Source of the DNA: Arthrobacter citreus
Lineage (GTDB): Bacteria; Bacillota; Bacilli; Bacillales; Bacillaceae_G
Length of the DNA stretch: 64,000 nt
Assembly: GCA_013200995.1 (NCBI GenBank)
Contig: CP053688.1
Coordinates: forward strand, 4,650,001-4,714,000
Reading direction: 5' to 3'
How positions within the stretch are numbered: the first letter of the stretch is position 1; every line of letters begins with the position of its first letter. Shown piece after piece: positions 1 to 64,000 of the stretch. The translations under genes were made by a program, and so were the position numbers. Below the pieces are notes generated by a model. That model did not search any database, was not told the origin of the DNA, and was given only the letters and a program-made list of their open reading frames with translations.

Positions 1-180
1 CCGTTATGGGTGATGGCATATGATGATTATCCAATGACGTCAATTTATGCAAAAGAAAAATGGGTCAATTTTGGAATGCAAAAAAATTCTTGGTTTACGT
101 TTTATCACGATGATGTGTATAGAGCAATAAAATGGAGCGCTGAAGGACAAGTATTACAGTCGATCGAACGCTCCAAATAA
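1..180 (+). CDS. ytnP: MBL-fold metallohydrolase, YtnP-like, C-terminal end only
   Basis: The window opens inside a plus-strand reading frame that ends at a TAA at 178-180. The 59 visible residues include FTFYHDDVYRAIKWSAEG near the end, which is the tail I associate with YtnP-type metallo-beta-lactamase-fold hydrolases (quorum-quenching lactonase group). The catalytic zinc motifs would lie upstream of the window, so the function cannot be checked here. The neighbourhood (ytzB convergent, then ytoP) is the Bacillus subtilis order ytoP-ytzB-ytnP, which supports the assignment more than the residues alone do. Confidence 0.6.
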   Translation, partial: PLWVMAYDDYPMTSIYAKEKWVNFGMQKNSWFTFYHDDVYRAIKWSAEGQVLQSIERSK

Positions 181-194
181 TTTGTATATCGTTT

Positions 195-506
195 TTAAAC
201 AATTTGAGCTGAAATTAGCTCACCATTTACAGCATTAATGATGAATGAATAGTTAGTAGTATCATTGTCTGACTCTACTACTGTAAAACCACCTTCATAA
301 ACATCACCTTCATAATCTGGTAAGTCAGCCCACTTTGGTTCTGAGTGAATCCAAGTTCCAGTTACATTGCCATATGAAAGAAACACTGGTTTAATTGTTT
401 TTAATGCTTTTTCTGCTGGAATATATTGTGAAGATAATTTTTTTTGTAAATATAGACCACCAGCAACACCTAAACCTAAGCCAATTAGGACGCGTTTAAG
501 TTTCAT
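195..506 (-). CDS. ytzB: Small PepSY-like membrane-anchored protein YtzB
   Basis: A 103-residue protein with one N-terminal hydrophobic segment (VLIGLGLGVAGGLYL, residues 5-19) followed by a soluble domain ending SFIINAVNGELISAQIV, the typical last strand of a PepSY-type fold. B. subtilis YtzB has nearly the same length and sits at the same place. The frame can be extended to a GTG three codons upstream, but that GTG is part of the Shine-Dalgarno AGAGGTGG, so the ATG at 506 is the better start. It probably faces the outside of the membrane. PepSY domains are thought to inhibit or chaperone other proteins, but the partner is unknown. It is convergent with ytnP and divergent from ytoP. Confidence 0.75.
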   Translation of the reverse strand: MKLKRVLIGLGLGVAGGLYLQKKLSSQYIPAEKALKTIKPVFLSYGNVTGTWIHSEPKWADLPDYEGDVYEGGFTVVESDNDTTNYSFIINAVNGELISAQIV

Positions 507-667
507 TTGTACCACCTCTATTTAAGTATTATGCGCTTGAATAAATATTCTACTACTTATCTTAGTCAAATAGAGGCAACTTTTCAACGTTTAGCATTGG
601 TATTATATGTTATTTTTAGATAAAATAAAAAATGGAAGATATGTTTTGTATAGAGAGGAACGAAAAT

Positions 668-1738
668 ATGAATCAAGATACTCTACAGCTTTTTAAGTTT
701 TTAACAGAATTACAAGGTGCATCAGGATTTGAACATGAAGTTCGTCATTTTATGAGAAAAGAACTTGAGAAATATACGAATGAAATTGTACAAGATCGCC
801 TAGGAAGTATTTTTGGAGTTAAACGTGGAACTGAAGATGGACCTACTGTAATGGTAGCGGGACATATGGATGAAGTTGGATTCATGGTTACTCAAATTAC
901 GGAAAACGGTATGTTAAGATTTCAACCACTAGGAGGCTGGTGGAGTCAAGTATTGCTTGCTCAAAGAGTTCAAATTATGACAGACCAAGGTCCGGTTATC
1001 GGAGTAATTGGTTCGATTCCTCCGCATTTATTAAGCGATGAGCTAAGAGCTAGACCAATGGACATAAAAAATATGTTAATTGATATAGGTGCAGATAACA
1101 AAGAGGATGCCTTAAATATTGGTATTCGTCCAGGGCAACAAATTGTACCTGTATGTCCTTTTACGCCTATGGCAAATGAGAAAAAAATTATGGCTAAAGC
1201 TTGGGATAACCGTTACGGATGTGGACTTGCGATTGAATTATTAAAAGAAGTTCAAAATGAAACATTACCTAATATTTTATATTCAGGTGCTACTGTTCAA
1301 GAAGAAGTTGGACTTAGAGGAGCACAAACTGCAGCAAATATGATTAAACCAGATATTTTTTATGCACTTGATGCGAGCCCAGCAAATGATATGTCGGGTG
1401 CGAAATCTGAATTTGGTCAATTAGGTAAAGGTGTTTTACTACGAATTTTAGACCGTACGATGGTTACACATAAAGGAATACGTGAATTTATTTTAGATAC
1501 TGCAGAAACGAATAATATACCTTATCAATACTTTGTATCACAAGGTGGAACAGATGCTGGACGAGTACATGTTTCAAACGATGGTGTTCCTTCTGCTGTA
1601 ATTGGTATTTGTTCACGCTACATTCACACAGCGGCTTCAATTATTCATGTTGATGATTACTTAGCTGCGAAAGAATTACTTGTTAAACTAGTTAAAGCAA
1701 CTGATAAAACAACTGTTGAAACACTACGTAATTATTAA
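668..1738 (+). CDS. ytoP: M42 family glutamyl aminopeptidase/cellulase-like metallopeptidase YtoP
   Basis: A 356-residue protein, the family's usual length. Metal-ligand motifs of the M42 peptidases are visible: [11 protein letters not shown] (His and Asp ligands), WDNRYGCG (Asp), [10 protein letters not shown] (catalytic Glu and ligand Glu), DASPAND (Asp) and the final IHTAAS (His). M42 enzymes are large cytosolic tetrahedral aminopeptidases using two zinc or cobalt ions to trim peptides. The frame is open 12 codons further upstream, but the ATG at 668 follows GAGAGGA at the right spacing and gives the conserved N-terminus, so I start there. The gene stands alone, between ytzB and a terminator at 1746. 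Confidence 0.88.
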
Positions 1739-1745
1739 ACTAAGG

Positions 1746-1771
1746 AGCCTCAGCATTGGGGCTTTTTTTCT
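1746..1771 (+). terminator. Rho-independent terminator after ytoP
   Basis: Stem AGCCTC / GGGGCT with one G-T pair and a 6-nt loop, followed by seven T residues, directly after the ytoP stop codon. Confidence 0.85.
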
Positions 1772-1867
1772 TTTTTTGAGCAATAAAAGAGATTAGTCTA
1801 AATTGAATGAGGCGATACTCATTAAGAGAATGTGATATAAGAAATTCAAATGAGCGAGGTAATAGTA

Positions 1868-2383
1868 ATGAAAATAACGATCGGCTCACTTAATCCTACA
1901 AAAGTAGGAGCAGTACAAAATGTATTTAAAGATTTTTCAGTATCAGGGATCAAGGTTCCATCAAATGTTTCGAATCAGCCTTTGACAGATCTGGAAACGA
2001 TGAATGGCGCTGTAAACAGAGCGCATAACGCTCGATTGGCAGGTGGATCTGATATTGGTATAGGATTAGAAGGTGGAGTGATTATTGAAAACGATAAACT
2101 GTTCCTTTGTAACTGGGGAGCACTTGTTTATGAAAATGATGTTGTTTTAGCAAGCGGTGCAAAGATTTTGCTACCAAGCGAATTTATAAGCGATTTGCAA
2201 AACGGCACTGAACTGGCTGTTTTAATGGAACGTTATACGAATGAAAAAGATATTCGTAGCAAAGAAGGGGCAGTAGGTATTTTTACAAATGGTCGAATTA
2301 CAAGAACGCAAATTTTTGAACATATTTGTGAGCTATTATTAGGACAGTATGAATTCAAAAAACTTAAGGAAAAAACGATTTGA
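1868..2383 (+). CDS. DUF84 family inosine/xanthosine triphosphatase-like protein
   Basis: A 171-residue protein beginning MKITIGSLNPTKVGAVQNVF, the signature N-terminus of the DUF84/YjjX fold, with IGIGLEGGV and EGAVGIFTNGRITR further on. Family members hydrolyse non-canonical purine nucleotides such as ITP and XTP, sanitising the nucleotide pool. An in-frame ATG lies six codons upstream, but GCGAGG between the two ATGs is a good ribosome binding site for the one at 1868. It is followed after 70 bp by ytpP and probably starts the ytpPQR transcription region. The substrate is inferred from the family only. Confidence 0.8.
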   Translation: MKITIGSLNPTKVGAVQNVFKDFSVSGIKVPSNVSNQPLTDLETMNGAVNRAHNARLAGGSDIGIGLEGGVIIENDKLFLCNWGALVYENDVVLASGAKILLPSEFISDLQNGTELAVLMERYTNEKDIRSKEGAVGIFTNGRITRTQIFEHICELLLGQYEFKKLKEKTI

Positions 2384-2454
2384 AAGCCGTCCTTTTTGCA
2401 TATCGATAAAAATAAAGTAAAATAAAAGAAAACGAATTAAGCGAGGGAAACAGA

Positions 2455-2775
2455 ATGGAAAAAATTACTTCATTTGAGCAATTCGAACAAGCAAAAAAAG
2501 GGGAAAAAGTTGTATTCCAATTTTCAGCAAATTGGTGCCCAGACTGCAGATTTTTAGATATGTTCTTCCAAGAAATCATTGATGAAAATAAAGATTTTAC
2601 GTTTTATTATGTAGACCGTGATCAATTCATTGAGGTATGTCAAAATCTAGATATCTTTGGAATACCAAGCTTTGTAGCATTTAATAAAGGTGAAGAAATT
2701 GGACGATATGTAAATAAAGACCGTAAAACAAAGGAACAAGTAGAAGAGTTTCTTGAAGGATTAAGAGGGAAATAA
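2455..2775 (+). CDS. ytpP: Thioredoxin-family protein YtpP
   Basis: A 106-residue thioredoxin-fold protein with the redox motif W27-C28-P-D-C31 and the cis-proline region GIPSFVAF. The usual thioredoxin sequence is WCGPC, so the WCPDC centre marks the YtpP subgroup. It is cytosolic and lacks a signal peptide. The Shine-Dalgarno GCGAGGG precedes the ATG by seven bases. It lies 14 bp upstream of ytpQ and is probably cotranscribed with ytpQ and ytpR; the specific disulfide partner is not known. Confidence 0.85.
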   Translation: MEKITSFEQFEQAKKGEKVVFQFSANWCPDCRFLDMFFQEIIDENKDFTFYYVDRDQFIEVCQNLDIFGIPSFVAFNKGEEIGRYVNKDRKTKEQVEEFLEGLRGK

Positions 2776-2789
2776 GGTAGGGAAAACAA

Positions 2790-3587
2790 TTGGCTAAAAA
2801 AACAACGCTAGACATAAAAAAAATGATAGAAAATCGCCTTGGAAATGAAGAGTGGCGTTTTATATACGATCGTGAAAAAGAAGACCTTCGAATTGAAGGG
2901 ATTGAAAGTAAAAAAGGAATGAGTGTCTCTTTAAACAGTGCTGTAGCAAAGTATGAAGCAGATGGTGAAGCAGCATTTAATGAATTAATTTACTATATAA
3001 AAGAAGCTCTTTTGGCTATGCATTCTCAAGCTGCATTCCTCAAAGAGCAGATTCGACCTGTTATTCGAGCTACTTCATTCCCAACTGAAAAGGAAGAAGG
3101 CAACTCTTTCGTAACAACCGAACATACAGCAGAAACTAGAATCTACTATGCTATTGATTCAGATAAAACATATCAATTAATCGATGAAAATTTATTAGTC
3201 AAATCTGGCTATACAAAAGAGCAGATTCATTCGATTGCTATTGTTAATTTACAAAAGATGCCCGTTCAAGTGAAAGAAGACGTTGTTGCAGATAATACTT
3301 TTTATTTTATCCGATCAAATGATGGATACGATGCAAGCAGAGTATTGAACAGTTTATTTATAAAAGAAATTCAATCGAAAATTAAAGGCGAATTATTATT
3401 AGGAATCCCTCATGGAGACGTGCTAATCCTTGCTGACATTCGAAATAACATAGGTTATGATATAATGGCGCAAATGAATATGAGTTTCTTTGCAAGTGGG
3501 AAAATACCAATTACATCTTTATCGTTTGCTTATGAAAACGAGAAATTAATGCCAGTATTTATTTTAGGGAAACAAAAGAAGCAATAG
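2790..3587 (+). CDS. ytpQ: DUF1444 family protein YtpQ
   Basis: A 265-residue protein that matches the length and position of B. subtilis YtpQ (DUF1444). Translation starts at a TTG at 2790, preceded by GGTAGGG; no ATG fits the conserved N-terminus AKKTTLDIKKMIENRL. There is no signal peptide or membrane segment. Conserved stretches include FYFIRSNDGYDASRVLN and GELLLGIPHGDVLILADI. The biochemical function is unknown; the constant association with thioredoxin-like ytpP and tRNA-binding ytpR is the only hint. Confidence 0.82.
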   Translation: MAKKTTLDIKKMIENRLGNEEWRFIYDREKEDLRIEGIESKKGMSVSLNSAVAKYEADGEAAFNELIYYIKEALLAMHSQAAFLKEQIRPVIRATSFPTEKEEGNSFVTTEHTAETRIYYAIDSDKTYQLIDENLLVKSGYTKEQIHSIAIVNLQKMPVQVKEDVVADNTFYFIRSNDGYDASRVLNSLFIKEIQSKIKGELLLGIPHGDVLILADIRNNIGYDIMAQMNMSFFASGKIPITSLSFAYENEKLMPVFILGKQKKQ

Positions 3588-3601
3588 AGAGGAAGAAATC
3601 T

Positions 3602-4207
3602 GTGAATATTTTTTATAACAAAGAAGGAATTGGTGATACGCTTTTAATTACATTAAAACAAATTCCATCAGAAGATCGCCAAGTTGAACGTAAAGGGAAT
3701 ATTGCACGTGTTTATAGTGTAGTTACAAATGAAACTGTTGCAATTAACGTGTTTGAAGCGTCAACATATGTAGATGTTCAAGAAAATGGTGTTGTGACAA
3801 TCACTGAACATATTGTAAATACAATAAATGAATTATTAGAAAAAGAAGGGTTTGAAGATAAACTAGTATTAGACCTTTCTCCTAAATTTGTCATCGGATA
3901 TGTAATCGAAAAAGAAAAACATCCAAATGCTGATAAATTAAACATTTGTAAAGTAGATGTTGGTACTGAAGAATTACAAATTGTTTGTGGCGCACCGAAT
4001 GTTGATCAAGGACAAAAAGTTGTCGTTGCAAAAGTTGGTGCAGTAATGCCATCAGGTTTAGTCATTAAAGATGCTAATTTACGTGGAGTTGATTCATTCG
4101 GAATGATCTGTTCTGCACGTGAGCTTGACTTACCAAACGCACCACAAGAAAAAGGCATTTTAGTTTTAGAAGCCGATGCTGAAATTGGGAAAGCTTTTTT
4201 TAACTAA
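3602..4207 (+). CDS. ytpR: tRNA-binding domain protein YtpR
   Basis: 201 residues starting at GTG 3602 (Shine-Dalgarno GAGAGGAAG). The N-terminal ~90 residues are family-specific; residues about 95-200 form the EMAP-II-like OB fold that binds tRNA, also found at the N-terminus of PheRS beta and the C-terminus of MetRS, with VIGYVIEKEKHPNADKLNICKVDVG and GAPNVDQGQKVVVAKVGAVMPSG split around the core. It is a stand-alone tRNA-binding protein; which tRNAs it binds is not known. It ends the ytpPQR group, and a strong terminator follows. Confidence 0.87.
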   Translation: MNIFYNKEGIGDTLLITLKQIPSEDRQVERKGNIARVYSVVTNETVAINVFEASTYVDVQENGVVTITEHIVNTINELLEKEGFEDKLVLDLSPKFVIGYVIEKEKHPNADKLNICKVDVGTEELQIVCGAPNVDQGQKVVVAKVGAVMPSGLVIKDANLRGVDSFGMICSARELDLPNAPQEKGILVLEADAEIGKAFFN

Positions 4208-4220
4208 TTAAATAACAAAT

Positions 4221-4258
4221 AAATGCTAGACCATAAATTGGTTCTAGCATTTTTTATT
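4221..4258 (+). terminator. Terminator after ytpR
   Basis: Long inverted repeat AATGCTAGACCA / TGGTTCTAGCATT with a 4-nt loop and one bulged base, followed by a T-rich tract. It separates ytpPQR from sftA, which has its own leader of about 250 bp. Confidence 0.9.
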
Positions 4259-4508
4259 TTATTGGAGCTATGTTTAATAAAGCATTGAAATGTTTTAAGT
4301 TTCTAGATAGGCATTGCTCACTCTACTTAATGTCATACAGTAATAAAACAAGTGATTGAATGATGAAAGCGAGCATTTGTCAATTGTCTGACATACTAGA
4401 TATCGAAATTTGTTTGTAATAGCACAAAATGTAATAATAATGTGTTTTTTGTCACTATGTCGCATGGTAAAATAAAAGGTACGAATAGAAATAGAGAGAG
4501 TGAGAAAA

Positions 4509-7500
4509 ATGAAAAATTGGTTAAAAAGCCTTTTTAAGGCAAATAGCCTTAATGAGATTGAAGAAGAGATTAAAGATGAGCCTGTTGAGGAGAAAGTATA
4601 TCAATCACACTCTATCGAAAAAAATAGAAACGCTTTTCTTGAGCGTCCGAAATTTAGATTTCCAATTGAATTAGATGAAGAATTACCGAAGACAAATCCT
4701 ATAAAAGAAACAAAAGTTGAGCCAGCTTCAGTATCTCGACAAGAAAGACAAGATGATTTTTGGCAAAAATTACAGCAAACGACAAACACAATAAAACGAG
4801 AAAATAATCAACCTACATATAATCAAAAGAATAGTTTTGACAGTAGTCAATATAACCATAGTAATTTAACTAGTCGACTTAATAAAAAATCAACTGTAAT
4901 TAACAAAGAAGAAGCATCAAAAGAAGAAAAAGAAGAAAAGGTTGATATTGTTTTTAAACCGAAAAGAAAAACACCCTTTCGTCCGAGTGAATATATTTCA
5001 CCAATTTATGGGTATCAAAAACCAACCATAAAAGAAGAGAAAGAAACAGTAAATGAAACTTCGACAGAAAAAGAAGAAGTAGTACAAAATAATATGATTA
5101 TGGAAGAACTTAGTGATTCCTTTAATAGTCAAAATAGTGATTTAAGTGGGAAAACAGAAGATATAAATGAAACGTTAAACGTTGCTGAAAAAGAAGAAAT
5201 TAAAGAGGAACAACTAGAAACAATTGAAAATGTACTAGAAGTGAAAAACGAAGAGGAACCACTTGATATACTTCAAAGTGAAATTGAATATACAGATGAA
5301 GTTAAAGGCGAAATAACTGAAACTCATCAAAATGAAGTGGTACAAATTGAGTCACTGCAAAATGAAATAGTAAATAAAGAAAAAGTTAAACTGATTGACA
5401 CACTACAAATTGAACCGATGGAAGTACAATCTAATTCACCTACTTTTGAAATAGAGGATAAAGAGATAAAAGAGGCAGTCCTAACTTCTAATGAGAATGA
5501 AATAGTACATCAAGATACTACTAGTCTACTTTTTGATGAAGTGGATGATTCAAACGAACAAGAAATCGAAAGTATGGTCAAGATTGATGAAAATGAAGTC
5601 GAAAACATTGAATTAAATCAACATACTGAAGAGTTTACGATCGAAAATAGCATGTCTGATGTAAATGAGCAGAAGACAGAAAACGTAGTTACTAGCCAAG
5701 TCATTGAATTAGATCAACATACTGAAGAGATTACGATCGAAAATAGCATGTCTGATGTAAATGAGCAGAAGATAGAAAATGTAGTTATTACCCAAGTCAT
5801 TGAAGATATGGTAAACGAATCTCAAGAAGCAGTTGAATCGAATCTTGAATTTGATGATGTCAAAGAAGAGGTAGTACATCAAGAAACTTCAGATGAAGTA
5901 CTTTCAAGCGATGTAGGGAATCCAGTTGAAAATCAAAGTTCTATTTCGCATTCAACTGATGAAGAAACAGCTGAAGTTAAAGCTAGTCCAGTTGAAAAAC
6001 GTGAGAAAAAACGTCATTTTCCTTTTAATGTCATGATGCTTCGTAGCGATGTTGAAGCTTCGAGAAAAGCAAATATAATGAGAAAGCTTCGTGAGTTACA
6101 GACTGAATCAGCTGCAACGATCGAAAAGATTAGTGAAGAAGTCGATTCAAAGCAAAATGACCAAGTGATTGAGAATGCTAGCACAAATGACCAAGCTGAA
6201 ATTTTACCTTCAGATACTGAAGTTCAACAAAGTGAAGAAATTGTTGAAGTAAATACTAATGAAGAAGTTCAGCCTAGGCAAGAACTTGAAGTTAGCAGCG
6301 AAAAAAGTGAAATCGAAATAAACTTAAAAGTAGAGACTGTAGAAAATAATGAACAACAAGTATTAATTGAAGAGTTACCAAGTATGCCTCCTGTACTATA
6401 CGAATTACCAGAGTTAGATTTATTAATCGAACCTCCAATGGAACAATTTAATGATGGGGATTGGGTTGAAGAACAAAAACAGTTACTACAAGAAACATTA
6501 CACAATTTTAATGTAGGAGCTAGAGTAATTGCTGCAACTCAAGGTCCAACAGTAACCCGATTCGAAGTACAGCCCGAACCTGGTGTAAAAGTTAATAAAA
6601 TAACAAACTTACAAGATGATATTAAATTAAGCTTAGCGGCTAGGGATATTCGAATTGAGGCTCCAATTCCTGGGCGAAGTGCTATTGGAATAGAAGTACC
6701 AAATAAAGAGAGCAAGCCTGTGTATTTAAGGGAATTGGTAAGTCAGGAGAAATTTTTGCAAAGCGAATCGCCTTTAACTGTTGCTCTTGGACTTGATATA
6801 GGTGGAGATCCTGTTTATGCCGATATTTCAAAAATGCCACATGGTCTAATTGCTGGTGCCACTGGTTCAGGAAAGAGTGTATGTATTAATTCAATTCTAG
6901 TAAGTATTTTATATAAGGCGAAACCTCATGAAGTGAAATTAATATTAATTGACCCAAAAATGGTTGAGCTTGCACCATACAATCATATTCCACATTTAAT
7001 TTCTCCAGTCATTACTGATGCTAGAGCAGCGACTGCAGCTTTAAAGTGGGCTTGTGATGAAATGGATCGCCGTTATGATTTATTTGCTCATGCTGGCGCA
7101 AGGGATATAAAACGATTCAACGATTTGGCGAAGAAAAAAGGTGCTTATAATGATGAGTTACCGTACTTAGTCATTATTATAGACGAGCTAGCAGATTTAA
7201 TGATGGTATCTCCTGGAGATGTAGAAACTTATATTTGCCGTATTGCTCAAAAAGCGAGAGCTTGCGGAATTCATTTGCTAGTTGCGACTCAACGTCCTTC
7301 AGTTGACGTTATTACAGGGATTATTAAATCGAATATACCGACACGTATTGCATTTACGGTATCCTCACAAGTAGATTCTAGAACAATTATAGATATTGGC
7401 GGAGCTGAAAAGTTACTTGGGCGAGGAGATATGTTATTCTTAGATAATGGAAAATCTCAAGCAATTCGATTACAAGGAGTTTATGTATCAGATGATGAAA

Positions 7501-7802
7501 TCGAACATGTTGTAGAGATTGTAAAAGACCAACAAAAACCGAATTACTTATTTAACCAAGAGGAGCTTGTTGCAAAGGCAGACGCACAGGATGTCGATGA
7601 TGAACTTTTTGATGAAGCAGTTGAGTTTGTAATTGATCAAAAAGGTGCTTCTGTTTCAATGCTACAAAGACGTTACCGAATTGGATATAACCGTGCAGCT
7701 AGATTAATTGACCTAATGTTTGATCATGGAATTGTATCAAGTCAAAATGGTAGTAAACCACGTGATGTGCTTATTACACTAGAGGAGTTTCGTTCCGAGT
7801 AA
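4509..7802 (+). CDS. sftA: DNA translocase SftA (FtsK/SpoIIIE family, soluble)
   Basis: A 1097-residue cytosolic FtsK-family motor that moves chromosome ends away from the closing division septum. There is no membrane segment, which distinguishes SftA from SpoIIIE. Residues ~30-620 are a very acidic, Glu/Asn-rich, probably disordered linker containing a 32-residue tandem duplication. The motor follows: Walker A GATGSGKS at 783-790, Walker B VIIIDE around D892, then ATQRPSVDVITG. The C-terminal winged-helix gamma domain (about 1031-1092) contains GASVSMLQRRYRIGYNRAARL, the DNA-reading helix. The ATG at 4509 is preferred over the in-frame GTG at 4500, which lies within the purine-rich ribosome binding site. 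B. subtilis SftA is about 950 residues, so the linker is longer here. Confidence 0.93.
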   Translation: MKNWLKSLFKANSLNEIEEEIKDEPVEEKVYQSHSIEKNRNAFLERPKFRFPIELDEELPKTNPIKETKVEPASVSRQERQDDFWQKLQQTTNTIKRENNQPTYNQKNSFDSSQYNHSNLTSRLNKKSTVINKEEASKEEKEEKVDIVFKPKRKTPFRPSEYISPIYGYQKPTIKEEKETVNETSTEKEEVVQNNMIMEELSDSFNSQNSDLSGKTEDINETLNVAEKEEIKEEQLETIENVLEVKNEEEPLDILQSEIEYTDEVKGEITETHQNEVVQIESLQNEIVNKEKVKLIDTLQIEPMEVQSNSPTFEIEDKEIKEAVLTSNENEIVHQDTTSLLFDEVDDSNEQEIESMVKIDENEVENIELNQHTEEFTIENSMSDVNEQKTENVVTSQVIELDQHTEEITIENSMSDVNEQKIENVVITQVIEDMVNESQEAVESNLEFDDVKEEVVHQETSDEVLSSDVGNPVENQSSISHSTDEETAEVKASPVEKREKKRHFPFNVMMLRSDVEASRKANIMRKLRELQTESAATIEKISEEVDSKQNDQVIENASTNDQAEILPSDTEVQQSEEIVEVNTNEEVQPRQELEVSSEKSEIEINLKVETVENNEQQVLIEELPSMPPVLYELPELDLLIEPPMEQFNDGDWVEEQKQLLQETLHNFNVGARVIAATQGPTVTRFEVQPEPGVKVNKITNLQDDIKLSLAARDIRIEAPIPGRSAIGIEVPNKESKPVYLRELVSQEKFLQSESPLTVALGLDIGGDPVYADISKMPHGLIAGATGSGKSVCINSILVSILYKAKPHEVKLILIDPKMVELAPYNHIPHLISPVITDARAATAALKWACDEMDRRYDLFAHAGARDIKRFNDLAKKKGAYNDELPYLVIIIDELADLMMVSPGDVETYICRIAQKARACGIHLLVATQRPSVDVITGIIKSNIPTRIAFTVSSQVDSRTIIDIGGAEKLLGRGDMLFLDNGKSQAIRLQGVYVSDDEIEHVVEIVKDQQKPNYLFNQEELVAKADAQDVDDELFDEAVEFVIDQKGASVSMLQRRYRIGYNRAARLIDLMFDHGIVSSQNGSKPRDVLITLEEFRSE
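5610..5801 (+). repeat. Two-copy tandem 96-bp repeat inside sftA
   Basis: Two adjacent 96-bp units (5610-5705 and 5706-5801), about 90 percent alike, encode two 32-residue units with core HTEEFTIENSMSDVNEQK / HTEEITIENSMSDVNEQK. The length is a multiple of three so the reading frame is kept. It looks like a recent in-frame duplication within the disordered linker. Confidence 0.9.
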
Positions 7803-7899
7803 ATCATTAGAAAAGCGGTAAAATTTAAGTAACGAATGTTAAAGTTTTTTTAACCCATACTAGAAAAAAAGAACGATACTTTTCAGCAGGTGAAGATTC

Positions 7900-9015
7900 A
7901 TGGAAAAAGAATTAGATTTAAAATTACAAGGTAAAATAAACCGATTAACGAACCAAACGTTTAAATTTGACGATCGAATCGGTGAAGGCTGGTTTTCAGC
8001 TGTATATTTTTTAAAAACTAGAGAAATTATTCGACATAAAAAGCCAGACACTGAAGTAACGATGCAATTTTTCCAGAGAGAAAGTGCAGTACTTTGTGGA
8101 ACTGATGAGGCAATTGCTATTTTACAAACTTTTGCAGACAATCCGGAAAAACTTATTGTCCATTCATTAAAGGATGGAGATAAGATTGAACCGTTTGAGA
8201 CTGTATTAACAATTACCGGTAAATATGCTGATTTCGGGTATTTAGAAGGAATAATTGATGGGATTTTGGCTCGCCGTACATCTGTAGCAACAAATGTATA
8301 CAACGTAAAACATTCAGCTAAATCTGCAGGCATTAAAAAGCCTATTATTTTCATGGGTGATCGCGATGATCATTTTACGACCCAAGCAGGTGACGGTTAT
8401 GCGGCATTTATTGGTGGATCTACTGCGCAAGCAACCCATGCGATGAATGAGTGGTGGGGCAATGAAGGTATGGGTACAATGCCTCATGCTCTAATTCAAA
8501 TGTATAATGGTGATATTGTGGAGGCTGCTCGTGCTTATACAGAGGTGTATCCACAAGATGATTTAATTGTCCTAGTAGATTATAATAATGATGTGATAAA
8601 TGATGCACTAAAAGTCGCGCGTGAATTTGGTAGTAAATTAAAAGCCGTTCGTGTAGATACTTCTAGAACAATGATTGATCAATATTTTATTGGTAATCCT
8701 GATTTGTTAGGAAGCTTCGATCCGAGAGGGGTAAATCCACCTTTAATTTTCGCTTTACGAAATGCTCTTGATCAAGAAGGTTATCATCATGTACAGATTG
8801 TTGTAAGCGGTGGATTTACAGTTGAAAGAATTCTAGCATTTGAAAAACAAGGTGTACCAGTAGATTTATATGGTGTCGGCGGAAGTTTATTAAAGGTTAA
8901 CATAGGCTTTACAGGCGATAATGTCGCGCTAAATGGCATTATGCAAGCAAAAGCCGGAAGAAAGCTTCGTGAAAACCCACGACTAGAAAAAGTAGAAATG
9001 AGCCCTAGATTATGA
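7900..9015 (+). CDS. Nicotinate phosphoribosyltransferase, short archaeal/type 3-like form
   Basis: A 371-residue enzyme expected to convert nicotinate plus PRPP to nicotinate mononucleotide in NAD salvage. It is shorter than the 490-residue PncB of most Bacillus and resembles the compact form found in archaea and B. cereus. Motifs include GWFSAVYFLKTREII at the N-terminus, ARRTSVATNVYNVKHSA, FMGDRDDHF, and the phosphate-binding end VVSGGFTVERILAFEKQGVPVDLYGVGG. The ATG at 7900 has AGCAGGTGA upstream. It lies 97 bp after sftA and 300 bp before murC, so is probably its own transcription unit. Confidence 0.85.
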   Translation: MEKELDLKLQGKINRLTNQTFKFDDRIGEGWFSAVYFLKTREIIRHKKPDTEVTMQFFQRESAVLCGTDEAIAILQTFADNPEKLIVHSLKDGDKIEPFETVLTITGKYADFGYLEGIIDGILARRTSVATNVYNVKHSAKSAGIKKPIIFMGDRDDHFTTQAGDGYAAFIGGSTAQATHAMNEWWGNEGMGTMPHALIQMYNGDIVEAARAYTEVYPQDDLIVLVDYNNDVINDALKVAREFGSKLKAVRVDTSRTMIDQYFIGNPDLLGSFDPRGVNPPLIFALRNALDQEGYHHVQIVVSGGFTVERILAFEKQGVPVDLYGVGGSLLKVNIGFTGDNVALNGIMQAKAGRKLRENPRLEKVEMSPRL

Positions 9016-9319
9016 AGGGGTTAAGTAGTTTAAATTAAAAACTTATGATATTTTAATATAAATAGATGGCTTAAAGTGATTAACTTTCCATCTATTTCCT
9101 TATTGTGCGACTTAAAATAAATAGTCCTGTGAGGGTTAAAGTGATATAATACTAATTGCGTAAAAATTTAAGTTAGTTATCATTTAAATAATAACTAGAC
9201 TCGGCAAAGTAATAACGCATCAAAATTATAAAATATTGATGCCATTTCTTTTATTCACACATATACTGTCTAAGAGATAGGCCGTTGTATTAGTGATCGA
9301 TTTTGGAGGTTCTTTTAAT
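9016..9319. other. Intergenic leader between NAPRTase and murC
   Basis: About 300 bp without a gene. A TATAAT-like hexamer occurs near 9144-9149 but no good -35 box is seen 17 bp upstream. AT-rich, with no hairpin terminator that I can recognise after the NAPRTase gene. Confidence 0.5.
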
Positions 9320-10612
9320 ATGACAGTTTACCATTTTGTAGGAATCAAAGGTACTGGAATGAGTGCTTTGGCACAAATTTTACATGATTCTGGTTTAACC
9401 GTTCAGGGATCAGATTATGAAAAGCACTTTTTCACTGAAAATGAATTACGAAAAAAAAATATTACGATTTTACCATTTGATAAAGAAAATATTAAAGAAG
9501 GCCAATTTGTAATAGCAGGTAATGCATTTCCTGACACTCATGAAGAAATTGCAGCTGCTATTGAAAAAGGAATCCCGATGGCACGCTATCATAAATTCTT
9601 AGGTGAATATATGAATAAATTTACTAGCGTTGCTATTACTGGAGCACATGGCAAAACCTCAACTACAGGTTTACTTGCTCATGTCGTTTCAGGTGCGCGT
9701 CCAACTTCTTTTTTAATTGGGGATGGTACTGGTAAAGGCGAAAAAGACAGCGAGTATTTTGTATTTGAAGCTTGTGAATACCGTCGTCATTTTCTATCAT
9801 ACTTTCCAGACTATTGCATCATGACAAATATTGATTTTGATCACCCGGATTATTATAAGAGTGTAGACGATGTATTCGATGCTTTCCAACAAATGGCTGA
9901 TCAAGTTAAAAAGGGTATCATTGCATGTGGAGATGACGAACATCTTCAACGTATTTATGCAAAAGTACCTGTAATGTATTATGGATTTAACGAGGACAAT
10001 GATTTCCAAGCTCGTAATATCGAAAAGCATACAAATGGTACAACATTTGATGTATTCGTCCGTAATACGTATTATGCTACTTTTGAAATTACAGGATATG
10101 GTGATCATAGTATTTTAAATGCTTTAGCAGTAATTGCGCTTTGCCATTATGAGGAAATCGATGCAGAGATTATTAAAGCAAGATTATTAACATATGGTGG
10201 CGTTAAACGTCGTTTCAGTGAGAAGCGCTTTGGAGATCAGGTGTTAATCGATGACTATGCTCATCATCCAACTGAAATCCAAGCTACGATTCAAGCTGCA
10301 CGTCAAAAATATCCTGAACGTGAAATTGTAGCTGTTTTCCAACCGCATACATTTACACGAACAAGTAAATTTTTAGATGAGTTTGCTAGTACATTAGAAA
10401 AAGCAGATAAAGTTTACTTATGTGATATTTTTGGTTCTGCAAGAGAAGAAAAGGGAACATTAACAATTAGTGACCTTTCTTGTAAAATCGCAGGTGCAGA
10501 ATTATTAACTGATGACAATATCAGCAATTTACAAAACCATAAAAATAGTGTTCTAATTTTTATGGGTGCTGGTGATATTCAAAAATATCAAGCAGCTTAC
10601 GAAAAACTTTAA
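9320..10612 (+). CDS. murC: UDP-N-acetylmuramate--L-alanine ligase MurC
   Basis: A 430-residue cytosolic ligase adding L-alanine to UDP-MurNAc, the first amino acid of the peptidoglycan stem. The N-terminus [17 protein letters not shown] binds the UDP-sugar; [13 protein letters not shown] is the ATP P-loop; EACEYRRHF and [11 protein letters not shown] are central-domain motifs; [10 protein letters not shown] and FQPHTFTRT belong to the C-terminal domain. These match B. subtilis MurC (432 residues) almost word for word, ruling out Mpl. The frame is open nine codons further upstream, but TGGAGGT precedes the ATG at 9320. Its neighbourhood with sftA is conserved in Bacillus. Confidence 0.96.
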
Positions 10613-10620
10613 AAAACTGT

Positions 10621-10656
10621 AAACCCGTTTATGAGGTATTCATAGACGGGTTTTTT
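10621..10656 (+). terminator. Terminator after murC
   Basis: Inverted repeat AAACCCGTTTATGA / TCATAGACGGGTTT, one mismatch, followed by six T residues. Confidence 0.9.
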
Positions 10657-10772
10657 ATTTGGAATTCAGTAAAAATCGATATCATACCCAAACTCCTCCT
10701 CCTAAAAAGAAGGTATATCATAAATGTAAAAAGAATATGTCAAACGAGCGAAACAAGTAGAGGAGTAAAATA

Positions 10773-11906
10773 ATGAATAAACACTATGAAGTAATCATTG
10801 TTGGAGCAGGTTCGATGGGAATGGCAGCAGGATACTATTTATCAAAAAGAAATCAAAATACACTATTAATAGATGCTTTTGATCCACCACATAGCTTCGG
10901 TAGCCACCATGGAGATACAAGAATCATTCGCCATGCATACGGTGAAAGTAGAGAATACGTACCATTAGCATTACGGGCACAAAAGTTATGGGAAGAGTTA
11001 GAACAAATTTCAGGAAGAAAATTATTTTCCAAAACAGGAGTTTTATGCGCAGGAGCACCCGGTTCTACCTTTACACAAGAAGTAAAAAAAAGTGCAGAAG
11101 AATTTTCGTTGCCACTAGAAATACTAGATGGCAGTGAGATAAATGCTAGATGGCCTGGTATGAATTTGCCAGAAGGGTTTATAGGCTGCTTAGAAACATC
11201 GTCAGGAATTCTTTTTAGTGAGGATTGTATTAGAGCATATAAGGAGTTATATATCCAGGAAGGAAATACGCTTAAAACAAACACGCCTGTTATGGATATT
11301 GAAATCGATTCAAATATAGCCATTGTACGTACAGAGGATGCTATATACACAGCAGATAAACTTGTCGTCTGTGCAGGTGCTTGGTCTGGGAAAATACTTG
11401 AAAAGACTGGCGTACATATTCCGCTAAAGCCTATCCGTAAAACAGTTGGTTGGTTTGAATGCGATAAAAAGCTTTATGATTCTAATTCGCTACCAGCATT
11501 CACGATTGATCTAATTGATGAGCACTACTACGGTTTCCCGAATCTTCATAACAGCGGACTGAAAATTGGACGACATGATGGAGGGCATAGTGTGGATCCA
11601 AATCAATTTAACAGGGAATTCGGGGAATACAAAGAAGATGAGGCTGACTTACGAAGTTTTTTAAGTCAGTATATGCCAAAAGCCAATGGCAAACTATTAA
11701 AAGGGAAAACATGCTTATACACAATGACTCCAGACGAGCATTTTATCATTGATCAGCATCCTGAAAATAAAAATATAATCATTGCGACAGGCTTCTCTGG
11801 ACACGGCTTTAAATTTGCAAGCGCCGTAGGAGAACTCATCGCTGACCTAGTAACAAAACAAAAATCAGCCTTTGATTTGAGCATGTTTTCTTTAAATCGT
11901 TTTTGA
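10773..11906 (+). CDS. solA: Monomeric sarcosine oxidase / N-methyl-L-tryptophan oxidase family flavoenzyme
   Basis: A 377-residue FAD oxidase. The dinucleotide-binding motif VGAGSMGMAAGYYLSKRN is at residues 9-26, followed by the MSOX-family hallmarks SHHGDTRIIRHAYGE (covalent flavin environment) and CLYTMTPDEHFIIDQHP, with ATGFSGHGFKFA at the C-terminus. Enzymes of this family demethylate secondary N-methyl amino acids to give formaldehyde and hydrogen peroxide; sarcosine and N-methyltryptophan cannot be told apart here. The gene stands alone with its own terminator. Its closeness to the MIO-less lyase operon could mean shared use of methylated amines, but that is only conjecture. Confidence 0.87.
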   Translation: MNKHYEVIIVGAGSMGMAAGYYLSKRNQNTLLIDAFDPPHSFGSHHGDTRIIRHAYGESREYVPLALRAQKLWEELEQISGRKLFSKTGVLCAGAPGSTFTQEVKKSAEEFSLPLEILDGSEINARWPGMNLPEGFIGCLETSSGILFSEDCIRAYKELYIQEGNTLKTNTPVMDIEIDSNIAIVRTEDAIYTADKLVVCAGAWSGKILEKTGVHIPLKPIRKTVGWFECDKKLYDSNSLPAFTIDLIDEHYYGFPNLHNSGLKIGRHDGGHSVDPNQFNREFGEYKEDEADLRSFLSQYMPKANGKLLKGKTCLYTMTPDEHFIIDQHPENKNIIIATGFSGHGFKFASAVGELIADLVTKQKSAFDLSMFSLNRF

Positions 11907-11931
11907 GATAGCTAATGGGCTATCTCTTTAT
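11905..11931 (+). terminator. Terminator after solA
   Basis: GAGATAGC / GCTATCTC stem with a 6-nt loop, overlapping the stop codon, followed by a short T-rich tract. Confidence 0.8.
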
Positions 11932-11968
11932 ATATTGAACAGGTTAATATTACGAGGTCGGGGGAAGT

Positions 11969-12022
11969 GCAAATAAATATGGCAAAACTGCAATAAAAAA
12001 TTGCAAAACGGCAAATAAGTCT
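11969..12022 (+). repeat. Family B 21-bp phased repeat, three units
   Basis: Units beginning GCAAATAAA / GCAATAAAA / GCAAATAAG start at 11969, 11990 and 12011, exactly 21 bp apart. The same motif and period recur at 51903-52076. It lies 36 bp past the solA terminator. Confidence 0.75.
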
Positions 12023-12180
12023 ATGAATCACGTTGAAAAGGAGTGAGAGAAAGGCAATAAAGCTAATTGATCAGCAACCTTAACAATGTAAATACTAATA
12101 AAATCTCAAAAAGTCTGCTGATTAATCATCAAAAAATGATCTGTCCTTTAAATCATTATTGCTAACATATTTTAATGACA

Positions 12181-12480
12181 AAGAACTCCGCAATATCAAC
12201 AAAGGTCCACGTTAGATCAACGAAGAACTCCGCAATATGAACAAAGCTCCACGTAAGATCAACGAAGAACTCCGCAATATGAACAAAGGTCCACGTTAGA
12301 TCAACGAAGAACTCCGCAATATCAACAAAGGTCCACGTTAGATCAACGAAGAACTCTTCTATATCAACAAAAACTCACGATATATCAACAAAAAATCCAA
12401 TTATATCAACAAAAACTCCAATTATATCAACAAAAACTCCAACTATATCAACAAATTTCACAACTTTATCAACAAACTTC
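12181..12480 (+). repeat. Family A repeat: 4 x 42 bp followed by degenerate 21-bp units
   Basis: Four nearly identical 42-bp units start at 12181, 12223, 12265 and 12307 (each AAGAACTCCGCAATAT plus a half ending GATCAACG). From 12349 they turn into about six 21-bp units ending TATATCAAC. The 42-bp unit is thus a dimer of the 21-bp unit. An inverted copy of the same family sits at 27848-27945. The remainder of the 11,932-12,830 gap is AT-rich with no gene. Confidence 0.9.
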
Positions 12481-12732
12481 AAAAAGTGTTCGTATTTTCT
12501 AAAATTGACTAAGCTATATTTCAACACGATCAGAACTAAGAATGCTGTTTCATAGTTCTGATTGTACACGAAATATCAATCTATTAAATTTCCCCTATGC
12601 CCATAGCCTATATCCAGCTACCTAAACAGACCCATAAGCCAATTTCAGCAATATTGTGCTAGTAATCCGAAACTTTATCTAGAGATAATTTTATGAGTAA
12701 TTATTATAATTTATTAAATATAAAGAATATTT

Positions 12733-12746
12733 TGTAAGCGCTTTAT
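12733..12746 (+). promoter_or_regulatory. Possible cre (CcpA) site upstream of the transporter/lyase operon
   Basis: TGTAAGCGCTTTAT matches 12 of 14 positions of the cre consensus TGWAANCGNTNWCA; the final two bases differ. It lies 23 bp after a TATAAT at 12705-12710 and 85 bp upstream of the TTG start, a position suited to roadblock repression. It suggests catabolite control but is not proof. Confidence 0.4.
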
Positions 12747-12830
12747 GAACATAAAGTAAGTAGTTATTTATTACTTACTATTTTTTAAAACTTAAATTTT
12801 ATCTAAATAGCTAAATAAGGGGGTATTTTT

Positions 12831-14198
12831 TTGAAGGAAAAAACATTTATGATGGATGATGCACCGCTTAATAAATTTCATATTCGGATTACTGCGCTAA
12901 CGTTTGGATCGAATTTTTCAGACGGCTATGCGTTAGGAATTATAGGCATGGCACTTTCGCTACTTGGCCCACAAATGAAGTTAAATTCAGTTTGGGAAGG
13001 GTTAATCGGTAGTTCTGCTTTAATCGGACTTTTTTTCGGTAGTTTGTTTTTAGGCGGATTATCAGATCGCATTGGTAGGCAGAAAATATATTTAGCAAAC
13101 TTTGTAATTATTACAATCGCATCAGCCCTGCAGTTTTTTGTTCACGATCCATATACGCTATTTGCATTAAGGATATTAATAGGTGTAGCACTTGGTGGGG
13201 ATTATGCTGTAGGATCAACTTTACTAGCAGAGTTTGCACCTAGAAAGTATAGAGGGATGTTATTATCTTCATTAAACGTATTATGGACAGTAGGATATGT
13301 AGCCTCAAATCTAGTAGGCTATTACTTAGAAAAAACGGGTCCAGACGCATGGCGTTGGATGCTAGTAAGTGCTGCACTCCCTGGTTTGATTGTCTTACTG
13401 TTACGTTTTGGTACTCCGGAGTCACCACTTTGGTTATTAAAAATGGGTCGTGTTGAAGAAGCACGTGCCATCGTTCGGAAGTATATTGGTGAAAATGCTA
13501 TAATGGATGAAACAGTTGGTACTCATTCTAAACAAGCATACAAAGTTACGGATTTATTCAATAAACAACTTTGGAAACGTACGACATTCGGATCGCTTTT
13601 TTATATGTGTCAAGTAGTTCCTTATTTTGCAATTTATACGTTTCTACCAACTATTTTAAGTAAACTGGGATTTGAAGAAACATTTGGTGTGGATATGGTA
13701 CTGAACTTGTTCCTTTTAGTAGGGGCGGTTGCTGGTGTTTGGTGCACTGAAAAATTAACTCGTAGAGGATTTACAATTAATACATTTATTATTTTAACGA
13801 TTTCATTATTTGCTTTAACAGTATTACCGCCAGGACTACATACAATCGCAATCATTGTCTTTGCAATCTTTACTTTTGTAATGTCTGCAGCATCTAATTT
13901 AACGTTAGTTTATCCTGCTGAATTATTTCCTACAGAGGTTCGTGGAACTGGAGTTGGATTGACAACAGCAGTTAGTCGAATTGGGTCAGCTATTGGGACT
14001 TTCTTATTACCTATAAGTGTTAGTTCAATGGGAATGGCGCCTTCAATGATTGGTATGTCTATCATTTTATTTATAGGTACGATTGTTTCAATAGCTTGGG
14101 CTCCAGAAACAAAATCACTATCATTAAATGAAGCTAGTAATCCTTTACTTGAAGAGGATTTAATTGAAACGAATAAACAATCAGTATCGATCCATTAA
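12831..14198 (+). CDS. MFS transporter, sugar-porter/aromatic-acid type
   Basis: A 455-residue, 12-helix major facilitator permease. The loop 2-3 signature GGLSDRIGRQKIYLAN is seen near residue 82, with the repeated porter motif YPAELFPTEVRGTGVG in the second half and the PESPLWLL-like TPESPLWLLKMGR after helix 6, features of the sugar porter/NiaP/aromatic-acid symporter branch. The TTG start at 12831 is spaced seven bases from GGGGG; an ATG at 12849 is an alternative. It is 32 bp upstream of the lyase gene and almost certainly cotranscribed, so it probably imports that enzyme's substrate. Confidence 0.85.
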   Translation: MKEKTFMMDDAPLNKFHIRITALTFGSNFSDGYALGIIGMALSLLGPQMKLNSVWEGLIGSSALIGLFFGSLFLGGLSDRIGRQKIYLANFVIITIASALQFFVHDPYTLFALRILIGVALGGDYAVGSTLLAEFAPRKYRGMLLSSLNVLWTVGYVASNLVGYYLEKTGPDAWRWMLVSAALPGLIVLLLRFGTPESPLWLLKMGRVEEARAIVRKYIGENAIMDETVGTHSKQAYKVTDLFNKQLWKRTTFGSLFYMCQVVPYFAIYTFLPTILSKLGFEETFGVDMVLNLFLLVGAVAGVWCTEKLTRRGFTINTFIILTISLFALTVLPPGLHTIAIIVFAIFTFVMSAASNLTLVYPAELFPTEVRGTGVGLTTAVSRIGSAIGTFLLPISVSSMGMAPSMIGMSIILFIGTIVSIAWAPETKSLSLNEASNPLLEEDLIETNKQSVSIH

Positions 14199-14230
14199 AC
14201 AAAGATATTCATTATTAAGAGGTGTAAGTG

Positions 14231-15790
14231 ATGGCCAAGAACGATTTTATTCATCCAAAAAATATTAAAGAGGTTATTCTTGGAGATCATGAGTTGTCGA
14301 TAAACGAAGTGATTGCAGTTGCAAGATATGGAGCAAAAGTATCATTCACAAAAAACTACATTCTTAGAATAAAACATTCTCGTAATTTAATTGAAAAGTT
14401 TCTTGAAGAAGAACGAGCAGTTTATGGAGTAACTACTGGCTTTGGAAGCAATGTTACAGAAGTGATTTCTAAGGAAGATGCACATACTCTTCAACGTAAT
14501 ATCGTCCGATCTCATGCTGTTTCTGTAGGGGAGCCACTTGAAAAAGAAGTAGTAAGAGCTATTCAATTAATGATTTTAAATAATATAGGACATGGCTATT
14601 CAGGAGTTCGAATAGAAGTTTTAGAGTTAATTGCTTCACTGCTGAACAATGATATATTGCCTTTTGTTCCTGGTGATGGTTCAGTTGCATACTTATCTCC
14701 TGAGGCACATATGGCATTAGTTTTAATGGGTGAAGGAAAAGCATGGTATAAAGGCGAGCTACTAAGTGGCATTGAGGCATTAGAGCGGGCTGAACTAAAG
14801 CCAGTAACTTTTGAATGCAAAGAAGGATTAGCACTTTTAAGTGGTACTACTTCAGTAACGGCATTTGCAATACTATCTAACTATAATGCAATTCAAGCTG
14901 TAAAAACAGCAGATGTCGCGGGAGCCTTGTCATTAGAAGCACTTAAAGGTACGATAAATGCTTTAGATCCGCGTCTTCACTCGGTAAAAAAACATAAAGA
15001 ACAAGCAAATACTGCTCGAATCATTTCTATGATTTTAAATGATAGTGAGATTGCAGAGCAGTATAAAGACTATCGATTACAAGATGCACTTAGTTTAAGA
15101 TGTATACCACAAGTTCATGGTGCAGTTAAAAAAGTATTTAAAAATACTTTGGAAAATATAAAAAATGAAATGATTTCTTCAAGTGATAATCCGATTATAT
15201 GGCCGGAGGAAGAAGACGGCATTGCATTAATGGGCGGGAATTTTGACGCCTCTTATATAGGGATTGATGCAGATACGATGTGTATAGCAATGGCAAATCT
15301 AGCCAAAATTACAGAGCGTCGTATCGATCGACTAGTAAATTATCATGTAAGTGAACTTCCAAGTTTTTTAGTTGCCAATCCGGGTTTAAACAGTGGCTAT
15401 ATGATTCCACAATATACTGTGGCGGGGCTACTTAATGAAATAAGAGTTCTTTCGCATCCTGCAACAATTGATAATACACCTACATGTGCTAACCAAGAAG
15501 ATGTTGTTAGCTTTGCTTATTATGCTGCTAGAAAAGCATATCAGATTTCTAAAAAACTTGAGCATATTTTAGCAATCGAGTTGATGGTTGCGTCTCAGGC
15601 TCTAGATTTCCATGATGCATTTAAACCATCACCAGTAACGGCAAGTATTCACGAGTTAATTAGAAATCAAGTTCCAACAGTCGAAGAGGACCGATATTTT
15701 TATTCGGATATCGAGACAATTTGTCATCTGATTCATGAAGGTGAAATTATTTCACTTGTTGAAGAGAGAATAGGCGTCATGGAATTATGA
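14231..15790 (+). CDS. Aromatic amino acid ammonia-lyase superfamily protein lacking the MIO motif
   Basis: A 519-residue homologue of histidine/phenylalanine ammonia-lyase. Retained family features: VYGVTTGFGSNV with the catalytic tyrosine, RSHAVSVGEP, GHGYSGVRIEVL, SSSDNPIIW and CANQEDVVSF. The loop that in HutH reads GSLGASGDLAPLAH and forms the MIO electrophile is here GSVAYLSPEAH (residues 150-160): three residues shorter, with no Ala-Ser-Gly. It should therefore be unable to make MIO. The one MIO-free member I recall is ergothionase, which eliminates trimethylamine, an already good leaving group, from ergothioneine; this protein is a candidate for that or another betaine lyase. The ATG at 14231 follows AGAGGTG. 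It is cotranscribed with the MFS gene. Confidence 0.8.
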   Translation: MAKNDFIHPKNIKEVILGDHELSINEVIAVARYGAKVSFTKNYILRIKHSRNLIEKFLEEERAVYGVTTGFGSNVTEVISKEDAHTLQRNIVRSHAVSVGEPLEKEVVRAIQLMILNNIGHGYSGVRIEVLELIASLLNNDILPFVPGDGSVAYLSPEAHMALVLMGEGKAWYKGELLSGIEALERAELKPVTFECKEGLALLSGTTSVTAFAILSNYNAIQAVKTADVAGALSLEALKGTINALDPRLHSVKKHKEQANTARIISMILNDSEIAEQYKDYRLQDALSLRCIPQVHGAVKKVFKNTLENIKNEMISSSDNPIIWPEEEDGIALMGGNFDASYIGIDADTMCIAMANLAKITERRIDRLVNYHVSELPSFLVANPGLNSGYMIPQYTVAGLLNEIRVLSHPATIDNTPTCANQEDVVSFAYYAARKAYQISKKLEHILAIELMVASQALDFHDAFKPSPVTASIHELIRNQVPTVEEDRYFYSDIETICHLIHEGEIISLVEERIGVMEL

Positions 15791-15797
15791 AAATGTT

Positions 15798-15839
15798 AAA
15801 GAAGCAGTTATACTCTAGAGTACAACTGCTTCTTTTTTT
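15798..15839 (+). terminator. Terminator after the lyase gene
   Basis: AAGAAGCAGTT / AACTGCTTCTT with inner TACTCTAGAGTA palindrome, then seven T residues. It ends the MFS-lyase operon; the AraC gene that follows has its own start signals. Confidence 0.93.
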
Positions 15840-15915
15840 GATTTATTCAAAGTTTAAATTTACTAACAATCACTCAACTAAGACACTAAAAAATAGTTAA
15901 AAAAGGAGAATTAAG

Positions 15916-17133
15916 ATGAATCGAAATGCCACACAATCAGCTTTTTCAAATTTGTTACTCTCTGGCACACTTGTCCATGTAGGGACTTTTGATGAGGTTC
16001 AAAAAAGATGTGGCGTTAATACTTGTCCGAATGTTGTAATGGTGATTTCTATCGATCGTTATCCTGATTTAGTATTAGAAAGCCCAGTGCAATGGAAAAA
16101 AGATATTGGCCATAAGCTCATTAATCAACTTGAGAAAACGATAGAAGTTCCTTATTTATGGAATTGGATAGAAGAAGGGGTAATTGCTCTTTTAATTGAA
16201 CTTGAAGAGAATGATAGTGAGTTAGAATTCAATAAAAAGATTTTTAGTATGGCAGAAGCTATTCAAAATTCGTTAGAATCTATTCAGATTACGGTTTCTA
16301 TTGGTATTGGTAAAAAATACAGTGATCCGCATCTTTTATTCCATTCATTTGAAGAGGCAAGAAAATCGATGTCAGGTCGTTTTTTCCAAGGGAACAAGCT
16401 GATTTTTCATAGTGGAATTAGACCTGTGGAGGAAAATAGATTAAGGTCACTTTCAACCGAAGATCGAATTGAATTACTAGCACTTGTTCGAATGGGTGAC
16501 GAAGATGGGGTCGTAAAACAGTTAAATACATTTCTTGATAAAGTAGCGAATGCATGTAGATTAAATGAAGATGTATTTAAGACTGAAGTAGTCGATTTAA
16601 TCATGTTAATATCAAGAGTTGTTGTAGAGTCCGGGGTGAGTGCAACACTCATAATGTCCAAAAATGCACAAATAATTCAAGAGCTGTATCATATTATTCG
16701 TTATGATAAATTCGTGAAAAAAGTTTGTGAATATGCGTATTGGTTAACAGTCCAAATATTTAACTCCTTTAATAATCAAATGACACCGATTATTAAAAAA
16801 GCAACAAAATATATTATGGAAAATCATCAATCAAGTATCACGCTTGAGGAAATTGCACAATATTGTTGTTTAAGTAAGTATCATTTCAGTCATCTGTTCA
16901 AAAAAGAAATTGGAACAAGTGTAATCGATTTCTTAAATAGACTTAGAATCGAAAAATCGATTTTTTATTTAGAAATGACTGATTTAAACATGCAAGAAAT
17001 TGCGACCCGAATTGGTTTTCAAGATTCAAATTACTTTAGTCGTATATTTAAAAAATATATAAAAAGTAGCCCTACAGAATACAGGGCTACTAAATATCCA
17101 CATTTATTAGGACAGGGCGTAGGGGATACATGA
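15916..17133 (+). CDS. AraC family transcriptional regulator with N-terminal CdaR/GGDEF-like domain
   Basis: A 405-residue regulator. Residues ~35-170 resemble the degenerate GGDEF-like domain of PucR/CdaR regulators (VMVISIDRYPDL at the start, ITVSIGIGKKYSDPHLLFHSFEEAR near its end). The C-terminal ~100 residues are an AraC double helix-turn-helix: ITLEEIAQYCCLSKYHFSHLFK and MQEIATRIGFQDSNYFSRIFKK. GGAG precedes the ATG. It lies 75 bp after the terminator of the MFS-lyase operon and is the likely regulator of that operon; I infer this from position only. Confidence 0.83.
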   Translation: MNRNATQSAFSNLLLSGTLVHVGTFDEVQKRCGVNTCPNVVMVISIDRYPDLVLESPVQWKKDIGHKLINQLEKTIEVPYLWNWIEEGVIALLIELEENDSELEFNKKIFSMAEAIQNSLESIQITVSIGIGKKYSDPHLLFHSFEEARKSMSGRFFQGNKLIFHSGIRPVEENRLRSLSTEDRIELLALVRMGDEDGVVKQLNTFLDKVANACRLNEDVFKTEVVDLIMLISRVVVESGVSATLIMSKNAQIIQELYHIIRYDKFVKKVCEYAYWLTVQIFNSFNNQMTPIIKKATKYIMENHQSSITLEEIAQYCCLSKYHFSHLFKKEIGTSVIDFLNRLRIEKSIFYLEMTDLNMQEIATRIGFQDSNYFSRIFKKYIKSSPTEYRATKYPHLLGQGVGDT

Positions 17134-17157
17134 GGGCAAAGAGATTGCCCTTCCCGA

Positions 17158-17931
17158 TTAGTCCTGTCTTTCTAGTCTTGAAGCATAAGGGTAGAGTGGA
17201 TCTAATAATTGGAATTCATATGTAATTCCATCAACCTTTCCTACTACCTTTTCACTGTCATACAGGTCCAACATGAAACCAGCCATTTCTTTGGCAGTAT
17301 GATATTTTGGTAGAACGCCCTCAAATTTGATATTTTCTTCTAAATCATATGATACTTTCGCAAATTCCGTTTCAGTGGCTGCAGGTGCTAAAACTTTTGC
17401 TTTCATTTTTGCACCTTGCTCTTTTAATTCATGGGCAAGTCCTTCTGTAAAAGCACTAACATAAAATTTAGTTGCGCAATATGTGATGGCATTTCCAATA
17501 ATCGTGTATCCACCACCTGATGAAATATTAATTACTTGTGTGCCTTCAACTGTTGAATAATCACGTACATATAGTGAAGTTAAAATCGTTAAGGATTCAA
17601 TATTCAAATTAAGCATGTTCTCAATCTTTGATAAATTTTGTTCTCCAACTGATGCAAAATTACCAAAGCCTGCGTTATTAATCCAAGTTTCAATTTGATA
17701 TTCTTTAAGCCCTTCATATAACTCATACGTGTTTTTAACAACAGACAAATCAGCGGTTTTAATGACAACATCGAGATCAGCATTTAATTTTACGATTTCA
17801 GATTTTAACTTTTCAAGCTCTTCCGTTCTACGTGCAACAACGATTAAATTTTTACCACGAGCAGCGAATGCAAGTGCCGATTCATATCCAATTCCTGAAC
17901 TCGCTCCTGTAATAACAGTATATTTTTTCAT
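17158..17931 (-). CDS. Short-chain dehydrogenase/reductase
   Basis: A 257-residue Rossmann-fold oxidoreductase with the cofactor motif TGASSGIG at residues 8-15, NNAG near residue 86 and the catalytic S-Y-K set with YCATK near residue 150. A basic residue pair after beta-strand 2 (VVARRTEEL) favours NADPH. The substrate is unknown. GAGGAGG precedes the ATG. It is divergent from a MerR-type regulator, and the promoter between them has the 19-bp spacer expected of MerR control, so the enzyme is probably induced by a reactive small molecule such as an aldehyde or quinone. Confidence 0.88.
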   Translation of the reverse strand: MKKYTVITGASSGIGYESALAFAARGKNLIVVARRTEELEKLKSEIVKLNADLDVVIKTADLSVVKNTYELYEGLKEYQIETWINNAGFGNFASVGEQNLSKIENMLNLNIESLTILTSLYVRDYSTVEGTQVINISSGGGYTIIGNAITYCATKFYVSAFTEGLAHELKEQGAKMKAKVLAPAATETEFAKVSYDLEENIKFEGVLPKYHTAKEMAGFMLDLYDSEKVVGKVDGITYEFQLLDPLYPYASRLERQD

Positions 17932-17996
17932 TTTAATTCCTCCTCATAAACTTGTTTATACTAAAATTAAATTAGTTGTGTAACATTTACAGATTC

Positions 17997-18027
17997 ATTA
18001 TACTGGTTAGAGTAAACTCTAAGTCAA
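17997..18027 (-). promoter_or_regulatory. MerR-type promoter of the SDR gene with operator palindrome
   Basis: Read on the minus strand: TTGACT (18022-18027), a 19-bp spacer, TATAAT (17997-18002). The spacer holds the perfect dyad TTAGAGT-TT-ACTCTAA (18007-18022). Over-long spacers with a central dyad are the hallmark of MerR-family activation; the half-site resembles those I recall for the NmlR/AdhR group. Confidence 0.85.
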
Positions 18028-18070
18028 ACTGTTTTTTACTTAAATATTATTGCTATAAATGGAGGTCACT

Positions 18071-18454
18071 ATGTACTCAATTGGAGAAGTTGCTAAGGCG
18101 TTAGGAATAAGCACTCATACATTACGATATTATGAAAAAGAAAATATCATACTTCCAGATCGAACTACTAATGGTGAACGATTATATTCTGAATCACACA
18201 TTAAGTGGTTAAGATTTGTCCTAAAGTTAAAAGAAACACAAATGCCCATTAATAAAATTAAAGAATATGCACATTTATATACAGAAGGTGATCACACCTC
18301 GCTAGCTAGATTAGAATTATTAGTGGAGCATAAACAGTCAATCGAAAATCAGTTAAAAACGTTAAATGAAACGAACCAAATGCTAGAGAAAAAAATCTAT
18401 TCATATAAAGAAATAATTCAAAAGAATAGTAGCAAAAAAATAAAACCTTATTGA
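18071..18454 (+). CDS. MerR family transcriptional regulator
   Basis: 127 residues: N-terminal winged helix YSIGEVAKALGISTHTLRYY, wing residues NGERLYSESHIKWLRF, then a dimerisation coiled coil (about 80-115). There is no cysteine in the whole protein, so it cannot sense metals or thiol reagents through Cys as some NmlR/AdhR relatives do. The frame opens with an ATG at 18059, but GGAGGT lies between that and the ATG at 18071, which gives the family N-terminus. It is divergent from the SDR gene and shares its promoter region. Confidence 0.88.
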   Translation: MYSIGEVAKALGISTHTLRYYEKENIILPDRTTNGERLYSESHIKWLRFVLKLKETQMPINKIKEYAHLYTEGDHTSLARLELLVEHKQSIENQLKTLNETNQMLEKKIYSYKEIIQKNSSKKIKPY

Positions 18455-18480
18455 TCGGTATCAATAAGGTTTTATTTTTA
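18442..18480 (+). terminator. Terminator after the MerR gene
   Basis: Perfect 14-bp stem AAAACCTTATTGAT / ATCAATAAGGTTTT with a 4-nt loop and a T-rich tail, overlapping the stop codon of the MerR gene. Confidence 0.93.
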
Positions 18481-18912
18481 TTACGCATTTTCTCGTTTTC
18501 TTAAACCAAGAAGTCCAAACCATCCATAATTTGAATAATTTTTGTTGTCAGTAGTTGTCGAGTTTAAGTTATTAGCAACAGGTGTAGGAGTATGGTTTCA
18601 ATAATAATTACCATCATTTGAGGTATTAGTTACTCCATTATTGTTGGTATTTAACATGTCATTTGTTGTATTAGTTACACCGTTATTAGTGGTATTTAAC
18701 ATATCATTTGTTGTATTTTTGATATTATTTTTCGTTTTATAATAATCTTCTTTTACTGTATTTTTTGTATTATGCATAACGTGGTTCGGATCTTTAAAAT
18801 TATTGTTAAAATCACGTTTTATATGTTTATTATTATGTTCGTAGCTTGGTTCTAGCTCCGTAGAGTCAGATGCTGCGTTAGCATTTGCAGTAATTAAAAA
18901 TGATACTCCTTT
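18481..18912 (-). pseudogene. Decayed small secreted/surface protein with WGxxG-like C-terminus
   Basis: A minus-strand frame of 143 codons whose first in-frame codon follows a stop and has no ATG, GTG or TTG where the ribosome binding site AAAGGAG predicts one. The residues FLITANANAAS near the N-terminus look like the end of a signal peptide. An in-frame TGA at 18598-18600 interrupts the frame. The middle is Asn/Thr-rich with a repeated unit NTTNDMLNTTNNGVT. The C-terminus after the stop reads NYGWFGLLGLRKRENA, resembling the WGxxGxxG anchoring tails of short Bacillus surface proteins. At least two lesions (lost start, nonsense codon), so probably inactive. Confidence 0.7.
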
Positions 18913-18974
18913 TTAATGCACTATTATTTTGTGCAATTATTTTAAACGTATGGGTGGTAATTAAGTCCATTTAG

Positions 18975-19754
18975 TTAACGCATTTGTTTAGTAAAAGCAG
19001 TTGCTTTATACCAATTAAAACAAAGTACAATGATTATTAACAAGTCGATAAAGTCCCCTCCATAGTACATTAACACTGCTCCAGATTGAACATCATTAAA
19101 AGAATGATCTAGCCCGTTCGAAAAAAGTAATTTCGATAAAATATCATGACCAGCTAATGCAATGACCATAATAAATGAACGAAAAATAAAACTGTATTTA
19201 TGGGAGGTTGGTTCGATTGAAATAATTGAAGTTGTAAAAAAATATCCCGCTAAAAACAAATGAATATGTAAAAGTATTAACAGAGTTAGATTGTTATGAA
19301 ATAAATAAAAAGCTTGAGAAGTGTAAAGAACCCAGAGTCCTCCAATGTTTAAAATCAAAGTACTAACAGGATTAGTTAATAGTTGGACTGGGGTACTTCT
19401 CAAAACTCGCGATAAACGTCTAGCATGTTTAATTTGTAGTGATATCAGTAATAAAGTGATTGGTCGAGATAAAGCTATAAAAAAAGGTGCCAACATTCCT
19501 AGCAATAAGTGCATAATCATATGGAAAACAAACAGATGATGACTTAAGTTTGCAATTGGCCCAGTAACAGAAACTAATATACAAAGCATTCCTGTTACCC
19601 ATAATATTGAACGAGTTTTTGGCCATTCATTTTTTTTATTATTCGTTGCAGCCAATAAATAACTAAAAATTAAAAGTGTTATTAGCAAGGTAATAAGGAA
19701 TTCAAATGAATTCAAATGAAAGTAATGAAAAAATTTATTATTCAATTTGACCAC
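18975..19754 (-). CDS. CtaG-family cytochrome c oxidase assembly membrane protein
   Basis: A 259-residue polytopic protein (about seven membrane spans) of the caa3 CtaG family, recognised by GPIANLSHHLFVFHMIMHLLLGMLAP split across helix 2-3, LFLAGYFFTTSI and DVQSGAVLMYYGGDFIDL. CtaG proteins help insert copper into the Cu-B site of caa3 oxidase. Translation likely starts at a GTG at 19754, 17 bp inside the upstream DUF2243 gene, implying translational coupling. The oxidase genes themselves are not in this window. It lies on the opposite strand to the MerR gene and has no visible terminator. Confidence 0.8.
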   Translation of the reverse strand: MVKLNNKFFHYFHLNSFEFLITLLITLLIFSYLLAATNNKKNEWPKTRSILWVTGMLCILVSVTGPIANLSHHLFVFHMIMHLLLGMLAPFFIALSRPITLLLISLQIKHARRLSRVLRSTPVQLLTNPVSTLILNIGGLWVLYTSQAFYLFHNNLTLLILLHIHLFLAGYFFTTSIISIEPTSHKYSFIFRSFIMVIALAGHDILSKLLFSNGLDHSFNDVQSGAVLMYYGGDFIDLLIIIVLCFNWYKATAFTKQMR

Positions 19755-20202
19755 TTCTGTTTCGCGTTTTAAATAGTAGAATGATACCGATCAAAGTCAT
19801 AACAGTGGCAGTAATATTCCAAGTTAAATCGTAAGGAAGAGGATCAACATTATACCTGATTTGATGAAGTTTCAACCATTTATGCTGAACGGTTCCATCA
19901 TAAAGCTGGAAAATTCCTGCTCCAAGTAACAAACCTCCAAACCATCTTTTAAGATAGAGCGCTTTTTTTCTTCTTAAATTTGCAAACAAAAATAAAGATG
20001 CAATTGTTGCAAACCAACTAAAAGCATGAAATAGCCCATCTGAAACTAGCCCTACACTAGTAGTTGACTTATCGTAAAAGTGGTGCCAGTGAAGAAGTTG
20101 ATGAAAAACCACCTCATCAAAAAATGCCACCAACCCAAGTCCGAATAAAAAGCCTGAATATAGATTTAGATGTAAATATGAGGTATTAGTTTGAATTGTC
20201 AT
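19738..20202 (-). CDS. DUF2243 family membrane protein
   Basis: 154 residues with four membrane spans and several histidines in the membrane region: VAFFDEVVFHQLLHWHHFYD, SDGLFHAFSWFAT and GTVQHKWLKLHQIRY. This is the DUF2243 pattern. Such genes commonly sit directly upstream of ctaG homologues, as here, suggesting a joint role in copper or haem handling for terminal oxidase assembly; that link is an inference from gene pairing. The ATG at 20202 follows AAAGTGAG. It overlaps the CtaG gene by 17 bp. Confidence 0.8.
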   Translation of the reverse strand: MTIQTNTSYLHLNLYSGFLFGLGLVAFFDEVVFHQLLHWHHFYDKSTTSVGLVSDGLFHAFSWFATIASLFLFANLRRKKALYLKRWFGGLLLGAGIFQLYDGTVQHKWLKLHQIRYNVDPLPYDLTWNITATVMTLIGIILLFKTRNRSGQIE

Positions 20203-20358
20203 AAATAATTGCTCACTTTCTAAAATGGTATTTTTTACATTTTACCCTTTCATTTACTTATCAAATCGTAATTAGTAAAAATTACAATCGAACGAAATAC
20301 AATACTTGGGGAAAATGAAGATTGTGATTGTTTTTAGTTTCTTTAATGCGGAGGTTGT

Positions 20359-21591
20359 ATGAATAAAACACAGAAAGTGAGTTTATGGGCTCTATCTACA
20401 GTACCTCTAGTAATGACTTTAGGTAATTCAATGTTGATTCCCGTACTACCAAAATTAGAACAACAATTAAATATATCAGGATTCAAAGTATCGATGATTA
20501 TTACTGTTTATTCAGTCTTCGCGATTATTCTTATTCCTATAGCAGGTTATTTATCAGATCTTTTTGGACGGAAAAAAGTTATTATTCCAAGTTTAATAAT
20601 TGCTGGAATTGGTGGAACTATTGCCGGTTGGGTATGTTGGAAATTAGATAATCCATATATGTGGTTGATTGTTGGTAGAATTGTTCAAGGAATCGGCTCA
20701 GCCGGGGCAATGCCAGTAGTTATTCCATGTGTAGGGGATATGTTTAAAGATGAAAAAGAAGTAAGTAAAGGGCTAGGTTTAGTTGAGACATCCAATACTT
20801 TTGGGAAAGTACTAAGTCCAATACTTGGGTCAGTATTAGCAGCAGTCATTTGGTTTTTGCCATTTTTAACAATTCCGTTGCTATGCCTTATTTCAATTAT
20901 TTTAATTTTAATATTTGTAAAACCTCCAAAACAACAACCAAAAGGAAAGAAAGATAAGAAAAAATTTAAATTATTTATAAGATCAATCCGGAGAATATTT
21001 CGTAATAATGGTAAATGGCTTTATACGATATTTATTTTAGGTGCAATCATAATGTTCGTTTTATTTGGTATGCTTTTTTATCTATCGTCAATTTTAGAGA
21101 AGCGATATCAAATTATAGGTATTTTAAAAGGCTGTGTATTGGCAATTCCTTTGGCAGCATTATCATACACATCATATAAGACAGGTAAAAAAATTGGAAA
21201 CCAAAAAGAGGCAATGAAAAAGTGTATCGTCATTGGCTTCATTCTTATTAGCCTTTCTTTTGTAATTCCTATTTTCATGAAAAGTATTTATATGATTATT
21301 ACGAGCTTATTAATAAGTGGGGTGGGAATTGGATTGTCACTACCAAGCTTAGATGCATTAATAACAGAGGGAATTGAAAAAGAAGAAAGAGGAACGATTA
21401 CATCTTTATATAGTTCTTTACGATTCGTAGGTGTAGCTGCAGGACCGCCAACCTTTGCATTTTTAATGAAAAAGCCAGACAACTATATGTTATTTTTATC
21501 AATTATTTTAGCTGTAATTGGCGTTATTTTAGCGATAAAATTTATTAAACCAAAACAAGAACAAGAACCAGCGACACAAGGTAACAAGTAG
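20359..21591 (+). CDS. MFS exporter (drug or siderophore efflux type)
   Basis: A 410-residue major facilitator protein with the efflux-type motif A GYLSDLFGRKKVIIPSL (residues ~68-84) and motif C-like GPPTFAFL late in the protein. The opening VPLVMTLGNSMLIPVLPKLE strongly recalls YmfD, the bacillibactin exporter of B. subtilis, but without biosynthesis genes nearby the cargo is unknown. A Lys-rich cytoplasmic loop (KPPKQQPKGKKDKKKFK) separates the two six-helix halves. GGAGGTTGT precedes the ATG. Monocistronic, with its own terminator. Confidence 0.83.
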   Translation: MNKTQKVSLWALSTVPLVMTLGNSMLIPVLPKLEQQLNISGFKVSMIITVYSVFAIILIPIAGYLSDLFGRKKVIIPSLIIAGIGGTIAGWVCWKLDNPYMWLIVGRIVQGIGSAGAMPVVIPCVGDMFKDEKEVSKGLGLVETSNTFGKVLSPILGSVLAAVIWFLPFLTIPLLCLISIILILIFVKPPKQQPKGKKDKKKFKLFIRSIRRIFRNNGKWLYTIFILGAIIMFVLFGMLFYLSSILEKRYQIIGILKGCVLAIPLAALSYTSYKTGKKIGNQKEAMKKCIVIGFILISLSFVIPIFMKSIYMIITSLLISGVGIGLSLPSLDALITEGIEKEERGTITSLYSSLRFVGVAAGPPTFAFLMKKPDNYMLFLSIILAVIGVILAIKFIKPKQEQEPATQGNK

Positions 21592-21621
21592 AGTTCACTA
21601 ATTTATAGTGAACTTTTTCTT
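21592..21621 (+). terminator. Terminator after the MFS exporter
   Basis: AGTTCACTA / TAGTGAACT with a 3-nt loop and five T residues. The hairpin arms recur almost exactly at 21777-21796. Confidence 0.88.
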
Positions 21622-21656
21622 TTGTATTGAGATAAAATTCAATATTGAAAATTGAA

Positions 21657-21796
21657 GTTACTCATAGAGGGTTCATGAGTAACAAAAAAGGTAGAAAACT
21701 GAAAAATAGTTACTTATAGATGGTTCTAAAAAGGTGGGAATTTGAAAAAGAGTTACTCAAAGAGGTTTCATAAGTAAGTTCACTAATTTATAGTGA
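21657..21796 (+). repeat. Family C intergenic repeat plus duplicated terminator hairpin
   Basis: Three degenerate units start with GTTACT at 21657, 21709 and 21752; the first contains TTACTCATAGAGGGTTCATG, itself a weak palindrome (ACTCAT...ATGAGT). The string ends in a second copy of the preceding terminator hairpin (AGTTCACTAATTTATAGTGA). A 26-nt stretch of the first unit is identical to one at 47187-47212. Confidence 0.8.
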
Positions 21797-21909
21797 TATT
21801 TTTAATTCTACTTTTATCGAGTTTAAAAAAATTGCTAAATAGAGCTAATTGAATTAAACCTTTTCTTTTAACAAAAGCTATTCTTAAAAATGATAAAGGT
21901 AGTGAAAGT

Positions 21910-22746
21910 ATGCATACAGTTTGGAAGGGTACGATCAGTATGGGATTAGTAACGATTCCTGTTAAATTATTTTCTGCTGTTGAAGATAAGGATATTAAGT
22001 TTCGCCAATACCATAAGGATTGTAAAACACCGATTTCATATAAAAAAGTGGCTAGTTGTGATGAAGAGGTAACTCAAGAAGAAATTATTAAAGTTTTTGA
22101 AACACCGAATGGTCGGGTAGTAGAAATAACTGAAGAGGAAATTAATAAGTTAAAGGAAGAATTTGAGCTGAAAACTGTATCAATAATTGATTTTGTTAAG
22201 CTTGTAGAAATCGATCCTGTGTATTTCGATAAAACATATTATATTGGTCCAGATGCTGGGGGAACAAAGGCATATGCGTTGCTTTCAGAAATATTGAAGA
22301 AAAGTAAAAAAATCGGCCTTGCAAAAATAACAATTCGAAGCAAACAGCATTTAGCTGCGATTCGACCTTATAAAAACGCAATTATACTTGAAACTTTACA
22401 TTTTCCAGATGAGATTAGAGCAATTGAAAGTCTTCCTGGCGGTGTTCCTGAAAAAGCTGGACTGGCGGAGCGCGAGTTGCAGGCTGGAATGATGCTAGTT
22501 GAACAATTAACGACGACTTTTAGCCCTGAAAACTATACTGATACTTATCGTACGGCGTTGGAGCAATTAATCTCTGAAAAAGTAAATAAAAATGATTATA
22601 TAGCAACAGGCCAGGAGCAACCAGCTGAACAAAAAAATGTTGTTGATTTAATGTCGGCATTACAAGCTAGTATTGATCGAACAAAGGGTCAAGCAACCCT
22701 TGAGAAAAAGCCTAAGACAAGAGCTCCAAAAAAGGCAACGAGTTAA
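21910..22746 (+). CDS. ku: DNA end-binding protein Ku
   Basis: A 278-residue bacterial Ku, the homodimeric ring that threads onto double-strand DNA ends and recruits LigD. The N-terminus HTVWKGTISMGLVTIPVKL is diagnostic, followed by PISYKKVASCDEEV and the core FDKTYYIGPD and RSKQHLAAIRPY. The C-terminus is a Lys-rich tail (EKKPKTRAPKKATS) as in B. subtilis YkoV. AAAGGTAGTGA precedes the ATG. It heads a three-gene operon with a ligase and a polymerase, 13 and 10 bp apart. In B. subtilis this system works mainly in spores; I see no clear sigma-G promoter here. Confidence 0.95.
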   Translation: MHTVWKGTISMGLVTIPVKLFSAVEDKDIKFRQYHKDCKTPISYKKVASCDEEVTQEEIIKVFETPNGRVVEITEEEINKLKEEFELKTVSIIDFVKLVEIDPVYFDKTYYIGPDAGGTKAYALLSEILKKSKKIGLAKITIRSKQHLAAIRPYKNAIILETLHFPDEIRAIESLPGGVPEKAGLAERELQAGMMLVEQLTTTFSPENYTDTYRTALEQLISEKVNKNDYIATGQEQPAEQKNVVDLMSALQASIDRTKGQATLEKKPKTRAPKKATS

Positions 22747-22759
22747 ATAGGGGGCAATA

Positions 22760-23704
22760 ATGGAGCTAAATCCAATTTTTCCTTTTGAACCAATTGCCAC
22801 TAATTCAGTTCCTACTGGTCCCGAATGGATCTCACAAATAAAATGGGATGGAGTAAGGATCCTAACATATTTTGATGGGACGGAAGTTAAATTATATAAT
22901 CGCAAATTAAATGATCGTACTAACATATTTCCAGAACTAACAAATCTAAAATCTTATACTGCTGCACAGTCAATCATTTTAGATGGAGAAGTCATTGCTT
23001 TAGATCAAAACGGCAATCCATCTTTTCATGAGGTTATGCGTAGAGACGGAATTCGACGTCGGGACCGAATCGATTCAGCTATAGAAGCCGTACCAATCTT
23101 TTATATGATATTTGATATTCTTTTTTACAATGGTGAATGGGTAACTGATTTGCCATTACAAGAAAGACAAGGGCTATTATCAGTTGTGATTGAACCAAAC
23201 AAGCACATACAAGTAGTTCCAAGCAATCCAGATGGAGTTGCATTATTTGATGTCGCGAAACAACATGGTTTAGAAGGAATTGTATGTAAAAAACTCACGA
23301 GCAAATATTTAATTAACGGCAAGAACGATGCTTGGCAAAAAGTAAAAAATTATAAGGATATTATAGCTGTAATTGGCGGGGTAACATATCGGTCAGGTGT
23401 TGTTAACTCAGTTTTAGTTGGGCTTTATAATGAGAAAAATGAATTCGTCTATATTGGACATGTTGGAACAGGAAAATTAACGAATTCAGACTGGAAAGAT
23501 CTTACGACGGTAATTGAATCAATCAAAATTGAAAAAAATTCGTTTAGTAATCAGCCAAAAAGAATAAAAGAAATTCAATGGATCCAGCCATTGTTAACGG
23601 TTAAAGTTCAATTTATTGAATGGACTGAAGGACATTCATTAAGACAACCAAGTATTCAAGCGTTTGTTGATAAAGATCCTAAAGATTGTACTTTTTCAGA
23701 TTAG
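22760..23704 (+). CDS. Stand-alone ATP-dependent DNA ligase of the LigD type
   Basis: A 314-residue ligase: nucleotidyltransferase domain with adenylation motif I KWDGVR (Lys28), DGEVIALD (motif III region), EGIVCKKLTSKY (motif IV) and AWQKVKNY (motif V), followed by an OB-fold domain (about 205-310) ending FIEWTEGHSLRQPSIQAFVD. It closes breaks in non-homologous end joining. In B. subtilis the ligase is fused to a polymerase in one 611-residue LigD; here it is separate. The ATG follows GGGGGCAATA, 13 bp after ku. Confidence 0.92.
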   Translation: MELNPIFPFEPIATNSVPTGPEWISQIKWDGVRILTYFDGTEVKLYNRKLNDRTNIFPELTNLKSYTAAQSIILDGEVIALDQNGNPSFHEVMRRDGIRRRDRIDSAIEAVPIFYMIFDILFYNGEWVTDLPLQERQGLLSVVIEPNKHIQVVPSNPDGVALFDVAKQHGLEGIVCKKLTSKYLINGKNDAWQKVKNYKDIIAVIGGVTYRSGVVNSVLVGLYNEKNEFVYIGHVGTGKLTNSDWKDLTTVIESIKIEKNSFSNQPKRIKEIQWIQPLLTVKVQFIEWTEGHSLRQPSIQAFVDKDPKDCTFSD

Positions 23705-23714
23705 AGGGCAAGGA

Positions 23715-24959
23715 ATGAATAAATCCGTATTTAGTAAACGAGATCGAAATTATATAGGTCTTTTCTTTATTTTAGGATTTGATTTAAAGCTAGAGAAATT
23801 CTTAGTTGGGGTCATAAAAGGAAATGATATTGTACAAATTGGCTCTTTCTCAAAAGGAATTAGTGAAGATGAAAAGCGCATTTTGATTCAAGCTATAGAA
23901 GCTAATAAAAAGGGGACCGATAATAATTTAATTAATGTGGATCCTGGGATTTGTATTGAATTGGAGTTTCAAAGCATTGTAAATGAAAAATTAAAAAATG
24001 CAAAATTTTTATCATTTCAGTTACAGCAAGCATGGAAAGAATGTACTTGGGATGGCCTGCTGTTAACTAATCTAATTGTAGAGCAAGAACTAACACTCAC
24101 AAGTCTGGAAAAGGTAATTTGGAAAAGTCCTTATATAAATAAGGAGAGTTTTTTATCCTATTTAGCACAAATAGCTATTTACATGCTTCCATTTCTGAAA
24201 AATCGGTTATTAACAACGATTCGTTTCCCTGATGGAATAGAAGGTGAATCTTTTTTTCAAAAAAATTGTCCAGATTATGCCCCAAGTTTTATTAAAACGG
24301 AAGAACAAGAAGGAAACAATTTTATTATTTGTAATGATGTATCAACCTTACTCTGGTTAGGGAATCAATTGGCAATTGAGTACCATATCCCTTTTCAAAC
24401 ATATGATGCGGACAATCCAATTGAAATCGTATTTGATTTGGATCCACCGAGTACAGATGCTTTTTCATTAGCAATAAAAGCCGCATTAGAAATGAAATTA
24501 ATCTTTGATTCGTTTCAAATAAAAAGCTATCCTAAAGTGTCAGGAAGTAAGGGGATTCAAGTTCATATTCCGATTAAAGAAAATTCACTAACCTATGATG
24601 ATACAAGAGTATTTACTTCTTTTATTGCACATTATTTAATTGAGAAATTTCCAGATGATTTTACAATAGAAAGATTAAAGAAAAATCGAAACAACCGTCT
24701 TTATATTGATTATGTACAGCATGCAAAAGGAAAAACAATTATTTGCCCATATTCAACGAGGGGGAAGGAGAAACCGACAGTTGCAACTCCTCTTTTTTGG
24801 GATGAGGTAAATGATGAATTAAAAATTGAAACTTTTACAATTCCTTTTGTCTTAAATCGATTAGAAAATAGTCCTTGCCCAATGGAAGACTATTTTGAGC
24901 AAGAAAATATTTCATTAGTGAATTTAATTTCTAAAATTAAAGAAAGCCAATTAAAGTAA
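23715..24959 (+). CDS. ligD: LigD-type end-joining polymerase with an N-terminal OB-like domain
   Basis: 414 residues. From about 125 onward it is an archaeo-eukaryotic primase-type polymerase: metal-binding DLD (Asp241, Asp243), KVSGSKGIQVHIPI (276-287) and the third acid in YIDYVQHAKGKTIICPYSTR (Asp332). It fills gaps and adds ribonucleotides at Ku-bound ends. Residues ~15-115 are not part of that fold; FLVGVIKGNDIVQIGSFSKG and the ending KECTW align with the OB domain of the neighbouring ligase, so the protein seems to be a LigD that lost its nucleotidyltransferase half. The start at 23715 is set by GGGCAAGGA; the frame itself opens earlier inside the ligase gene. Confidence 0.88.
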   Translation: MNKSVFSKRDRNYIGLFFILGFDLKLEKFLVGVIKGNDIVQIGSFSKGISEDEKRILIQAIEANKKGTDNNLINVDPGICIELEFQSIVNEKLKNAKFLSFQLQQAWKECTWDGLLLTNLIVEQELTLTSLEKVIWKSPYINKESFLSYLAQIAIYMLPFLKNRLLTTIRFPDGIEGESFFQKNCPDYAPSFIKTEEQEGNNFIICNDVSTLLWLGNQLAIEYHIPFQTYDADNPIEIVFDLDPPSTDAFSLAIKAALEMKLIFDSFQIKSYPKVSGSKGIQVHIPIKENSLTYDDTRVFTSFIAHYLIEKFPDDFTIERLKKNRNNRLYIDYVQHAKGKTIICPYSTRGKEKPTVATPLFWDEVNDELKIETFTIPFVLNRLENSPCPMEDYFEQENISLVNLISKIKESQLK

Positions 24960-24996
24960 AAACTCCCTAAATAAAATGTGTAGGGAGTTTTTTTTG
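24960..24996 (+). terminator. Terminator of the ku-ligase-polymerase operon
   Basis: AACTCCCTA / TAGGGAGTT stem followed by eight T residues. It also lies at the end of the convergent RNase J gene. Confidence 0.93.
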
Positions 24997-24999
24997 ATT

Positions 25000-26673
25000 T
25001 TATATTTCAATAATAATCGGCAAAATCATTGGTTTTCTCTTTGTTTTAGTAAATAAAAATTGCCCAAGGGATTTTTTAATATTTTGCTTCATAACGCCCC
25101 ATTGGAGTTTGTTTTCATCAAGTAATTCTTTTACAGAAGATATGGCGATTTTATTTACTTCCTTTAGTAAGCTTTCAGAATCACGAGCATAAACAAATCC
25201 TCTTGAAATTGTATCAGGGCCAGAGATTATTTTTCGTTCAGCCTTATTAATCGTAATGACGATTACAAGCATGCCATCTTCAGCAAGTTGTTTTCGATCT
25301 CTTAATACGATGTTACCAACATCACCAATTCCCATTCCGTCTACGTAAATATTTCCTGCTGGTATTCTTCGACTTTGAATTGCCTCTGATTGTAAAATAT
25401 CGACAACATCGCCGTTTTTAATGATAAAGATATTTTTGCGTTCTACTCCAACAGATTCGGCAAGTGCACGATGATGATGAAGCATTCTATATTCGCCATG
25501 AATTGGAATAAAGTATTTTGGTTTCATTAATGTTAACATGAGTTTAAGCTCTTCTTGGTATGCATGTCCGGATACATGCATACCTGTTGAACTTCCTGAG
25601 CCATATATAACATTTGCTCCGAGATTGTAAAAATTATCGATAATTCGCGAAACGCTTCGCTCATTACCTGGTATTGGAGAAGCAGCTAAAATCACAGTAT
25701 CACCAGGATAAACATCAACACCTCTAAAGCTAGAGCTAGCTAATCGAGCAAGAGCGGCAAGAGGTTCTCCTTGGCTACCTGTACATAAAATTGTAATGGC
25801 TTCAGGTGCAAAATTATTAATTTCATCAGTATCAATCAAAAGACCCTCTGGAACGGTTAAGTAGCCTTGCTCCATAGCAACTTGAACTACGTTAATCATA
25901 CTTCTTCCGAGTAAAGCTAACTTTCGATTTGTGATAACCGATGCATCAACAATTTGCTGAACTCTATGTACATTCGAAGCGAATGTTGAAATAATCACAC
26001 GCTGTTTTGCTTTCATAAAAGCATCAATTATATGTTCACCAACAATCCGTTCAGATGGTGTTGAGCCTGGCCTTTCAGCGTTTGTGCTCTCTGATAATAG
26101 TAATAAAACACCTTTACTACCGATTTCAGCCATTTTATGAATATCTGGATATTGATTATTTACAGGAGTTAAATCAAACTTAAAATCCCCGGTGTGTACA
26201 ACTGTACCTTCAGGCGTTTCAAATACAATCCCTAAGCAATCGGGTATACTATGATTCGTTTTAAAAAATGAAGTTGAAAAGTGTTCAAATTTAATAATTG
26301 AATCAGAATCTATTAAAATTAGTTCTGTTTCACCAAGGAGTCCATGTTCCTTCAATTTTAGTTCGATTAATCCTAGTGTTAATCTAGAAGCATAAACTGG
26401 AATATTTAGTTGCTTTAAAAGGTATGGGATTCCTCCGATATGATCCTCGTGACCGTGCGTAACAAATAAGCCTTTAATTTTCTCTTGGTTTTCTTTTAGG
26501 TAAGTTATATCTGGAATGATCAAGTCAACACCCAATAAACTCTCGTCCGGAAATTTCGAACCACAGTCTATTAGAATGATTTCTTTTAAATATTGAATGG
26601 CATACATATTCTTTCCAATTTCATTGATACCGCCCAGGGCAAAGACTGATAGCATACTTTTTGTTGGACTCAA
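25000..26673 (-). CDS. Ribonuclease J, probable extra paralogue
   Basis: A 557-residue metallo-beta-lactamase/beta-CASP ribonuclease, acting as 5'-to-3' exonuclease and endonuclease in mRNA decay. Zinc ligands are intact: THGHEDHIGG, HTGDFKFD and IPIHGEYRM, plus the beta-CASP motifs SESTNAERPG and SGHAYQEE. It is close in length and sequence to RNase J1 (555 residues), but J1 is normally preceded by rpoY, which is missing here, and the nearby GSGSSTGMHVSGH segment differs from J1, so I favour a paralogue. Translation starts at a TTG at 26673 after a strong AGGAGG. It is monocistronic. Confidence 0.88.
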   Translation of the reverse strand: MSPTKSMLSVFALGGINEIGKNMYAIQYLKEIILIDCGSKFPDESLLGVDLIIPDITYLKENQEKIKGLFVTHGHEDHIGGIPYLLKQLNIPVYASRLTLGLIELKLKEHGLLGETELILIDSDSIIKFEHFSTSFFKTNHSIPDCLGIVFETPEGTVVHTGDFKFDLTPVNNQYPDIHKMAEIGSKGVLLLLSESTNAERPGSTPSERIVGEHIIDAFMKAKQRVIISTFASNVHRVQQIVDASVITNRKLALLGRSMINVVQVAMEQGYLTVPEGLLIDTDEINNFAPEAITILCTGSQGEPLAALARLASSSFRGVDVYPGDTVILAASPIPGNERSVSRIIDNFYNLGANVIYGSGSSTGMHVSGHAYQEELKLMLTLMKPKYFIPIHGEYRMLHHHRALAESVGVERKNIFIIKNGDVVDILQSEAIQSRRIPAGNIYVDGMGIGDVGNIVLRDRKQLAEDGMLVIVITINKAERKIISGPDTISRGFVYARDSESLLKEVNKIAISSVKELLDENKLQWGVMKQNIKKSLGQFLFTKTKRKPMILPIIIEI

Positions 26674-26787
26674 AATCTTATTCCTCCTAGTACTTTGAGA
26701 AGTAGAAACATTTTCCCTCTAGAAATTGCCATATTTTTCTTAGTATGTACGGAAGAGTTAAAATCATTCAAGCGATGGTATGTGCAC

Positions 26788-26816
26788 AAAAAAATGAGTC
26801 GTTTCAAACCGACTCA
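26788..26816 (-). terminator. Terminator of the small acidic gene
   Basis: On the minus strand TGAGTCG / CGACTCA with an 8-nt loop followed by seven T residues, 10 bp beyond the stop codon at 26826. Confidence 0.9.
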
Positions 26817-26825
26817 CTTTTCGAA

Positions 26826-27032
26826 TTACTCTTCAAAATAATTTTTAAATGGTTTTTTAGGTGTATGCGTTTCGTTTCGATAATAAGGATTATCTTCAGT
26901 AGAATCTTTTGGATCCAAATTCGTTTTTATGACTAATGTCGGTCCAGTTGTACCATGCTCAGCAATAATTCGATCATTTAATTCGTCGAAATCGGGAAGT
27001 TTTTTATTCCCTGGTTGTATTGGTTCGGACAT
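26826..27032 (-). CDS. Small hydrophilic protein of unknown function
   Basis: A 68-residue soluble protein (MSEPIQPGNKKLPDFDELND...) rich in charged residues and prolines, with no membrane segment or recognised domain. GAGGAGGTG precedes the ATG at 27032, a near-perfect ribosome binding site, and a good terminator follows, so it is very likely a real gene. The six codons upstream in the same frame are not needed. It is divergent from the HEAT-like gene. Confidence 0.7.
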   Translation of the reverse strand: MSEPIQPGNKKLPDFDELNDRIIAEHGTTGPTLVIKTNLDPKDSTEDNPYYRNETHTPKKPFKNYFEE

Positions 27033-27191
27033 TTTTAAACACCTCCTCACAATAGGATGGTTTCTTCATTAGAAATTATGTATTTAGTATTTTAATCAAT
27101 AGACTTAATTAAATTGCATAAGTCGTGTACTAGCCTGAGCCACGGTACATACTGATAATAGAAAAAGTTCAACTTGAAAGGTGGAAGATGA

Positions 27192-27815
27192 ATGACAGTA
27201 ATAGAGAAATTAGCAAGTGCTTTATACCGTAGAGACGAAGAGCCAAACATCGAGTTAGCAACTCAAGTTGTGGAGCATAATGATAAAGAGGCAGTAAAAG
27301 AGTTGATTGAACACCTTTTTAATAAAAATAAAAACATCCAAAATGATTGTATAAAAGTTTTATATGAAATCGGTGATCGTAAACCTTCTTTATTAAGTGA
27401 TTATACAAATCAATTTTTTTCACTATTAAATAGTAAAAACAATAGACTTCAATGGGGAGCAATGACCGCTATAAATAGTATTACAAATGATGTCCCTGAT
27501 ATAATATTTTCTCATATAGAACAAATCATTCAAGCGGGTGACAAAGGTTCAGTCATTACGAAGGATCAAGTTGTAAATATCCTTATTAAACTATGTTCTA
27601 TTAAGGCGTATGAAGAAGTGGCCTTTAAGCTACTGATTGAACAATTAGTTAAAAGTCCAACTAATCAGCTACCGATGTATGCTGAGAAATCTATGTCTAT
27701 TATTTATGAAGAAAATAAAAATATATTTATTGAAACAATAACTTCTAGACTAGGTGATATTGAAAAAGAGTCTAAAAGAAAACGAGTTGAAAAGGTTATT
27801 AAAAAGCTTGGCTGA
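27192..27815 (+). CDS. HEAT/armadillo-like helical repeat protein
   Basis: A 207-residue, all-helical soluble protein. Short amphipathic helix pairs recur about every 38 residues (NIQNDCIKVLYEIGD; NRLQWGAMTAINSI; VITKDQVVNILIKL; QLPMYAEKSMSIIYEENK), which is the HEAT-repeat style. Such proteins serve as scaffolds or binding surfaces; no partner can be named. AAAGGTGG precedes the ATG. It is monocistronic and followed by a repeat array instead of an obvious terminator. Confidence 0.65.
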   Translation: MTVIEKLASALYRRDEEPNIELATQVVEHNDKEAVKELIEHLFNKNKNIQNDCIKVLYEIGDRKPSLLSDYTNQFFSLLNSKNNRLQWGAMTAINSITNDVPDIIFSHIEQIIQAGDKGSVITKDQVVNILIKLCSIKAYEEVAFKLLIEQLVKSPTNQLPMYAEKSMSIIYEENKNIFIETITSRLGDIEKESKRKRVEKVIKKLG

Positions 27816-27847
27816 ACTTGTTAAATGAAACGAACAAAATGTGTACT

Positions 27848-27945
27848 TTGTTGATAAAGTGGTGAACTTTATTGATAAAGTACTTATTTTTGTTGATATA
27901 ACAGAAACTTTGTTCATAAATTGCCTGTTTTCGTTGATAAACTGA
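27848..27945 (-). repeat. Family A repeat, inverted copy, five units
   Basis: Units containing TTGTTGATA or a close variant begin at 27848, 27869, 27890, 27910 and 27931 (spacing 21, 21, 20, 21). Read on the minus strand they give TATCAAC, the core of the array at 12349-12480. The rest of the gap to 28217 is AT-rich; a TATAAT at 28175-28180 may be the -10 box of the protease gene, without a convincing -35. Confidence 0.8.
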
Positions 27946-28217
27946 GAAAAGTAATGTGAAAGCAACATTGTAAGATGATACAAAAGGCTAGGAAGATTAA
28001 ATTAACTAGGTAATTAGAATTGTGCATTAGAAAAAAATGCATTCTTTGACAAAAAATGATAGTTTTCTACTTATTCACTCTGTTTTCTTATCCTTTTTTG
28101 TTGAAAATATTCGAATTATAAAAAAATTTGTATTTGATAAAATTTGTAAAACCTAAAATCCTGTCAAATCTCAATATAATAAAAACTATCAAGAGAGAGA
28201 GAGGAAGATGGGGGAAA

Positions 28218-31200
28218 ATGAAAAAGAGAATCAAAAAAAATGTTACGACCCTAGCGGTAACAACAGGGCTTGTAGCAAGCGTATTTAATCCAATTTCTAT
28301 TCATCACAGTGTTCATGCACAATCAACGTCAAAAGTTGAACAAGTTTTATCAGCTCTTACACCAGCTCAACGTGAGGCTATTAAGCAATTAAAAATCAGT
28401 GATAAAGAAGGGCTTCAAGTTTCTCCTGATTTGGACTTAACAAGTGAAAAGTCAACTTCTGTAATTGTTGAATTTAAAGACAAGCCAGCAAATACAGCAG
28501 TTATGGTTGCACAAGCGGATGGAACAACTCTTTCAGAAGCAGATGCACAAGATAAAGTAGACGCTTCACATGACACATTCCAACAAGATTTAAAAACAAT
28601 TTTTAGTAAAGAGTTAAAAGAAAAGAAGAATCCTTATAAAATTAAACGTTCTTATAAAAAAGCATTTAACGGAGTTGCAATGACACTCCCTGCAAATAAA
28701 GTAAAATCATTACTTAAATCTAGTTCAGTACAAGCAGTATGGAGTGATTTACAAGTTAAGCTAGATGATCCAACTACTAAAGAACTTAGCACTACTGAAC
28801 AACAATCTTCAACTCATACGATGGTAACATTCCCTGGTATTGAAAAGCTTCATGAAGAAGGCTATACAGGAAAAGGAGTAAAGGTTGGTGTTATTGATAC
28901 GGGCATCGACTATAATCATCCAGATTTAAAAGATGCTTATAAAGGCGGATATGATTTCGTAGATAATGACAACGATCCGATGGAAACAACATATGCGGAT
29001 TGGCAGAAATCGGGACAACCGGAAACAAATGGTGGAGCATATTATACAGAGCATGGAACGCATGTAGCTGGAACTATTGCAGGACAAGGTAAAAACAATG
29101 CAGACTTTGCAGTAAAAGGCGTAGCACCAGACGCTGATCTTTATGCTTATCGAGTTCTTGGCCCCTATGGATCTGGTCAAACATCAGCAATTTTAGCCGG
29201 AGTTGACAGAGCAGTTTCAGACGGAATGGACATCATTAGTATGTCACTTGGAGCAGACTATAATGATCCACTATATCCTACGGCAATTGCGGTAAATAAT
29301 GCCGTACTTTCAGGAGTTACAGCTGTTGTTGCAGCAGGGAATGCAGGAAATAAAATGTATACATTAGGTTCTCCAGGAAATTCACCTTTGGCAATCACAG
29401 TTGGAGCAAGTGATACTGCTAATACGATTCCAAATTATTCAGCAACAGCGAAATCTTCAACTGGTGATTTACCAGCTGACTTGAAATTTGCCGCTCAAGG
29501 ACTTACTGATAATGTAGCGGAATTTCAAGGGAAAACGTATAAAATGGTAAATATAGGACAAGGGCAAGAAACCTCTTACTTTAAAAGAGATTCAGATGGA
29601 AACTATACAATACCAATCGATGTAACTGGAAAAATTGTTATTGCTCAACGTGGTAGTTTAGGTATTGAAGAAATTGTTAAACGAGCTAAATCACATGGAG
29701 CAAAGGCTGTTGTTTTAGTGAATGCATCTGGAGATACATTATCAGATGTATACTTAGGTAATGTATATGGATATATTCCAACATTTTTAATAAACAGCGC
29801 GCAAGGTACTAATATTCAAATTAAAATACCTTTAACTGAAGCGGCGAAAGGAAATACAGTCGACTTTACATTTGGTAACATGAGCCAAACAGTTACACAA
29901 GGTAATAAATTAGCGGACTTTAGTTCTCGTGGTCCATCTCGTGTGTTATATGATATTAAACCAGAAGTAACAGCACCAGGTGTAGCTGTATTCTCAACTG
30001 TACCTTCTTATATGCATAAGGATGACAATGGAAATCCATTAACTGATTATCAATATGCGTATGAACGCTTATCTGGTACATCGATGGCTACACCGAATGT
30101 TTCAGGGGTAGCAGCATTATTAAAACAAGCTCATCCAGATATGACGCCTGCAGATATTAAGGCGACACTAATGAATACTGCAGATCCATTAAATGATAAA
30201 TATAGTGTCTATGAAGTGGGTGCAGGTTTAGTTGATCCTTACAAAGCTGTTCATGCTGGGACTGAAATTCAAGTGAAAGACAAAACAAAAACACTAAACA
30301 GTAATGCTAATGATTCAGGCACGATTACTCTTGCAAGTAAAGGAATCAAAACAATTAAAAACATTACTGGAGCTTTAAGCTTTGGCGAACAAGCTGCTAA
30401 TGGTAAGGCTATTACGGATCAACGTTCAATGACTATATTTAATAAAAGCTCTGAAGATAAAACATATGATGTAAAAGTTCAGTTCCAAACATTGGATGCA
30501 CGCTTTACAAATGACTCTAGAGCGGACCAAGATGCTGCTGCTAATGGCGTTACATTAGATGTGAAATCGTCTATAAAAGTGAAACGATACAGCAGTGCGA
30601 ATATGGATGCGACAATCAACGTTCCTAAGAGTGCTAAACTTGGTACTTATGAAGGGTATGTTGTGTACACAAATCAAAAGAACCCTGATGAAACGTATAA
30701 AGTACCGTTTGCTATTCATACAGTTGATGAAGGATTTGATTATGTAAAAGGAGATCCAGCTGCATTCACTGTACCTTATGAAGCAGGTAGTAATGCAACA
30801 AGGTGGTCAATTGGCGTGGATTTCAAGCTGAAATCTCACATGCGTAATTTTGATTTCTTCCTTGTTGATCCAAAAACAAACGAAGAAATTGGTTATCTTG
30901 GCTCAGCTGATGGAATGGCTGCAGATGAGGGTATTCAATATTATTTCCGAGGTATATTGAACGGTGGACAATATTACCCGTTAACAGGAAACCCGGATAG
31001 CCCAGTTGCATTTGATTATAAGGAAATTGACCCAGGATTATGGAAAATACGAATGGTTGGTACAAATGATAATGGTGCAACCTTCTCTAGTGACGCTCCT
31101 GTTTATTATGGAGAGAAAGAACCAAAGGTTACAATGAATTATGGAGCAGGTCAAATCGTTGAAACTGCTAATGCAACTGACAAAACAGTTACAGTAACAG

Positions 31201-32510
31201 GTAATGCGTTTGATAAAAACATAGCTGAAATGCAAGCAGCAGGTATTGATGCTTCACAAGGCGAAAATAAAATGTATTATTACAACCCAAATAATTCGAA
31301 TGAAATTAATATTCCTGTAGATGGAAATGGAAACTTTAATTCAGAAATACCATTATCAACAGCAGGGCCAGTCTCATTGCCAATTACACAATATGATTTC
31401 TATGACAGAGATAAATCAACTGTTGAAAATTATGGAAGTACTAGAGATGTTTACTTTGTAAAAAAAGGAACTGCCTATACTTCAGCAATTGCAGATAAAC
31501 AAAGAGTTAACATGGGAGATACAACAACAGTAACATTCTCATCGAAAAATGTTACAACAAAGGTGAAAAAAGCTGAATACTCTTTCTTATATCCAAATAA
31601 GTTCCTAGATGTAGTGAGTGTTAAGCCACATGGAACATATAAAGGAAATTTAGATGTTACTTCTACATCTACACCTTTTAACACTAGTTACACTAAAATG
31701 ACGATTACAGCAACAGCACTTGGTGACCTTGCGACTACAGGAATTACTGGAGATACTTCTTTAGTTGACTTGACGTTTAAAACAAAAGATATTTACTACA
31801 AAGGTCCAATGACATTTGATGATCCAACTGGTACTTCTAGATTCTTTAACGCAGTTTATACGAATGTAGATGATAGTAAGGTAACGACGCAAGGAATTCA
31901 ACCTTATTTCTATATTACTCCTACTTATTCTCTTATGAGGGGTGAGGTTCAAGCAGAAGGATTGGCAACAGGAATTGACAATGCAGGGAATATTAATATG
32001 AAAAATCTTGACTATAATAAAGCTGGTTCAAAAATTAGTGTGAAAGATTCCGATGGTAAAGAATACGGAGTAGCTGATCCGTTGGGATATAGCGCAACAG
32101 CTCCAGCAGGTTTTACATCTAGATTACCTATTACAGATAAAACATTTACATTATCAATCGATGTACCGGGACATTTCACATTCAAGAAGGACTTTACAGT
32201 TGGTTTGAAAGAAGACGGTAAAGTGACAGCTGGATCTAAACCAGTTGAATATAGCTATATCCCTGGTGGAGATGTGAATAAGGATAACGTAATTGACATT
32301 AAAGATGCTCTATATATTCAAACATATTGGGGTACAAATAAACGTGATGCAGATATCAACTATGATGGTGTGGTTGATGAGAAGGATATGCAGTACGTAA
32401 TTAATAACTACTTAATGCAAAACCCATTTGTTGACAATTCACCTAAGGCAGTTAAGAAATTCAAAAGTGAAACGATAGATGATGTTTTAACAGATCTTGG
32501 TTTAGAGTAA
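28218..32510 (+). CDS. Large secreted subtilisin-like protease with cohesin-like and dockerin modules
   Basis: 1430 residues. Signal peptide (KKRIKKN...VHAQ, 1-34), inhibitor-I9 propeptide (~65-175), then a Vpr-like subtilase: Asp227 in VGVIDTGID, His279 in HGTHVAGT, Ser622 in GTSMATPNVSG, with a protease-associated insert (~415-560). Residues ~1084-1190 (VNMGDTTTVTFSSKNV...VDLTFKTKD) read like a cohesin beta-sandwich, and ~1349-1404 has two dockerin F-hand units, DVNKDNVIDIKDALYIQTYW and DINYDGVVDEKDMQYVIN. It is probably released and degrades proteins, with the modules mediating self- or cell-surface docking. The ATG at 28218 follows GATGGGGG; upstream codons in frame lack a ribosome site. 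No LPXTG anchor. Confidence 0.9.
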   Translation: MKKRIKKNVTTLAVTTGLVASVFNPISIHHSVHAQSTSKVEQVLSALTPAQREAIKQLKISDKEGLQVSPDLDLTSEKSTSVIVEFKDKPANTAVMVAQADGTTLSEADAQDKVDASHDTFQQDLKTIFSKELKEKKNPYKIKRSYKKAFNGVAMTLPANKVKSLLKSSSVQAVWSDLQVKLDDPTTKELSTTEQQSSTHTMVTFPGIEKLHEEGYTGKGVKVGVIDTGIDYNHPDLKDAYKGGYDFVDNDNDPMETTYADWQKSGQPETNGGAYYTEHGTHVAGTIAGQGKNNADFAVKGVAPDADLYAYRVLGPYGSGQTSAILAGVDRAVSDGMDIISMSLGADYNDPLYPTAIAVNNAVLSGVTAVVAAGNAGNKMYTLGSPGNSPLAITVGASDTANTIPNYSATAKSSTGDLPADLKFAAQGLTDNVAEFQGKTYKMVNIGQGQETSYFKRDSDGNYTIPIDVTGKIVIAQRGSLGIEEIVKRAKSHGAKAVVLVNASGDTLSDVYLGNVYGYIPTFLINSAQGTNIQIKIPLTEAAKGNTVDFTFGNMSQTVTQGNKLADFSSRGPSRVLYDIKPEVTAPGVAVFSTVPSYMHKDDNGNPLTDYQYAYERLSGTSMATPNVSGVAALLKQAHPDMTPADIKATLMNTADPLNDKYSVYEVGAGLVDPYKAVHAGTEIQVKDKTKTLNSNANDSGTITLASKGIKTIKNITGALSFGEQAANGKAITDQRSMTIFNKSSEDKTYDVKVQFQTLDARFTNDSRADQDAAANGVTLDVKSSIKVKRYSSANMDATINVPKSAKLGTYEGYVVYTNQKNPDETYKVPFAIHTVDEGFDYVKGDPAAFTVPYEAGSNATRWSIGVDFKLKSHMRNFDFFLVDPKTNEEIGYLGSADGMAADEGIQYYFRGILNGGQYYPLTGNPDSPVAFDYKEIDPGLWKIRMVGTNDNGATFSSDAPVYYGEKEPKVTMNYGAGQIVETANATDKTVTVTGNAFDKNIAEMQAAGIDASQGENKMYYYNPNNSNEINIPVDGNGNFNSEIPLSTAGPVSLPITQYDFYDRDKSTVENYGSTRDVYFVKKGTAYTSAIADKQRVNMGDTTTVTFSSKNVTTKVKKAEYSFLYPNKFLDVVSVKPHGTYKGNLDVTSTSTPFNTSYTKMTITATALGDLATTGITGDTSLVDLTFKTKDIYYKGPMTFDDPTGTSRFFNAVYTNVDDSKVTTQGIQPYFYITPTYSLMRGEVQAEGLATGIDNAGNINMKNLDYNKAGSKISVKDSDGKEYGVADPLGYSATAPAGFTSRLPITDKTFTLSIDVPGHFTFKKDFTVGLKEDGKVTAGSKPVEYSYIPGGDVNKDNVIDIKDALYIQTYWGTNKRDADINYDGVVDEKDMQYVINNYLMQNPFVDNSPKAVKKFKSETIDDVLTDLGLE

Positions 32511-32528
32511 TAGAATAATAGTATTGTT

Positions 32529-32566
32529 TAATCGGTGACGATCAATGATCGTTACCGATTTTTTTC
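32529..32566 (+). terminator. Terminator after the first subtilase
   Basis: AATCGGTGACGATC / GATCGTTACCGATT with one mismatch and a 3-5-nt loop, followed by seven T residues. Confidence 0.92.
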
Positions 32567-33138
32567 TTTAAATATTAACGAACGAGATTCTCTTTTTTTT
32601 TTTAAAATTATGTAACACTTGTATTTCTTAAACACGTTATAAAGAGATTACTAGTTTTAAAAAGGGAATAGCGGATACGATAAACTAACTCTTATAAAGG
32701 TGATTAAAACAATACAATATTAAATATATAACTCGTGTATTTTTTAGTAAATTGGGGTAATTGGGAATAATCAGATTAATAAAATTATAGAGTTATTAGA
32801 CAAAAAAAGACAATTTTCGGGTCGGGATTAGTCAACTAAGTACATTGTTTTAATGGATTTTGTTGGGAAATGATGAAAAAACATTGTTTAGTAGTTTCAT
32901 GTTTGGGGGAAACTGGGAAAAGATTAATTATTTTTATAGGAATCTAAATTAATTTTAAGGAATTTTTAACCAAATATAGCGTAATTATTCAACATATGGA
33001 ATAAGCAAGTTTACATAAAAATATTGCCATCTAAAAAGCGTTTTTAGTAGAAATCTAGATTATATAAATAAGCACATAAATTGGCTTTAACTCATAATAC
33101 TACTTATAAAAGTTTCTTTTAGCAGGTTGGTGGTTAAA
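32567..33138. other. AT-rich intergenic region
   Basis: About 570 bp with no reading frame that has a start and ribosome site, no hairpin and no repeat family that I can recognise. It probably contains the promoter of the repetitive hydrophobic gene at 33139, but no clear -35/-10 pair stands out. Confidence 0.5.
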
Positions 33139-33753
33139 ATGGGAGGCGAATCAAAAGCAATAGTGGGATCAGTGATTGTATCGATTGGAACAATTACAGC
33201 TGCAATTGGTTCTACGCCGTCCAAATATTTAAAAAGTAGTGTACGAGATGACTTAACTTTAATCGGAAATGTTTTGCAGGCTACCGGTAATGGTATTGAT
33301 GCTGAAGCGGATGGGACAATACTTAGAGCAGTTGGAAAAGAGATCACAGCAAGTGGGAATGTTACTGTTTTTGCAGGCGTTATTTTTGATATTCGAAAAG
33401 AAGCATCTTATAAATTATTTATTGCAGGTAATTTGTTACAAGCTTTAGGGTTAGGTGTTAATGTTGGAGAAGCGGTTGAACTCGCTCCATTTCTAGGCCA
33501 GTCAGAAAACATTGTAGGAGGCTTGACACAAATCATAGGAAATACAATGCAAGCAATAGGATGGTCAGAAGCATTAGATAGTATTAAAGAGAATGAAAAT
33601 AAACAAAAAAAGTTCGGTTACTTTTATGATGACCAACTTGAAAGCAGCAATGATCAATCTGAATTATTGGTTGCAACGGGTAGTTGGATCCAAGCGGTTG
33701 GTTCTGTAATTTCAGTGATTGGAGCAATAAAAGAAGAATCTGCGACTTATTAA
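33139..33753 (+). CDS. Repetitive hydrophobic protein, DUF6944-like
   Basis: A 204-residue Gly/Ala/Ile-rich protein built of imperfect repeats such as GNVLQATGNGIDAEADG, AGNLLQALGLGVNVGEA and GNTMQAIGWSEALD, with pairs like IVSIGTITAAIGST and SVISVIGAIK. No signal peptide, no classical long membrane span. It resembles a Bacillus family I recall as DUF6944 (repetitive protein), function unknown. The ATG at 33139 follows GGTGG; a TTG four codons upstream is in frame but overlaps that site. Confidence 0.65.
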   Translation: MGGESKAIVGSVIVSIGTITAAIGSTPSKYLKSSVRDDLTLIGNVLQATGNGIDAEADGTILRAVGKEITASGNVTVFAGVIFDIRKEASYKLFIAGNLLQALGLGVNVGEAVELAPFLGQSENIVGGLTQIIGNTMQAIGWSEALDSIKENENKQKKFGYFYDDQLESSNDQSELLVATGSWIQAVGSVISVIGAIKEESATY

Positions 33754-33841
33754 GCTGAAAGTAAGCAGAACTTTCACTTTAATTTATCGAGGACGGTCGT
33801 CTTTTATCAAGTTCAACTAATTCCTGCACGAAATTATAGTC

Positions 33842-33873
33842 AAAAGCGGAGATAAATAGCTCACGCTTTTTTT
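33842..33873 (+). terminator. Terminator between DUF6944-like gene and sigma factor
   Basis: AAAAGCG-GAG / CTC-A-CGCTTTT stem with one mismatch and a T8 tail. The remaining ~180 bp before the sigma gene is AT-rich with no further structure. Confidence 0.75.
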
Positions 33874-34053
33874 TGCGTTATTAAAAATGATCTTAATTGT
33901 GTTAAAATGCTTTAAAGTAAAAAATAAAGATAAATATAGAAGAGTTTTGTTTACTATTACATAAATTAAATAAAAAAACTTTTTGACCCCGTATCTTTTT
34001 AAACTTCTATTACGTTTATAAGGTAGAGAGTGTTATTAAAGGAGTGAACACAA

Positions 34054-34773
34054 ATGACTAGTAAGCTTAGACTGCACAGTATAGAACAAGAAAATCAGGA
34101 ACAGAGGTCAGATGAATTTTATTGGAAGGAGTATTATCCGAAGTTACAACGCTATTGTCATTTTCTATCCCAAAATGAATGGGATGGAGACGATCTTGCT
34201 CAGGAAGCCTTTTTTAAGGCAGTAAAATACTATAGTAATGAAAAATTGAGCTCTGCTTTATTAAATAAAATAGCTTACAACCTTTGGATTGATACTTTAC
34301 GAAAAAGAAAAGAAGAAACAGTTTGTCCCGATTTAGACCTTTTCCAGATTACAGTTAATCATTCAGTTGATCATAAAATCAACAGTGTAGAGCTCTTACT
34401 AAAGCATTTTACTCCAAAACAAGCGGTTATCTTTTTTCTAAAAGAAGCATTTCAATACAAATTTAAAGAAATTGCCGAAATGATTGGAGCAACTGAAATA
34501 GCGATAAAATCTAGCCACCACCGGGCAAAAAAGCGCCTAGATAATAAAAACATAGAGGAAGAATCTAATTCAGTTGAACATTATTGGAATGAAGAGGAGA
34601 GGAAAGAACTTGAGGAACTATTTAATATAGCTTTAGAAGTTCAGGACCCTTCTATCCTTATTCACGCTATTCCTTCTATAGATAGTATTGCTGACAGTCC
34701 TAAAATGGTGTTCTGTAATTTCCAATCAATTCGAAAACAATCTCCTTCAAGCACTCTCTGCATGGCGGCATAG
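34054..34773 (+). CDS. Sigma-70 family (ECF-like) RNA polymerase sigma factor
   Basis: 239 residues. Region 2 is seen in YWKEYYPKLQRYCHFL...WDGDDLAQEAFFKAVKYY...IAYNLWIDTLRKRK (residues ~22-90) and region 4 in LLKHFTPKQAVIFFLKEAFQ...FKEIAEMIGATEIAIKSSHHRAKKRL (~110-165). A C-terminal extension of about 70 residues of unknown role follows, including two cysteines. No anti-sigma gene is adjacent. AAAGGAGTG precedes the ATG. The stop codon is only 30 bp from the clpP paralogue, so the two are probably cotranscribed, an unusual pairing. Confidence 0.83.
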   Translation: MTSKLRLHSIEQENQEQRSDEFYWKEYYPKLQRYCHFLSQNEWDGDDLAQEAFFKAVKYYSNEKLSSALLNKIAYNLWIDTLRKRKEETVCPDLDLFQITVNHSVDHKINSVELLLKHFTPKQAVIFFLKEAFQYKFKEIAEMIGATEIAIKSSHHRAKKRLDNKNIEEESNSVEHYWNEEERKELEELFNIALEVQDPSILIHAIPSIDSIADSPKMVFCNFQSIRKQSPSSTLCMAA

Positions 34774-34803
34774 CCAATTAACGCTTTTAAGGAGGATTTT
34801 TAA

Positions 34804-35388
34804 ATGACGACAATTCCATATGTAATTGAACAATCTAATCGTGGTGAACGTTCATACGATATTTATTCCCGCTTGTTAAAGGATCGAATTATTATAATAG
34901 GTGATGAGATTAATGATCAAGTAGCAAACAGTGTAGTTGCACAATTATTATTTTTGGCAGCGGATGCGCCCGATAAAGAAATTTCACTTTATATAAATAG
35001 TCCAGGTGGGTCGACTTCAGCAGGCTTTGCTATATATGATACAATGCAATATATTAAACCCGATATTAGAACAATTTGTACAGGAATGGCAGCGTCCTTT
35101 GGCGCAATGCTTTTGCTAGCAGGAACTAAAGGTAAGCGTTTGGCACTTCCAAACAGCGAAATCATGATTCACCAACCGTTAGGAGGGGCAAAAGGTCAAG
35201 CAACAGAAATTGAAATATCTGCTCGCAGAATATTAAAGCTACGCGAACATATTAATCATATTATTGCCGACCGAACAGGGCAATCTGTTGAAAAAGTTTC
35301 AAAAGACACAGATCGAGACTATTTCATGAGTGCGGAAGAAGCGAAAGAATATGGAATTATTGATGAAATTCTCTACCCGACTAATTGA
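34804..35388 (+). CDS. clpP: ATP-dependent Clp protease proteolytic subunit (ClpP paralogue)
   Basis: A 194-residue ClpP with the catalytic triad at the canonical numbers Ser98 (GMAASFGA), His123 (IMIHQPLGG) and Asp172 (DTDRDYF). It forms the tetradecameric barrel that degrades proteins fed by Clp ATPases. Compared with the main B. subtilis ClpP it has [20 protein letters not shown] at the N-terminus but a shortened C-terminus (ILYPTN). AAGGAGG precedes the ATG. Its linkage to a sigma factor instead of the usual locus marks it as a second, conditionally expressed copy (B. cereus also carries a second ClpP). Confidence 0.92.
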
Positions 35389-35411
35389 CTTAATAAAATT
35401 TTACTAAAGAG

Positions 35412-35436
35412 AAAGGTTAGCAGTGCTAGCCTTTTT
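35412..35436 (+). terminator. Terminator of the sigma-clpP unit, also the intron insertion point
   Basis: AAAGGTTAGCA / TGCTAGCCTTT with one G-T mismatch; its T tract runs straight into the first base of the group II intron at 35437. Confidence 0.88.
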
Positions 35437-36070
35437 GTGCGACGGGCAGTCGCATAGGGTGCTGACCTAGTCAGCACCCTTCAATCATTTTAACTAGACA
35501 GAGACGACACTTCGGTGTAACGACTGGACGAAGGATAAAATTATGAATTCCAGATGGTGAAAATCCATACTCGAGGAGACTGACCTAGCTCGAGAAGTCT
35601 AATCTAGGGCATTATCGCGAGGTATTGTCTGAAGGAGATGCGGTAAATCGAGAGACCCGTAGACGAAAAGATAGACCCTAATGCAAGAAGTGTGAAGCAC
35701 GGCGGCGGGATAAGTTGGTGACTCTGCGAAAAGTGAGGAAACCCACTAAAACGGCATTTTCTTTAGAAGTCAGAGCGAGAAAATGTGGCTTATAACGTGA
35801 TGGTGCAGGGTATGTCTTGAAGGAAAATGCGATGACCCCGTGAGGTCTCCACCTTACCGAACAGGCAGGGTTCTAATCTATAAGGGCAATCCGAAGTGAT
35901 GAAGAACGGGTGGAGAAGTCAGACGTTCTCATAGTACGGAAGTAGTTCGATGACCATAACATTGAATGAACGGAAGGGGAACGACCTATGGCTCCAAGTC
36001 ATGGACGAGATGGAATGTCAACAATCAAGTTACTGAGGTAAAACCGTTTGAATGAACATCAAGGAAAGGC

Positions 36071-37516
36071 ATGGAATATGTAATGAATCAAGAGTGGAAA
36101 TTTAAATTACACAGTGTTTATGGTCAATTATTATTCGACCGTAAATTAACAAAAAGCTTCGAACAAGTAAAAGCGAATAAAGGTACAGGTGGAATTGACG
36201 GAGAATCAATCGAAAGTTATGAATCTAACTTGAATGGAAATATTTTGTCATTACTTGAAAAGTTAAGAACGAAAACCTACAAAGCACAACCAGTCAAAAG
36301 AGTATACATACCTAAGAAAAATGGAAAGAAACGACCATTGGGAATTCCGACAATTCAAGACCGTATTGTTCAACAGAGTTTAGTAAATGTGTTACAACCA
36401 AAATTTGAGGATCTACTGTTTCATAATTGGTCAGTAGGATATCGACCAAATCGAGGAGTTCAAAGAGCCCTTCAAATAATCTTATGGAATATAGAACAGG
36501 GATATAATCATATATACGATTGTGATATAAAAGGCTTCTTCGATAATATTCCACATAAGAATCTAATCGGAATATTAAAGAAATACGTCTCGGACCGAAC
36601 GGTCCTTAGTCTCATAGAACAATGGTTAAAGGTTGGACACATGGAAGAAGGAAAACTGATTCATTCTGACTACGGGACTCCTCAAGGTGGAGTAATTTCA
36701 CCATTACTAGCAAATGTCTATCTTAATGAATTGGATTGGGAATGGGATTTGAATGGTATTCGCTTCGTTCGTTACGCAGATGATTTTCTTTTATTTGCGA
36801 AATCAAAAGAATTAATCGAAAAAGCAGCGTCCTTAACTAAAGAAAAGTTGAAAGAGTTAGGATTAGAGATTTCAAAAGAGAAAACTAGAGTAGTCAACTT
36901 TGAGAAGGACGATTTCGATTTCCTAGGTTTTACATTTCATCATTGGAGACCGAATAAGAAAGTTAATAAACCTATATTTCATGTGACACCTAAGGAAGAA
37001 TCAATCAAAGACTTTCGATTGAAAATTAAAGAAAAGACTCGAAAGACTTTAACTCTGAGCAAAGAAGAATGGGTTAGTCGTGTGAATCCAATTATACGTG
37101 GAAAAGTCAATTATTATGTGACAATCATCAAAGCGATTAAGGCTAATGAAGAACTAGGTCAGACAAGTCATTGTATTACCAGATGGACGAGAAATCGACT
37201 TCGAAATCTAGATGGATACATAAGAAGGCGACTGCGAGTAGCCTTTATTCATAAACATCCAACCCAAAGAAAAGGGGATAAAATGAATAGTTTATGGAAT
37301 AACTCATTCTTTCTAAAGACTAACCTAATCCCATCTTATTGGCTTTACTTAAATAAAGCTTTCGGCTACACAAAAGAACAATATTTAAATGACATGAAGA
37401 AAACAACTAAACGCAACATACATACAAGGATTAAAAGAGAAAGAGAAAAGGGAAAAGAATATTACAACCCTATTCGTCTCCAAAAGATGCAAAATGCCTG
37501 GAATGCATCCTCTTGA
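36071..37516 (+). CDS. ltrA: Group II intron-encoded reverse transcriptase/maturase
   Basis: 481 residues. Reverse transcriptase blocks: GTGGIDGESIESYE, RVYIPKKNGKKRPLGIPTI, VGYRPNRGVQRAL, IYDCDIKGFFDNIPH, GTPQGGVISPLLANVYL and the catalytic FVRYADDF, then DFLGFTF. The maturase X domain follows with EEWVSRVNPIIRGKVNYY and RNRLRNLDGYIRRRLR. There is no C-terminal HNH endonuclease zinc motif, so mobility would be endonuclease-independent, as in several bacterial intron classes. The ATG at 36071 follows AAGGAAAGG closely; the next Met (36083) is possible. Confidence 0.93.
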   Translation: MEYVMNQEWKFKLHSVYGQLLFDRKLTKSFEQVKANKGTGGIDGESIESYESNLNGNILSLLEKLRTKTYKAQPVKRVYIPKKNGKKRPLGIPTIQDRIVQQSLVNVLQPKFEDLLFHNWSVGYRPNRGVQRALQIILWNIEQGYNHIYDCDIKGFFDNIPHKNLIGILKKYVSDRTVLSLIEQWLKVGHMEEGKLIHSDYGTPQGGVISPLLANVYLNELDWEWDLNGIRFVRYADDFLLFAKSKELIEKAASLTKEKLKELGLEISKEKTRVVNFEKDDFDFLGFTFHHWRPNKKVNKPIFHVTPKEESIKDFRLKIKEKTRKTLTLSKEEWVSRVNPIIRGKVNYYVTIIKAIKANEELGQTSHCITRWTRNRLRNLDGYIRRRLRVAFIHKHPTQRKGDKMNSLWNNSFFLKTNLIPSYWLYLNKAFGYTKEQYLNDMKKTTKRNIHTRIKREREKGKEYYNPIRLQKMQNAWNASS

Positions 37517-37536
37517 TAAACACTACAACATATGGG

Positions 37537-37571
37537 TAAGCCGTATGCCTTAATTGGGCAAGTACGGTTTG
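37537..37571 (+). ncRNA. Group II intron domain V
   Basis: AAGCCGTATGCC / GGGCAAGTACGGTTT hairpin, the conserved catalytic core, with an AGC triad in the lower stem and a two-base bulge in the 3' arm. Confidence 0.85.
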
Positions 37572-37738
37572 ATAAGGGGGAAGTCTCGTGAGAGATTTCC
37601 CTACTTTATTTATTGGTCAATTCAAATAGGTTAAGCTTTAAACTAAATTAAACCGAATAAATTATGATACTTATGGAATATATGTTTAACTGTGATTTAC
37701 TTATAGACTTTTAAACTATTCAAAAGGAGATTGAAAAA

Positions 37739-38230
37739 ATGACTTTTGAACAAAAAAGTATCGCAGGTTTCATGCATCGTAAAATCACAGAAGAAAATAC
37801 CTACTTCTTTTTAAATGATTTTACTTCCATATTAGTAAATGGAGAGGATACAAACGGGGCTTTTTGCGTTCTACATTGTAATGGAAAAAAAGATGGCGGA
37901 CCACCACTTCACATTCATGAATTAGAAGATGAAACGTTTTATGTATTAGAAGGAGAGATTGCTTTTTTCATAGGTGATCAGAAAATTTCTGCAAAAGCTG
38001 GAGACTATGTATTTGCCCCACGAAGGATTCCTCATACATTTAAGGTGCTCTCAGAAGAAACTAAGTTCATTGTAACTGCATATCCATCCGGTTTTGATGA
38101 ATTTGTAAAAGAATTATCTGTACCGTTTCTAAAAGCATTTATTAAGCCTGAAAATCCACCATCAAATGAAAAAATTCAAAAGTTGATTGAGGTGTCAAAA
38201 AAGTATAAAATTTCTTATCCGAGTTTATAA
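37739..38230 (+). CDS. Cupin-domain protein, quercetinase-like
   Basis: A 163-residue single cupin. Metal-binding motif 1 is GGPPLHIHELEDETFYVLEG (two His, Glu) and motif 2 APRRIPHTF (His), which complete the usual three-His/one-Glu site for iron, manganese or nickel. Similar small cupins are annotated as quercetin 2,3-dioxygenase-like, but substrates vary widely and none can be named here. AAAGGAG precedes the ATG. It is 47 bp upstream of the nucleotidyltransferase gene; the two may be cotranscribed. Confidence 0.8.
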   Translation: MTFEQKSIAGFMHRKITEENTYFFLNDFTSILVNGEDTNGAFCVLHCNGKKDGGPPLHIHELEDETFYVLEGEIAFFIGDQKISAKAGDYVFAPRRIPHTFKVLSEETKFIVTAYPSGFDEFVKELSVPFLKAFIKPENPPSNEKIQKLIEVSKKYKISYPSL

Positions 38231-38277
38231 ATTTAATAATATGTTGGTAGGTAAAGAAGTAAAGAAAGGAACAGAAG

Positions 38278-38997
38278 ATGGAATATTTAAATAAACTAAA
38301 TCCAATTAAAGCAGCACATCTTTTTATTAATAAACATTTTCCAAACTGTCAAGGTGCGTTATTATCTGGGAGTGTAGTCAGAGGGGAGGCAACGGAAACA
38401 TCAGATCTTGATATTGTGATTTTCGATCGAAATCTCTTGTCATCATATAGAGAGTCATTAATTAAATTTGGATGGGATATTGAAGTTTTTGTGCATAATT
38501 TAACATCTTATAAAGACTTTTTTGAAAGTGACAATGAAAGAGCTAGGCCTTCATTGCCAAGAATGGTGTCTGAGGGAATTGTTTTAAAAGACGAAGGTAT
38601 AATGAATGATATTAAGAAAGAAGCAAATGATCTTTTAAATAATGGACCAGCAGAATGGTCAGAAGAAACAATAAAACTAAAGCGGTATTTTATTACAGAT
38701 GCATTAAATGATTTTGTTGGCTCATCTATTAGAGGAGAAGAATTATTTATTGCAAATACACTAGCTGAATTAGTAAGTGAATTCGTTTTAAGAACACACT
38801 GTAAATGGATTGGCTCTTCAAAGTGGATTGTACGCGCATTAAAGCATTATGACGAAGATTTTGCGAATAGTTTTATAGAAGCTTTTGATCTATTTTACAC
38901 GACTGGGAACAAAGATCGAATTATTGAATTAGTTAATGACATATTGCGTCCTTTTGGTGGGCAGTTATTTGAAGGTTTTTCATTAGGAAAATTGTAA
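38278..38997 (+). CDS. Nucleotidyltransferase-domain protein
   Basis: 239 residues. The minimal nucleotidyltransferase motif GSVVRGEATETSDLDIVIF (residues ~32-50) supplies the two catalytic aspartates (DLD). The rest is helical, resembling the aminoglycoside-adenylyltransferase-like half of other MNT family proteins, though the long C-terminal domain (~130-239) has no specific match I know. The substrate is unknown; antibiotic or tRNA/protein modification are both possible. AAAGGAACAG precedes the ATG. Confidence 0.72.
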   Translation: MEYLNKLNPIKAAHLFINKHFPNCQGALLSGSVVRGEATETSDLDIVIFDRNLLSSYRESLIKFGWDIEVFVHNLTSYKDFFESDNERARPSLPRMVSEGIVLKDEGIMNDIKKEANDLLNNGPAEWSEETIKLKRYFITDALNDFVGSSIRGEELFIANTLAELVSEFVLRTHCKWIGSSKWIVRALKHYDEDFANSFIEAFDLFYTTGNKDRIIELVNDILRPFGGQLFEGFSLGKL

Positions 38998-39030
38998 AAA
39001 ACAAATTGATATTTAAGGTAAGTATGATTA

Positions 39031-39071
39031 AGACGTATGAACTGAGTTAGATCAGTTCACACGTCTTTTTT
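39031..39071 (+). terminator. Terminator after the nucleotidyltransferase gene
   Basis: AGACGTATGAACTGA / TCAGTTCACACGTCT with one mismatch and six T residues. Confidence 0.92.
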
Positions 39072-39562
39072 ATTTGAAAACTTTTTATAAATTTATAAAA
39101 ATATGTACTGATTTTTACATGTGCATTTGATCGATTGAATCGTTTTTTCGAGATTATTTTTAGTTTTTTATAGGTGTTTTGTCCTGTTTTTACGTCAAAC
39201 TCGGACAAAATTAGATTGATTTATCATTAGTTTTATTAGATTTTTCCCAATTTTCAGTTTTATATTGTTAGCTAAAAATAAATTATTCGCCAAAATTCTT
39301 AACATTCTTCCAAGAAAAACAGATTTATCAAGTTTATTTGACAAATTTAAGTACTAATTGACGAAAAATATTGTAGATGAATTAATAAGAATTCCCCCAA
39401 TATACGTTCAATTATTTGGGATGTAAAATTTAACTGTATTTATTAATGGCCACGAAATAGGTGAATAGTAAATCTTTAGTTTGTCATTTTATTTAACTAT
39501 TAATCTCTTTGGAAGCAAAGTGGATTTATATAAATACTAGAATAAATTTAGGAGAGTTGTTA
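39072..39562. other. AT-rich leader of the second subtilase
   Basis: About 490 bp without a gene. TTGACA occurs at 39338 and TTGACG near 39359, but neither has a good -10 at the proper distance. No hairpin or repeat is evident. Confidence 0.45.
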
Positions 39563-42500
39563 ATGAAAAATGAAAAAATGAAAGCGTTTAAAGTTTTGTC
39601 AACTGCGGCATTAACATCATTACTTTTCACATCTTTTACAGCTTATGCTGAAAAAAATATTATTACATTTTCTTCTGCGGACGAACAAGTTCAACCAATG
39701 TTAGTTAAGAGAGCTGAACCAGCTCAAAAAGACTCGATTTATGATGCTGCTAAAAAGAATGAAGAATTAGGCAACCATAAACCAGATGATCTTGTTCATT
39801 TAATTGTAGAAGTTGATCAACCAAATAATGACGAAGTAACAAAACAAAATAAAAGAACTTTATTTAAAGAAAAACAAGACAAAGTAATCGAAAAAATTTC
39901 AAAATTAAAAACTACTAAATCTAATGAAACGTTTAAGCTAAAACACCGTTATTTTGAAGGATTTAACGGATTCAGTGTCGAGACAAAATTTAAGAACTTG
40001 AAGGATGTTGAGTCACTACAAGGAGTTACACATGTAGAAGTAGCTAGAACATTCCATGAAACGATGGCAGCAAGTAAAGAATTAGTACAAGCTCAAAAGG
40101 TTTGGGAGCAATATGGTTATAAAGGAGAAGGTCTATTAGTAGGTGTTGTAGATTCCGGTATTGATTGGACTCATAAAGATATGACACTGCCAGATGAAGC
40201 TAAAGCGAAAGAAAAATGGACAAAGGATAAATTTCAAAAGTTTGCTGAAACGACAGCTGTAAATGAAACTTGGTATTCAGATAAAGTACCATCTGGTTAC
40301 GACTGGGCAGACAACGATACAAATGTTATACCTGGTGCAAAAGGTAGTCCTCACGGTACTCACGTTTCTGGAACAATAGGAGCAAATGGTGATGATTCGA
40401 CAGGTGGAGTTGAAGGAATTGCACCTGGAGTACAGCTTTTAGCAGAAAAAGTATTTTCTGATAATGGCGGCGGGGCGATGGAAGACGATATTATCGCAGG
40501 GATTGAGCACGCGGTTACTATGGGCGCAGACGTTATTAATATGAGTTTAGGCTCTGACGCAGGTTATGTAGACGAAAATTATGATCCAATTCAAAAGGCG
40601 ATTCGTATGGCGACAGAGCAGGGTACTTTAGTAGTAGTAGCAGCTGGAAATTCTGCGTATAGTTCAGAGGCTTTACTAGTTCCTTCAACAGTACGACCAT
40701 ATGCGGAAGATCCAGATATTGGAACAGTAGGTTCACCAGGGGTAAGTCCATACGCAATATCTGTAGCTTCCTATGAAAATACTAAAATTCATATGAATGC
40801 AATTTCTGATGGTAGTCTAACTGTACCATTCAAAGATCATTCTCAATTTGGGCCAACATATAATTTTGAAGTATCTAAAAACTTATTACCAAATACTAAC
40901 TATGATTTAGTATATGTAGGTGAAGGAAAAATAGCTGCTAATTATCCAAAGGGTAAAACGAACTATATTGCAGTTGTTAAACTTTTAAATTCATATAGTA
41001 CTGTTTCATCTATTCAGTTTGCTGCAAAGGCAGCAGGAGCGAAAGCAATTATTATGATTCCTCCAGCAAATATGCCAGATTATGCATCTCAACCAGTAAC
41101 ACCAACTGCAGCACCAACTGCAGAAACTAGCAAAGTAATTGGTGATGCATTACTAGATAAAATGAGCAAGATGCCGAGTGGCCAATATTTAAGTATGAAA
41201 AATGTAGGCGATTATTGGGTAGATAACCCTGATAAAGGAACGATGTCTTATTTTTCATCAATGGGTACAACACCAACATTAGATTTTAAACCTGAAATTT
41301 CGGCACCTGGTGGAAATATTTATTCAACTATACCTGGTAATAGCTATGAAGTGATGAGCGGTACATCGATGGCTACACCTCACGTTGCTGGTGGCTCGGC
41401 TTTAGTATTACAGTCACTTTATGAAAAAGGATTACAGCATTCAGAAGATACAGTATTAAAAGCTAAAGTTGCATTAATGAATACATCTAAAGTCATTATG
41501 GATCCAAGAACAAATAGTGAAGTTCCCTATTCACCACGTGTTCAAGGTTCTGGTTTAATGCAAATTCAAAATGCGATTAATACGCCTGTTATCGTAACAA
41601 GAAAAGATACTCCACTTGAGCAAGCTGGAGCAGTTGCATTAAAAGAAATTAAAAATGACCGAGCTATTTTTAATTTAAATGTACAGTCTCTTGAAGCAAA
41701 GAAAGGAAAAGAAGAATACGAATATAATGTTAATGTTGACTTATTAACAGATGGAACACAAACGAAGCAGTTTGACTTAGATGGTGATGGAACGCTAGAT
41801 TCGAAAGATTATTTAACATTAAGCAGTAAACAAATTGAAGGTGCTTCAATTTATGTTAACGGGGAAAAGGTTTCTAGTACAGATGGTACTTCATTTAAAA
41901 TTAAACCAGGTCAGGAGAAAAATCTAAATGTAGAAATTCGCCTGCCTAGAAATTTAAGAGATAATGCGTTCGTTGAAGGATTTGTTCGACTTGTTCCAAA
42001 GGATCCAACGAAAGCGGTACCTTTATCAATTCCTTATATGGGCTTTAATGGGAAATGGGATGCACCAAGAAATATTGATGCTCCTGCATGGGAAAAAGAT
42101 GCGTTTGCAGGATACACTGCTCTTTGGAATGATAGTACAGAAGGAGGGGCACCATTAGGATACAATGGAGTAAATTTTGATTTAAACCATATTGCTTTCT
42201 CTCCAAATTATATTGATAAGGGAATTGTAGGTGGAATGGCTGTTTTACGTAATTTAGATAAAGCTGAGATATCTATTGAAAATTCAAAAGGCAAACAACT
42301 TAGATACTTAGGTAACTTTAGTGAATATACAGGAACCGGAGAGCCTTGGAAATTTAATAAAAACATGATGTTTAATCAAGATTACGGATATAACTTATAT
42401 CAATGGGATATGAAAGACACATCAGGAAATTTCGTTCCAGATGGTACTTACTACTATGTAATTAAAACAACATTGGCGTATCCAAACGCTAAACCACAAA

Positions 42501-43072
42501 CAGTTAAAATGCCAATGATTGTCGATTCAGTTGAACCAAAAATTTCTAATATTAAGGTAACTCCAAAAGATGGGAAATATGTCATTACATTTGATGCGGC
42601 AGATAATGCAACTGACTTTAACTATGCTGATATTTATGTAAATGGAACATTTTATGAACTAAATCCAGGGGTAACGACTCTAACGGTTAATACAGAGCCA
42701 AAAGGTATGGTATTCAGATATATTGATTATGCAGGAAATATGGCTTGGACAACATGGGGAGACCAAAGTTATAACAAACAAAGTATGGCGATGGTAACTT
42801 GGGGAATCTCTCCATCTACTGGTGTAAGCGCATCTAAACCTGCGAGAATTTCTCTATATGGCTATAACAGAGTAAACTGGACGATTAATATTAAAGATGC
42901 TAAAGGAAACCTTGTAGATTCATCAACATTCGAAAATGAGCATACGTTTAGTACACAATGGGCTCCAGAAAAAAATCTACCAAATGGCACATATTATGTT
43001 ACAGTAGATGTTGTTACGAAAGATGGTTTTAAAGTTACAACAACACCTAAAACTATAACAGTTACACAATAA
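39563..43072 (+). CDS. Secreted subtilisin-like protease, lactocepin-type
   Basis: 1169 residues. Signal peptide (1-29, ending AYA), inhibitor-I9 propeptide (~55-165), subtilase domain with Asp197 (VGVVDSGID), His264 (HGTHVSGT) and Ser602 (GTSMATPHVAG), and a protease-associated insert (~430-540). A calcium-binding EF-hand-like loop DLDGDGTLDSKDYL begins at 738. C-terminal Fn3/FlgD-like sandwiches include DTSGNFVPDGTYYYVIKT and DAKGNLVDSSTFENEH. The order of domains recalls the lactocepin cell-envelope proteases, but no LPXTG or S-layer anchor is seen. The ATG at 39563 is chosen because of AGGAGA eight bases upstream; an earlier in-frame ATG lacks a ribosome site. Confidence 0.9.
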   Translation: MKNEKMKAFKVLSTAALTSLLFTSFTAYAEKNIITFSSADEQVQPMLVKRAEPAQKDSIYDAAKKNEELGNHKPDDLVHLIVEVDQPNNDEVTKQNKRTLFKEKQDKVIEKISKLKTTKSNETFKLKHRYFEGFNGFSVETKFKNLKDVESLQGVTHVEVARTFHETMAASKELVQAQKVWEQYGYKGEGLLVGVVDSGIDWTHKDMTLPDEAKAKEKWTKDKFQKFAETTAVNETWYSDKVPSGYDWADNDTNVIPGAKGSPHGTHVSGTIGANGDDSTGGVEGIAPGVQLLAEKVFSDNGGGAMEDDIIAGIEHAVTMGADVINMSLGSDAGYVDENYDPIQKAIRMATEQGTLVVVAAGNSAYSSEALLVPSTVRPYAEDPDIGTVGSPGVSPYAISVASYENTKIHMNAISDGSLTVPFKDHSQFGPTYNFEVSKNLLPNTNYDLVYVGEGKIAANYPKGKTNYIAVVKLLNSYSTVSSIQFAAKAAGAKAIIMIPPANMPDYASQPVTPTAAPTAETSKVIGDALLDKMSKMPSGQYLSMKNVGDYWVDNPDKGTMSYFSSMGTTPTLDFKPEISAPGGNIYSTIPGNSYEVMSGTSMATPHVAGGSALVLQSLYEKGLQHSEDTVLKAKVALMNTSKVIMDPRTNSEVPYSPRVQGSGLMQIQNAINTPVIVTRKDTPLEQAGAVALKEIKNDRAIFNLNVQSLEAKKGKEEYEYNVNVDLLTDGTQTKQFDLDGDGTLDSKDYLTLSSKQIEGASIYVNGEKVSSTDGTSFKIKPGQEKNLNVEIRLPRNLRDNAFVEGFVRLVPKDPTKAVPLSIPYMGFNGKWDAPRNIDAPAWEKDAFAGYTALWNDSTEGGAPLGYNGVNFDLNHIAFSPNYIDKGIVGGMAVLRNLDKAEISIENSKGKQLRYLGNFSEYTGTGEPWKFNKNMMFNQDYGYNLYQWDMKDTSGNFVPDGTYYYVIKTTLAYPNAKPQTVKMPMIVDSVEPKISNIKVTPKDGKYVITFDAADNATDFNYADIYVNGTFYELNPGVTTLTVNTEPKGMVFRYIDYAGNMAWTTWGDQSYNKQSMAMVTWGISPSTGVSASKPARISLYGYNRVNWTINIKDAKGNLVDSSTFENEHTFSTQWAPEKNLPNGTYYVTVDVVTKDGFKVTTTPKTITVTQ

Positions 43073-43101
43073 TATCAAATTTGCAAAGTATAAAATAAAA
43101 C

Positions 43102-43133
43102 AAAAAGGCTCTGGTGAAAACTAGAGCCTTTTT
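43102..43133. terminator. Bidirectional terminator between protease and germination permease
   Basis: AAAAAGGCTCT / AGAGCCTTTTT; the A-rich and T-rich flanks let it work for both convergent genes. Confidence 0.9.
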
Positions 43134-43170
43134 ATATTACAAAATAATGTGCAAAAATTTAATCTATAAT

Positions 43171-44277
43171 TTAAGTCTTTTTACTTTTTAATTTCCCTTG
43201 TAATAGTAGAATGAATAATAAACAAACTGGAATAACGAATTGAAGTGGGATGTGAAGTAAATATGGTACTAAATGGATTCCCTCATTATGCTGTTCAAGA
43301 ATACTAGTCGCTACCCATAATGAAAAAATGACAGTAATAATTCCAAGTGGATAGACTAGCTGATCACTTTTCTTTATATTAAATAAATCTGCGGCCCCAG
43401 ATACTGCGCAATAAAAATAGATTGTAATTTTTACAAAGGCGTTACATATTGCAATGATAACTATAAAAGTATCTAATCTTTGCACGAAGTCAGCGATATT
43501 AATATAACTAACAGCTGTTAGAAGTGGGTAGGTTGTTCTTTCAATAACTGTTGGTCCTAATATTGAAGTATTTAAGACTGCGAATAATGTTAAAATACAA
43601 CCTGAAAATAATAAGGCTGGTATTCCCACTTTTATTGCAGTATCCTTTTTATTTAAATGCGGCATGATCATCGTAAACGTAAGTACTTCTCCAAAAGGAA
43701 TGGTCATTGAAATTGGAAAAGCAGCTTCCCATATTGGTTTCCATCCGTTTTCTAAGACAGGTCTTAAATTGTCTAGTTTAATTAATTTAGAAATGATTTC
43801 AAATCCAATAAAAATAATAACAAGAAACATGATCATCATAAAGATAAATTCATTTGCCCGTGCGAATGTTTCAAGTCCTTTAGAAATTGCATACATGATT
43901 AATAAAATCATAACTATTCCGAGTGAAAGTAGAGAAGAAGCGTTATATAAAGTAATTTTAAGTAAATCTTCAAAATCGCGTAAATCACGTGCAGCAATAT
44001 AAATAAAATATAATATATAAATTAATGCTAGTATTTTTCCAACATATTTACCTAAAATAAGTTGAATATATTTTGTAAATAGTAGGTCAGGAAATAATGA
44101 ATATAACTTAATATACACAGCGAATAGTAAACAAGCTAAAAAAAGCCCTATTAATAAACTAATCCATCCATCTTGCTTAGCCTTCATATATATTTCAACT
44201 GGCGGTGAAGCACCTACACCAAATATAAAAATCATACAAAAAAATTGAAACCCAGTAATACTTAATTTACGATTCAT
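43171..44277 (-). CDS. Spore germination protein, GerAB/GerBB-type permease
   Basis: A 368-residue membrane protein with ten predicted spans, typical of the B subunit of nutrient germinant receptors (APC superfamily). Family features include the opening ITGFQFFCMIFIFGVGASPP, YFIYIAARDLRDFEDLLKI, and RTTYPLLTAVSYINIADFVQRLD. In germinant receptors A, B and C subunits are normally encoded together; here the B gene is alone. AGAAGGAATT precedes the ATG. Sigma-G dependence is expected but no convincing promoter was found. It may serve as an interchangeable subunit for a receptor elsewhere. Confidence 0.88.
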   Translation of the reverse strand: MNRKLSITGFQFFCMIFIFGVGASPPVEIYMKAKQDGWISLLIGLFLACLLFAVYIKLYSLFPDLLFTKYIQLILGKYVGKILALIYILYFIYIAARDLRDFEDLLKITLYNASSLLSLGIVMILLIMYAISKGLETFARANEFIFMMIMFLVIIFIGFEIISKLIKLDNLRPVLENGWKPIWEAAFPISMTIPFGEVLTFTMIMPHLNKKDTAIKVGIPALLFSGCILTLFAVLNTSILGPTVIERTTYPLLTAVSYINIADFVQRLDTFIVIIAICNAFVKITIYFYCAVSGAADLFNIKKSDQLVYPLGIITVIFSLWVATSILEQHNEGIHLVPYLLHIPLQFVIPVCLLFILLLQGKLKSKKT

Positions 44278-44455
44278 TTAAATTCCTTCTTTTGCCTTTA
44301 ATTAATTCGTCTAGTTTTGTTATTTTTTCCATAAAATTCTATTTTATGAAAATCCATCTTCCTCAATTTTATCGATTAAAAAATAAAATCTTGTTCTAAA
44401 TTGCCTGAAGTAGACTGACAATTTAGTATAATATTAATGATAAGGGGGGATTTAT

Positions 44456-44911
44456 GTGGAAATTAAAGTAGATGATTTAAAAGGACCTGAAATTGCTGGA
44501 CTAATTAATGAACATCTTCAAGGGATGACACAACACTCTCCAGCAGAAAGCATTCATGCACTAAATCTTGAAGGATTAAAGAAGCCTGAAATTACGTTTT
44601 GGAGTGTTTGGGATCAAGATAAATTAGTTGGTTGTGGTGCATTAAAAGAACTCGATTCTTTGCATGGAGAAGTTAAATCAATGAGAACATCTTCTGCACA
44701 CTTAAGAAAAGGTGTAGCAAGAAGAATGCTCCAACATATTATCACCGAGGCGAAGAATAGAGGATATAAGAGACTAAGTTTGGAAACAGGTTCTATGGAA
44801 GCATTTAATCCAGCAAAAAAATTATATGAATTAACTGGTTTTAAATATTGTAGAGCATTTGCTGATTATAAAGAGGATCCGAATAGTGTTTTTATGACAT
44901 TAGAATTGTAA
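44456..44911 (+). CDS. ysnE: GNAT N-acetyltransferase YsnE
   Basis: A 151-residue GNAT enzyme that follows B. subtilis YsnE nearly residue for residue: SPAESIHALNLEGLKKPEIT at the N-terminus, GCGALKELDSLHGEVKSMR, the acetyl-CoA loop LRKGVARRML, and ADYKEDPNSVFMTLEL at the end. The start is a GTG at 44456 with AGGGGGGA upstream; the overlapping ATG at 44454 gives only a five-codon frame. YsnE has been linked to auxin (indole-3-acetate) production in plant-associated Bacillus, but its direct substrate is not settled. Confidence 0.9.
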   Translation: MEIKVDDLKGPEIAGLINEHLQGMTQHSPAESIHALNLEGLKKPEITFWSVWDQDKLVGCGALKELDSLHGEVKSMRTSSAHLRKGVARRMLQHIITEAKNRGYKRLSLETGSMEAFNPAKKLYELTGFKYCRAFADYKEDPNSVFMTLEL

Positions 44912-44916
44912 GTTTT

Positions 44917-44950
44917 GAAAAAAGTTGCTATTGAAAGGCAATTTTTTTTT
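44917..44950 (+). terminator. Terminator after ysnE
   Basis: AAAAAGTTGC / GCAATTTTTTT stem with one G-T pair and a 9-nt loop, followed by T residues. Confidence 0.75.
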
Positions 44951-45020
44951 GCCTAAAATAAACATCTCACTACTAATAGGAAGTGCTGTATTTTTAAAAA
45001 TGGCTCAGTTAAATTTAAAT

Positions 45021-45105
45021 GTTGATTTTTGAACTAAAAAAGGTTGTCTAAATAGACAACCTTAGGAACTCTTATGTAACTAATGCATTAGTTAGTTGAA
45101 CAATT
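45021..45105 (+). repeat. Family D dispersed repeat, copy 1
   Basis: About 85 bp that matches 60706-60793 with few changes: GTTGATTTTTGAACT, then the hairpin AAGGTTGTCTA / TAGACAACCTT, then GGAACTCTTATGTAACTAA and a palindrome ACTAATGCATTAGT. Smaller relatives of the ACTAACG palindrome occur at 45176-45208, 61328-61356, 61597-61632 and 61903-61921. Confidence 0.85.
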
Positions 45106-45192
45106 TTAATGATATTGAAACCAAGGAATCCATCCTTTATTTTTGTCATTTAAAGCCGCATTTGCGACTTGTGTTCCTATGTAATAATGCAT
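45106..45192 (-). pseudogene. Possible gene remnant between two family D palindromes
   Basis: A 28-codon minus-strand frame whose translation (GTQVANAALNDKNKGWIPWF...) has a protein-like composition but whose ATG lies within a palindrome and lacks a ribosome binding site. It may be the C-terminal end of a lost gene. Low confidence. Confidence 0.3.
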
Positions 45193-45249
45193 ACGTTAGT
45201 TGCATAAGACTTAAATTTTCAACTCTTTATGAAATGTAATCAAACAGCT

Positions 45250-45759
45250 TTAAAATTTTATATTTAATAGATTTTTTAATTCAGTAAGTAATTCAGGATG
45301 TTTTACTTTTGACCAATACATCAATTTTTGCCCTTTGCCAATAGAACTTACTTTCTTTCCATTAGGCTTCTGAAAAATTATCCTTCCATCTTTAAAAAAA
45401 TTCATTATATATATTTTGTTGTCCATTGATTCTTTATCCGACAGTGCAAAGATGTAATTTCCCTTATTATTTAATTCTTTGTTCTTCTCCATCAATTCAT
45501 CTTTTGTAGGTTGAACTACTTTCATTTTGTTTACTTTTTCGATAAACTCTTCAATTTTTTTATTATTCTTTATGGTCATCGTTGTTTCTTCAGAAGCTAC
45601 CCCTTTATCAACACCTTGAACCATTAAGACTACATATTCACTTGTATTTGGAATTTCTAAAATTTTTGTCTTCATTTGAACACCAGCAGACATTGACTGA
45701 CACCCACATAATAATATTGTAATCAATATAATTACAGAAACTCTTTGTATATATTTCAT
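45250..45759 (-). CDS. Putative lipoprotein
   Basis: 169 residues. The N-terminus KYIQRVSVIILITILLCGC is a lipoprotein signal peptide with lipobox LLCG and lipidated Cys20, so the protein is anchored to the outer face of the membrane. The mature part is charged and mixed alpha/beta (SEYVVLMVQGVDKG, KIYIMNFFKDGRIIFQKPNG) with no domain I recognise. The ATG at 45759 follows AGGAGGCGAG; 16 upstream codons in the frame are not used. Monocistronic. Confidence 0.8.
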   Translation of the reverse strand: MKYIQRVSVIILITILLCGCQSMSAGVQMKTKILEIPNTSEYVVLMVQGVDKGVASEETTMTIKNNKKIEEFIEKVNKMKVVQPTKDELMEKNKELNNKGNYIFALSDKESMDNKIYIMNFFKDGRIIFQKPNGKKVSSIGKGQKLMYWSKVKHPELLTELKNLLNIKF

Positions 45760-46121
45760 TGTATCTCGCCTCCTATACTTTACATTCATATTCGACAAAA
45801 ATATCAAAATTACCTTTTTTTACCATTTAACGTTATTCAAATGATATGAACGAAACCGTCAAATCACCGTACCCAAATGGTTTTAAAAATAGGGTTTTAT
45901 CTGTTTTTAGACAGGCTTATTGTAAGACTACCAACTTAGTTTTTTCAAAAAATGGTTGCCTCCGAGCCAAAATTTCAATGCTTTTTAGATTAAGATAATC
46001 GACTCTCTAATTTAACAGAGCCTTAAGAATAAAAAAATTTTAAATAAAATTAGTATCTAGTATTAATATCTGGTGTTATAATCTTGGTAATCTATAAATA
46101 AATTTGAATGAGGTGACATTA
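45760..46121. other. Intergenic region upstream of fabH paralogue
   Basis: About 360 bp. AT-rich with no gene, hairpin or repeat that I can support, and no clear promoter. Confidence 0.4.
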
Positions 46122-47105
46122 ATGCACAAATCGAAAGCACGTATCACAGCAATTGGATCTTATGTACCAGAAAAAATAGTAACAAATAAGGACTTAGAAA
46201 AAATAGTAGAAACAAATGATGAGTGGATTGTAAAACGTACTGGAATTAAAGAGAGAAGAATGACAAAAGAAGATGAGCATACAAGTGATTTAAGCTTTCT
46301 GGCAATAAAAAACTTAATGGAAAAATACAATAAGTCAGTTGAAGATGTTGATATGATTATCGTTTGTACATTAACACCAGATTTTAAAACGCCAAGTGTT
46401 GCTTCAATCGTTCAGGCAAAGCTAGGGATAAAAAATGCTGGGGCAATCGATTTAAACGCTGCTTGCGCGGGATTTACTTATGGGTTGTATATGGCAAATG
46501 GATTAATAACATCTGGATTAAATAAAAAAATCTTAGTTGTTGGAGCAGAGACTTTATCTAAAATAACGGATTTCGAAGATCGAACTACGTGCATTTTATT
46601 TGGAGATGGTGCCGGTGCAGCCCTAGTAGAGTACGATGAAGAGCAACCTAGTTTTATTTCTTCATATTTAGGTTCAGAAGGTGAAAAAGGTAAACACTTA
46701 TACTGCTCAAACTTATCGAATCAAATGTTTGGTGAAGATATTATGAACACCAATTATATTGTTCAAAATGGACGCGAGGTATATAAATGGGCCGTTACAA
46801 CTGTACCAAAAGGCATGCAAACTGTACTTAATAACGGTTCGACTTTAATAAATGAAGTTGATTGGTTTGTCCCGCATAGTGCCAATCTAAGAATGATTGA
46901 ATCAATCTGCGAAAGAAGTGAATTCCCTATTGAAAAAACATTGCATAGTTTAGTAGATTGCGGAAATACATCATCAGCAACAATTCCTTTATCTTTAACT
47001 AAAGGAGTGAATGATGGCAAGCTTAAATATGGAGATAAGGTTTTATTATATGGTTTTGGTGGTGGATTAACACACGCTGGATTGCTAATTAAATGGACTA
47101 TATAA
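46122..47105 (+). CDS. fabH: 3-oxoacyl-ACP synthase III (FabH, FabHB-like paralogue)
   Basis: 327 residues with the complete thiolase-fold active site: Cys115 (NAACAGF), His252 (PHSAN) and Asn282 (GNTSSA). FabH condenses an acyl-CoA starter with malonyl-ACP; in Bacillus, FabH enzymes accept branched starters. The position away from any fabF or malonyl transferase gene and the length indicate the second copy (B. subtilis FabHB/YhfB type). The ATG at 46122 follows GAGGTGAC; the frame is open from a TTG at 46104, which I reject because it lies before this ribosome site. Confidence 0.9.
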   Translation: MHKSKARITAIGSYVPEKIVTNKDLEKIVETNDEWIVKRTGIKERRMTKEDEHTSDLSFLAIKNLMEKYNKSVEDVDMIIVCTLTPDFKTPSVASIVQAKLGIKNAGAIDLNAACAGFTYGLYMANGLITSGLNKKILVVGAETLSKITDFEDRTTCILFGDGAGAALVEYDEEQPSFISSYLGSEGEKGKHLYCSNLSNQMFGEDIMNTNYIVQNGREVYKWAVTTVPKGMQTVLNNGSTLINEVDWFVPHSANLRMIESICERSEFPIEKTLHSLVDCGNTSSATIPLSLTKGVNDGKLKYGDKVLLYGFGGGLTHAGLLIKWTI

Positions 47106-47138
47106 AATAAGGATTTTAATAATAAGATGAAATTTCAT

Positions 47139-47255
47139 ACTCATAAAAGTTCATGAGTAAGCAAAAGAGCCAAAAAGAGAAAATAGGTTACTCATAGAGG
47201 GTTCATGAGTAAGCAGAAAAGCCAAAAAGAAAAAATCTAACTCATAAAAGAATCG
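47139..47255 (+). repeat. Family C intergenic repeat, second locus
   Basis: Three units with ACTCATA at 47139, 47190 and 47240 (spacing 51 and 50). The middle one contains TTACTCATAGAGGGTTCATG, identical to the first unit at 21657. Between the cores lie A/G-rich stretches with GCCAAAAAGA. Located between fabH and the glycerol-3-phosphate dehydrogenase paralogue. Confidence 0.8.
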
Positions 47256-47307
47256 TAAGTGGAACATTTTGTTACTCTTTATTAAGGTTTGGAAGGAAGA
47301 GAAATGT

Positions 47308-48273
47308 ATGAATGTATCTGTCCTAGGCTGCGGACGATGGGGAAGTTTTTTAGCTTGGTATGCTAATCGTACTGGTCACGAAGTAGTTATATGGGGAAGA
47401 GAAAACTCTAGTAATTATATAGGCTTAAAACAGACAAGAAAAAATGATTATTTAAGCTTACCGGATGAAATTGAATTAACGAGTTCATTGGAAGGTGCAA
47501 TATCATTTGGAGAAATTATTATTATTTCAATTAGTGCCCAAGAGCTAAGAACATTTGCAAAGCGTTTAAGTCAAAATAATGGAATACAAGGAAAAACTTT
47601 TATACTTTGTATGAAAGGTTTAGAATCTGCTACAGGAAAAAGACTGACAAAAGTCTTTAGCGAAGAAGTGGGGAGAAACTGTAATGTAGCCGTTTGGGTT
47701 GGTCCTGGTCATGTACAAGATTTTGTAAGGAATATACCAAATTGTATGGTTATTGGTTCTGAAAATATAGAAGTCACAAAACAGATTACTAAAGCATTTA
47801 ACAGTGAGTTAATACGATTTTATTACGGGCAAGATCTAATTGGTAATGAAGTTGGAGCAGCAACTAAAAATGCCATGGGAATAGCAGCAGGAATGCTTGA
47901 TGGATTGAATTATAGTAGTTTAAAAGGTTCTTTGATGGCAAGAGGGACTAGAGAGATTTCACGTTTAATAAGAGCAATGGGAGGAAATGATTTAACAATT
48001 TACGGCTTAAGTCATTTAGGAGATTATGAAGCAACACTATTTTCAATGCACAGTCATAATCGAAAGTTTGGGCAAGCATTTGTCGAAGGAAAACCGTTTG
48101 ATAAGTTAGCGGAAGGGGTTTCTACAATTAAGGCACTAAAACAGCTTTCTAATCAGTATGATGTTGAACTGCCAATCTGTAACGCATTGTTTGATATAAT
48201 TTTTGAACAAAAAAACGCTAAAGAAACTTTAGAAGAATTATTTTTAAGACCATTAAAATTCGAATTCCATTAA
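47308..48273 (+). CDS. NAD(P)H-dependent glycerol-3-phosphate dehydrogenase, GpsA paralogue
   Basis: 321 residues: dinucleotide motif VLGCGRWGSFLAW (residues 5-17), the catalytic Lys in GAATKNAMGIAAGML, and LSHLGDYEATLFSMHSHNRKFG in place of the usual LAGLGDL...RN.. loop. GpsA makes glycerol-3-phosphate for phospholipids. The divergence around the substrate loop suggests a paralogue, perhaps with a different substrate. The ATG at 47308 follows GGAAGGAAGAG. It follows the fabH copy after a repeat-filled 200-bp gap. Confidence 0.85.
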   Translation: MNVSVLGCGRWGSFLAWYANRTGHEVVIWGRENSSNYIGLKQTRKNDYLSLPDEIELTSSLEGAISFGEIIIISISAQELRTFAKRLSQNNGIQGKTFILCMKGLESATGKRLTKVFSEEVGRNCNVAVWVGPGHVQDFVRNIPNCMVIGSENIEVTKQITKAFNSELIRFYYGQDLIGNEVGAATKNAMGIAAGMLDGLNYSSLKGSLMARGTREISRLIRAMGGNDLTIYGLSHLGDYEATLFSMHSHNRKFGQAFVEGKPFDKLAEGVSTIKALKQLSNQYDVELPICNALFDIIFEQKNAKETLEELFLRPLKFEFH

Positions 48274-48410
48274 AGTGAAATTTTATTTCGTGGATTTCCA
48301 GAGAATGTTTAAAATTGTTATTTTTTTAACTTTTTTTCTGTTTTCTTCTTCTGTATCCACTAAAATACGAACGATTTATTAAAAAATGTTTTAAAAGTTC
48401 ATATTTTATC

Positions 48411-48439
48411 TTGAAAATATATTTCTAATTTGATATATT
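48411..48439 (+). promoter_or_regulatory. Sigma-A promoter of the riboswitch transcript
   Basis: TTGAAA (48411-48416), 17-bp spacer, TATATT (48434-48439). It would start transcription about 20 nt before the aptamer. Confidence 0.75.
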
Positions 48440-48465
48440 ATCAGTGTAATCATTCATAAAACATT

Positions 48466-48675
48466 ACTCGTATATGCTCAGTAATATGGTCTGAGCGTCT
48501 CTACCTGGTTCCCAATGGAAGAACTGGACTACGAGTTAAAGTAATATTGGTAATCATTTTATGTAGCCGATAATTAGTGTCAAGCATTTAAGTTTTATTA
48601 ATTGCTTACCTATACTTTAACTTGCGTAGGTCTAGAAGGTAGAGATTGTTCTACATTTTCTAGACCATTTTTTTT
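48466..48675 (+). promoter_or_regulatory. Guanine-type purine riboswitch with terminator
   Basis: The aptamer spans 48466-48536: P1 ACTCGTA / TACGAGT, P2 GCTCAG / CTGAGC with L2 TAATATGG, J2/3 GTCTCTACC, P3 CTGGTTC / GAACTGG. The base before TACGAGT in J3/1 (GGACTACG) is C, the guanine-specific residue; adenine switches have T there. P1's 3' strand plus following bases (48529-48543) can instead pair with ACTTTAACTTGCGTAG (48614-48629), forming an antiterminator that overlaps the foot of a terminator at 48629-48675 (GGTCTAGAA / TTCTAGACC, T8). Guanine should thus stop transcription of the nucleosidase gene. Confidence 0.92.
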
Positions 48676-48715
48676 GGCCAAAGCATCGAGTGTGATACAT
48701 CAAGGGGGAAAAATT

Positions 48716-49585
48716 ATGTTAAAAAAGTACGGTTTATTAGGAATTGCTAGTGCGTTATTAATCTCTGTATCTGTAGGTAATAACTTTAAATCAAATATTG
48801 CAGAAGCAAAAACTAAGGAATTAAGACCAATTATAATTGAAGGTCCAATGCCAATAGAAGCTGAAAAATTTGCAAGTAAGTTAAAAAATGTAAAAGTGGA
48901 AAAATCAGGTAGCTTCGTATTTTACAAAGGTACTTTAGATAAATATCCAGTTATCGTAGCAAAGACAGGTAAAGGTATGGAAAATACAGCTGCTGCTACT
49001 GCAATTGCTATTGAAAAATATAAACCAATCGCAATTATTAACCAAGGTACATCTGGTGGCCACGATCCAAAATTAAATGTTTTTGATATTGTATTAGGTC
49101 AAAAAACAACTAATATTGGTTCTTTAAAAACTGAAACGAAAGACGAAAACCAAGGAATTGATGCAACTCTTTGGAAACCAATGGACTTAATGGCTTCAGA
49201 AGGTAGCGCTGGTGAAGATCCAAATGCTGAAAAACCACGCTTTTACGATGGTAATAAAGATTTATTAGCGGCTGCTAATGCAGTAAAAAATAAATACACT
49301 AAAGGTAAAGTTGTAGAAGGTACAATCGGTTCTGCTGATGTATGGAATAATGAAGTTGATCGCATTAAATGGTTCCATACTAATTATGGTACTTCAGTAG
49401 AAGAGATGGAAGGTGCTGCTGCAGCTCAAATCGCTCAAGCTTATAATGTACCTTTCTTAGGAATTCGTGTTTTATCAAACAACAAAACAAATGGTGGTCA
49501 ATACAATGCAACGACTGCTGAAGCATGCCAAGAGTATGTAGTTGAAGTAGTTCAGCAATATATTTCTAAAAAATCACATAAGTAA
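48716..49585 (+). CDS. Exported purine nucleosidase/phosphorylase, MTA/SAH-nucleosidase fold
   Basis: 289 residues. The first ~31 residues form a signal peptide (KKYGLLGIASALLISVSV, then AEAK). The rest is the nucleoside phosphorylase fold: IIIEGPMPIEAEKF with Glu48 at the place of MTAN Glu12, NQGTSGGHD, and VEEMEGAAAAQIA with Met231-Glu232 for ribose binding. The catalytic Asp of MTA/SAH nucleosidase (RxxSD) is Asn255 here (RVLSNN). In trimeric purine nucleoside phosphorylases an Asn at this site goes with 6-oxopurines, which suits the guanine riboswitch. It probably cleaves guanosine/inosine outside the cell. The ATG at 48716 follows AAGGGGG. Confidence 0.85.
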   Translation: MLKKYGLLGIASALLISVSVGNNFKSNIAEAKTKELRPIIIEGPMPIEAEKFASKLKNVKVEKSGSFVFYKGTLDKYPVIVAKTGKGMENTAAATAIAIEKYKPIAIINQGTSGGHDPKLNVFDIVLGQKTTNIGSLKTETKDENQGIDATLWKPMDLMASEGSAGEDPNAEKPRFYDGNKDLLAAANAVKNKYTKGKVVEGTIGSADVWNNEVDRIKWFHTNYGTSVEEMEGAAAAQIAQAYNVPFLGIRVLSNNKTNGGQYNATTAEACQEYVVEVVQQYISKKSHK

Positions 49586-49596
49586 TAATAAATAAT

Positions 49597-49641
49597 AGCA
49601 CCTTTGTTATCATCTATTTAAGATGTTAGCAAGGTGCTTTT
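49597..49641 (+). terminator. Terminator after the nucleosidase
   Basis: Long stem AGCACCTTTG...AAGGTGCT with inner ATCT / AGAT, followed by a short T tract; it may also serve the convergent ArsR-type gene. Confidence 0.85.
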
Positions 49642-49660
49642 GCATTTTTATTCCCTGTCC

Positions 49661-50239
49661 TTACTTCAACCACCATAACTCAACAGGGTTTAATTCATAT
49701 TGATTATTTTCACGGTACATAAACTGACACATGATAAGCTCTCGTCTTAACGTAGCATAATCTTCATGAAATTCCTTTAAATACTCGTTTATTTCTTTCT
49801 CTGGATAAACCCTTCCAAATTCTAATCCCTTAATCATATGCTCTAAAACGACGAGTTTTTTCTTTCGTTGTGCGGGGTAAACTTTAAGTTTTCCTTCTTT
49901 CGTAAAGAAATTATTAATAATGCTAGTGCGTTCACTTTCAGTAACTGACATTTCCATATTGGAATCTCCTCCTGTTCCTACAGTAAAAATAGCTTTAGCA
50001 CTCATTTCTAAAATTTTTGTATTTAAAGTGAAATAGATTGTATTTTTATCACGGCGTTCTTTAACAAGTCCAACTTCTCTAAGTTTAGTCATATGGTGAG
50101 TTATTGTTGGTGGTTTAAGACCTAATTTACTTGCAATTTCTTGCCCGTTTAATGGACCTTGTTGCAATAAAGCAATAATGCGTACACGAGTAAGATCACC
50201 TAAAGCTTTGTGGAATTCTACAATTTTATTTAACTGCAC
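49661..50239 (-). CDS. ArsR-type HTH regulator with DUF2087-like C-terminus
   Basis: 192 residues. An ArsR/SmtB winged helix occupies ~1-75 (FHKALGDLTRVRIIALLQQG, QEIASKLGLKPPTITHHMTKL), followed by a linker and a C-terminal domain with FTKEGKLKVYPAQRKKKLVVLEHM and YPEKEINEYLKEFHEDYATLRRELI, which is the DUF2087 pattern. No metal-binding cysteine cluster is present. It starts at a GTG at 50239 after GTAGGTG. It is divergent from the leader peptide/MFS operon at 50444 and is its probable regulator. Confidence 0.85.
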   Translation of the reverse strand: MQLNKIVEFHKALGDLTRVRIIALLQQGPLNGQEIASKLGLKPPTITHHMTKLREVGLVKERRDKNTIYFTLNTKILEMSAKAIFTVGTGGDSNMEMSVTESERTSIINNFFTKEGKLKVYPAQRKKKLVVLEHMIKGLEFGRVYPEKEINEYLKEFHEDYATLRRELIMCQFMYRENNQYELNPVELWWLK

Positions 50240-50443
50240 TTATTAAGCACCTACTTTTATTATTATCTAATTAGATAATAATCTAATTAAATTGTTATTT
50301 CAACTATCGATTTTTGAATAAATAGCTGGTATAGAAGTTTACTCTCTTTTTTTATAGGAGAAAAGTTTGGTTGTTTGATATTGGCATACTCAAAAATTAC
50401 TGATATTCTAATTTAGTGAAAAGTTTAAAAAGGGGGAATTTTC

Positions 50444-50542
50444 ATGCGAATAATTTTTATGCCTGAATATAGACCTAAAAGCAGAACAACAAATGCTCTT
50501 TTAACGAGGAAAGAAAGGTTGAATAAGTATGGGGATACTTAA
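50444..50542 (+). CDS. 32-residue leader peptide overlapping the MFS gene
   Basis: ATG at 50444 with AGGGGG seven bases upstream opens a 32-codon frame (MRIIFMPEYRPKSRTTNALL...), basic and soluble, ending TAA at 50540-50542, 14 nt past the ATG of the MFS gene in another frame. This overlap permits translational coupling or attenuation, as in leader peptides of drug-induced resistance genes. It is too short for reliable family recognition. It could also be a chance frame, but the ribosome site is better than that of the MFS gene itself. Confidence 0.5.
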   Translation: MRIIFMPEYRPKSRTTNALLTRKERLNKYGDT

Positions 50543-51806
50543 GTTTCACAAAAATATAAAGATTCGATTACTCGAATCTTTTTTAAGTTCATCGATTGGA
50601 AGTATGATCTTCCCATTTATGGCGATTTATTTATCAAAGCATTTTGGTGTAAAACAAGCTGGTTTGCTTTTACTTGTAAATGTATTTATTGGAATTATAA
50701 TGAACTTTTTTGGAGGATATTTTTCAGATCAATTTGGTCGAAAAAAGACAATGGTGTTTGCTGAAACATTACGTTTACTAGCGTTTATTACGATGATGTT
50801 TTGTAATTCACCTTGGTATACATCTCCTCATATTACATTCTTGATGATGACTTTAAATAGTATCTGTTGGGGACTAGCAGGTCCTGCGAATCAAGCGATG
50901 TTAATTGATGTAAGTAAACCGGAAGAACGAAAACTTATGTATTCGATTATGTATTGGTCGAATAATTTATCAATTGCAATTGGTGGAATGCTTGGCGGAT
51001 TTTTATTTAAAACGTATTTTTTTGAATTACTATTAGCTCTTTCATTTGCCTCGCTAGTTACATGGATTTTAATTACCTTTTTTGTTGAAGAAAGTTTGGT
51101 CACTGAAAAGACAGAAACGAAGACGATTGGTCATCACGCTCATAAAATGATTTCTAATTATCGGGACGTTTTTCAAGATAAGCTGTTTATTCTTTATGTA
51201 CTAGCAGGTTTACTAGTACTCTCGATGGAATTTCAATTAACAAATTATATTAGTATTCGATTAGCGAACGATTTCCACACACAGCATTTATTTGCCTGGA
51301 CATTTGGTGGAATCGAGATGACAGGTTTCCTTCGTACAGAAAATACGATTCTAGTAGTTGTAATGGCACTTTTTGCTTCTAAAATAGTAAGTAAATTGGA
51401 CGATCAAAAAACATTAATTTGGAGTTGTATAGCCTTTGTAAGTGGTTATGCAGTAATTTCATATAGTAATTCTATTTTGCTTTTATTTATAGCGATGTTT
51501 GTAGCAACTGTTGCCGAAGTTTTAAGAGTACCAGTACAACAAAATTATATGGCTAATTTACCAGCTGATGAAACAAGAAGTTCATATATGGCAGTTGCAG
51601 GTTTATCGTTCAATTTAGCGATGTTTATATGTTCAATGACTGTTTCGCTAAGCGCGTATTTATCAAAACTTTCTACATCCATCTTTTTAACAAGCTTAGG
51701 TGTAATCGGAATTCTTATGTTTGTAAGAATTACACCTGCATTAGAAAGAAGAATTAAAGGAGAAGTATTACAGGAGCAAGGGCATTCAGTTGAAGTGAAT
51801 TCTTGA
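50529..51806 (+). CDS. MFS transporter, multidrug-efflux type
   Basis: A 425-residue, 12-span MFS protein. Motif A GGYFSDQFGRKKTMVFAET lies after helix 2 (residues ~64-82). The substrate is unknown; divergent placement from an ArsR-type regulator is a common arrangement for induced efflux pumps. Translation starts at 50529 (AAGAAAGG upstream), inside the end of the leader peptide frame, so expression may depend on leader translation. A terminator follows at 51812. Confidence 0.83.
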   Translation: MGILKFHKNIKIRLLESFLSSSIGSMIFPFMAIYLSKHFGVKQAGLLLLVNVFIGIIMNFFGGYFSDQFGRKKTMVFAETLRLLAFITMMFCNSPWYTSPHITFLMMTLNSICWGLAGPANQAMLIDVSKPEERKLMYSIMYWSNNLSIAIGGMLGGFLFKTYFFELLLALSFASLVTWILITFFVEESLVTEKTETKTIGHHAHKMISNYRDVFQDKLFILYVLAGLLVLSMEFQLTNYISIRLANDFHTQHLFAWTFGGIEMTGFLRTENTILVVVMALFASKIVSKLDDQKTLIWSCIAFVSGYAVISYSNSILLLFIAMFVATVAEVLRVPVQQNYMANLPADETRSSYMAVAGLSFNLAMFICSMTVSLSAYLSKLSTSIFLTSLGVIGILMFVRITPALERRIKGEVLQEQGHSVEVNS

Positions 51807-51811
51807 TTTGA

Positions 51812-51846
51812 AAAGAGGGTTTCTCATTTTGAGAGCCCTTTTATTT
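51812..51846 (+). terminator. Terminator after the MFS gene
   Basis: AGGGTTTCTC / GAGAGCCCT with one bulge and a T-rich tail. Confidence 0.8.
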
Positions 51847-51902
51847 TATGATTGTATAATTTTGAACGCGTAGTGAATGCTCAACTGCAGATCAGTTGAA
51901 GT

Positions 51903-52076
51903 GCAAATATGAATGTAAAGTGTGCAAATAAGAAGTGAGAAACTGCAAATAAAAGGTGAAGTGCAAATAAAAAAAGTGAAAGTGCAATTAAAATTGGCAA
52001 AACAGCAAATAAAAATTGCGAAAGTGCAATTAAAATTAGCGAATCTGCAATTAAAATCCATAGCACCGCAATTAAG
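51903..52076 (+). repeat. Family B 21-bp phased repeat, nine units
   Basis: Units starting GCAAATA or GCAATTA begin at 51903, 51924, 51945, 51963, 51984, 52005, 52026, 52047 and 52068: spacing 21 bp, with a single 18. The units are of the type GCAATTAAAATTGGCAAAAC. Same family as 11969-12022. Confidence 0.9.
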
Positions 52077-52080
52077 TTAA

Positions 52081-52408
52081 GGAAATACCCATACCGGATA
52101 GGGTATTTCTACTGAATTTTTCCTCTAAAAGTATTCCGTTCAAATTTAAAACAATCAAATTTGCCCTAACCCTTTCTAAATCGAATCAAAAATTGATGGA
52201 ATTTCCTTGTATTCTATAAATTAAGACTCATAAATTCAACAATTTATGAAAAATTTACACAGATACCCCCCCACTTTAAGACGAAAAATAAGCAAAGTCC
52301 TCGATGAAAGAAAAAGTATTCACTCCAATTTTTAGGAATGTGTTCAAGTTAAACAAATGGTTATATTTACCTAATCTGGACATCTTAATTAAAAAGGGTG
52401 GTGTTTCG
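52081..52408. other. Hairpin and AT-rich leader before the secreted-protein gene
   Basis: GAAATACCC / GGGTATTTC forms a perfect 9-bp hairpin at 52082-52109, right after the family B array, without a long T tract. The remaining 300 bp is AT-rich with no gene; an open frame from 52304 lacks a ribosome site. Confidence 0.5.
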
Positions 52409-53107
52409 ATGAGCAGACGTTTAGCCATTGTTTTTACTAGTATTTTTACATTATTCTCATGTTCAGCAGTCAGTGCACAAGCAGCTGAGCGTGTAGTTAT
52501 GAATAGTATTCCGAGTGAAGTTTGGCAGGAAAATATATATCTTATTGCTGATCGAATTGATTGGAAAGAATATCGAAATTTTGATGTCCAAATTGGTAAT
52601 GAGGGAGCTTTATATCATTTTCCAGGTTGGAAAAGTGGGAAGTACGGTACAAAAATGTTTAGTGAAGACTTGAATAAGGACAGACAGGATGAAATTATCA
52701 TTTCGCTGGATAATTTCAATGATCCTATTCATTTATTGCAAATTAGTAGTGATGGTCAGAACGAAGAATATAAGGAAGTACCAGTGGAATCAGTACCTGA
52801 GGCAGTTAAGCGACTCGTTGAAATGGAGAAAAAAGGGGATATTGTTACGATTACAACTAAGAAAAAAACATATAAAGTTAATTTGAAATCGTTAGGATTT
52901 AAAGATACTTCTTCCGACGATAGTGTTTATACTCATGTTCCAGTTGATTATATTGTTGAAAAGAAAAAATTAATTGCCGATGCTGTTGTCATGATTTCAA
53001 CGGATGGCGGAGGAGCAATCGGGAATTTGATGTTAATTTATGATTGGAATGGAAAGAAATACGAAGTTCAGTCAGTTTCTTTTGAGAAGTATAATCGGAA
53101 GAGGTAA
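52409..53107 (+). CDS. Secreted protein of unknown function
   Basis: 232 residues. Signal peptide (SRRLAIVFTSIFTLFSCSAVSAQA, about 1-25). The mature part contains EDLNKDRQDEIIISL, an Asp-rich loop like those in FG-GAP/VCBS calcium-binding repeats, and DAVVMISTDGGGAIGNLMLIYDWNG near the C-terminus, which looks like a beta-propeller-type blade. No catalytic motif is recognised. The ATG at 52409 follows AAGGGTGGTG; in-frame codons upstream are probably untranslated. Terminator at 53136. Confidence 0.75.
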   Translation: MSRRLAIVFTSIFTLFSCSAVSAQAAERVVMNSIPSEVWQENIYLIADRIDWKEYRNFDVQIGNEGALYHFPGWKSGKYGTKMFSEDLNKDRQDEIIISLDNFNDPIHLLQISSDGQNEEYKEVPVESVPEAVKRLVEMEKKGDIVTITTKKKTYKVNLKSLGFKDTSSDDSVYTHVPVDYIVEKKKLIADAVVMISTDGGGAIGNLMLIYDWNGKKYEVQSVSFEKYNRKR

Positions 53108-53135
53108 TGAAAGTTTTAGGCTAAAGAAGATTATA

Positions 53136-53177
53136 AAAAGCTACCGATCATTTAAATATGATTGGTAGCTTTATTTC
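53136..53177 (+). terminator. Terminator after the secreted-protein gene
   Basis: AAAGCTACCGATCAT / ATGATTGGTAGCTTT, followed by a short T-rich stretch. Confidence 0.88.
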
Positions 53178-53295
53178 ACATTAAGAAAGTATAAATTGGA
53201 AGGTGGTGAAGATCAGTCGACGTAGATGCCAATTTTAGGTATAAGTATAAGTGCAACTACCCCACTGTCTTCGCCAATCGGCGAGTTTTCTTTAT

Positions 53296-53697
53296 TTATT
53301 TTGTCATTAATTGACTCATTAGAGTTGCTGTATCAAATAATCCTCGGTGAGATAAAATTTTGCCATTTTCGATTTTAAATTCTCTAAATAAAGTAACCTT
53401 TACAGAATTTCCAGTTGGTGGGGTTCCTCTAAATAATCCTGAGTGTGTACCTGTAAATTCCAGTCTTGTAATAGCAGTGTCTTCATTAGAGACGATTTCT
53501 TCAATTGTGTAATGGCTATCTGGGAAGCCTGTAAAAATTACACTAGCGAATTGCTTTAATCCTTCTGTTGAACCATAAGAGTAATCAATGTATTCAGGTG
53601 ATAATAAATTGGCTGTACTGTCTAGGTTATTCTTGTTCCAAAAAACTTCAATAAATTCTTTTACTAATTCTTTATTACTTTGTTCAATTGTTTTCAT
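53296..53697 (-). CDS. SnoaL-like/ester cyclase family protein
   Basis: 133 residues of the NTF2-like SnoaL fold: VKEFIEVFWNKNNLDSTANLLSPEYIDY, TGFPDSHYTIEEIVSNEDTAITRLEFTGTHSG and the ending ENGKILSHRGLFDTATLMSQL. These small proteins hold a hydrophobic pocket and include polyketide cyclases, but most Bacillus members have no known substrate. AAGGAGAATT precedes the ATG. It is divergent from the WYL regulator with about 90 bp between start codons, so the two are likely functionally linked. Confidence 0.82.
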   Translation of the reverse strand: MKTIEQSNKELVKEFIEVFWNKNNLDSTANLLSPEYIDYSYGSTEGLKQFASVIFTGFPDSHYTIEEIVSNEDTAITRLEFTGTHSGLFRGTPPTGNSVKVTLFREFKIENGKILSHRGLFDTATLMSQLMTK

Positions 53698-53787
53698 AGC
53701 ATAATTCTCCTTTTTTGTTTGGCTTAAGACATATAATAGATTATAATAGTGACAAAAATTGTCATAGTTATCAAAAAAGGTGAAAAT

Positions 53788-54738
53788 ATGTCTGCAAAAT
53801 CAAAACGATTAATTGAATTAATGATGCTTGTCAATCGAAAGCGCAAGTTTACGGTTAAGGAATTAGCCTATGAATTTAATGTGTCATCAAGAACGATTTT
53901 AAGAGATTTGCAAGAGTTAAGTGAATTAGGGGTGCCTTTATATTCGGAAGTGGGTCCTCATGGTGGATTTCAAGTGTTGAACGAAAGAGTTCTGCCACCT
54001 ATTACATTTACTGAAGAAGAAGCAGTTTCATTATTTTTTGCAAGTCATGCATTGCGGCATTTTTCTACGCTTCCATTTGAAGCAGAGTCTAAATCAGCAT
54101 TGAAAAAATTTTACGCTTATTTACCATCTGATGTGAAAAATCGAATTGATGAAATGAAAAATCGTTTTGACTTCATCATCCCTACAAAGCAAGCGAAATC
54201 CGAATTTCTTTCAATACTTTTAGAAACAGCTATTAGTCAAAGTGTGATTAGCATTGAATATGATTCGTATAAAGGGAGGTCGAAACGAGAAATTCAGCCA
54301 ATCGGAATTTATGCGAACAATGGATTATGGTATTGTCCAGCATATTGTTTTAATAGTGATGATTATCGACTATTTAGATGTGATAAAATTCTTTCAGTTT
54401 GTCATGATGTGGAAAATGAATCGTTAAATTTGCCACACATTTCGCTTGGAAAGAAATTAGTAAGTATGAAAGAAAAGAGATTAATTAAGTTTTACGTTGA
54501 GCTAAGTAGAGACGGCGTTCAAAGATGTGAGACAATAATTGATCCGAGGTTTAAAGTAAAAGTACGAGAGGATGGAACTGGTTTTATTGAAGATTGGATT
54601 GGTCAAAATGAAATACCTTTTATCGCTCAACTATTTATTTCAATTGGAAAAGAAGCTAAAGTGAAAGAGCCAATTGAACTTTTACAAAGTATAAGAGAAA
54701 AGCTTTCCGAAGTTATGGAATGGTATGAAAATGACTGA
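53788..54738 (+). CDS. HTH/WYL-domain transcriptional regulator (YafY type)
   Basis: 316 residues: N-terminal winged helix RLIELMMLVNRKRKFTVKELAYEFNVSSRTILRDLQELSELGVPL, then a WYL domain (~140-220) with ISIEYDSYKGRSKREIQPIGIYANNGLWYCPAYCF, and a C-terminal WCX-like extension. WYL domains bind small ligands or nucleic acid. The ATG at 53788 follows AAAGGTGA; the frame is open 13 codons earlier. It is divergent from the SnoaL-like gene. Confidence 0.88.
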   Translation: MSAKSKRLIELMMLVNRKRKFTVKELAYEFNVSSRTILRDLQELSELGVPLYSEVGPHGGFQVLNERVLPPITFTEEEAVSLFFASHALRHFSTLPFEAESKSALKKFYAYLPSDVKNRIDEMKNRFDFIIPTKQAKSEFLSILLETAISQSVISIEYDSYKGRSKREIQPIGIYANNGLWYCPAYCFNSDDYRLFRCDKILSVCHDVENESLNLPHISLGKKLVSMKEKRLIKFYVELSRDGVQRCETIIDPRFKVKVREDGTGFIEDWIGQNEIPFIAQLFISIGKEAKVKEPIELLQSIREKLSEVMEWYEND

Positions 54739-54823
54739 TTAATTCCAAATAAAGTTAAACGGTTACAATTTATATATAGCAACGTTTTTCAATTGAAGTA
54801 GAATTAACTAGTAAAAAAAGGTG

Positions 54824-54853
54824 TTGACAGAATTGTTAAATAACCTCTATAAT
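54824..54853 (+). promoter_or_regulatory. Sigma-A promoter of the T-box transcript
   Basis: TTGACA (54824-54829), 18-bp spacer, TATAAT (54848-54853): a perfect consensus for both boxes. Confidence 0.9.
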
Positions 54854-54889
54854 ACAAAACATATTAAAAAAAGAACCAAGTTACTAATA

Positions 54890-55157
54890 GTAGATTAATA
54901 TAGTTTTAAGCAATGAAGGGTATTGAAGTAGTGCTTATCTCACTGTAATAGAGAGCTGATGGTTGGTGGAAATCAGTACAAAGATAAGGATGAATTACGG
55001 TCCTGGAGCTATTTTTTTCGAGGTAAAGTTTCATCTTTACTGAGGGAAAAACGGTCAATTATGATCGTTATCAAATTTTAAGAGGCAGATTAATTCTGCA
55101 ACTAGGGTGGTACCGCGAACAATTCGTCCCTACTGAGTAAATCAGTAGGGACTTTTT
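54890..55157 (+). promoter_or_regulatory. T-box riboswitch, first of a tandem pair
   Basis: Stem I features AGAGAGCTGATGG and GGTGGAAATCAG, the specifier region GATGAATTACGGTCCTGGAG, the T-box AGGGTGGTACCGCG (55104-55117) and a terminator GTCCCTACTGA / TCAGTAGGGAC with T6 (55127-55157). The triplet after GAA can be read UAC (Tyr, followed by the usual purine) or UUA (Leu). UGGU in the T-box fits a tRNA with discriminator A, which does not separate the two. Confidence 0.92.
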
Positions 55158-55179
55158 TATTATTTAAAATTTAATATAT

Positions 55180-55428
55180 GAACTGCAATGAAGGGAATAC
55201 AGTAATGTTTGTTTCACTGTTTAAGAGAGCTGATGGATGGTGAGAATCAGTACAAAAATAAACATGAATTACAATCCTGGAGCATCTTTTTCGAAATAAA
55301 GGTCGACATTTATTAGAGAAAGACGGTCATTGATCGTTAACTAAAACAAGAGGCAGATTTATCTGCAATTAGGGTGGTACCACGGTGTAAATCGTCCCTG
55401 TCATAAGTGACAGGGGCGATTTTTTTTT
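55180..55428 (+). promoter_or_regulatory. T-box riboswitch, second of a tandem pair
   Basis: Same layout as the first: AGAGAGCTGATGGATGGTG, specifier region CATGAATTACAATCCTGGAG, T-box AGGGTGGTACCACGG (55371-55385) and terminator CGTCCCTGTCA / TGACAGGGGCG with T8 (55396-55428). The specifier triplet reads the same as in the first leader. No promoter separates the two, so one transcript passes both checkpoints. Confidence 0.92.
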
Positions 55429-55461
55429 ATAAATATATAGCTAGAAAGAGGAGATAGAGAG

Positions 55462-56790
55462 ATGGAATTACAAAAAAATTTATTGCCAAGGCATATACGT
55501 TTCATGGCACTTGGTGGAGCAATAGGAACTGGTATTTTTAAAGGAACTTCAGAAACTGTATCGATAGCGGGGCCAGCGGTTATTTTTTCTTATATATTTG
55601 CTGGATTATTACTTCTTGTTGTAATGAGTGCGATTGCGGAGATGGCTATTGCTTTTCCAGGTCTAAATATGAAAGGATTTATTCATAAAGCGTTTGGCAC
55701 AAGAGTATCTTTTGTGATCGGTTGGTTGTACTGCTTTATGTGGTTAGTTGTTTGTGTGATTGAAGTAATAGCAGCTGGAAGCTTTTTACAATATTGGTTT
55801 CCTTCAATGTCATTATGGTCTTTAAGTTTTATTAGTGCAATTTTTATTGTGATTGTTAATTTTATGAATGTGAAACGGTATGGCGAAATAGAATTCTGGT
55901 TTGCTGGAATTAAAGTTACAATGATTGTTTTATTTATTGCGTTAGGAGCAGGAATTTTATTTGGCGTAATTCCAAGTGGAAATAGTGATTATGTTCATAA
56001 CTATGTTCAACATAAAGGATTTTTACCACACGGTTGGTCTGGTGTATTTTCTGCTTTATTAATTGTCATTTTTTCTTATGGTGGTTCAGAACTAATTGGA
56101 TTGACTTTATCAGAAACAAAGGACGCTGAAAAAGTAATTCCAAAAGTTATTAAAGGAGTTATTTGGAGAATTGTTTTATTCTACACTCTTCCAATTTTAA
56201 TAATTTGCGGTTTAATTCCATGGAATGAAATCGGTAATCAAGAAAGTCCATTTGTTCAAGTATTATCAACAGTTGGATTTCACGGTTCAGCTCATATTAT
56301 GAACTTTGTATTAATTACAGCAGTTTTATCTGCAGCCAATTCTGGTATTTATGGCTGTACACGTATGATGTATTCATTAGCAACTGAAGGGGAAGCGCCG
56401 AAAGCTTTTGCAAAAATTTCAAAAAATGGTGTACCAGTTTATGCGGTTATTGTAAGTGCAATTATTTTAATTGGAGGCACATTCGTAGCTTATTTCTCTC
56501 CAGATCGCGTATTTGGTTATTTAATGGCGATTCCTGGGTTTACAGTATCAATAGTATGGATCAGCATTTGTTTAGCACAACTAAAGCTTCGCAAAACGTA
56601 TTCTAAAATGCCACACTTTAAAGTATGGGGATTTCCATATATAACTTCTTTCACAGTCCTTGCATTAGGTGTGAGTTGTATAGCATTTGCTTTTAGTAAA
56701 GACAATAGATTAAGTATTTTTGTATGCTTAGGAATTTTAATCGTATTAGTTTTATGTTCATTTATGAAAGGTAAAAACAAGCTTAATTAA
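55462..56790 (+). CDS. Amino acid permease (APC family), T-box controlled
   Basis: A 442-residue, 12-span amino acid-polyamine-cation permease. The N-terminal motif RHIRFMALGGAIGTGIFKG is the substrate-binding unwound helix 1, followed by AGLLLLVVMSAIAEMA and the helix 6 region FSYGGSELIGLTLSE. It resembles B. subtilis YvbW, itself T-box regulated. The two T-box leaders predict induction when one charged tRNA (Tyr or Leu) is scarce, so the permease probably imports that amino acid. GAGGAGATAGAG precedes the ATG. Confidence 0.9.
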   Translation: MELQKNLLPRHIRFMALGGAIGTGIFKGTSETVSIAGPAVIFSYIFAGLLLLVVMSAIAEMAIAFPGLNMKGFIHKAFGTRVSFVIGWLYCFMWLVVCVIEVIAAGSFLQYWFPSMSLWSLSFISAIFIVIVNFMNVKRYGEIEFWFAGIKVTMIVLFIALGAGILFGVIPSGNSDYVHNYVQHKGFLPHGWSGVFSALLIVIFSYGGSELIGLTLSETKDAEKVIPKVIKGVIWRIVLFYTLPILIICGLIPWNEIGNQESPFVQVLSTVGFHGSAHIMNFVLITAVLSAANSGIYGCTRMMYSLATEGEAPKAFAKISKNGVPVYAVIVSAIILIGGTFVAYFSPDRVFGYLMAIPGFTVSIVWISICLAQLKLRKTYSKMPHFKVWGFPYITSFTVLALGVSCIAFAFSKDNRLSIFVCLGILIVLVLCSFMKGKNKLN

Positions 56791-56796
56791 ATAGAC

Positions 56797-56829
56797 AAAG
56801 GGCACCTATACAGGTGCCCTTTATTTTTT
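56797..56829. terminator. Terminator after the permease, possibly bidirectional
   Basis: Perfect AAAGGGCACCT / AGGTGCCCTTT with a 4-nt loop and a T-rich tail; lies between two convergent genes. Confidence 0.93.
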
Positions 56830-56832
56830 AAT

Positions 56833-57573
56833 TTAGTTAGAATTAGCTAATGCTAAAAGCTGTGCATTTACATTTTCATTTACTACCCCGCCATGGTAAC
56901 AAATAACAGTTTCGATATCATATTTAGTGAATTTCTTAATGGACTTAAGAGCTGTCTCCATATCAGGTGTATTACTTGGACTTGGACCCATGATTACACC
57001 ATTCTCTGAAGTTAGCGCATCTCCTGCAATTAGAGTTTTACTTTGATGATGATATAAACTAATGTGACCAGGAGTATGTCCAGGAGTATAGATGACAGTA
57101 ATTCCTCCAGCGTATGGTAATACTTCTTCATCAGTTACTGTAGTATCAACCTTTGCAGTAAGTTGTATATCGAACATCGCTTTTATTTTTTGAGCTTGTT
57201 CTTCAGGAAGTGATTCGATCATTTTTGCGATTCGTTCAGGATTCATTTTAATAAACGTTTTGTCGCCTTCAATATAAGGTTTGTCTTCATTATGGGCTAA
57301 CAATTCAATGTTTTGGTCTGCAGTTTTTAAAATTGCAGTAAGGCTTCCGATATGATCAATATCTTGATGTGTAAGAATGATTTTAGACAGTTTGTTAAAT
57401 TCTAAACCGGCTTTCTCAATCGCTTCACGAATTTCACCTGTGTGTCCTGGCATTCCTGTATCTACTAAAATTACTTCATGATCATCCCAAAGTAATGTTG
57501 GGTGAATAATTCTTTCTGATCCCATAAAGTTCATTACTAATTCAATTGTTTCAATACCTTTATCTATTTTCAT
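56833..57573 (-). CDS. MBL-fold metallohydrolase
   Basis: 246 residues with the zinc site of glyoxalase II/lactonase-type enzymes: LTHQDIDHIGS (ligands; the usual HxHxDH has Gln in place of the middle position as HQDIDH), TPGHTPGHIS, GDALTSENG and CYHGG. The first His of HxHxDH is present but the second is Asp, as in a subgroup of MBL hydrolases. The substrate is unknown. The ATG at 57573 has no ribosome site in the usual place; the nearest, GGAGGT, is 31 nt upstream with a hairpin between. The TetR gene lies upstream on the same strand. Confidence 0.85.
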   Translation of the reverse strand: MKIDKGIETIELVMNFMGSERIIHPTLLWDDHEVILVDTGMPGHTGEIREAIEKAGLEFNKLSKIILTHQDIDHIGSLTAILKTADQNIELLAHNEDKPYIEGDKTFIKMNPERIAKMIESLPEEQAQKIKAMFDIQLTAKVDTTVTDEEVLPYAGGITVIYTPGHTPGHISLYHHQSKTLIAGDALTSENGVIMGPSPSNTPDMETALKSIKKFTKYDIETVICYHGGVVNENVNAQLLALANSN

Positions 57574-57610
57574 TTGTAAGGTAAAAGCGCTAGGCTCTTA
57601 CCGCACCTCC
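57574..57610 (-). promoter_or_regulatory. Shine-Dalgarno separated from start codon by a 9-bp hairpin
   Basis: On the minus strand GGAGGT (57605-57610), 2 nt, the hairpin GGTAAGAGC-CTAGC-GCTTTTACC (57580-57602), 6 nt, then ATG. With the hairpin folded the effective spacing is 8 nt, the optimum; unfolded it is 31 nt. This suggests that translation requires the folded structure. Confidence 0.65.
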
Positions 57611-57621
57611 CTTTGATTTTA

Positions 57622-57683
57622 TGTGAGCACTAAACTAGGCATCTTAATTTCTTAAGATTCTTAGCTTAGTGTTCACATTTTTT
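57622..57683 (+). terminator. Terminator-like hairpin pointing plus, between two minus genes
   Basis: TGTGAGCACTAA / TTAGTGTTCACA (one G-T pair) with an inner ATCTTAA / TTAAGAT hairpin and six T residues on the plus strand. No plus gene lies upstream, so it may end an antisense transcript or simply be a leader structure of the MBL gene. Confidence 0.55.
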
Positions 57684-57705
57684 ATATCTATTTAAAAACT
57701 TGAAT

Positions 57706-58275
57706 TTATTTTTTAATTTTTGAAACGGAAGTAATAAAGTCATCGATCATAACATCAAAACTATCATCGACATTTACAGGATGCTGAAAATATCCAAGGA
57801 AGTTCATTGAGACAAATCCGTGTAAAATGCTTCTTAAAGCTCGACCTTGATGAATTAGTAAGGTGCGGTCCGTAATATAAAACTCTAATACTTGATGAAT
57901 AATTCTAGTTGTTTCTTTAGCAAGTTGTTTGACATCTTCATTTTCTGTACTTGGAATATTCATAAAAAGCCCATAACCAGTTCTATTTTCAAATGCAAAA
58001 TCACGGTATACATAAGCAATTTCTCGAATTGCTTGTTCACCGCTTTTACCAACTAATCTTTGCATTAAATTCGAATTTAACTTATTTAAAAGTGAATTTG
58101 TCATCTTTAACTTTAAATCATCCATATTAGCGAAATGGTTATATAACGATGGATATTTAATATCTAGTTTCTCTGCAATTTTCGGAAAAGTAACTTGATT
58201 AAGACTAATTTCATTAGCCAATTGAAAAGCTACTTCAATAATTTTTTCTTTAGTTAAATTTCTTTTTTGAACCAT
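57706..58275 (-). CDS. TetR family transcriptional regulator
   Basis: 189 residues: N-terminal helix-turn-helix KEKIIEVAFQLANEISLNQVTFPKIAEKLDIKYPSLYNHFANMDDLK, and a C-terminal ligand domain with RALRSILHGFVSMNFLGYFQHPVNVDDSFDVMIDDFI, the WHG-type TetR C-terminal pattern. It probably represses the divergent MFS gene and possibly itself together with the MBL hydrolase. GTGGGAGTG precedes the ATG. Palindromes rich in AAACTA fill the divergent promoter. Confidence 0.88.
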   Translation of the reverse strand: MVQKRNLTKEKIIEVAFQLANEISLNQVTFPKIAEKLDIKYPSLYNHFANMDDLKLKMTNSLLNKLNSNLMQRLVGKSGEQAIREIAYVYRDFAFENRTGYGLFMNIPSTENEDVKQLAKETTRIIHQVLEFYITDRTLLIHQGRALRSILHGFVSMNFLGYFQHPVNVDDSFDVMIDDFITSVSKIKK

Positions 58276-58354
58276 TTTTTCACTCCCACTTATTTTTACT
58301 AAAAATAGTTTAACACTTTAGTTAATAATTAGTAAACTATATTATATAATTTAC

Positions 58355-58373
58355 AAACTATAAATTATAGTTT
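58355..58373. promoter_or_regulatory. Candidate TetR operator
   Basis: Perfect 19-bp palindrome AAACTATAA-A-TTATAGTTT in the divergent TetR/MFS promoter; related half-sites (AGTAAACTAT at 58331, AAACTAAAG at 58393) lie around it. Confidence 0.6.
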
Positions 58374-58474
58374 AGTCTTATATGTATCGTTAAACTAAAG
58401 AGATATTGTTTATTAGTCTCATTTTCGGGACTTATTATATTGATTTATTTTTATCAAAAAGAAAGGGGGATATT

Positions 58475-59686
58475 ATGTTATTGTGGAAAAGAAATCTAAT
58501 TGTCTGTTGGTTTGGGATGTTCGTAACGAGTATTGGAATGAGCCAACTTGGTCCAGTATTACCCCTATATATTGATAAACTAGGTGTTCATAATTCTGCC
58601 TTAATTAGTCAATTTTCTGGGATTGCGTTTGGAGTAACCTTTATTATATCTGCAATATTTTCTCCAATTTGGGGTTTGGCAGCAGATAAATTTGGTCGAA
58701 AACCAATGCTACTAAGAGCAAGCCTTGGTATGTCTATTATTATTTTTTGTATGGGTTTTGCACATAATGTCTATATATTAATTGGTTTAAGACTTTTACA
58801 AGGTGTCATCACTGGTTATGGAACAGCTTGTACTACTTTAATTGCTACGCAAACTGATAAAGAGCATGCTGGATCGGCTTTAGGTACACTTTCAACTGCA
58901 AGTATAGGAGGTTCATTACTTGGACCTATGATTGGTGGATATATTGGAGAGACTGTAGGTTTACAAAATGTATTTTTTGTGACAGGTGCACTTATAATGG
59001 TTGCATTCATTACAACAGCATTATTTGTAAAAGAATCCTTTACTCGCCAAGATAAAAAGGTGCTTAAAATGAAGGAAATATGGAATATTATTCCCGATAA
59101 AGGCTTAATGATCACAATGTTTATTACCTTCTTTGTTTTAACAATCGCTCTTTATTCAATCGAGCCAGTTATTACAGTCTATATTTCTCAGTTGTCTGCT
59201 CATTCTACCCATGTTGCATTATTAGCAGGTATGGCATTCTCAGCATCGGGGCTTGCAAGTATTATAGCTGCTCCAAGATTAGGGAAGATTTCAGATCGAA
59301 TTGGTCCACATAAAGTAATATTTGTTGCACTGGTTGTTTCAGGTCTGATGGTTATTCCGCAAGCTTTTGTAAAAAACGCTTGGCAGTTGATGGGGCTACG
59401 ATTTATTTTAGGATTAGCAACGGCAGGGTTAACTCCTTCTGTTAATACATTAGTTAAACGAATCACACCAGATGCCATTACGGGTAGGGTGTTTGGGTTA
59501 AATATGTCAGCTGGTTATTTAGGCGTATTTGTCGGATCGGTTTTAGGTGGCCAAATTGGAGCATATCTAGGCGTAAAATACGTATTCTTTGTAACAAGTG
59601 CACTATTATTATTTAATGCAGTGTTGGTTTACGTTAAAGTAAATAAGAAGTTGAATGTTAACGATGAATATAAATTATCAATGTAA
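58475..59686 (+). CDS. MFS multidrug efflux transporter
   Basis: 403 residues, 12 spans. Motif A GLAADKFGRKPMLLRA (~70-85), motif C-type GSLLGPMIGGYIGE in helix 5 (antiporter signature of drug exporters), and the repeated motif GKISDRIGPHKVIFVA in the second half place it near Bmr/NorA/TetA-type 12-TMS drug:H+ antiporters. The drug is unknown. The ATG at 58475 follows AAAGGGGG; the open frame begins 23 codons earlier without a ribosome site. Divergent from its probable repressor. Confidence 0.87.
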   Translation: MLLWKRNLIVCWFGMFVTSIGMSQLGPVLPLYIDKLGVHNSALISQFSGIAFGVTFIISAIFSPIWGLAADKFGRKPMLLRASLGMSIIIFCMGFAHNVYILIGLRLLQGVITGYGTACTTLIATQTDKEHAGSALGTLSTASIGGSLLGPMIGGYIGETVGLQNVFFVTGALIMVAFITTALFVKESFTRQDKKVLKMKEIWNIIPDKGLMITMFITFFVLTIALYSIEPVITVYISQLSAHSTHVALLAGMAFSASGLASIIAAPRLGKISDRIGPHKVIFVALVVSGLMVIPQAFVKNAWQLMGLRFILGLATAGLTPSVNTLVKRITPDAITGRVFGLNMSAGYLGVFVGSVLGGQIGAYLGVKYVFFVTSALLLFNAVLVYVKVNKKLNVNDEYKLSM

Positions 59687-59697
59687 TACATTATTTT

Positions 59698-59731
59698 GGG
59701 AGCTACTTTAGGAAGTTAGCTCTCTTTTTTA
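59698..59731 (+). terminator. Terminator after the MFS gene
   Basis: GAGCTA / TAGCTC core with a 12-nt loop and six T residues. Confidence 0.8.
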
Positions 59732-59818
59732 GTAAATTCAGACCCTACATAACTTAGCATGAAATGTCGGATACGTTATTTTTGTTCCTGTTATTCTATT
59801 GATAAAGGAGGTAGTGAA

Positions 59819-60691
59819 ATGGATTTGCTTAAGAATATGAATGATGCACTAGTATATATTGAAGAAAATCTCACAAGTACTATTGATTATAAAGAAATTT
59901 CTAGGAGGGCTTTTTGTTCCGAGTATCATTTTAAAAGAATGTTTTCGTTTCTTGCTGGAATTTCACTGTCGGAATATATTCGTCGTCGCCGTCTTACATT
60001 AGCAGCATTTGAACTGAAAGAACATAACACAAAAATAATTGATCTTGCTTTAAAATACGGATACAATTCTCCGGATTCGTTTACGAGAGCATTTCAAAAT
60101 CTACATGGAATAACTCCTTCAGAAGCGAAAGTTAATGGCAGTTCACTTAAAGCATTTCCACGAATGACCTTCCAATTATCAATTAAAGGGGGAAATGAAA
60201 TGAACTATCGAATTGAAGAAAAGGAAGCTTTTCGAATCGTAGGTATAAAAAAGCGAGTTCCGATTATTTTTAATGGAGTTAATCCGGAAATTGCTTCGAT
60301 GTGGAAAGGTTTAACGATGGATAAAATCACTCAATTAAAAGAACTCGCAAACGTTGAGCCAAATGGCATTATAAGCGCATCAACAAATTTTTCTGAAAGT
60401 AGGATGGAAGAAAAAGGAGAACTTGATCATTATATTGGTGTTGCCACAACAAATAAGTGTCCGGACGAATTCATACAACTTGAGGTAACTGCATCTACAT
60501 GGGCAGTATTCGAAGCAGTTGGAAAGTTCCCAGAAGCATTACAAGAAGTATGGGGAAGAATTTATTCAGAATGGTTTCCTTCATCAAATTACCAACAAGT
60601 AGAAGGCCCCGAAATTTTATGGAATGAGCATAAGGACATTACTTCACCAACTTTTAAAAGTGAGATATGGATTCCGATTTCGAAAAAATAG
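59819..60691 (+). CDS. AraC family regulator with GyrI-like effector domain
   Basis: 290 residues. The AraC DNA-binding domain is N-terminal (about 1-105: [46 protein letters not shown]), followed by a GyrI-like/Rob effector domain (~135-290: [59 protein letters not shown]). This Rob/BmrR-like arrangement senses small hydrophobic ligands. The ATG at 59819 follows AAAGGAGG. It has no obvious partner gene; the MFS pump upstream on the same strand is a candidate target. Confidence 0.9.
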
Positions 60692-60705
60692 GCTCTTTAA
60701 ATTAA

Positions 60706-60793
60706 ATAGTTGATTTTGAACTAAAAAAGGTTGTCTAATTAGACAACCTTTGGAACTCTTATTTAACTAAAGGACTGCGTTAGTTCAATTACT
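60706..60793 (+). repeat. Family D dispersed repeat, copy 2
   Basis: GTTGATTTTGAACT, hairpin AAGGTTGTCTAA / TTAGACAACCTT, GGAACTCTTATTTAACTAA and a TTAACTAA...TTAGTTCAA palindrome. Matches 45021-45105 nearly base for base. The hairpin may act as the terminator of the AraC-GyrI gene. Confidence 0.85.
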
Positions 60794-60871
60794 TGAGTTG
60801 CTTTGGTGACTCTATTTTTGTTTTAGTATATGGCAGATTAGTTGAACTAGGATAAATGTCACAATTAAATA

Positions 60872-61321
60872 TTGGACATAGAACTTGTGGAGTTAAATTC
60901 AGAAAACTGGTATAAATGCTGTCAATTAAAGGTATCTGAAGATCAAAAGAGTTACATCGAACCAAATGCAATCTCGATTGCTCAATCGAAATTTGAATCT
61001 TCACTAAAGCCATTTGCTATTTAATTTGAAGGCAATACAGTTGGATTTTTAATGTTTAATACTACTGAGGAAGAGCTTGATGGCTATTGGATATATAGAA
61101 TAATGGTTGATAAGAACTTTCAACAAGAAGGCATAGGTAAAAAGGCGACTCAGTTAATGATCGATGAAATTGCTAAACTACCAAATGCAAAAAAAATTGT
61201 TGTAGGCTATCATCCTGAAAACCTAGGAGCACATAATTTATATTCAAGTTTAGGATTCATTGATCATGGAGACCGATTTGGTAAAGAAATGGCAGTAGTT
61301 TTAGATATTAACCATAAATAA
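60872..61321 (+). pseudogene. GNAT acetyltransferase interrupted by a stop codon
   Basis: A 150-codon frame with one internal TAA at 61022-61024. Before it: ELVELNSENWYKCCQLKVSE...SSLKPFAI; after it: FEGNTVGFLMFNTTEEELDG, the acetyl-CoA loop NFQQEGIGKKATQLM and GAHNLYSSLGFIDHGD. This is a typical spermidine/diamine-type GNAT (BltD-like) whose AIYFEGN-like junction has lost one codon to TAA. The start also seems weak: a TTG at 60872 with no ribosome site. The C-terminal half could still be read from Met at 61052 but would lack the N-terminal helices. Confidence 0.85.
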
Positions 61322-61327
61322 ATAATC

Positions 61328-61356
61328 CTTATGTAACTAACGCATTGCGTTCGCTC
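61328..61356 (+). repeat. Family D-type palindrome
   Basis: CCTTATGTAACTAACGCATTGCGTT, a short imperfect inverted repeat (AACGCA / TGCGTT) directly behind the broken GNAT gene. Confidence 0.7.
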
Positions 61357-61421
61357 TCAAACAAAATTAGAAGAATAAAAAGTAATCAGGGTATTTACAA
61401 TATGGATTTTTGGAGGTTGCT

Positions 61422-61583
61422 ATGAAAATTAAAAAGAATCCAGTTGAAAATCTCAATGATGCAGTTAACAATTCAATGTCTGGTGACTTAAATGGAATAT
61501 CAAAAATAGGCTGCATTCCTATGATTATATTAGTGGTTATTATATTCTTTATATACCTTTTGATAAGATTCACAGGTAATTAA
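61422..61583 (+). CDS. Small single-span membrane protein, DUF6366-like
   Basis: A 53-residue protein. The N-terminus is hydrophilic with NPVENLNDAVNNSMSGDL, then one hydrophobic span (CIPMIILVVIIFFIYLLI, residues 32-49) and a short tail. The motif NPxxNLND before a C-terminal helix recalls the DUF6366 family of small Bacillus proteins; function unknown. TGGAGG lies five bases upstream of the ATG. It is flanked on both sides by family D palindromes. Confidence 0.65.
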   Translation: MKIKKNPVENLNDAVNNSMSGDLNGISKIGCIPMIILVVIIFFIYLLIRFTGN

Positions 61584-61596
61584 CAGCCATTTTAAA

Positions 61597-61632
61597 CCTT
61601 ATACAACTAACGTACTGATTAGTTGTATAAGG
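61597..61632 (+). terminator. Perfect 14-bp family D hairpin, terminator-like
   Basis: CCTTATACAACTAA / TTAGTTGTATAAGG with an 8-nt loop, between convergent small genes. T tract is weak (TTTAATTATTTG). Confidence 0.8.
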
Positions 61633-61633
61633 T

Positions 61634-61846
61634 TTAATTATTTGTGATTGATAATAGTTCATCTTTATGAATTAAATAATCCTCATTTGATTCTTCATGA
61701 AAAATAAAAAAATATGTTTCTCCACTGTCATCTTCAAATTTTATATTCATCATACTAACCTTTGAAAATGGATTATTTAAATTTCCTAATTCATAACCTG
61801 GTTTAAATTCGAAGATGTACTCTTTATCTTCTTCAAGTCTTCTTAT
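61634..61846 (-). pseudogene. C-terminal fragment of an unidentified protein
   Basis: A 70-codon minus frame (RRLEEDKEYIFEFKPGYELG...HEESNEDYLIHKDELLSITNN) with protein-like composition but no start codon: the frame begins after an in-frame TAA, and no ribosome site is seen. It is probably the remnant of a small acidic soluble protein. No family recognised. Confidence 0.5.
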
Positions 61847-61872
61847 TTAAACTATACTGGCATTTTGTTAAA

Positions 61873-61903
61873 TAAAAAAGGCGATCTTCTATTGAAGAAT
61901 CGC
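61873..61903 (-). terminator. Terminator of the DUF3626 operon
   Basis: On the minus strand GCGATTCTTC / GAAGATCGC with a 4-6-nt loop and a T6 tail. A family D-like motif (TATAACTAACGCATGCG read on the minus strand) abuts it at 61903-61921. Confidence 0.85.
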
Positions 61904-61945
61904 ATGCGTTAGTTATACAAAACTAAGTATTCTTGGTAATCAATA

Positions 61946-63037
61946 TTATGAAAAAACTCGAATAGGCTTCCCATATCTTACTAGAACATGCCACAATAGT
62001 TTTAGCTCTTGAAGTACTTCTTTATATGTTCCTCGATCGCTCCAAGATAAAGGATTGCGTTCTAAGTTCATTACCGCAGAACCAATCACATTTGCATCGA
62101 TAATGTTATTACATGCAATACGTTTTGCTAAGGAGGGCATAGAAGGGCCTCTAAAGTCAAAGGGAACCTGATCGACAGTAAGTACAAACCCCATATGCCA
62201 ATAAAGTTCAATTGAATATTTATAGCATATTTGTTCTAAGCAAATACCTACAGGTGTATTCTTGAATGATGGATCTGCAACAAGCATTTCCACGTCCTCA
62301 TTAAGCGAAATATCTCCATGAACTTGAGCTTCAATATAGTGATTAAGATTGCGGTTTGCTTCCATATTTTTAGGGTCCACGAACGGTTTTTCAAGATTAA
62401 CTAGCAAATGATTAATTAATTTTGAAGGGGTTAGATTTGTTTCACCGATTCCAAAATCTCTTATGTAAACCTCTTCCAAAAGAGCTGCCATAATAAGATC
62501 AAACTCTTTATATGTGCCTTTTTCCTTTGGATCTTGGTGTGAATCCAAATACGTATAAGTGCAACGATGTGATGCCTCTGATGATAGGAGAAAATAACAA
62601 GAACCAAAACGAGGTGAAGGACCATCGGGATGTAGCATTAAATTTAATGCCCCATATTTGGGACGCTGGGTATTGGTTGCTCCTTTTTGTTGATATGCTC
62701 CTCCAAAAGTTTTTTTCTCCCATAGATTACGTTCACCTCCAGGATAGGCGGACACGCTACCATTTGATATAAATGTTTCAAATTGACTTTTATAAACTCC
62801 TTGCTGAAGAATCGCTTCAGAAACATTTTTCATATTGGAAACTGGTCTATCTGGGTGAAAATGAAGAGCAACTTTAGCATGAACCTTTAGTTTTTCGATT
62901 GCATTTTCATATAAATTACTTGAGACATTAGACATTTGAAGAATGTGCTTAATTGTTGCTTTAGCATCACTTTTAAAGTTCCTAGAATAATTAGTAATGT
63001 ATTCTATTGCCGATAGCTGTGCGTTAGTCAATTCCAT
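61946..63037 (-). CDS. DUF3626 domain-containing protein
   Basis: A 363-residue protein matching DUF3626 by ALHFHPDRP, YGALNLMLHPDGPSPRFGSCYFLLS, YIEAQVHGDISL and FRGPSMPSLAKRIA. The conserved order H.HPDR...YGALNL...GS.YF...EAQVHG recalls ADP-ribosyltransferase-like folds, but this is a guess; no activity is established to my knowledge. No signal peptide. AAAGGAG precedes the ATG. It is 37 bp downstream of the SRPBCC gene on the same strand, so the two form an operon. Confidence 0.8.
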   Translation of the reverse strand: MELTNAQLSAIEYITNYSRNFKSDAKATIKHILQMSNVSSNLYENAIEKLKVHAKVALHFHPDRPVSNMKNVSEAILQQGVYKSQFETFISNGSVSAYPGGERNLWEKKTFGGAYQQKGATNTQRPKYGALNLMLHPDGPSPRFGSCYFLLSSEASHRCTYTYLDSHQDPKEKGTYKEFDLIMAALLEEVYIRDFGIGETNLTPSKLINHLLVNLEKPFVDPKNMEANRNLNHYIEAQVHGDISLNEDVEMLVADPSFKNTPVGICLEQICYKYSIELYWHMGFVLTVDQVPFDFRGPSMPSLAKRIACNNIIDANVIGSAVMNLERNPLSWSDRGTYKEVLQELKLLWHVLVRYGKPIRVFS

Positions 63038-63074
63038 GACTATTAACTCCTTTCATTCCAATAAGAGTACTAGT

Positions 63075-63527
63075 TTAAATTATTTTTTCCAACATCTTCT
63101 TATCCAAGTGCTCAAGTGCAAAGCCCCAAGCATTTTCGTGTCCATTTTTTGTTTCTTCATCTGGAAAACCCTTATGTGTGAGTCGCAATTGAGTACCGTT
63201 ACCATTAGGCTCAATTTCTACTGTTACAACAGTTTCAACACCCTTTGTTCCTCCATCTCCAGTAACCCATGTCAACTCTACAAGACGATCAGGTACGAGT
63301 CTTAGAAATCTTCCGTAATGTGGATGACGTTGTCCTTCAAAATAAGTCTCGAAAAAGAAAACCGTATTGACTTCATCTGTCATTAACACTGTACCAGGAG
63401 TTGCACACCAACGATCAAACTGATTCGTCCACGCTCTATAAAGTAAATTTGGGGATGATTCCATTAATCGTTCAACGATTAAATCAAAGGGCCTAGATGA
63501 AAGGTCAGGCGTAGTAATATGATTCAT
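63075..63527 (-). CDS. SRPBCC/AHSA1-type START-like protein
   Basis: 150 residues: [27 protein letters not shown] at the N-terminus, [50 protein letters not shown] and a C-terminal helix [15 protein letters not shown]. This is the activator-of-Hsp90-homology (AHSA1) branch of the SRPBCC fold, a hydrophobic-pocket protein. The ligand is unknown. TTGGAGGATT precedes the ATG. It heads the operon with DUF3626. Confidence 0.87.
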
Positions 63528-63696
63528 ATAAAATCCTCCAATACCATTATTCAGTGAAAATACACCACATACACATACAAATACTTGAAATATTTATATA
63601 TTCCTCTATTTTTCCTTTTTCAACTAATATGCCAATTACTTGCATAAAAAAACTACCGAAGCAGTTATCATCCATTTTGAAATTTTTTTACAAAGC

Positions 63697-63723
63697 AAAA
63701 AAAAAAGAGCAAAATGCTCTTTA
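63697..63723 (-). terminator. Terminator of the small membrane gene
   Basis: Minus-strand AAAGAGCA / TGCTCTTT followed by ten T residues, overlapping the stop codon. Confidence 0.93.
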
Positions 63724-63903
63724 AGATTCTGAATGATTGTTAGTAAAGTTATCAAGCTTATCGGAAATACTTTTAAGAATTTGATTTTTCTCCTGCTGGA
63801 GCTTTAGGAATTTTAATAAAAACCAAATAATAAAAACGATTGGTGCGACGTAAATAATAAGTGGTATGAGTGCAAAAAGAGAATAAAATGCGTCACCATG
63901 CAA
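63721..63903 (-). CDS. Small membrane protein with basic/acidic tail
   Basis: 60 residues: one long hydrophobic region (LFALIPLIIYVAPIVFIIWFLLKFL, split here by LIPL, residues 9-33) followed by a charged helix KLQQEKNQILKSISDKLDNF likely to be a coiled coil. Function unknown. The start is a TTG at 63903 after AAGGAGTGGG; the overlapping ATG (63899) is out of frame. It has its own terminator. Confidence 0.7.
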   Translation of the reverse strand: MHGDAFYSLFALIPLIIYVAPIVFIIWFLLKFLKLQQEKNQILKSISDKLDNFTNNHSES

Positions 63904-64000
63904 AATTAACCCACTCCTTTTTGGAAGATTATACCATGTTTTGGAAATTAAAGCCTTCTAATTTTTGGAGGTTTTATTTTTTATGTCTAATTCTTGATTA

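Follow-up and report, generated by a model that had tools for sequence, protein, structure and literature searches.

The analyzed window is a stretch of 64,000 nucleotides from Arthrobacter citreus (contig CP053688.1, positions 4,650,001 to 4,714,000), a soil bacterium. A gene for an MFS permease ends there 29 bases before the GTG start codon of a gene for a HAL/PAL-family lyase without the MIO-forming triad, in agreement with the preliminary description, which had reported a MIO-free family member with an adjoining permease. The genes and transcription signals of the locus are as follows.

10773..11906, plus strand: FAD-dependent oxidase of N-methyl amines, related to monomeric sarcosine oxidase and N-methyltryptophan oxidase as a member of their family (475.9 bits to 1zov)
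11905..11926, plus strand: terminator-like hairpin after the oxidase gene (consensus scan), which would part the oxidase from the permease-lyase unit
12831..14198, plus strand: MFS permease, its gene immediately preceding that of the lyase; predicted to take up the substrate (Pfam Sugar_tr 209 bits, MFS_1 134 bits)
14228..15790, plus strand: MIO-free lyase of the HAL/PAL family, starting with GTG at 14228 or ATG at 14231
15798..15835, plus strand: hairpin and T run after the lyase gene, a likely intrinsic terminator (-18.3 kcal/mol, z -5.66; none of 200 shuffles reached this stability)
15916..17133, plus strand: GGDEF_2-like and AraC-type protein, a likely local regulator (HTH_18 72 bits, HTH_AraC 66 bits, GGDEF_2 30.5 bits)

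The best NCBIfam matches of the permease, TIGR00895 (aromatic acid/H+ symporters; 183.8 bits, cut-off 418.55) and TIGR00898 (172.1 bits), are both under their own cut-offs; the families that it resembles most, none of them reaching its cut-off, are named as aromatic acid/H+ symporters and cation carriers. It should be noted that an MFS permease is not a known betaine carrier, which counts against the hercynine reading discussed below. The oxidase is a full-length relative of monomeric sarcosine oxidase 1zov, with a score over the cut-off of PRK11259 (458.6 versus 257) and below that of soxA_mon (424.6 versus 479.65). Both this gene and a second HutU/HutI set of the same genome had been missed by the preliminary description.

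The AraC-type gene is probably outside the permease-lyase transcript, because it is preceded by the strong terminator-like hairpin at 15798..15835, which is absent from the list produced by the consensus terminator scan. The regulator suggested in the preliminary description is thus encoded next to the lyase, with this hairpin lying between the two genes. Terminator-like sites number three in 11850-17200, compared to 2.5 expected in shuffles, so the site at 11905..11926 is weak. A cre site had also been proposed and was rejected: the match to the cre consensus at position 12733 has two mismatches, and the window contains 72 such matches versus 79.8 in shuffles, which is the chance level.

The missing triad and the active site

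The lyase has 520 amino acids if translated from GTG and 519 from the ATG at 14231. The open reading frame (14228-15790, plus strand) contains PFVPGDGSVAYLSPEAHMALVLM, corresponding to residues 151-161 with the GTG start or 150-160 with the ATG start. This motif, GSVAYLSPEAH, stands in place of GS(L/V)GASGDLAP.AH in histidine ammonia-lyases; in the HMMER alignment to Pseudomonas putida HutH it falls on the MIO loop, where part of ASGD faces a gap. The codons discussed in this section are listed below.

14678..14695, plus strand: codons of GSVAYL (G151-L156), the site of the missing Ala-Ser-Gly
15089..15091, plus strand: codon of Leu288, where HAL has a catalytic Tyr (Tyr277 in the G. kaustophilus enzyme)
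15245..15247, plus strand: codon of Asp340 (HutH has His, the ergothionase type Glu)
15305..15307, plus strand: codon of Lys360 (most HutH have Asn, the ergothionase type Lys)

As GSVAYL replaces Ala-Ser-Gly, the lyase cannot form MIO. A by-eye reading of the whole protein revealed no ASG elsewhere, and the triad is absent from the motif site in all 120 of the best homologues listed (59-97% identity), where the variants are GSVGYL, GSVAYL, GS(V/I)GGL and one GSVA-L. The loss is thus neither a sequencing error nor recent decay, and the reported absence of the cofactor tripeptide is borne out: judged by its alignment, the lyase is a MIO-free member of the HAL/PAL family. It nevertheless passes the curated HutH model TIGR01225 (543 versus a cut-off of 539.15), and this narrow margin probably accounts for the histidine ammonia-lyase name given by annotation pipelines. 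The source names of the listed GYL homologues are mostly histidine ammonia-lyase, otherwise HAL/PAL/TAL or aromatic amino acid ammonia-lyase, which indicates a naming error. A search for solved structures of the GYL type with a 49-residue piece as the query found none, the matches being MIO-type entries of the family only.

Eight active-site residues are named for a characterised HAL from G. kaustophilus in PMC11432326. Six of those eight are kept in the lyase (Y66, H96, Q285, R291, F339 and E424), and two are changed, Asn194 to Ser205 and Tyr277 to Leu288. The preliminary description was therefore right in that YGVTTGFG, GYSGVR, SSDNPIIW and QEDVVS are present, but the signature as a whole is not intact. 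The site of Leu288, presumably Tyr280 of P. putida HutH, is occupied by Leu or Ile in 14/16 rows of clade A and by Tyr in all 24 ASG rows. The change to Ser205 is not general in clade A (Asn is retained in 7 of 16 rows), and position 339 is Phe in just 10 of 16; Tyr66, His96, Arg291 and Glu424 are kept in every clade-A row. Position 340 is Asp in 16/16 clade-A rows, His in 23/24 ASG rows and Glu in 7/7 ergothionase-type rows, and position 360 is Lys in 15/16, Asn in 21/24 and Lys in 6/7, respectively.

Compared to HutH (P. putida 1b8f, T. acidophilum 7tqr), the lyase thus differs by the absence of Ala-Ser-Gly, and hence of MIO, and by Asn to Ser205, Tyr to Leu288, His to Asp340 and Asn to Lys360. 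The ergothionase of Treponema denticola (6s7j/6s7q) belongs to the same superfamily and is likewise MIO-free, without the MIO-forming triad; an acidic residue at 340, Lys360 and Leu288 are common to both enzymes. These three active-site marks shared by clade A with ergothionase count against the hercynine reading. The change in the MIO loop itself is different, GYL in the lyase and GEGDI in ergothionase, and the Lys found in 7/7 ergothionase-type rows (index 383 of 6s7j) is Tyr396 in the lyase and Tyr in 16/16 clade-A rows.

Relationship to ergothionase

The lyase scores 349 bits to HutH and 172.6 to T. denticola ergothionase, which ranks 17th of 39 distinct PDB sequences, whereas a true ergothionase relative scores 524 against 6s7j. 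The trees (86, 85 and 52 rows) were built from rows hand-picked among collected lyase open reading frames (186 in a like run) plus six proteins; L041, L044 and L045 are outside the trees, and only their motif and score place them with the clade-A-type loci. The ASG-less GYL-type sequences formed one supported clade (37 rows in one tree, 21 in another), and the ergothionase relatives, with the GEGDI loop, formed a separate supported group. Taking the T. denticola type as the reference, these scores and trees indicate that the lyase is not an ergothionase by descent, and the particular kinship with ergothionase suggested in the preliminary description finds no support in the bit scores, the separate clade or the Lys/Tyr difference. 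A further ergothionase, that of Burkholderia sp. HME13 (BAM63550), is named in PMC13405746. It should be noted that a common MIO-free ancestor of the two groups was not rejected. The first tree placed them apart, but uniting them gave a gain of 10.4 log units over the quick free tree (AU p 0.747); when fewer rows were used, the diagnostic columns omitted and the trees searched carefully, uniting them instead meant a loss of 13.5 (AU p 0.159), and the two groups were united in 0 of 200 bootstrap trees of the reduced row set. In a structure comparison, the Z scores of HAL, tyrosine aminomutase and ergothionase differed by no more than about 3 units, a spread that does not discriminate between substrates.

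Among 274 sampled genomes from the class of Pseudomonas GM18, all 18 classified loci (from the best 19 new loci) were ASG. Three plasmid places were taken from 895 and 856 matching records; these included a GYL lyase (L216) and an ergothionase-type lyase (L215, S. meliloti pSymA). Both types coexist in the genomes of L040, L042 and L044, and two GYL lyases are close together in L043, L046 and L060. As the clade is deep and conserved, we infer that the lyase is a working enzyme.

Gene neighborhoods and the predicted substrate

We compared 40 entries, or 36 distinct loci (30 clade-A-type and six clade B: L156, L169, L182-L185), excluding the locus of the window; L187/L033, L170/L045, L171/L041 and L161/L042 are the same place twice, and three pairs come from one genome each (L035 and L169; L042 and L162; L039 and L156). 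The reference proteins came from the window, L174, L035, L182, L183, L060 and L040, so those loci match partly by construction, and L039 ends 0.6 kb past its own lyase, its neighborhood being visible mostly on one side. A permease homologue adjoins the lyase in 19 of the 30 clade-A-type loci, and an oxidase homologue is found in 13, in three arrangements. In having a MIO-free lyase as its neighbor, the oxidase of the window differs from the known monomeric sarcosine and N-methyltryptophan oxidases. Homologues of the AraC-type regulator occur within the retrieved stretches of L034, L174-L176, L178, L179 and five other distinct Gottfriedia loci.

Like the genes of a hut operon, lyase genes of relatives sit among HutU, HutI and HutG: HutU and HutI are present in 11/30 clade-A-type loci (five of these 11 also have HutG) and all three in 4/6 clade-B loci, while 19/30 clade-A-type loci have no urocanase nearby. 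With 1008 bits to urocanase 1x87, the urocanase linked to the lyase in L174 is of the canonical kind, its HutI (501.5, cut-off 298.15) and HutG (229.4, cut-off 229.15) pass their NCBIfam models, and the urocanases of other clade-A-type loci are 61-99% identical to it. Exactly one urocanase, inside the lyase cluster, was found in 9 of 23 genomes (seven clade-A-type, two clade B), and in 7 of 23 the sole urocanase is away from the cluster; in G433, the urocanase scan found none, though HutH and HutI-like genes are present. The clusters of L173 and L174, both in single-urocanase genomes, also carry a canonical ASG HutH, and therefore their urocanase should act on urocanate.

Within the window, no hut genes or urocanase are linked to the lyase. 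The host genome has, besides a separate hut operon, HutU2, HutI2 and a regulator at C1:5.12-5.13 Mb, 0.46 Mb away. These are 91, 86 and 67% identical to their counterparts beside a Peribacillus lyase, whereas HutU2 and HutI2 are 78 and 48% identical to HutU and HutI of their own hut operon. HutU2 is 82% identical to the L174 urocanase, in a comparison that covered urocanases. The pairing is not exclusive: HutU2 is present in 7/7 lyase-bearing genomes of the genus and also in 3/6 without the lyase.

BCCT (betaine-type) carrier homologues are beside 7/30 clade-A-type and 2/6 clade-B loci, and an OsmF-like binding protein is beside 2/6 clade-B loci; two BCCT proteins and one OsmF-like protein were scanned, and all were under the curated cut-offs. 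Where a clade-A-type locus is linked to BCCT, the retrieved stretch contains no hut genes, suggesting that substrates may differ between branches.

Taken together, the substrate of the lyase is likely to have a good (quaternary) amine leaving group. The idea of quaternary-amine elimination in the preliminary description is consistent with the MIO-free lyase, the adjacent permease and the BCCT-type or OsmF-like carriers of some relatives, but its preferred example, ergothioneine, is less likely, as the lyases of relatives are accompanied by HutI, HutG and a urocanase, the last being canonical in L174. The evidence leans modestly toward a hercynine (histidine betaine) trimethylamine-lyase giving urocanate. 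Hercynine is a trimethylated histidine on the route to ergothioneine, as stated in PMC7653990. Since this compound (N,N,N-trimethyl-L-histidine) brings a quaternary amine as its leaving group, no electrophilic MIO would be needed. The MFS permease would bring the substrate in, Tyr66 may act as the base at C-beta and Arg291 may hold the carboxylate, whereupon trimethylamine would leave (as in ergothionase, whereas HutH releases ammonia). Urocanate would pass to urocanase and imidazolonepropionase, available as HutU2/HutI2 besides the hut operon, and formimidoylglutamase of that operon would complete the route to glutamate. The difference from the hut operon would be in the entry, predicted to be hercynine via an MFS, BCCT-type or ABC carrier. 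The sarcosine-oxidase-like flavoenzyme may demethylate partly methylated histidine; a route that releases trimethylamine offers its gene no obvious role, which counts against the hercynine reading.

Another aromatic betaine as the substrate (that of tyrosine, phenylalanine or tryptophan), from which the lyase would make trimethylamine and an arylacrylate, is unlikely: the closeness of the permease to aromatic acid/H+ symporters (below cut-off), the oxidase, which passes the N-methyltryptophan oxidase model, and the breadth of a family with paired GYL lyases, whose specificities may differ, are in its favor, but the hut linkage in 11/30 clade-A-type loci and the HutU2/HutI2 of the host fit an imidazole product. 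We regard as quite unlikely a second, sequence-divergent kind of ergothionase. The linked urocanase is canonical in L174 and is the only one in nine genomes; the bit score to ergothionase is half that to HutH, the diagnostic Lys is Tyr, and three genomes carry a GYL lyase plus an ergothionase-type lyase. Ergothionase converts ergothioneine to thiourocanic acid, according to PMC13405746, and the divergent enzyme would release thiourocanate and trimethylamine likewise. In the ergothioneine catabolic route, thiourocanate hydratase takes the place of urocanase.

It is very improbable that the lyase acts on mono- or dimethylhistidine, with the flavoenzyme (475.9 bits to 1zov, in 13/30 loci) acting on the freed methylamine or on the same substrate, because secondary and tertiary amines leave less readily, the oxidase is absent from 17/30 loci and the BCCT-type carriers of some relatives favor quaternary substrates. 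That the lyase is a non-catalytic paralogue of HutH, either degenerate or regulatory, is similarly improbable: the cofactor triad and two catalytic residues are lost, and N194D by itself inactivates a HAL (PMC11432326), but four active-site residues are kept in 16/16 clade-A rows, the clade is deep and conserved, and transport and catabolic genes adjoin the lyase in relatives.

To return to the hercynine lyase, a search largely outside the subscription journals found no report of such an enzyme among the literature matches listed. To our knowledge, no dedicated hercynine-degrading enzyme has been described earlier, and the lyase would be the first. A broader proposition, for which we see the arguments as evenly balanced, is that a widespread, unrecognized MIO-free lyase family, filed as histidine ammonia-lyase, gives histidine catabolism a betaine branch, with the BCCT/ABC sub-branches and the lyase pairs handling further aromatic betaines. 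If so, hercynine would be converted to trimethylamine and urocanate, followed by the ordinary hut route, which provides a testable first step for hercynine breakdown and would join ergothionase and choline lyase as a source of trimethylamine in the environment. The family would then include a MIO-free set closer to HutH than ergothionase is, and MIO would be dispensable in it whenever the substrate brings a good leaving group.

Gene arrangement and the missing MIO triad

In the alignment, the position of the MIO loop of P. putida HutH is occupied by GSVAYLSPEAH in the window lyase. The Ala-Ser-Gly triad (ASG) is absent there in all of the best 120 homologues, out of 7891 matching proteins in a 5.8-billion-protein collection, and the loss of the triad noted in the preliminary description is thus upheld. 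Among the 30 best-matching loci from 398 genomes of the window's class, 29 were classified, with L128 (a partial frame) left out. The 14 top-scoring loci (14 genomes, the window's own included) carry GSVGYL, GSVAYL or GSLGYL, i.e., the GYL loop type, and the remaining 15 are of the ASG type. Because only the best-match loci of the sample were returned, GYL-type lyases are present in at least 14 of its genomes. The lyase with the missing triad is real and conserved. It matches PF00221 at 558 bits and barely passes the curated HutH model (543 bits versus the cut-off of 539.15); the name HutH is probably wrong for it.

Features around the lyase gene
10773-11906, +, sarcosine oxidase-family flavoenzyme (match to monomeric sarcosine oxidase, 475.9 bits)
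11905-11926, +, terminator-like hairpin, weakly supported by a terminator scan
12178-12455, tandem array between the oxidase and permease genes
12831-14198, +, MFS permease
14228-15790, +, lyase
15798-15835, +, strong hairpin with a T run (-18.3 kcal/mol, z -5.66)
15916-17133, +, GGDEF_2/AraC-type regulator

The unit of the tandem array is 42 bases, AAGAACTCCGCAATATCAACAAAGGTCCACGTTAGATCAACG, with 93% matches across 12181-12371. The permease and lyase genes are likely to share a single transcript, because they lie on the same strand with a gap of 29 bases, whereas the oxidase and the regulator are probably transcription units of their own. The operon with the permease proposed earlier is likely; the gene of the AraC-type regulator lies beyond the strong hairpin.

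Relationship to HutH and ergothionase

Among the matches listed, the proteins most similar to the lyase come from Bacillus sp. AFS017336 and from strains of Gottfriedia, including Gottfriedia acidiceleris. HutH is its top solved structure (349.5 bits), versus 172.6 bits and rank 17 of 39 for ergothionase of T. denticola, which PMC13405746 describes as a trimethylamine lyase without MIO. A true relative of ergothionase, the ORF of locus L157 from Clostridium mobile (524 bits to ergothionase), has the loop GEGDI, whereas the window lyase has GSVAYL instead. The two loop types fall into different tree groups: GYL (37 rows, SH-aLRT 99; 21 rows, 100/98 after removal of diagnostic columns) and GEGDI (10 rows, support 100; 7 rows, 100/100). 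Given these scores and groups, a special closeness to ergothionase, as first suggested, is not borne out. By the tree tests, GYL and GEGDI may descend from a single MIO-free ancestor or may have lost MIO separately. The genomes of L040, L042 and L044 contain both GYL and ergothionase-type lyases, which argues for different jobs.

The GYL group splits into clade A, which holds the window lyase, and the largely hut-linked clade B, which at the positions equivalent to Asp340 and Lys360 retains the residues of the HutH type (His in 5/5 and Asn in 4/5, respectively). An ergothionase-type lyase with a GQADM loop is found on Sinorhizobium meliloti pSymA (L215:7929-9569; 477 bits to the GEGDI-clade profile), and a Polaromonas plasmid match (L214) is 40.9% identical to the L157 protein.

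Gene neighbours and linkage to urocanase

Neighbourhoods were compared at 36 distinct loci (40 locus entries) by tblastn with fixed reference proteins. At the 30 clade-A-type loci, we found an MFS permease beside the lyase in 19, a BCCT homologue in 7, an SSS carrier in 1 and a flavoenzyme homologue in 13; urocanase (HutU) and imidazolonepropionase (HutI) occur at 11, five of which also have formimidoylglutamase (HutG). The flavoenzyme gene lies 5' of the permease gene in Gottfriedia, Bacillus OV166 and Fictibacillus, behind the lyase gene in the Peribacillus group, and behind the regulator gene in L178 and L179. HutU, HutI and HutG occur together at four of the six clade-B loci, accompanied by BCCT in two and by an OsmF-like binding protein in two. 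Against the glycine betaine BCCT model, which has a cut-off of 650, the BCCT protein from L182 reaches 398 bits and the one from L040 328 bits; with the BCCT subfamily model (cut-off 407.55) the values are 357 and 307 bits. The OsmF-like protein from L183 reaches 156 bits, its cut-off being 400. Judged by sequence, these proteins are relatives of betaine carriers, with a putative role as betaine carriers.

Two different GYL lyases lie close together in L043:6180-9290, L046:7977-12932 and L060:7977-13287, and the genes near them include BCCT homologues or, alternatively, an SSS carrier, which suggests several betaine substrates; in L046, microcompartment-like genes were seen by eye upstream of the pair. 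In L183:6073-16886 and L185, a single cluster encodes a clade-B lyase, an OsmF-like binding protein and two urocanases, one divergent (51%) and the other canonical-like (83%); these are candidate loci for the use of a modified histidine betaine, such as ergothioneine. In Pseudomonas sp. GM18 (L156:3047-6250), a GYL lyase directly 5' of a canonical ASG HutH may correspond to the additional HutH that Pseudomonas hut loci contain.

Urocanase is present in 22 of the 23 genomes examined (several matches in 6, none in 1). The sole urocanase lies inside the lyase cluster in nine (G090, G133, G217, G094, G431, G432, G439 and, for clade B, G241 and G221) and away from it in seven. In the L174 cluster, the urocanase scores 1008 bits against 1x87 and is canonical; the HutI and HutG encoded with it exceed the cut-offs of their models. 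The L173 and L174 clusters also hold a canonical HutH with ASG; the linked urocanase should therefore take part in the usual degradation of histidine, and a lyase that shares this urocanase would be expected to yield urocanate rather than thiourocanate.

The window's genome (5.47 Mb) keeps a normal ASG HutH in its hut operon (C1:1.29 Mb) and has a second urocanase (HutU2, C1:5.128 Mb) with a second imidazolonepropionase (HutI2) and a regulator (L210, G000:C1:5124000-5131000). These three are 91, 86 and 67% identical to the set directly 5' of the Peribacillus permease-lyase-oxidase genes, HutU2 and HutI2 being only 78 and 48% identical to HutU and HutI of their own hut operon. By these identities, HutU2, HutI2 and the window lyase look like one pathway divided between two sites. 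The lyase is present in 7 of 13 genus genomes (the window's included), and HutU2 in all seven as well as in three of the six without it.

Probable substrate

It is very probable that the window lyase is a MIO-free betaine lyase in general, and the quaternary-amine substrate proposed in the preliminary description is favoured to that extent. With modest confidence, we consider hercynine (N,N,N-trimethyl-L-histidine) to be this substrate, because it best fits an imidazole compound whose amine is able to leave without MIO and which betaine-type carriers would import in some relatives. Hercynine would be taken up by the permease; Tyr66 would remove the beta proton, Arg291 would hold the carboxylate, and trimethylamine would depart. 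Urocanate would then be processed by HutU2 and HutI2, and after them by the HutG that the hut operon encodes. Conversion of N-methylhistidine to histidine is a possible role of the oxidase, guessed from its membership in the sarcosine oxidase family.

Other aromatic betaines are possible substrates, above all in branches without hut genes. Ergothioneine, the earlier suggestion, is less likely than hercynine, as it matches the gene neighbours less well. According to PMC9732360, the affinity of the ergothioneine carrier EgtU is about 10,000-fold lower for hercynine, which means that cells are able to distinguish hercynine from ergothioneine. Among the records listed from the literature searched, with most subscription journals outside its scope, we found no report of a hercynine lyase and no paper treating hercynine, urocanate and trimethylamine together.
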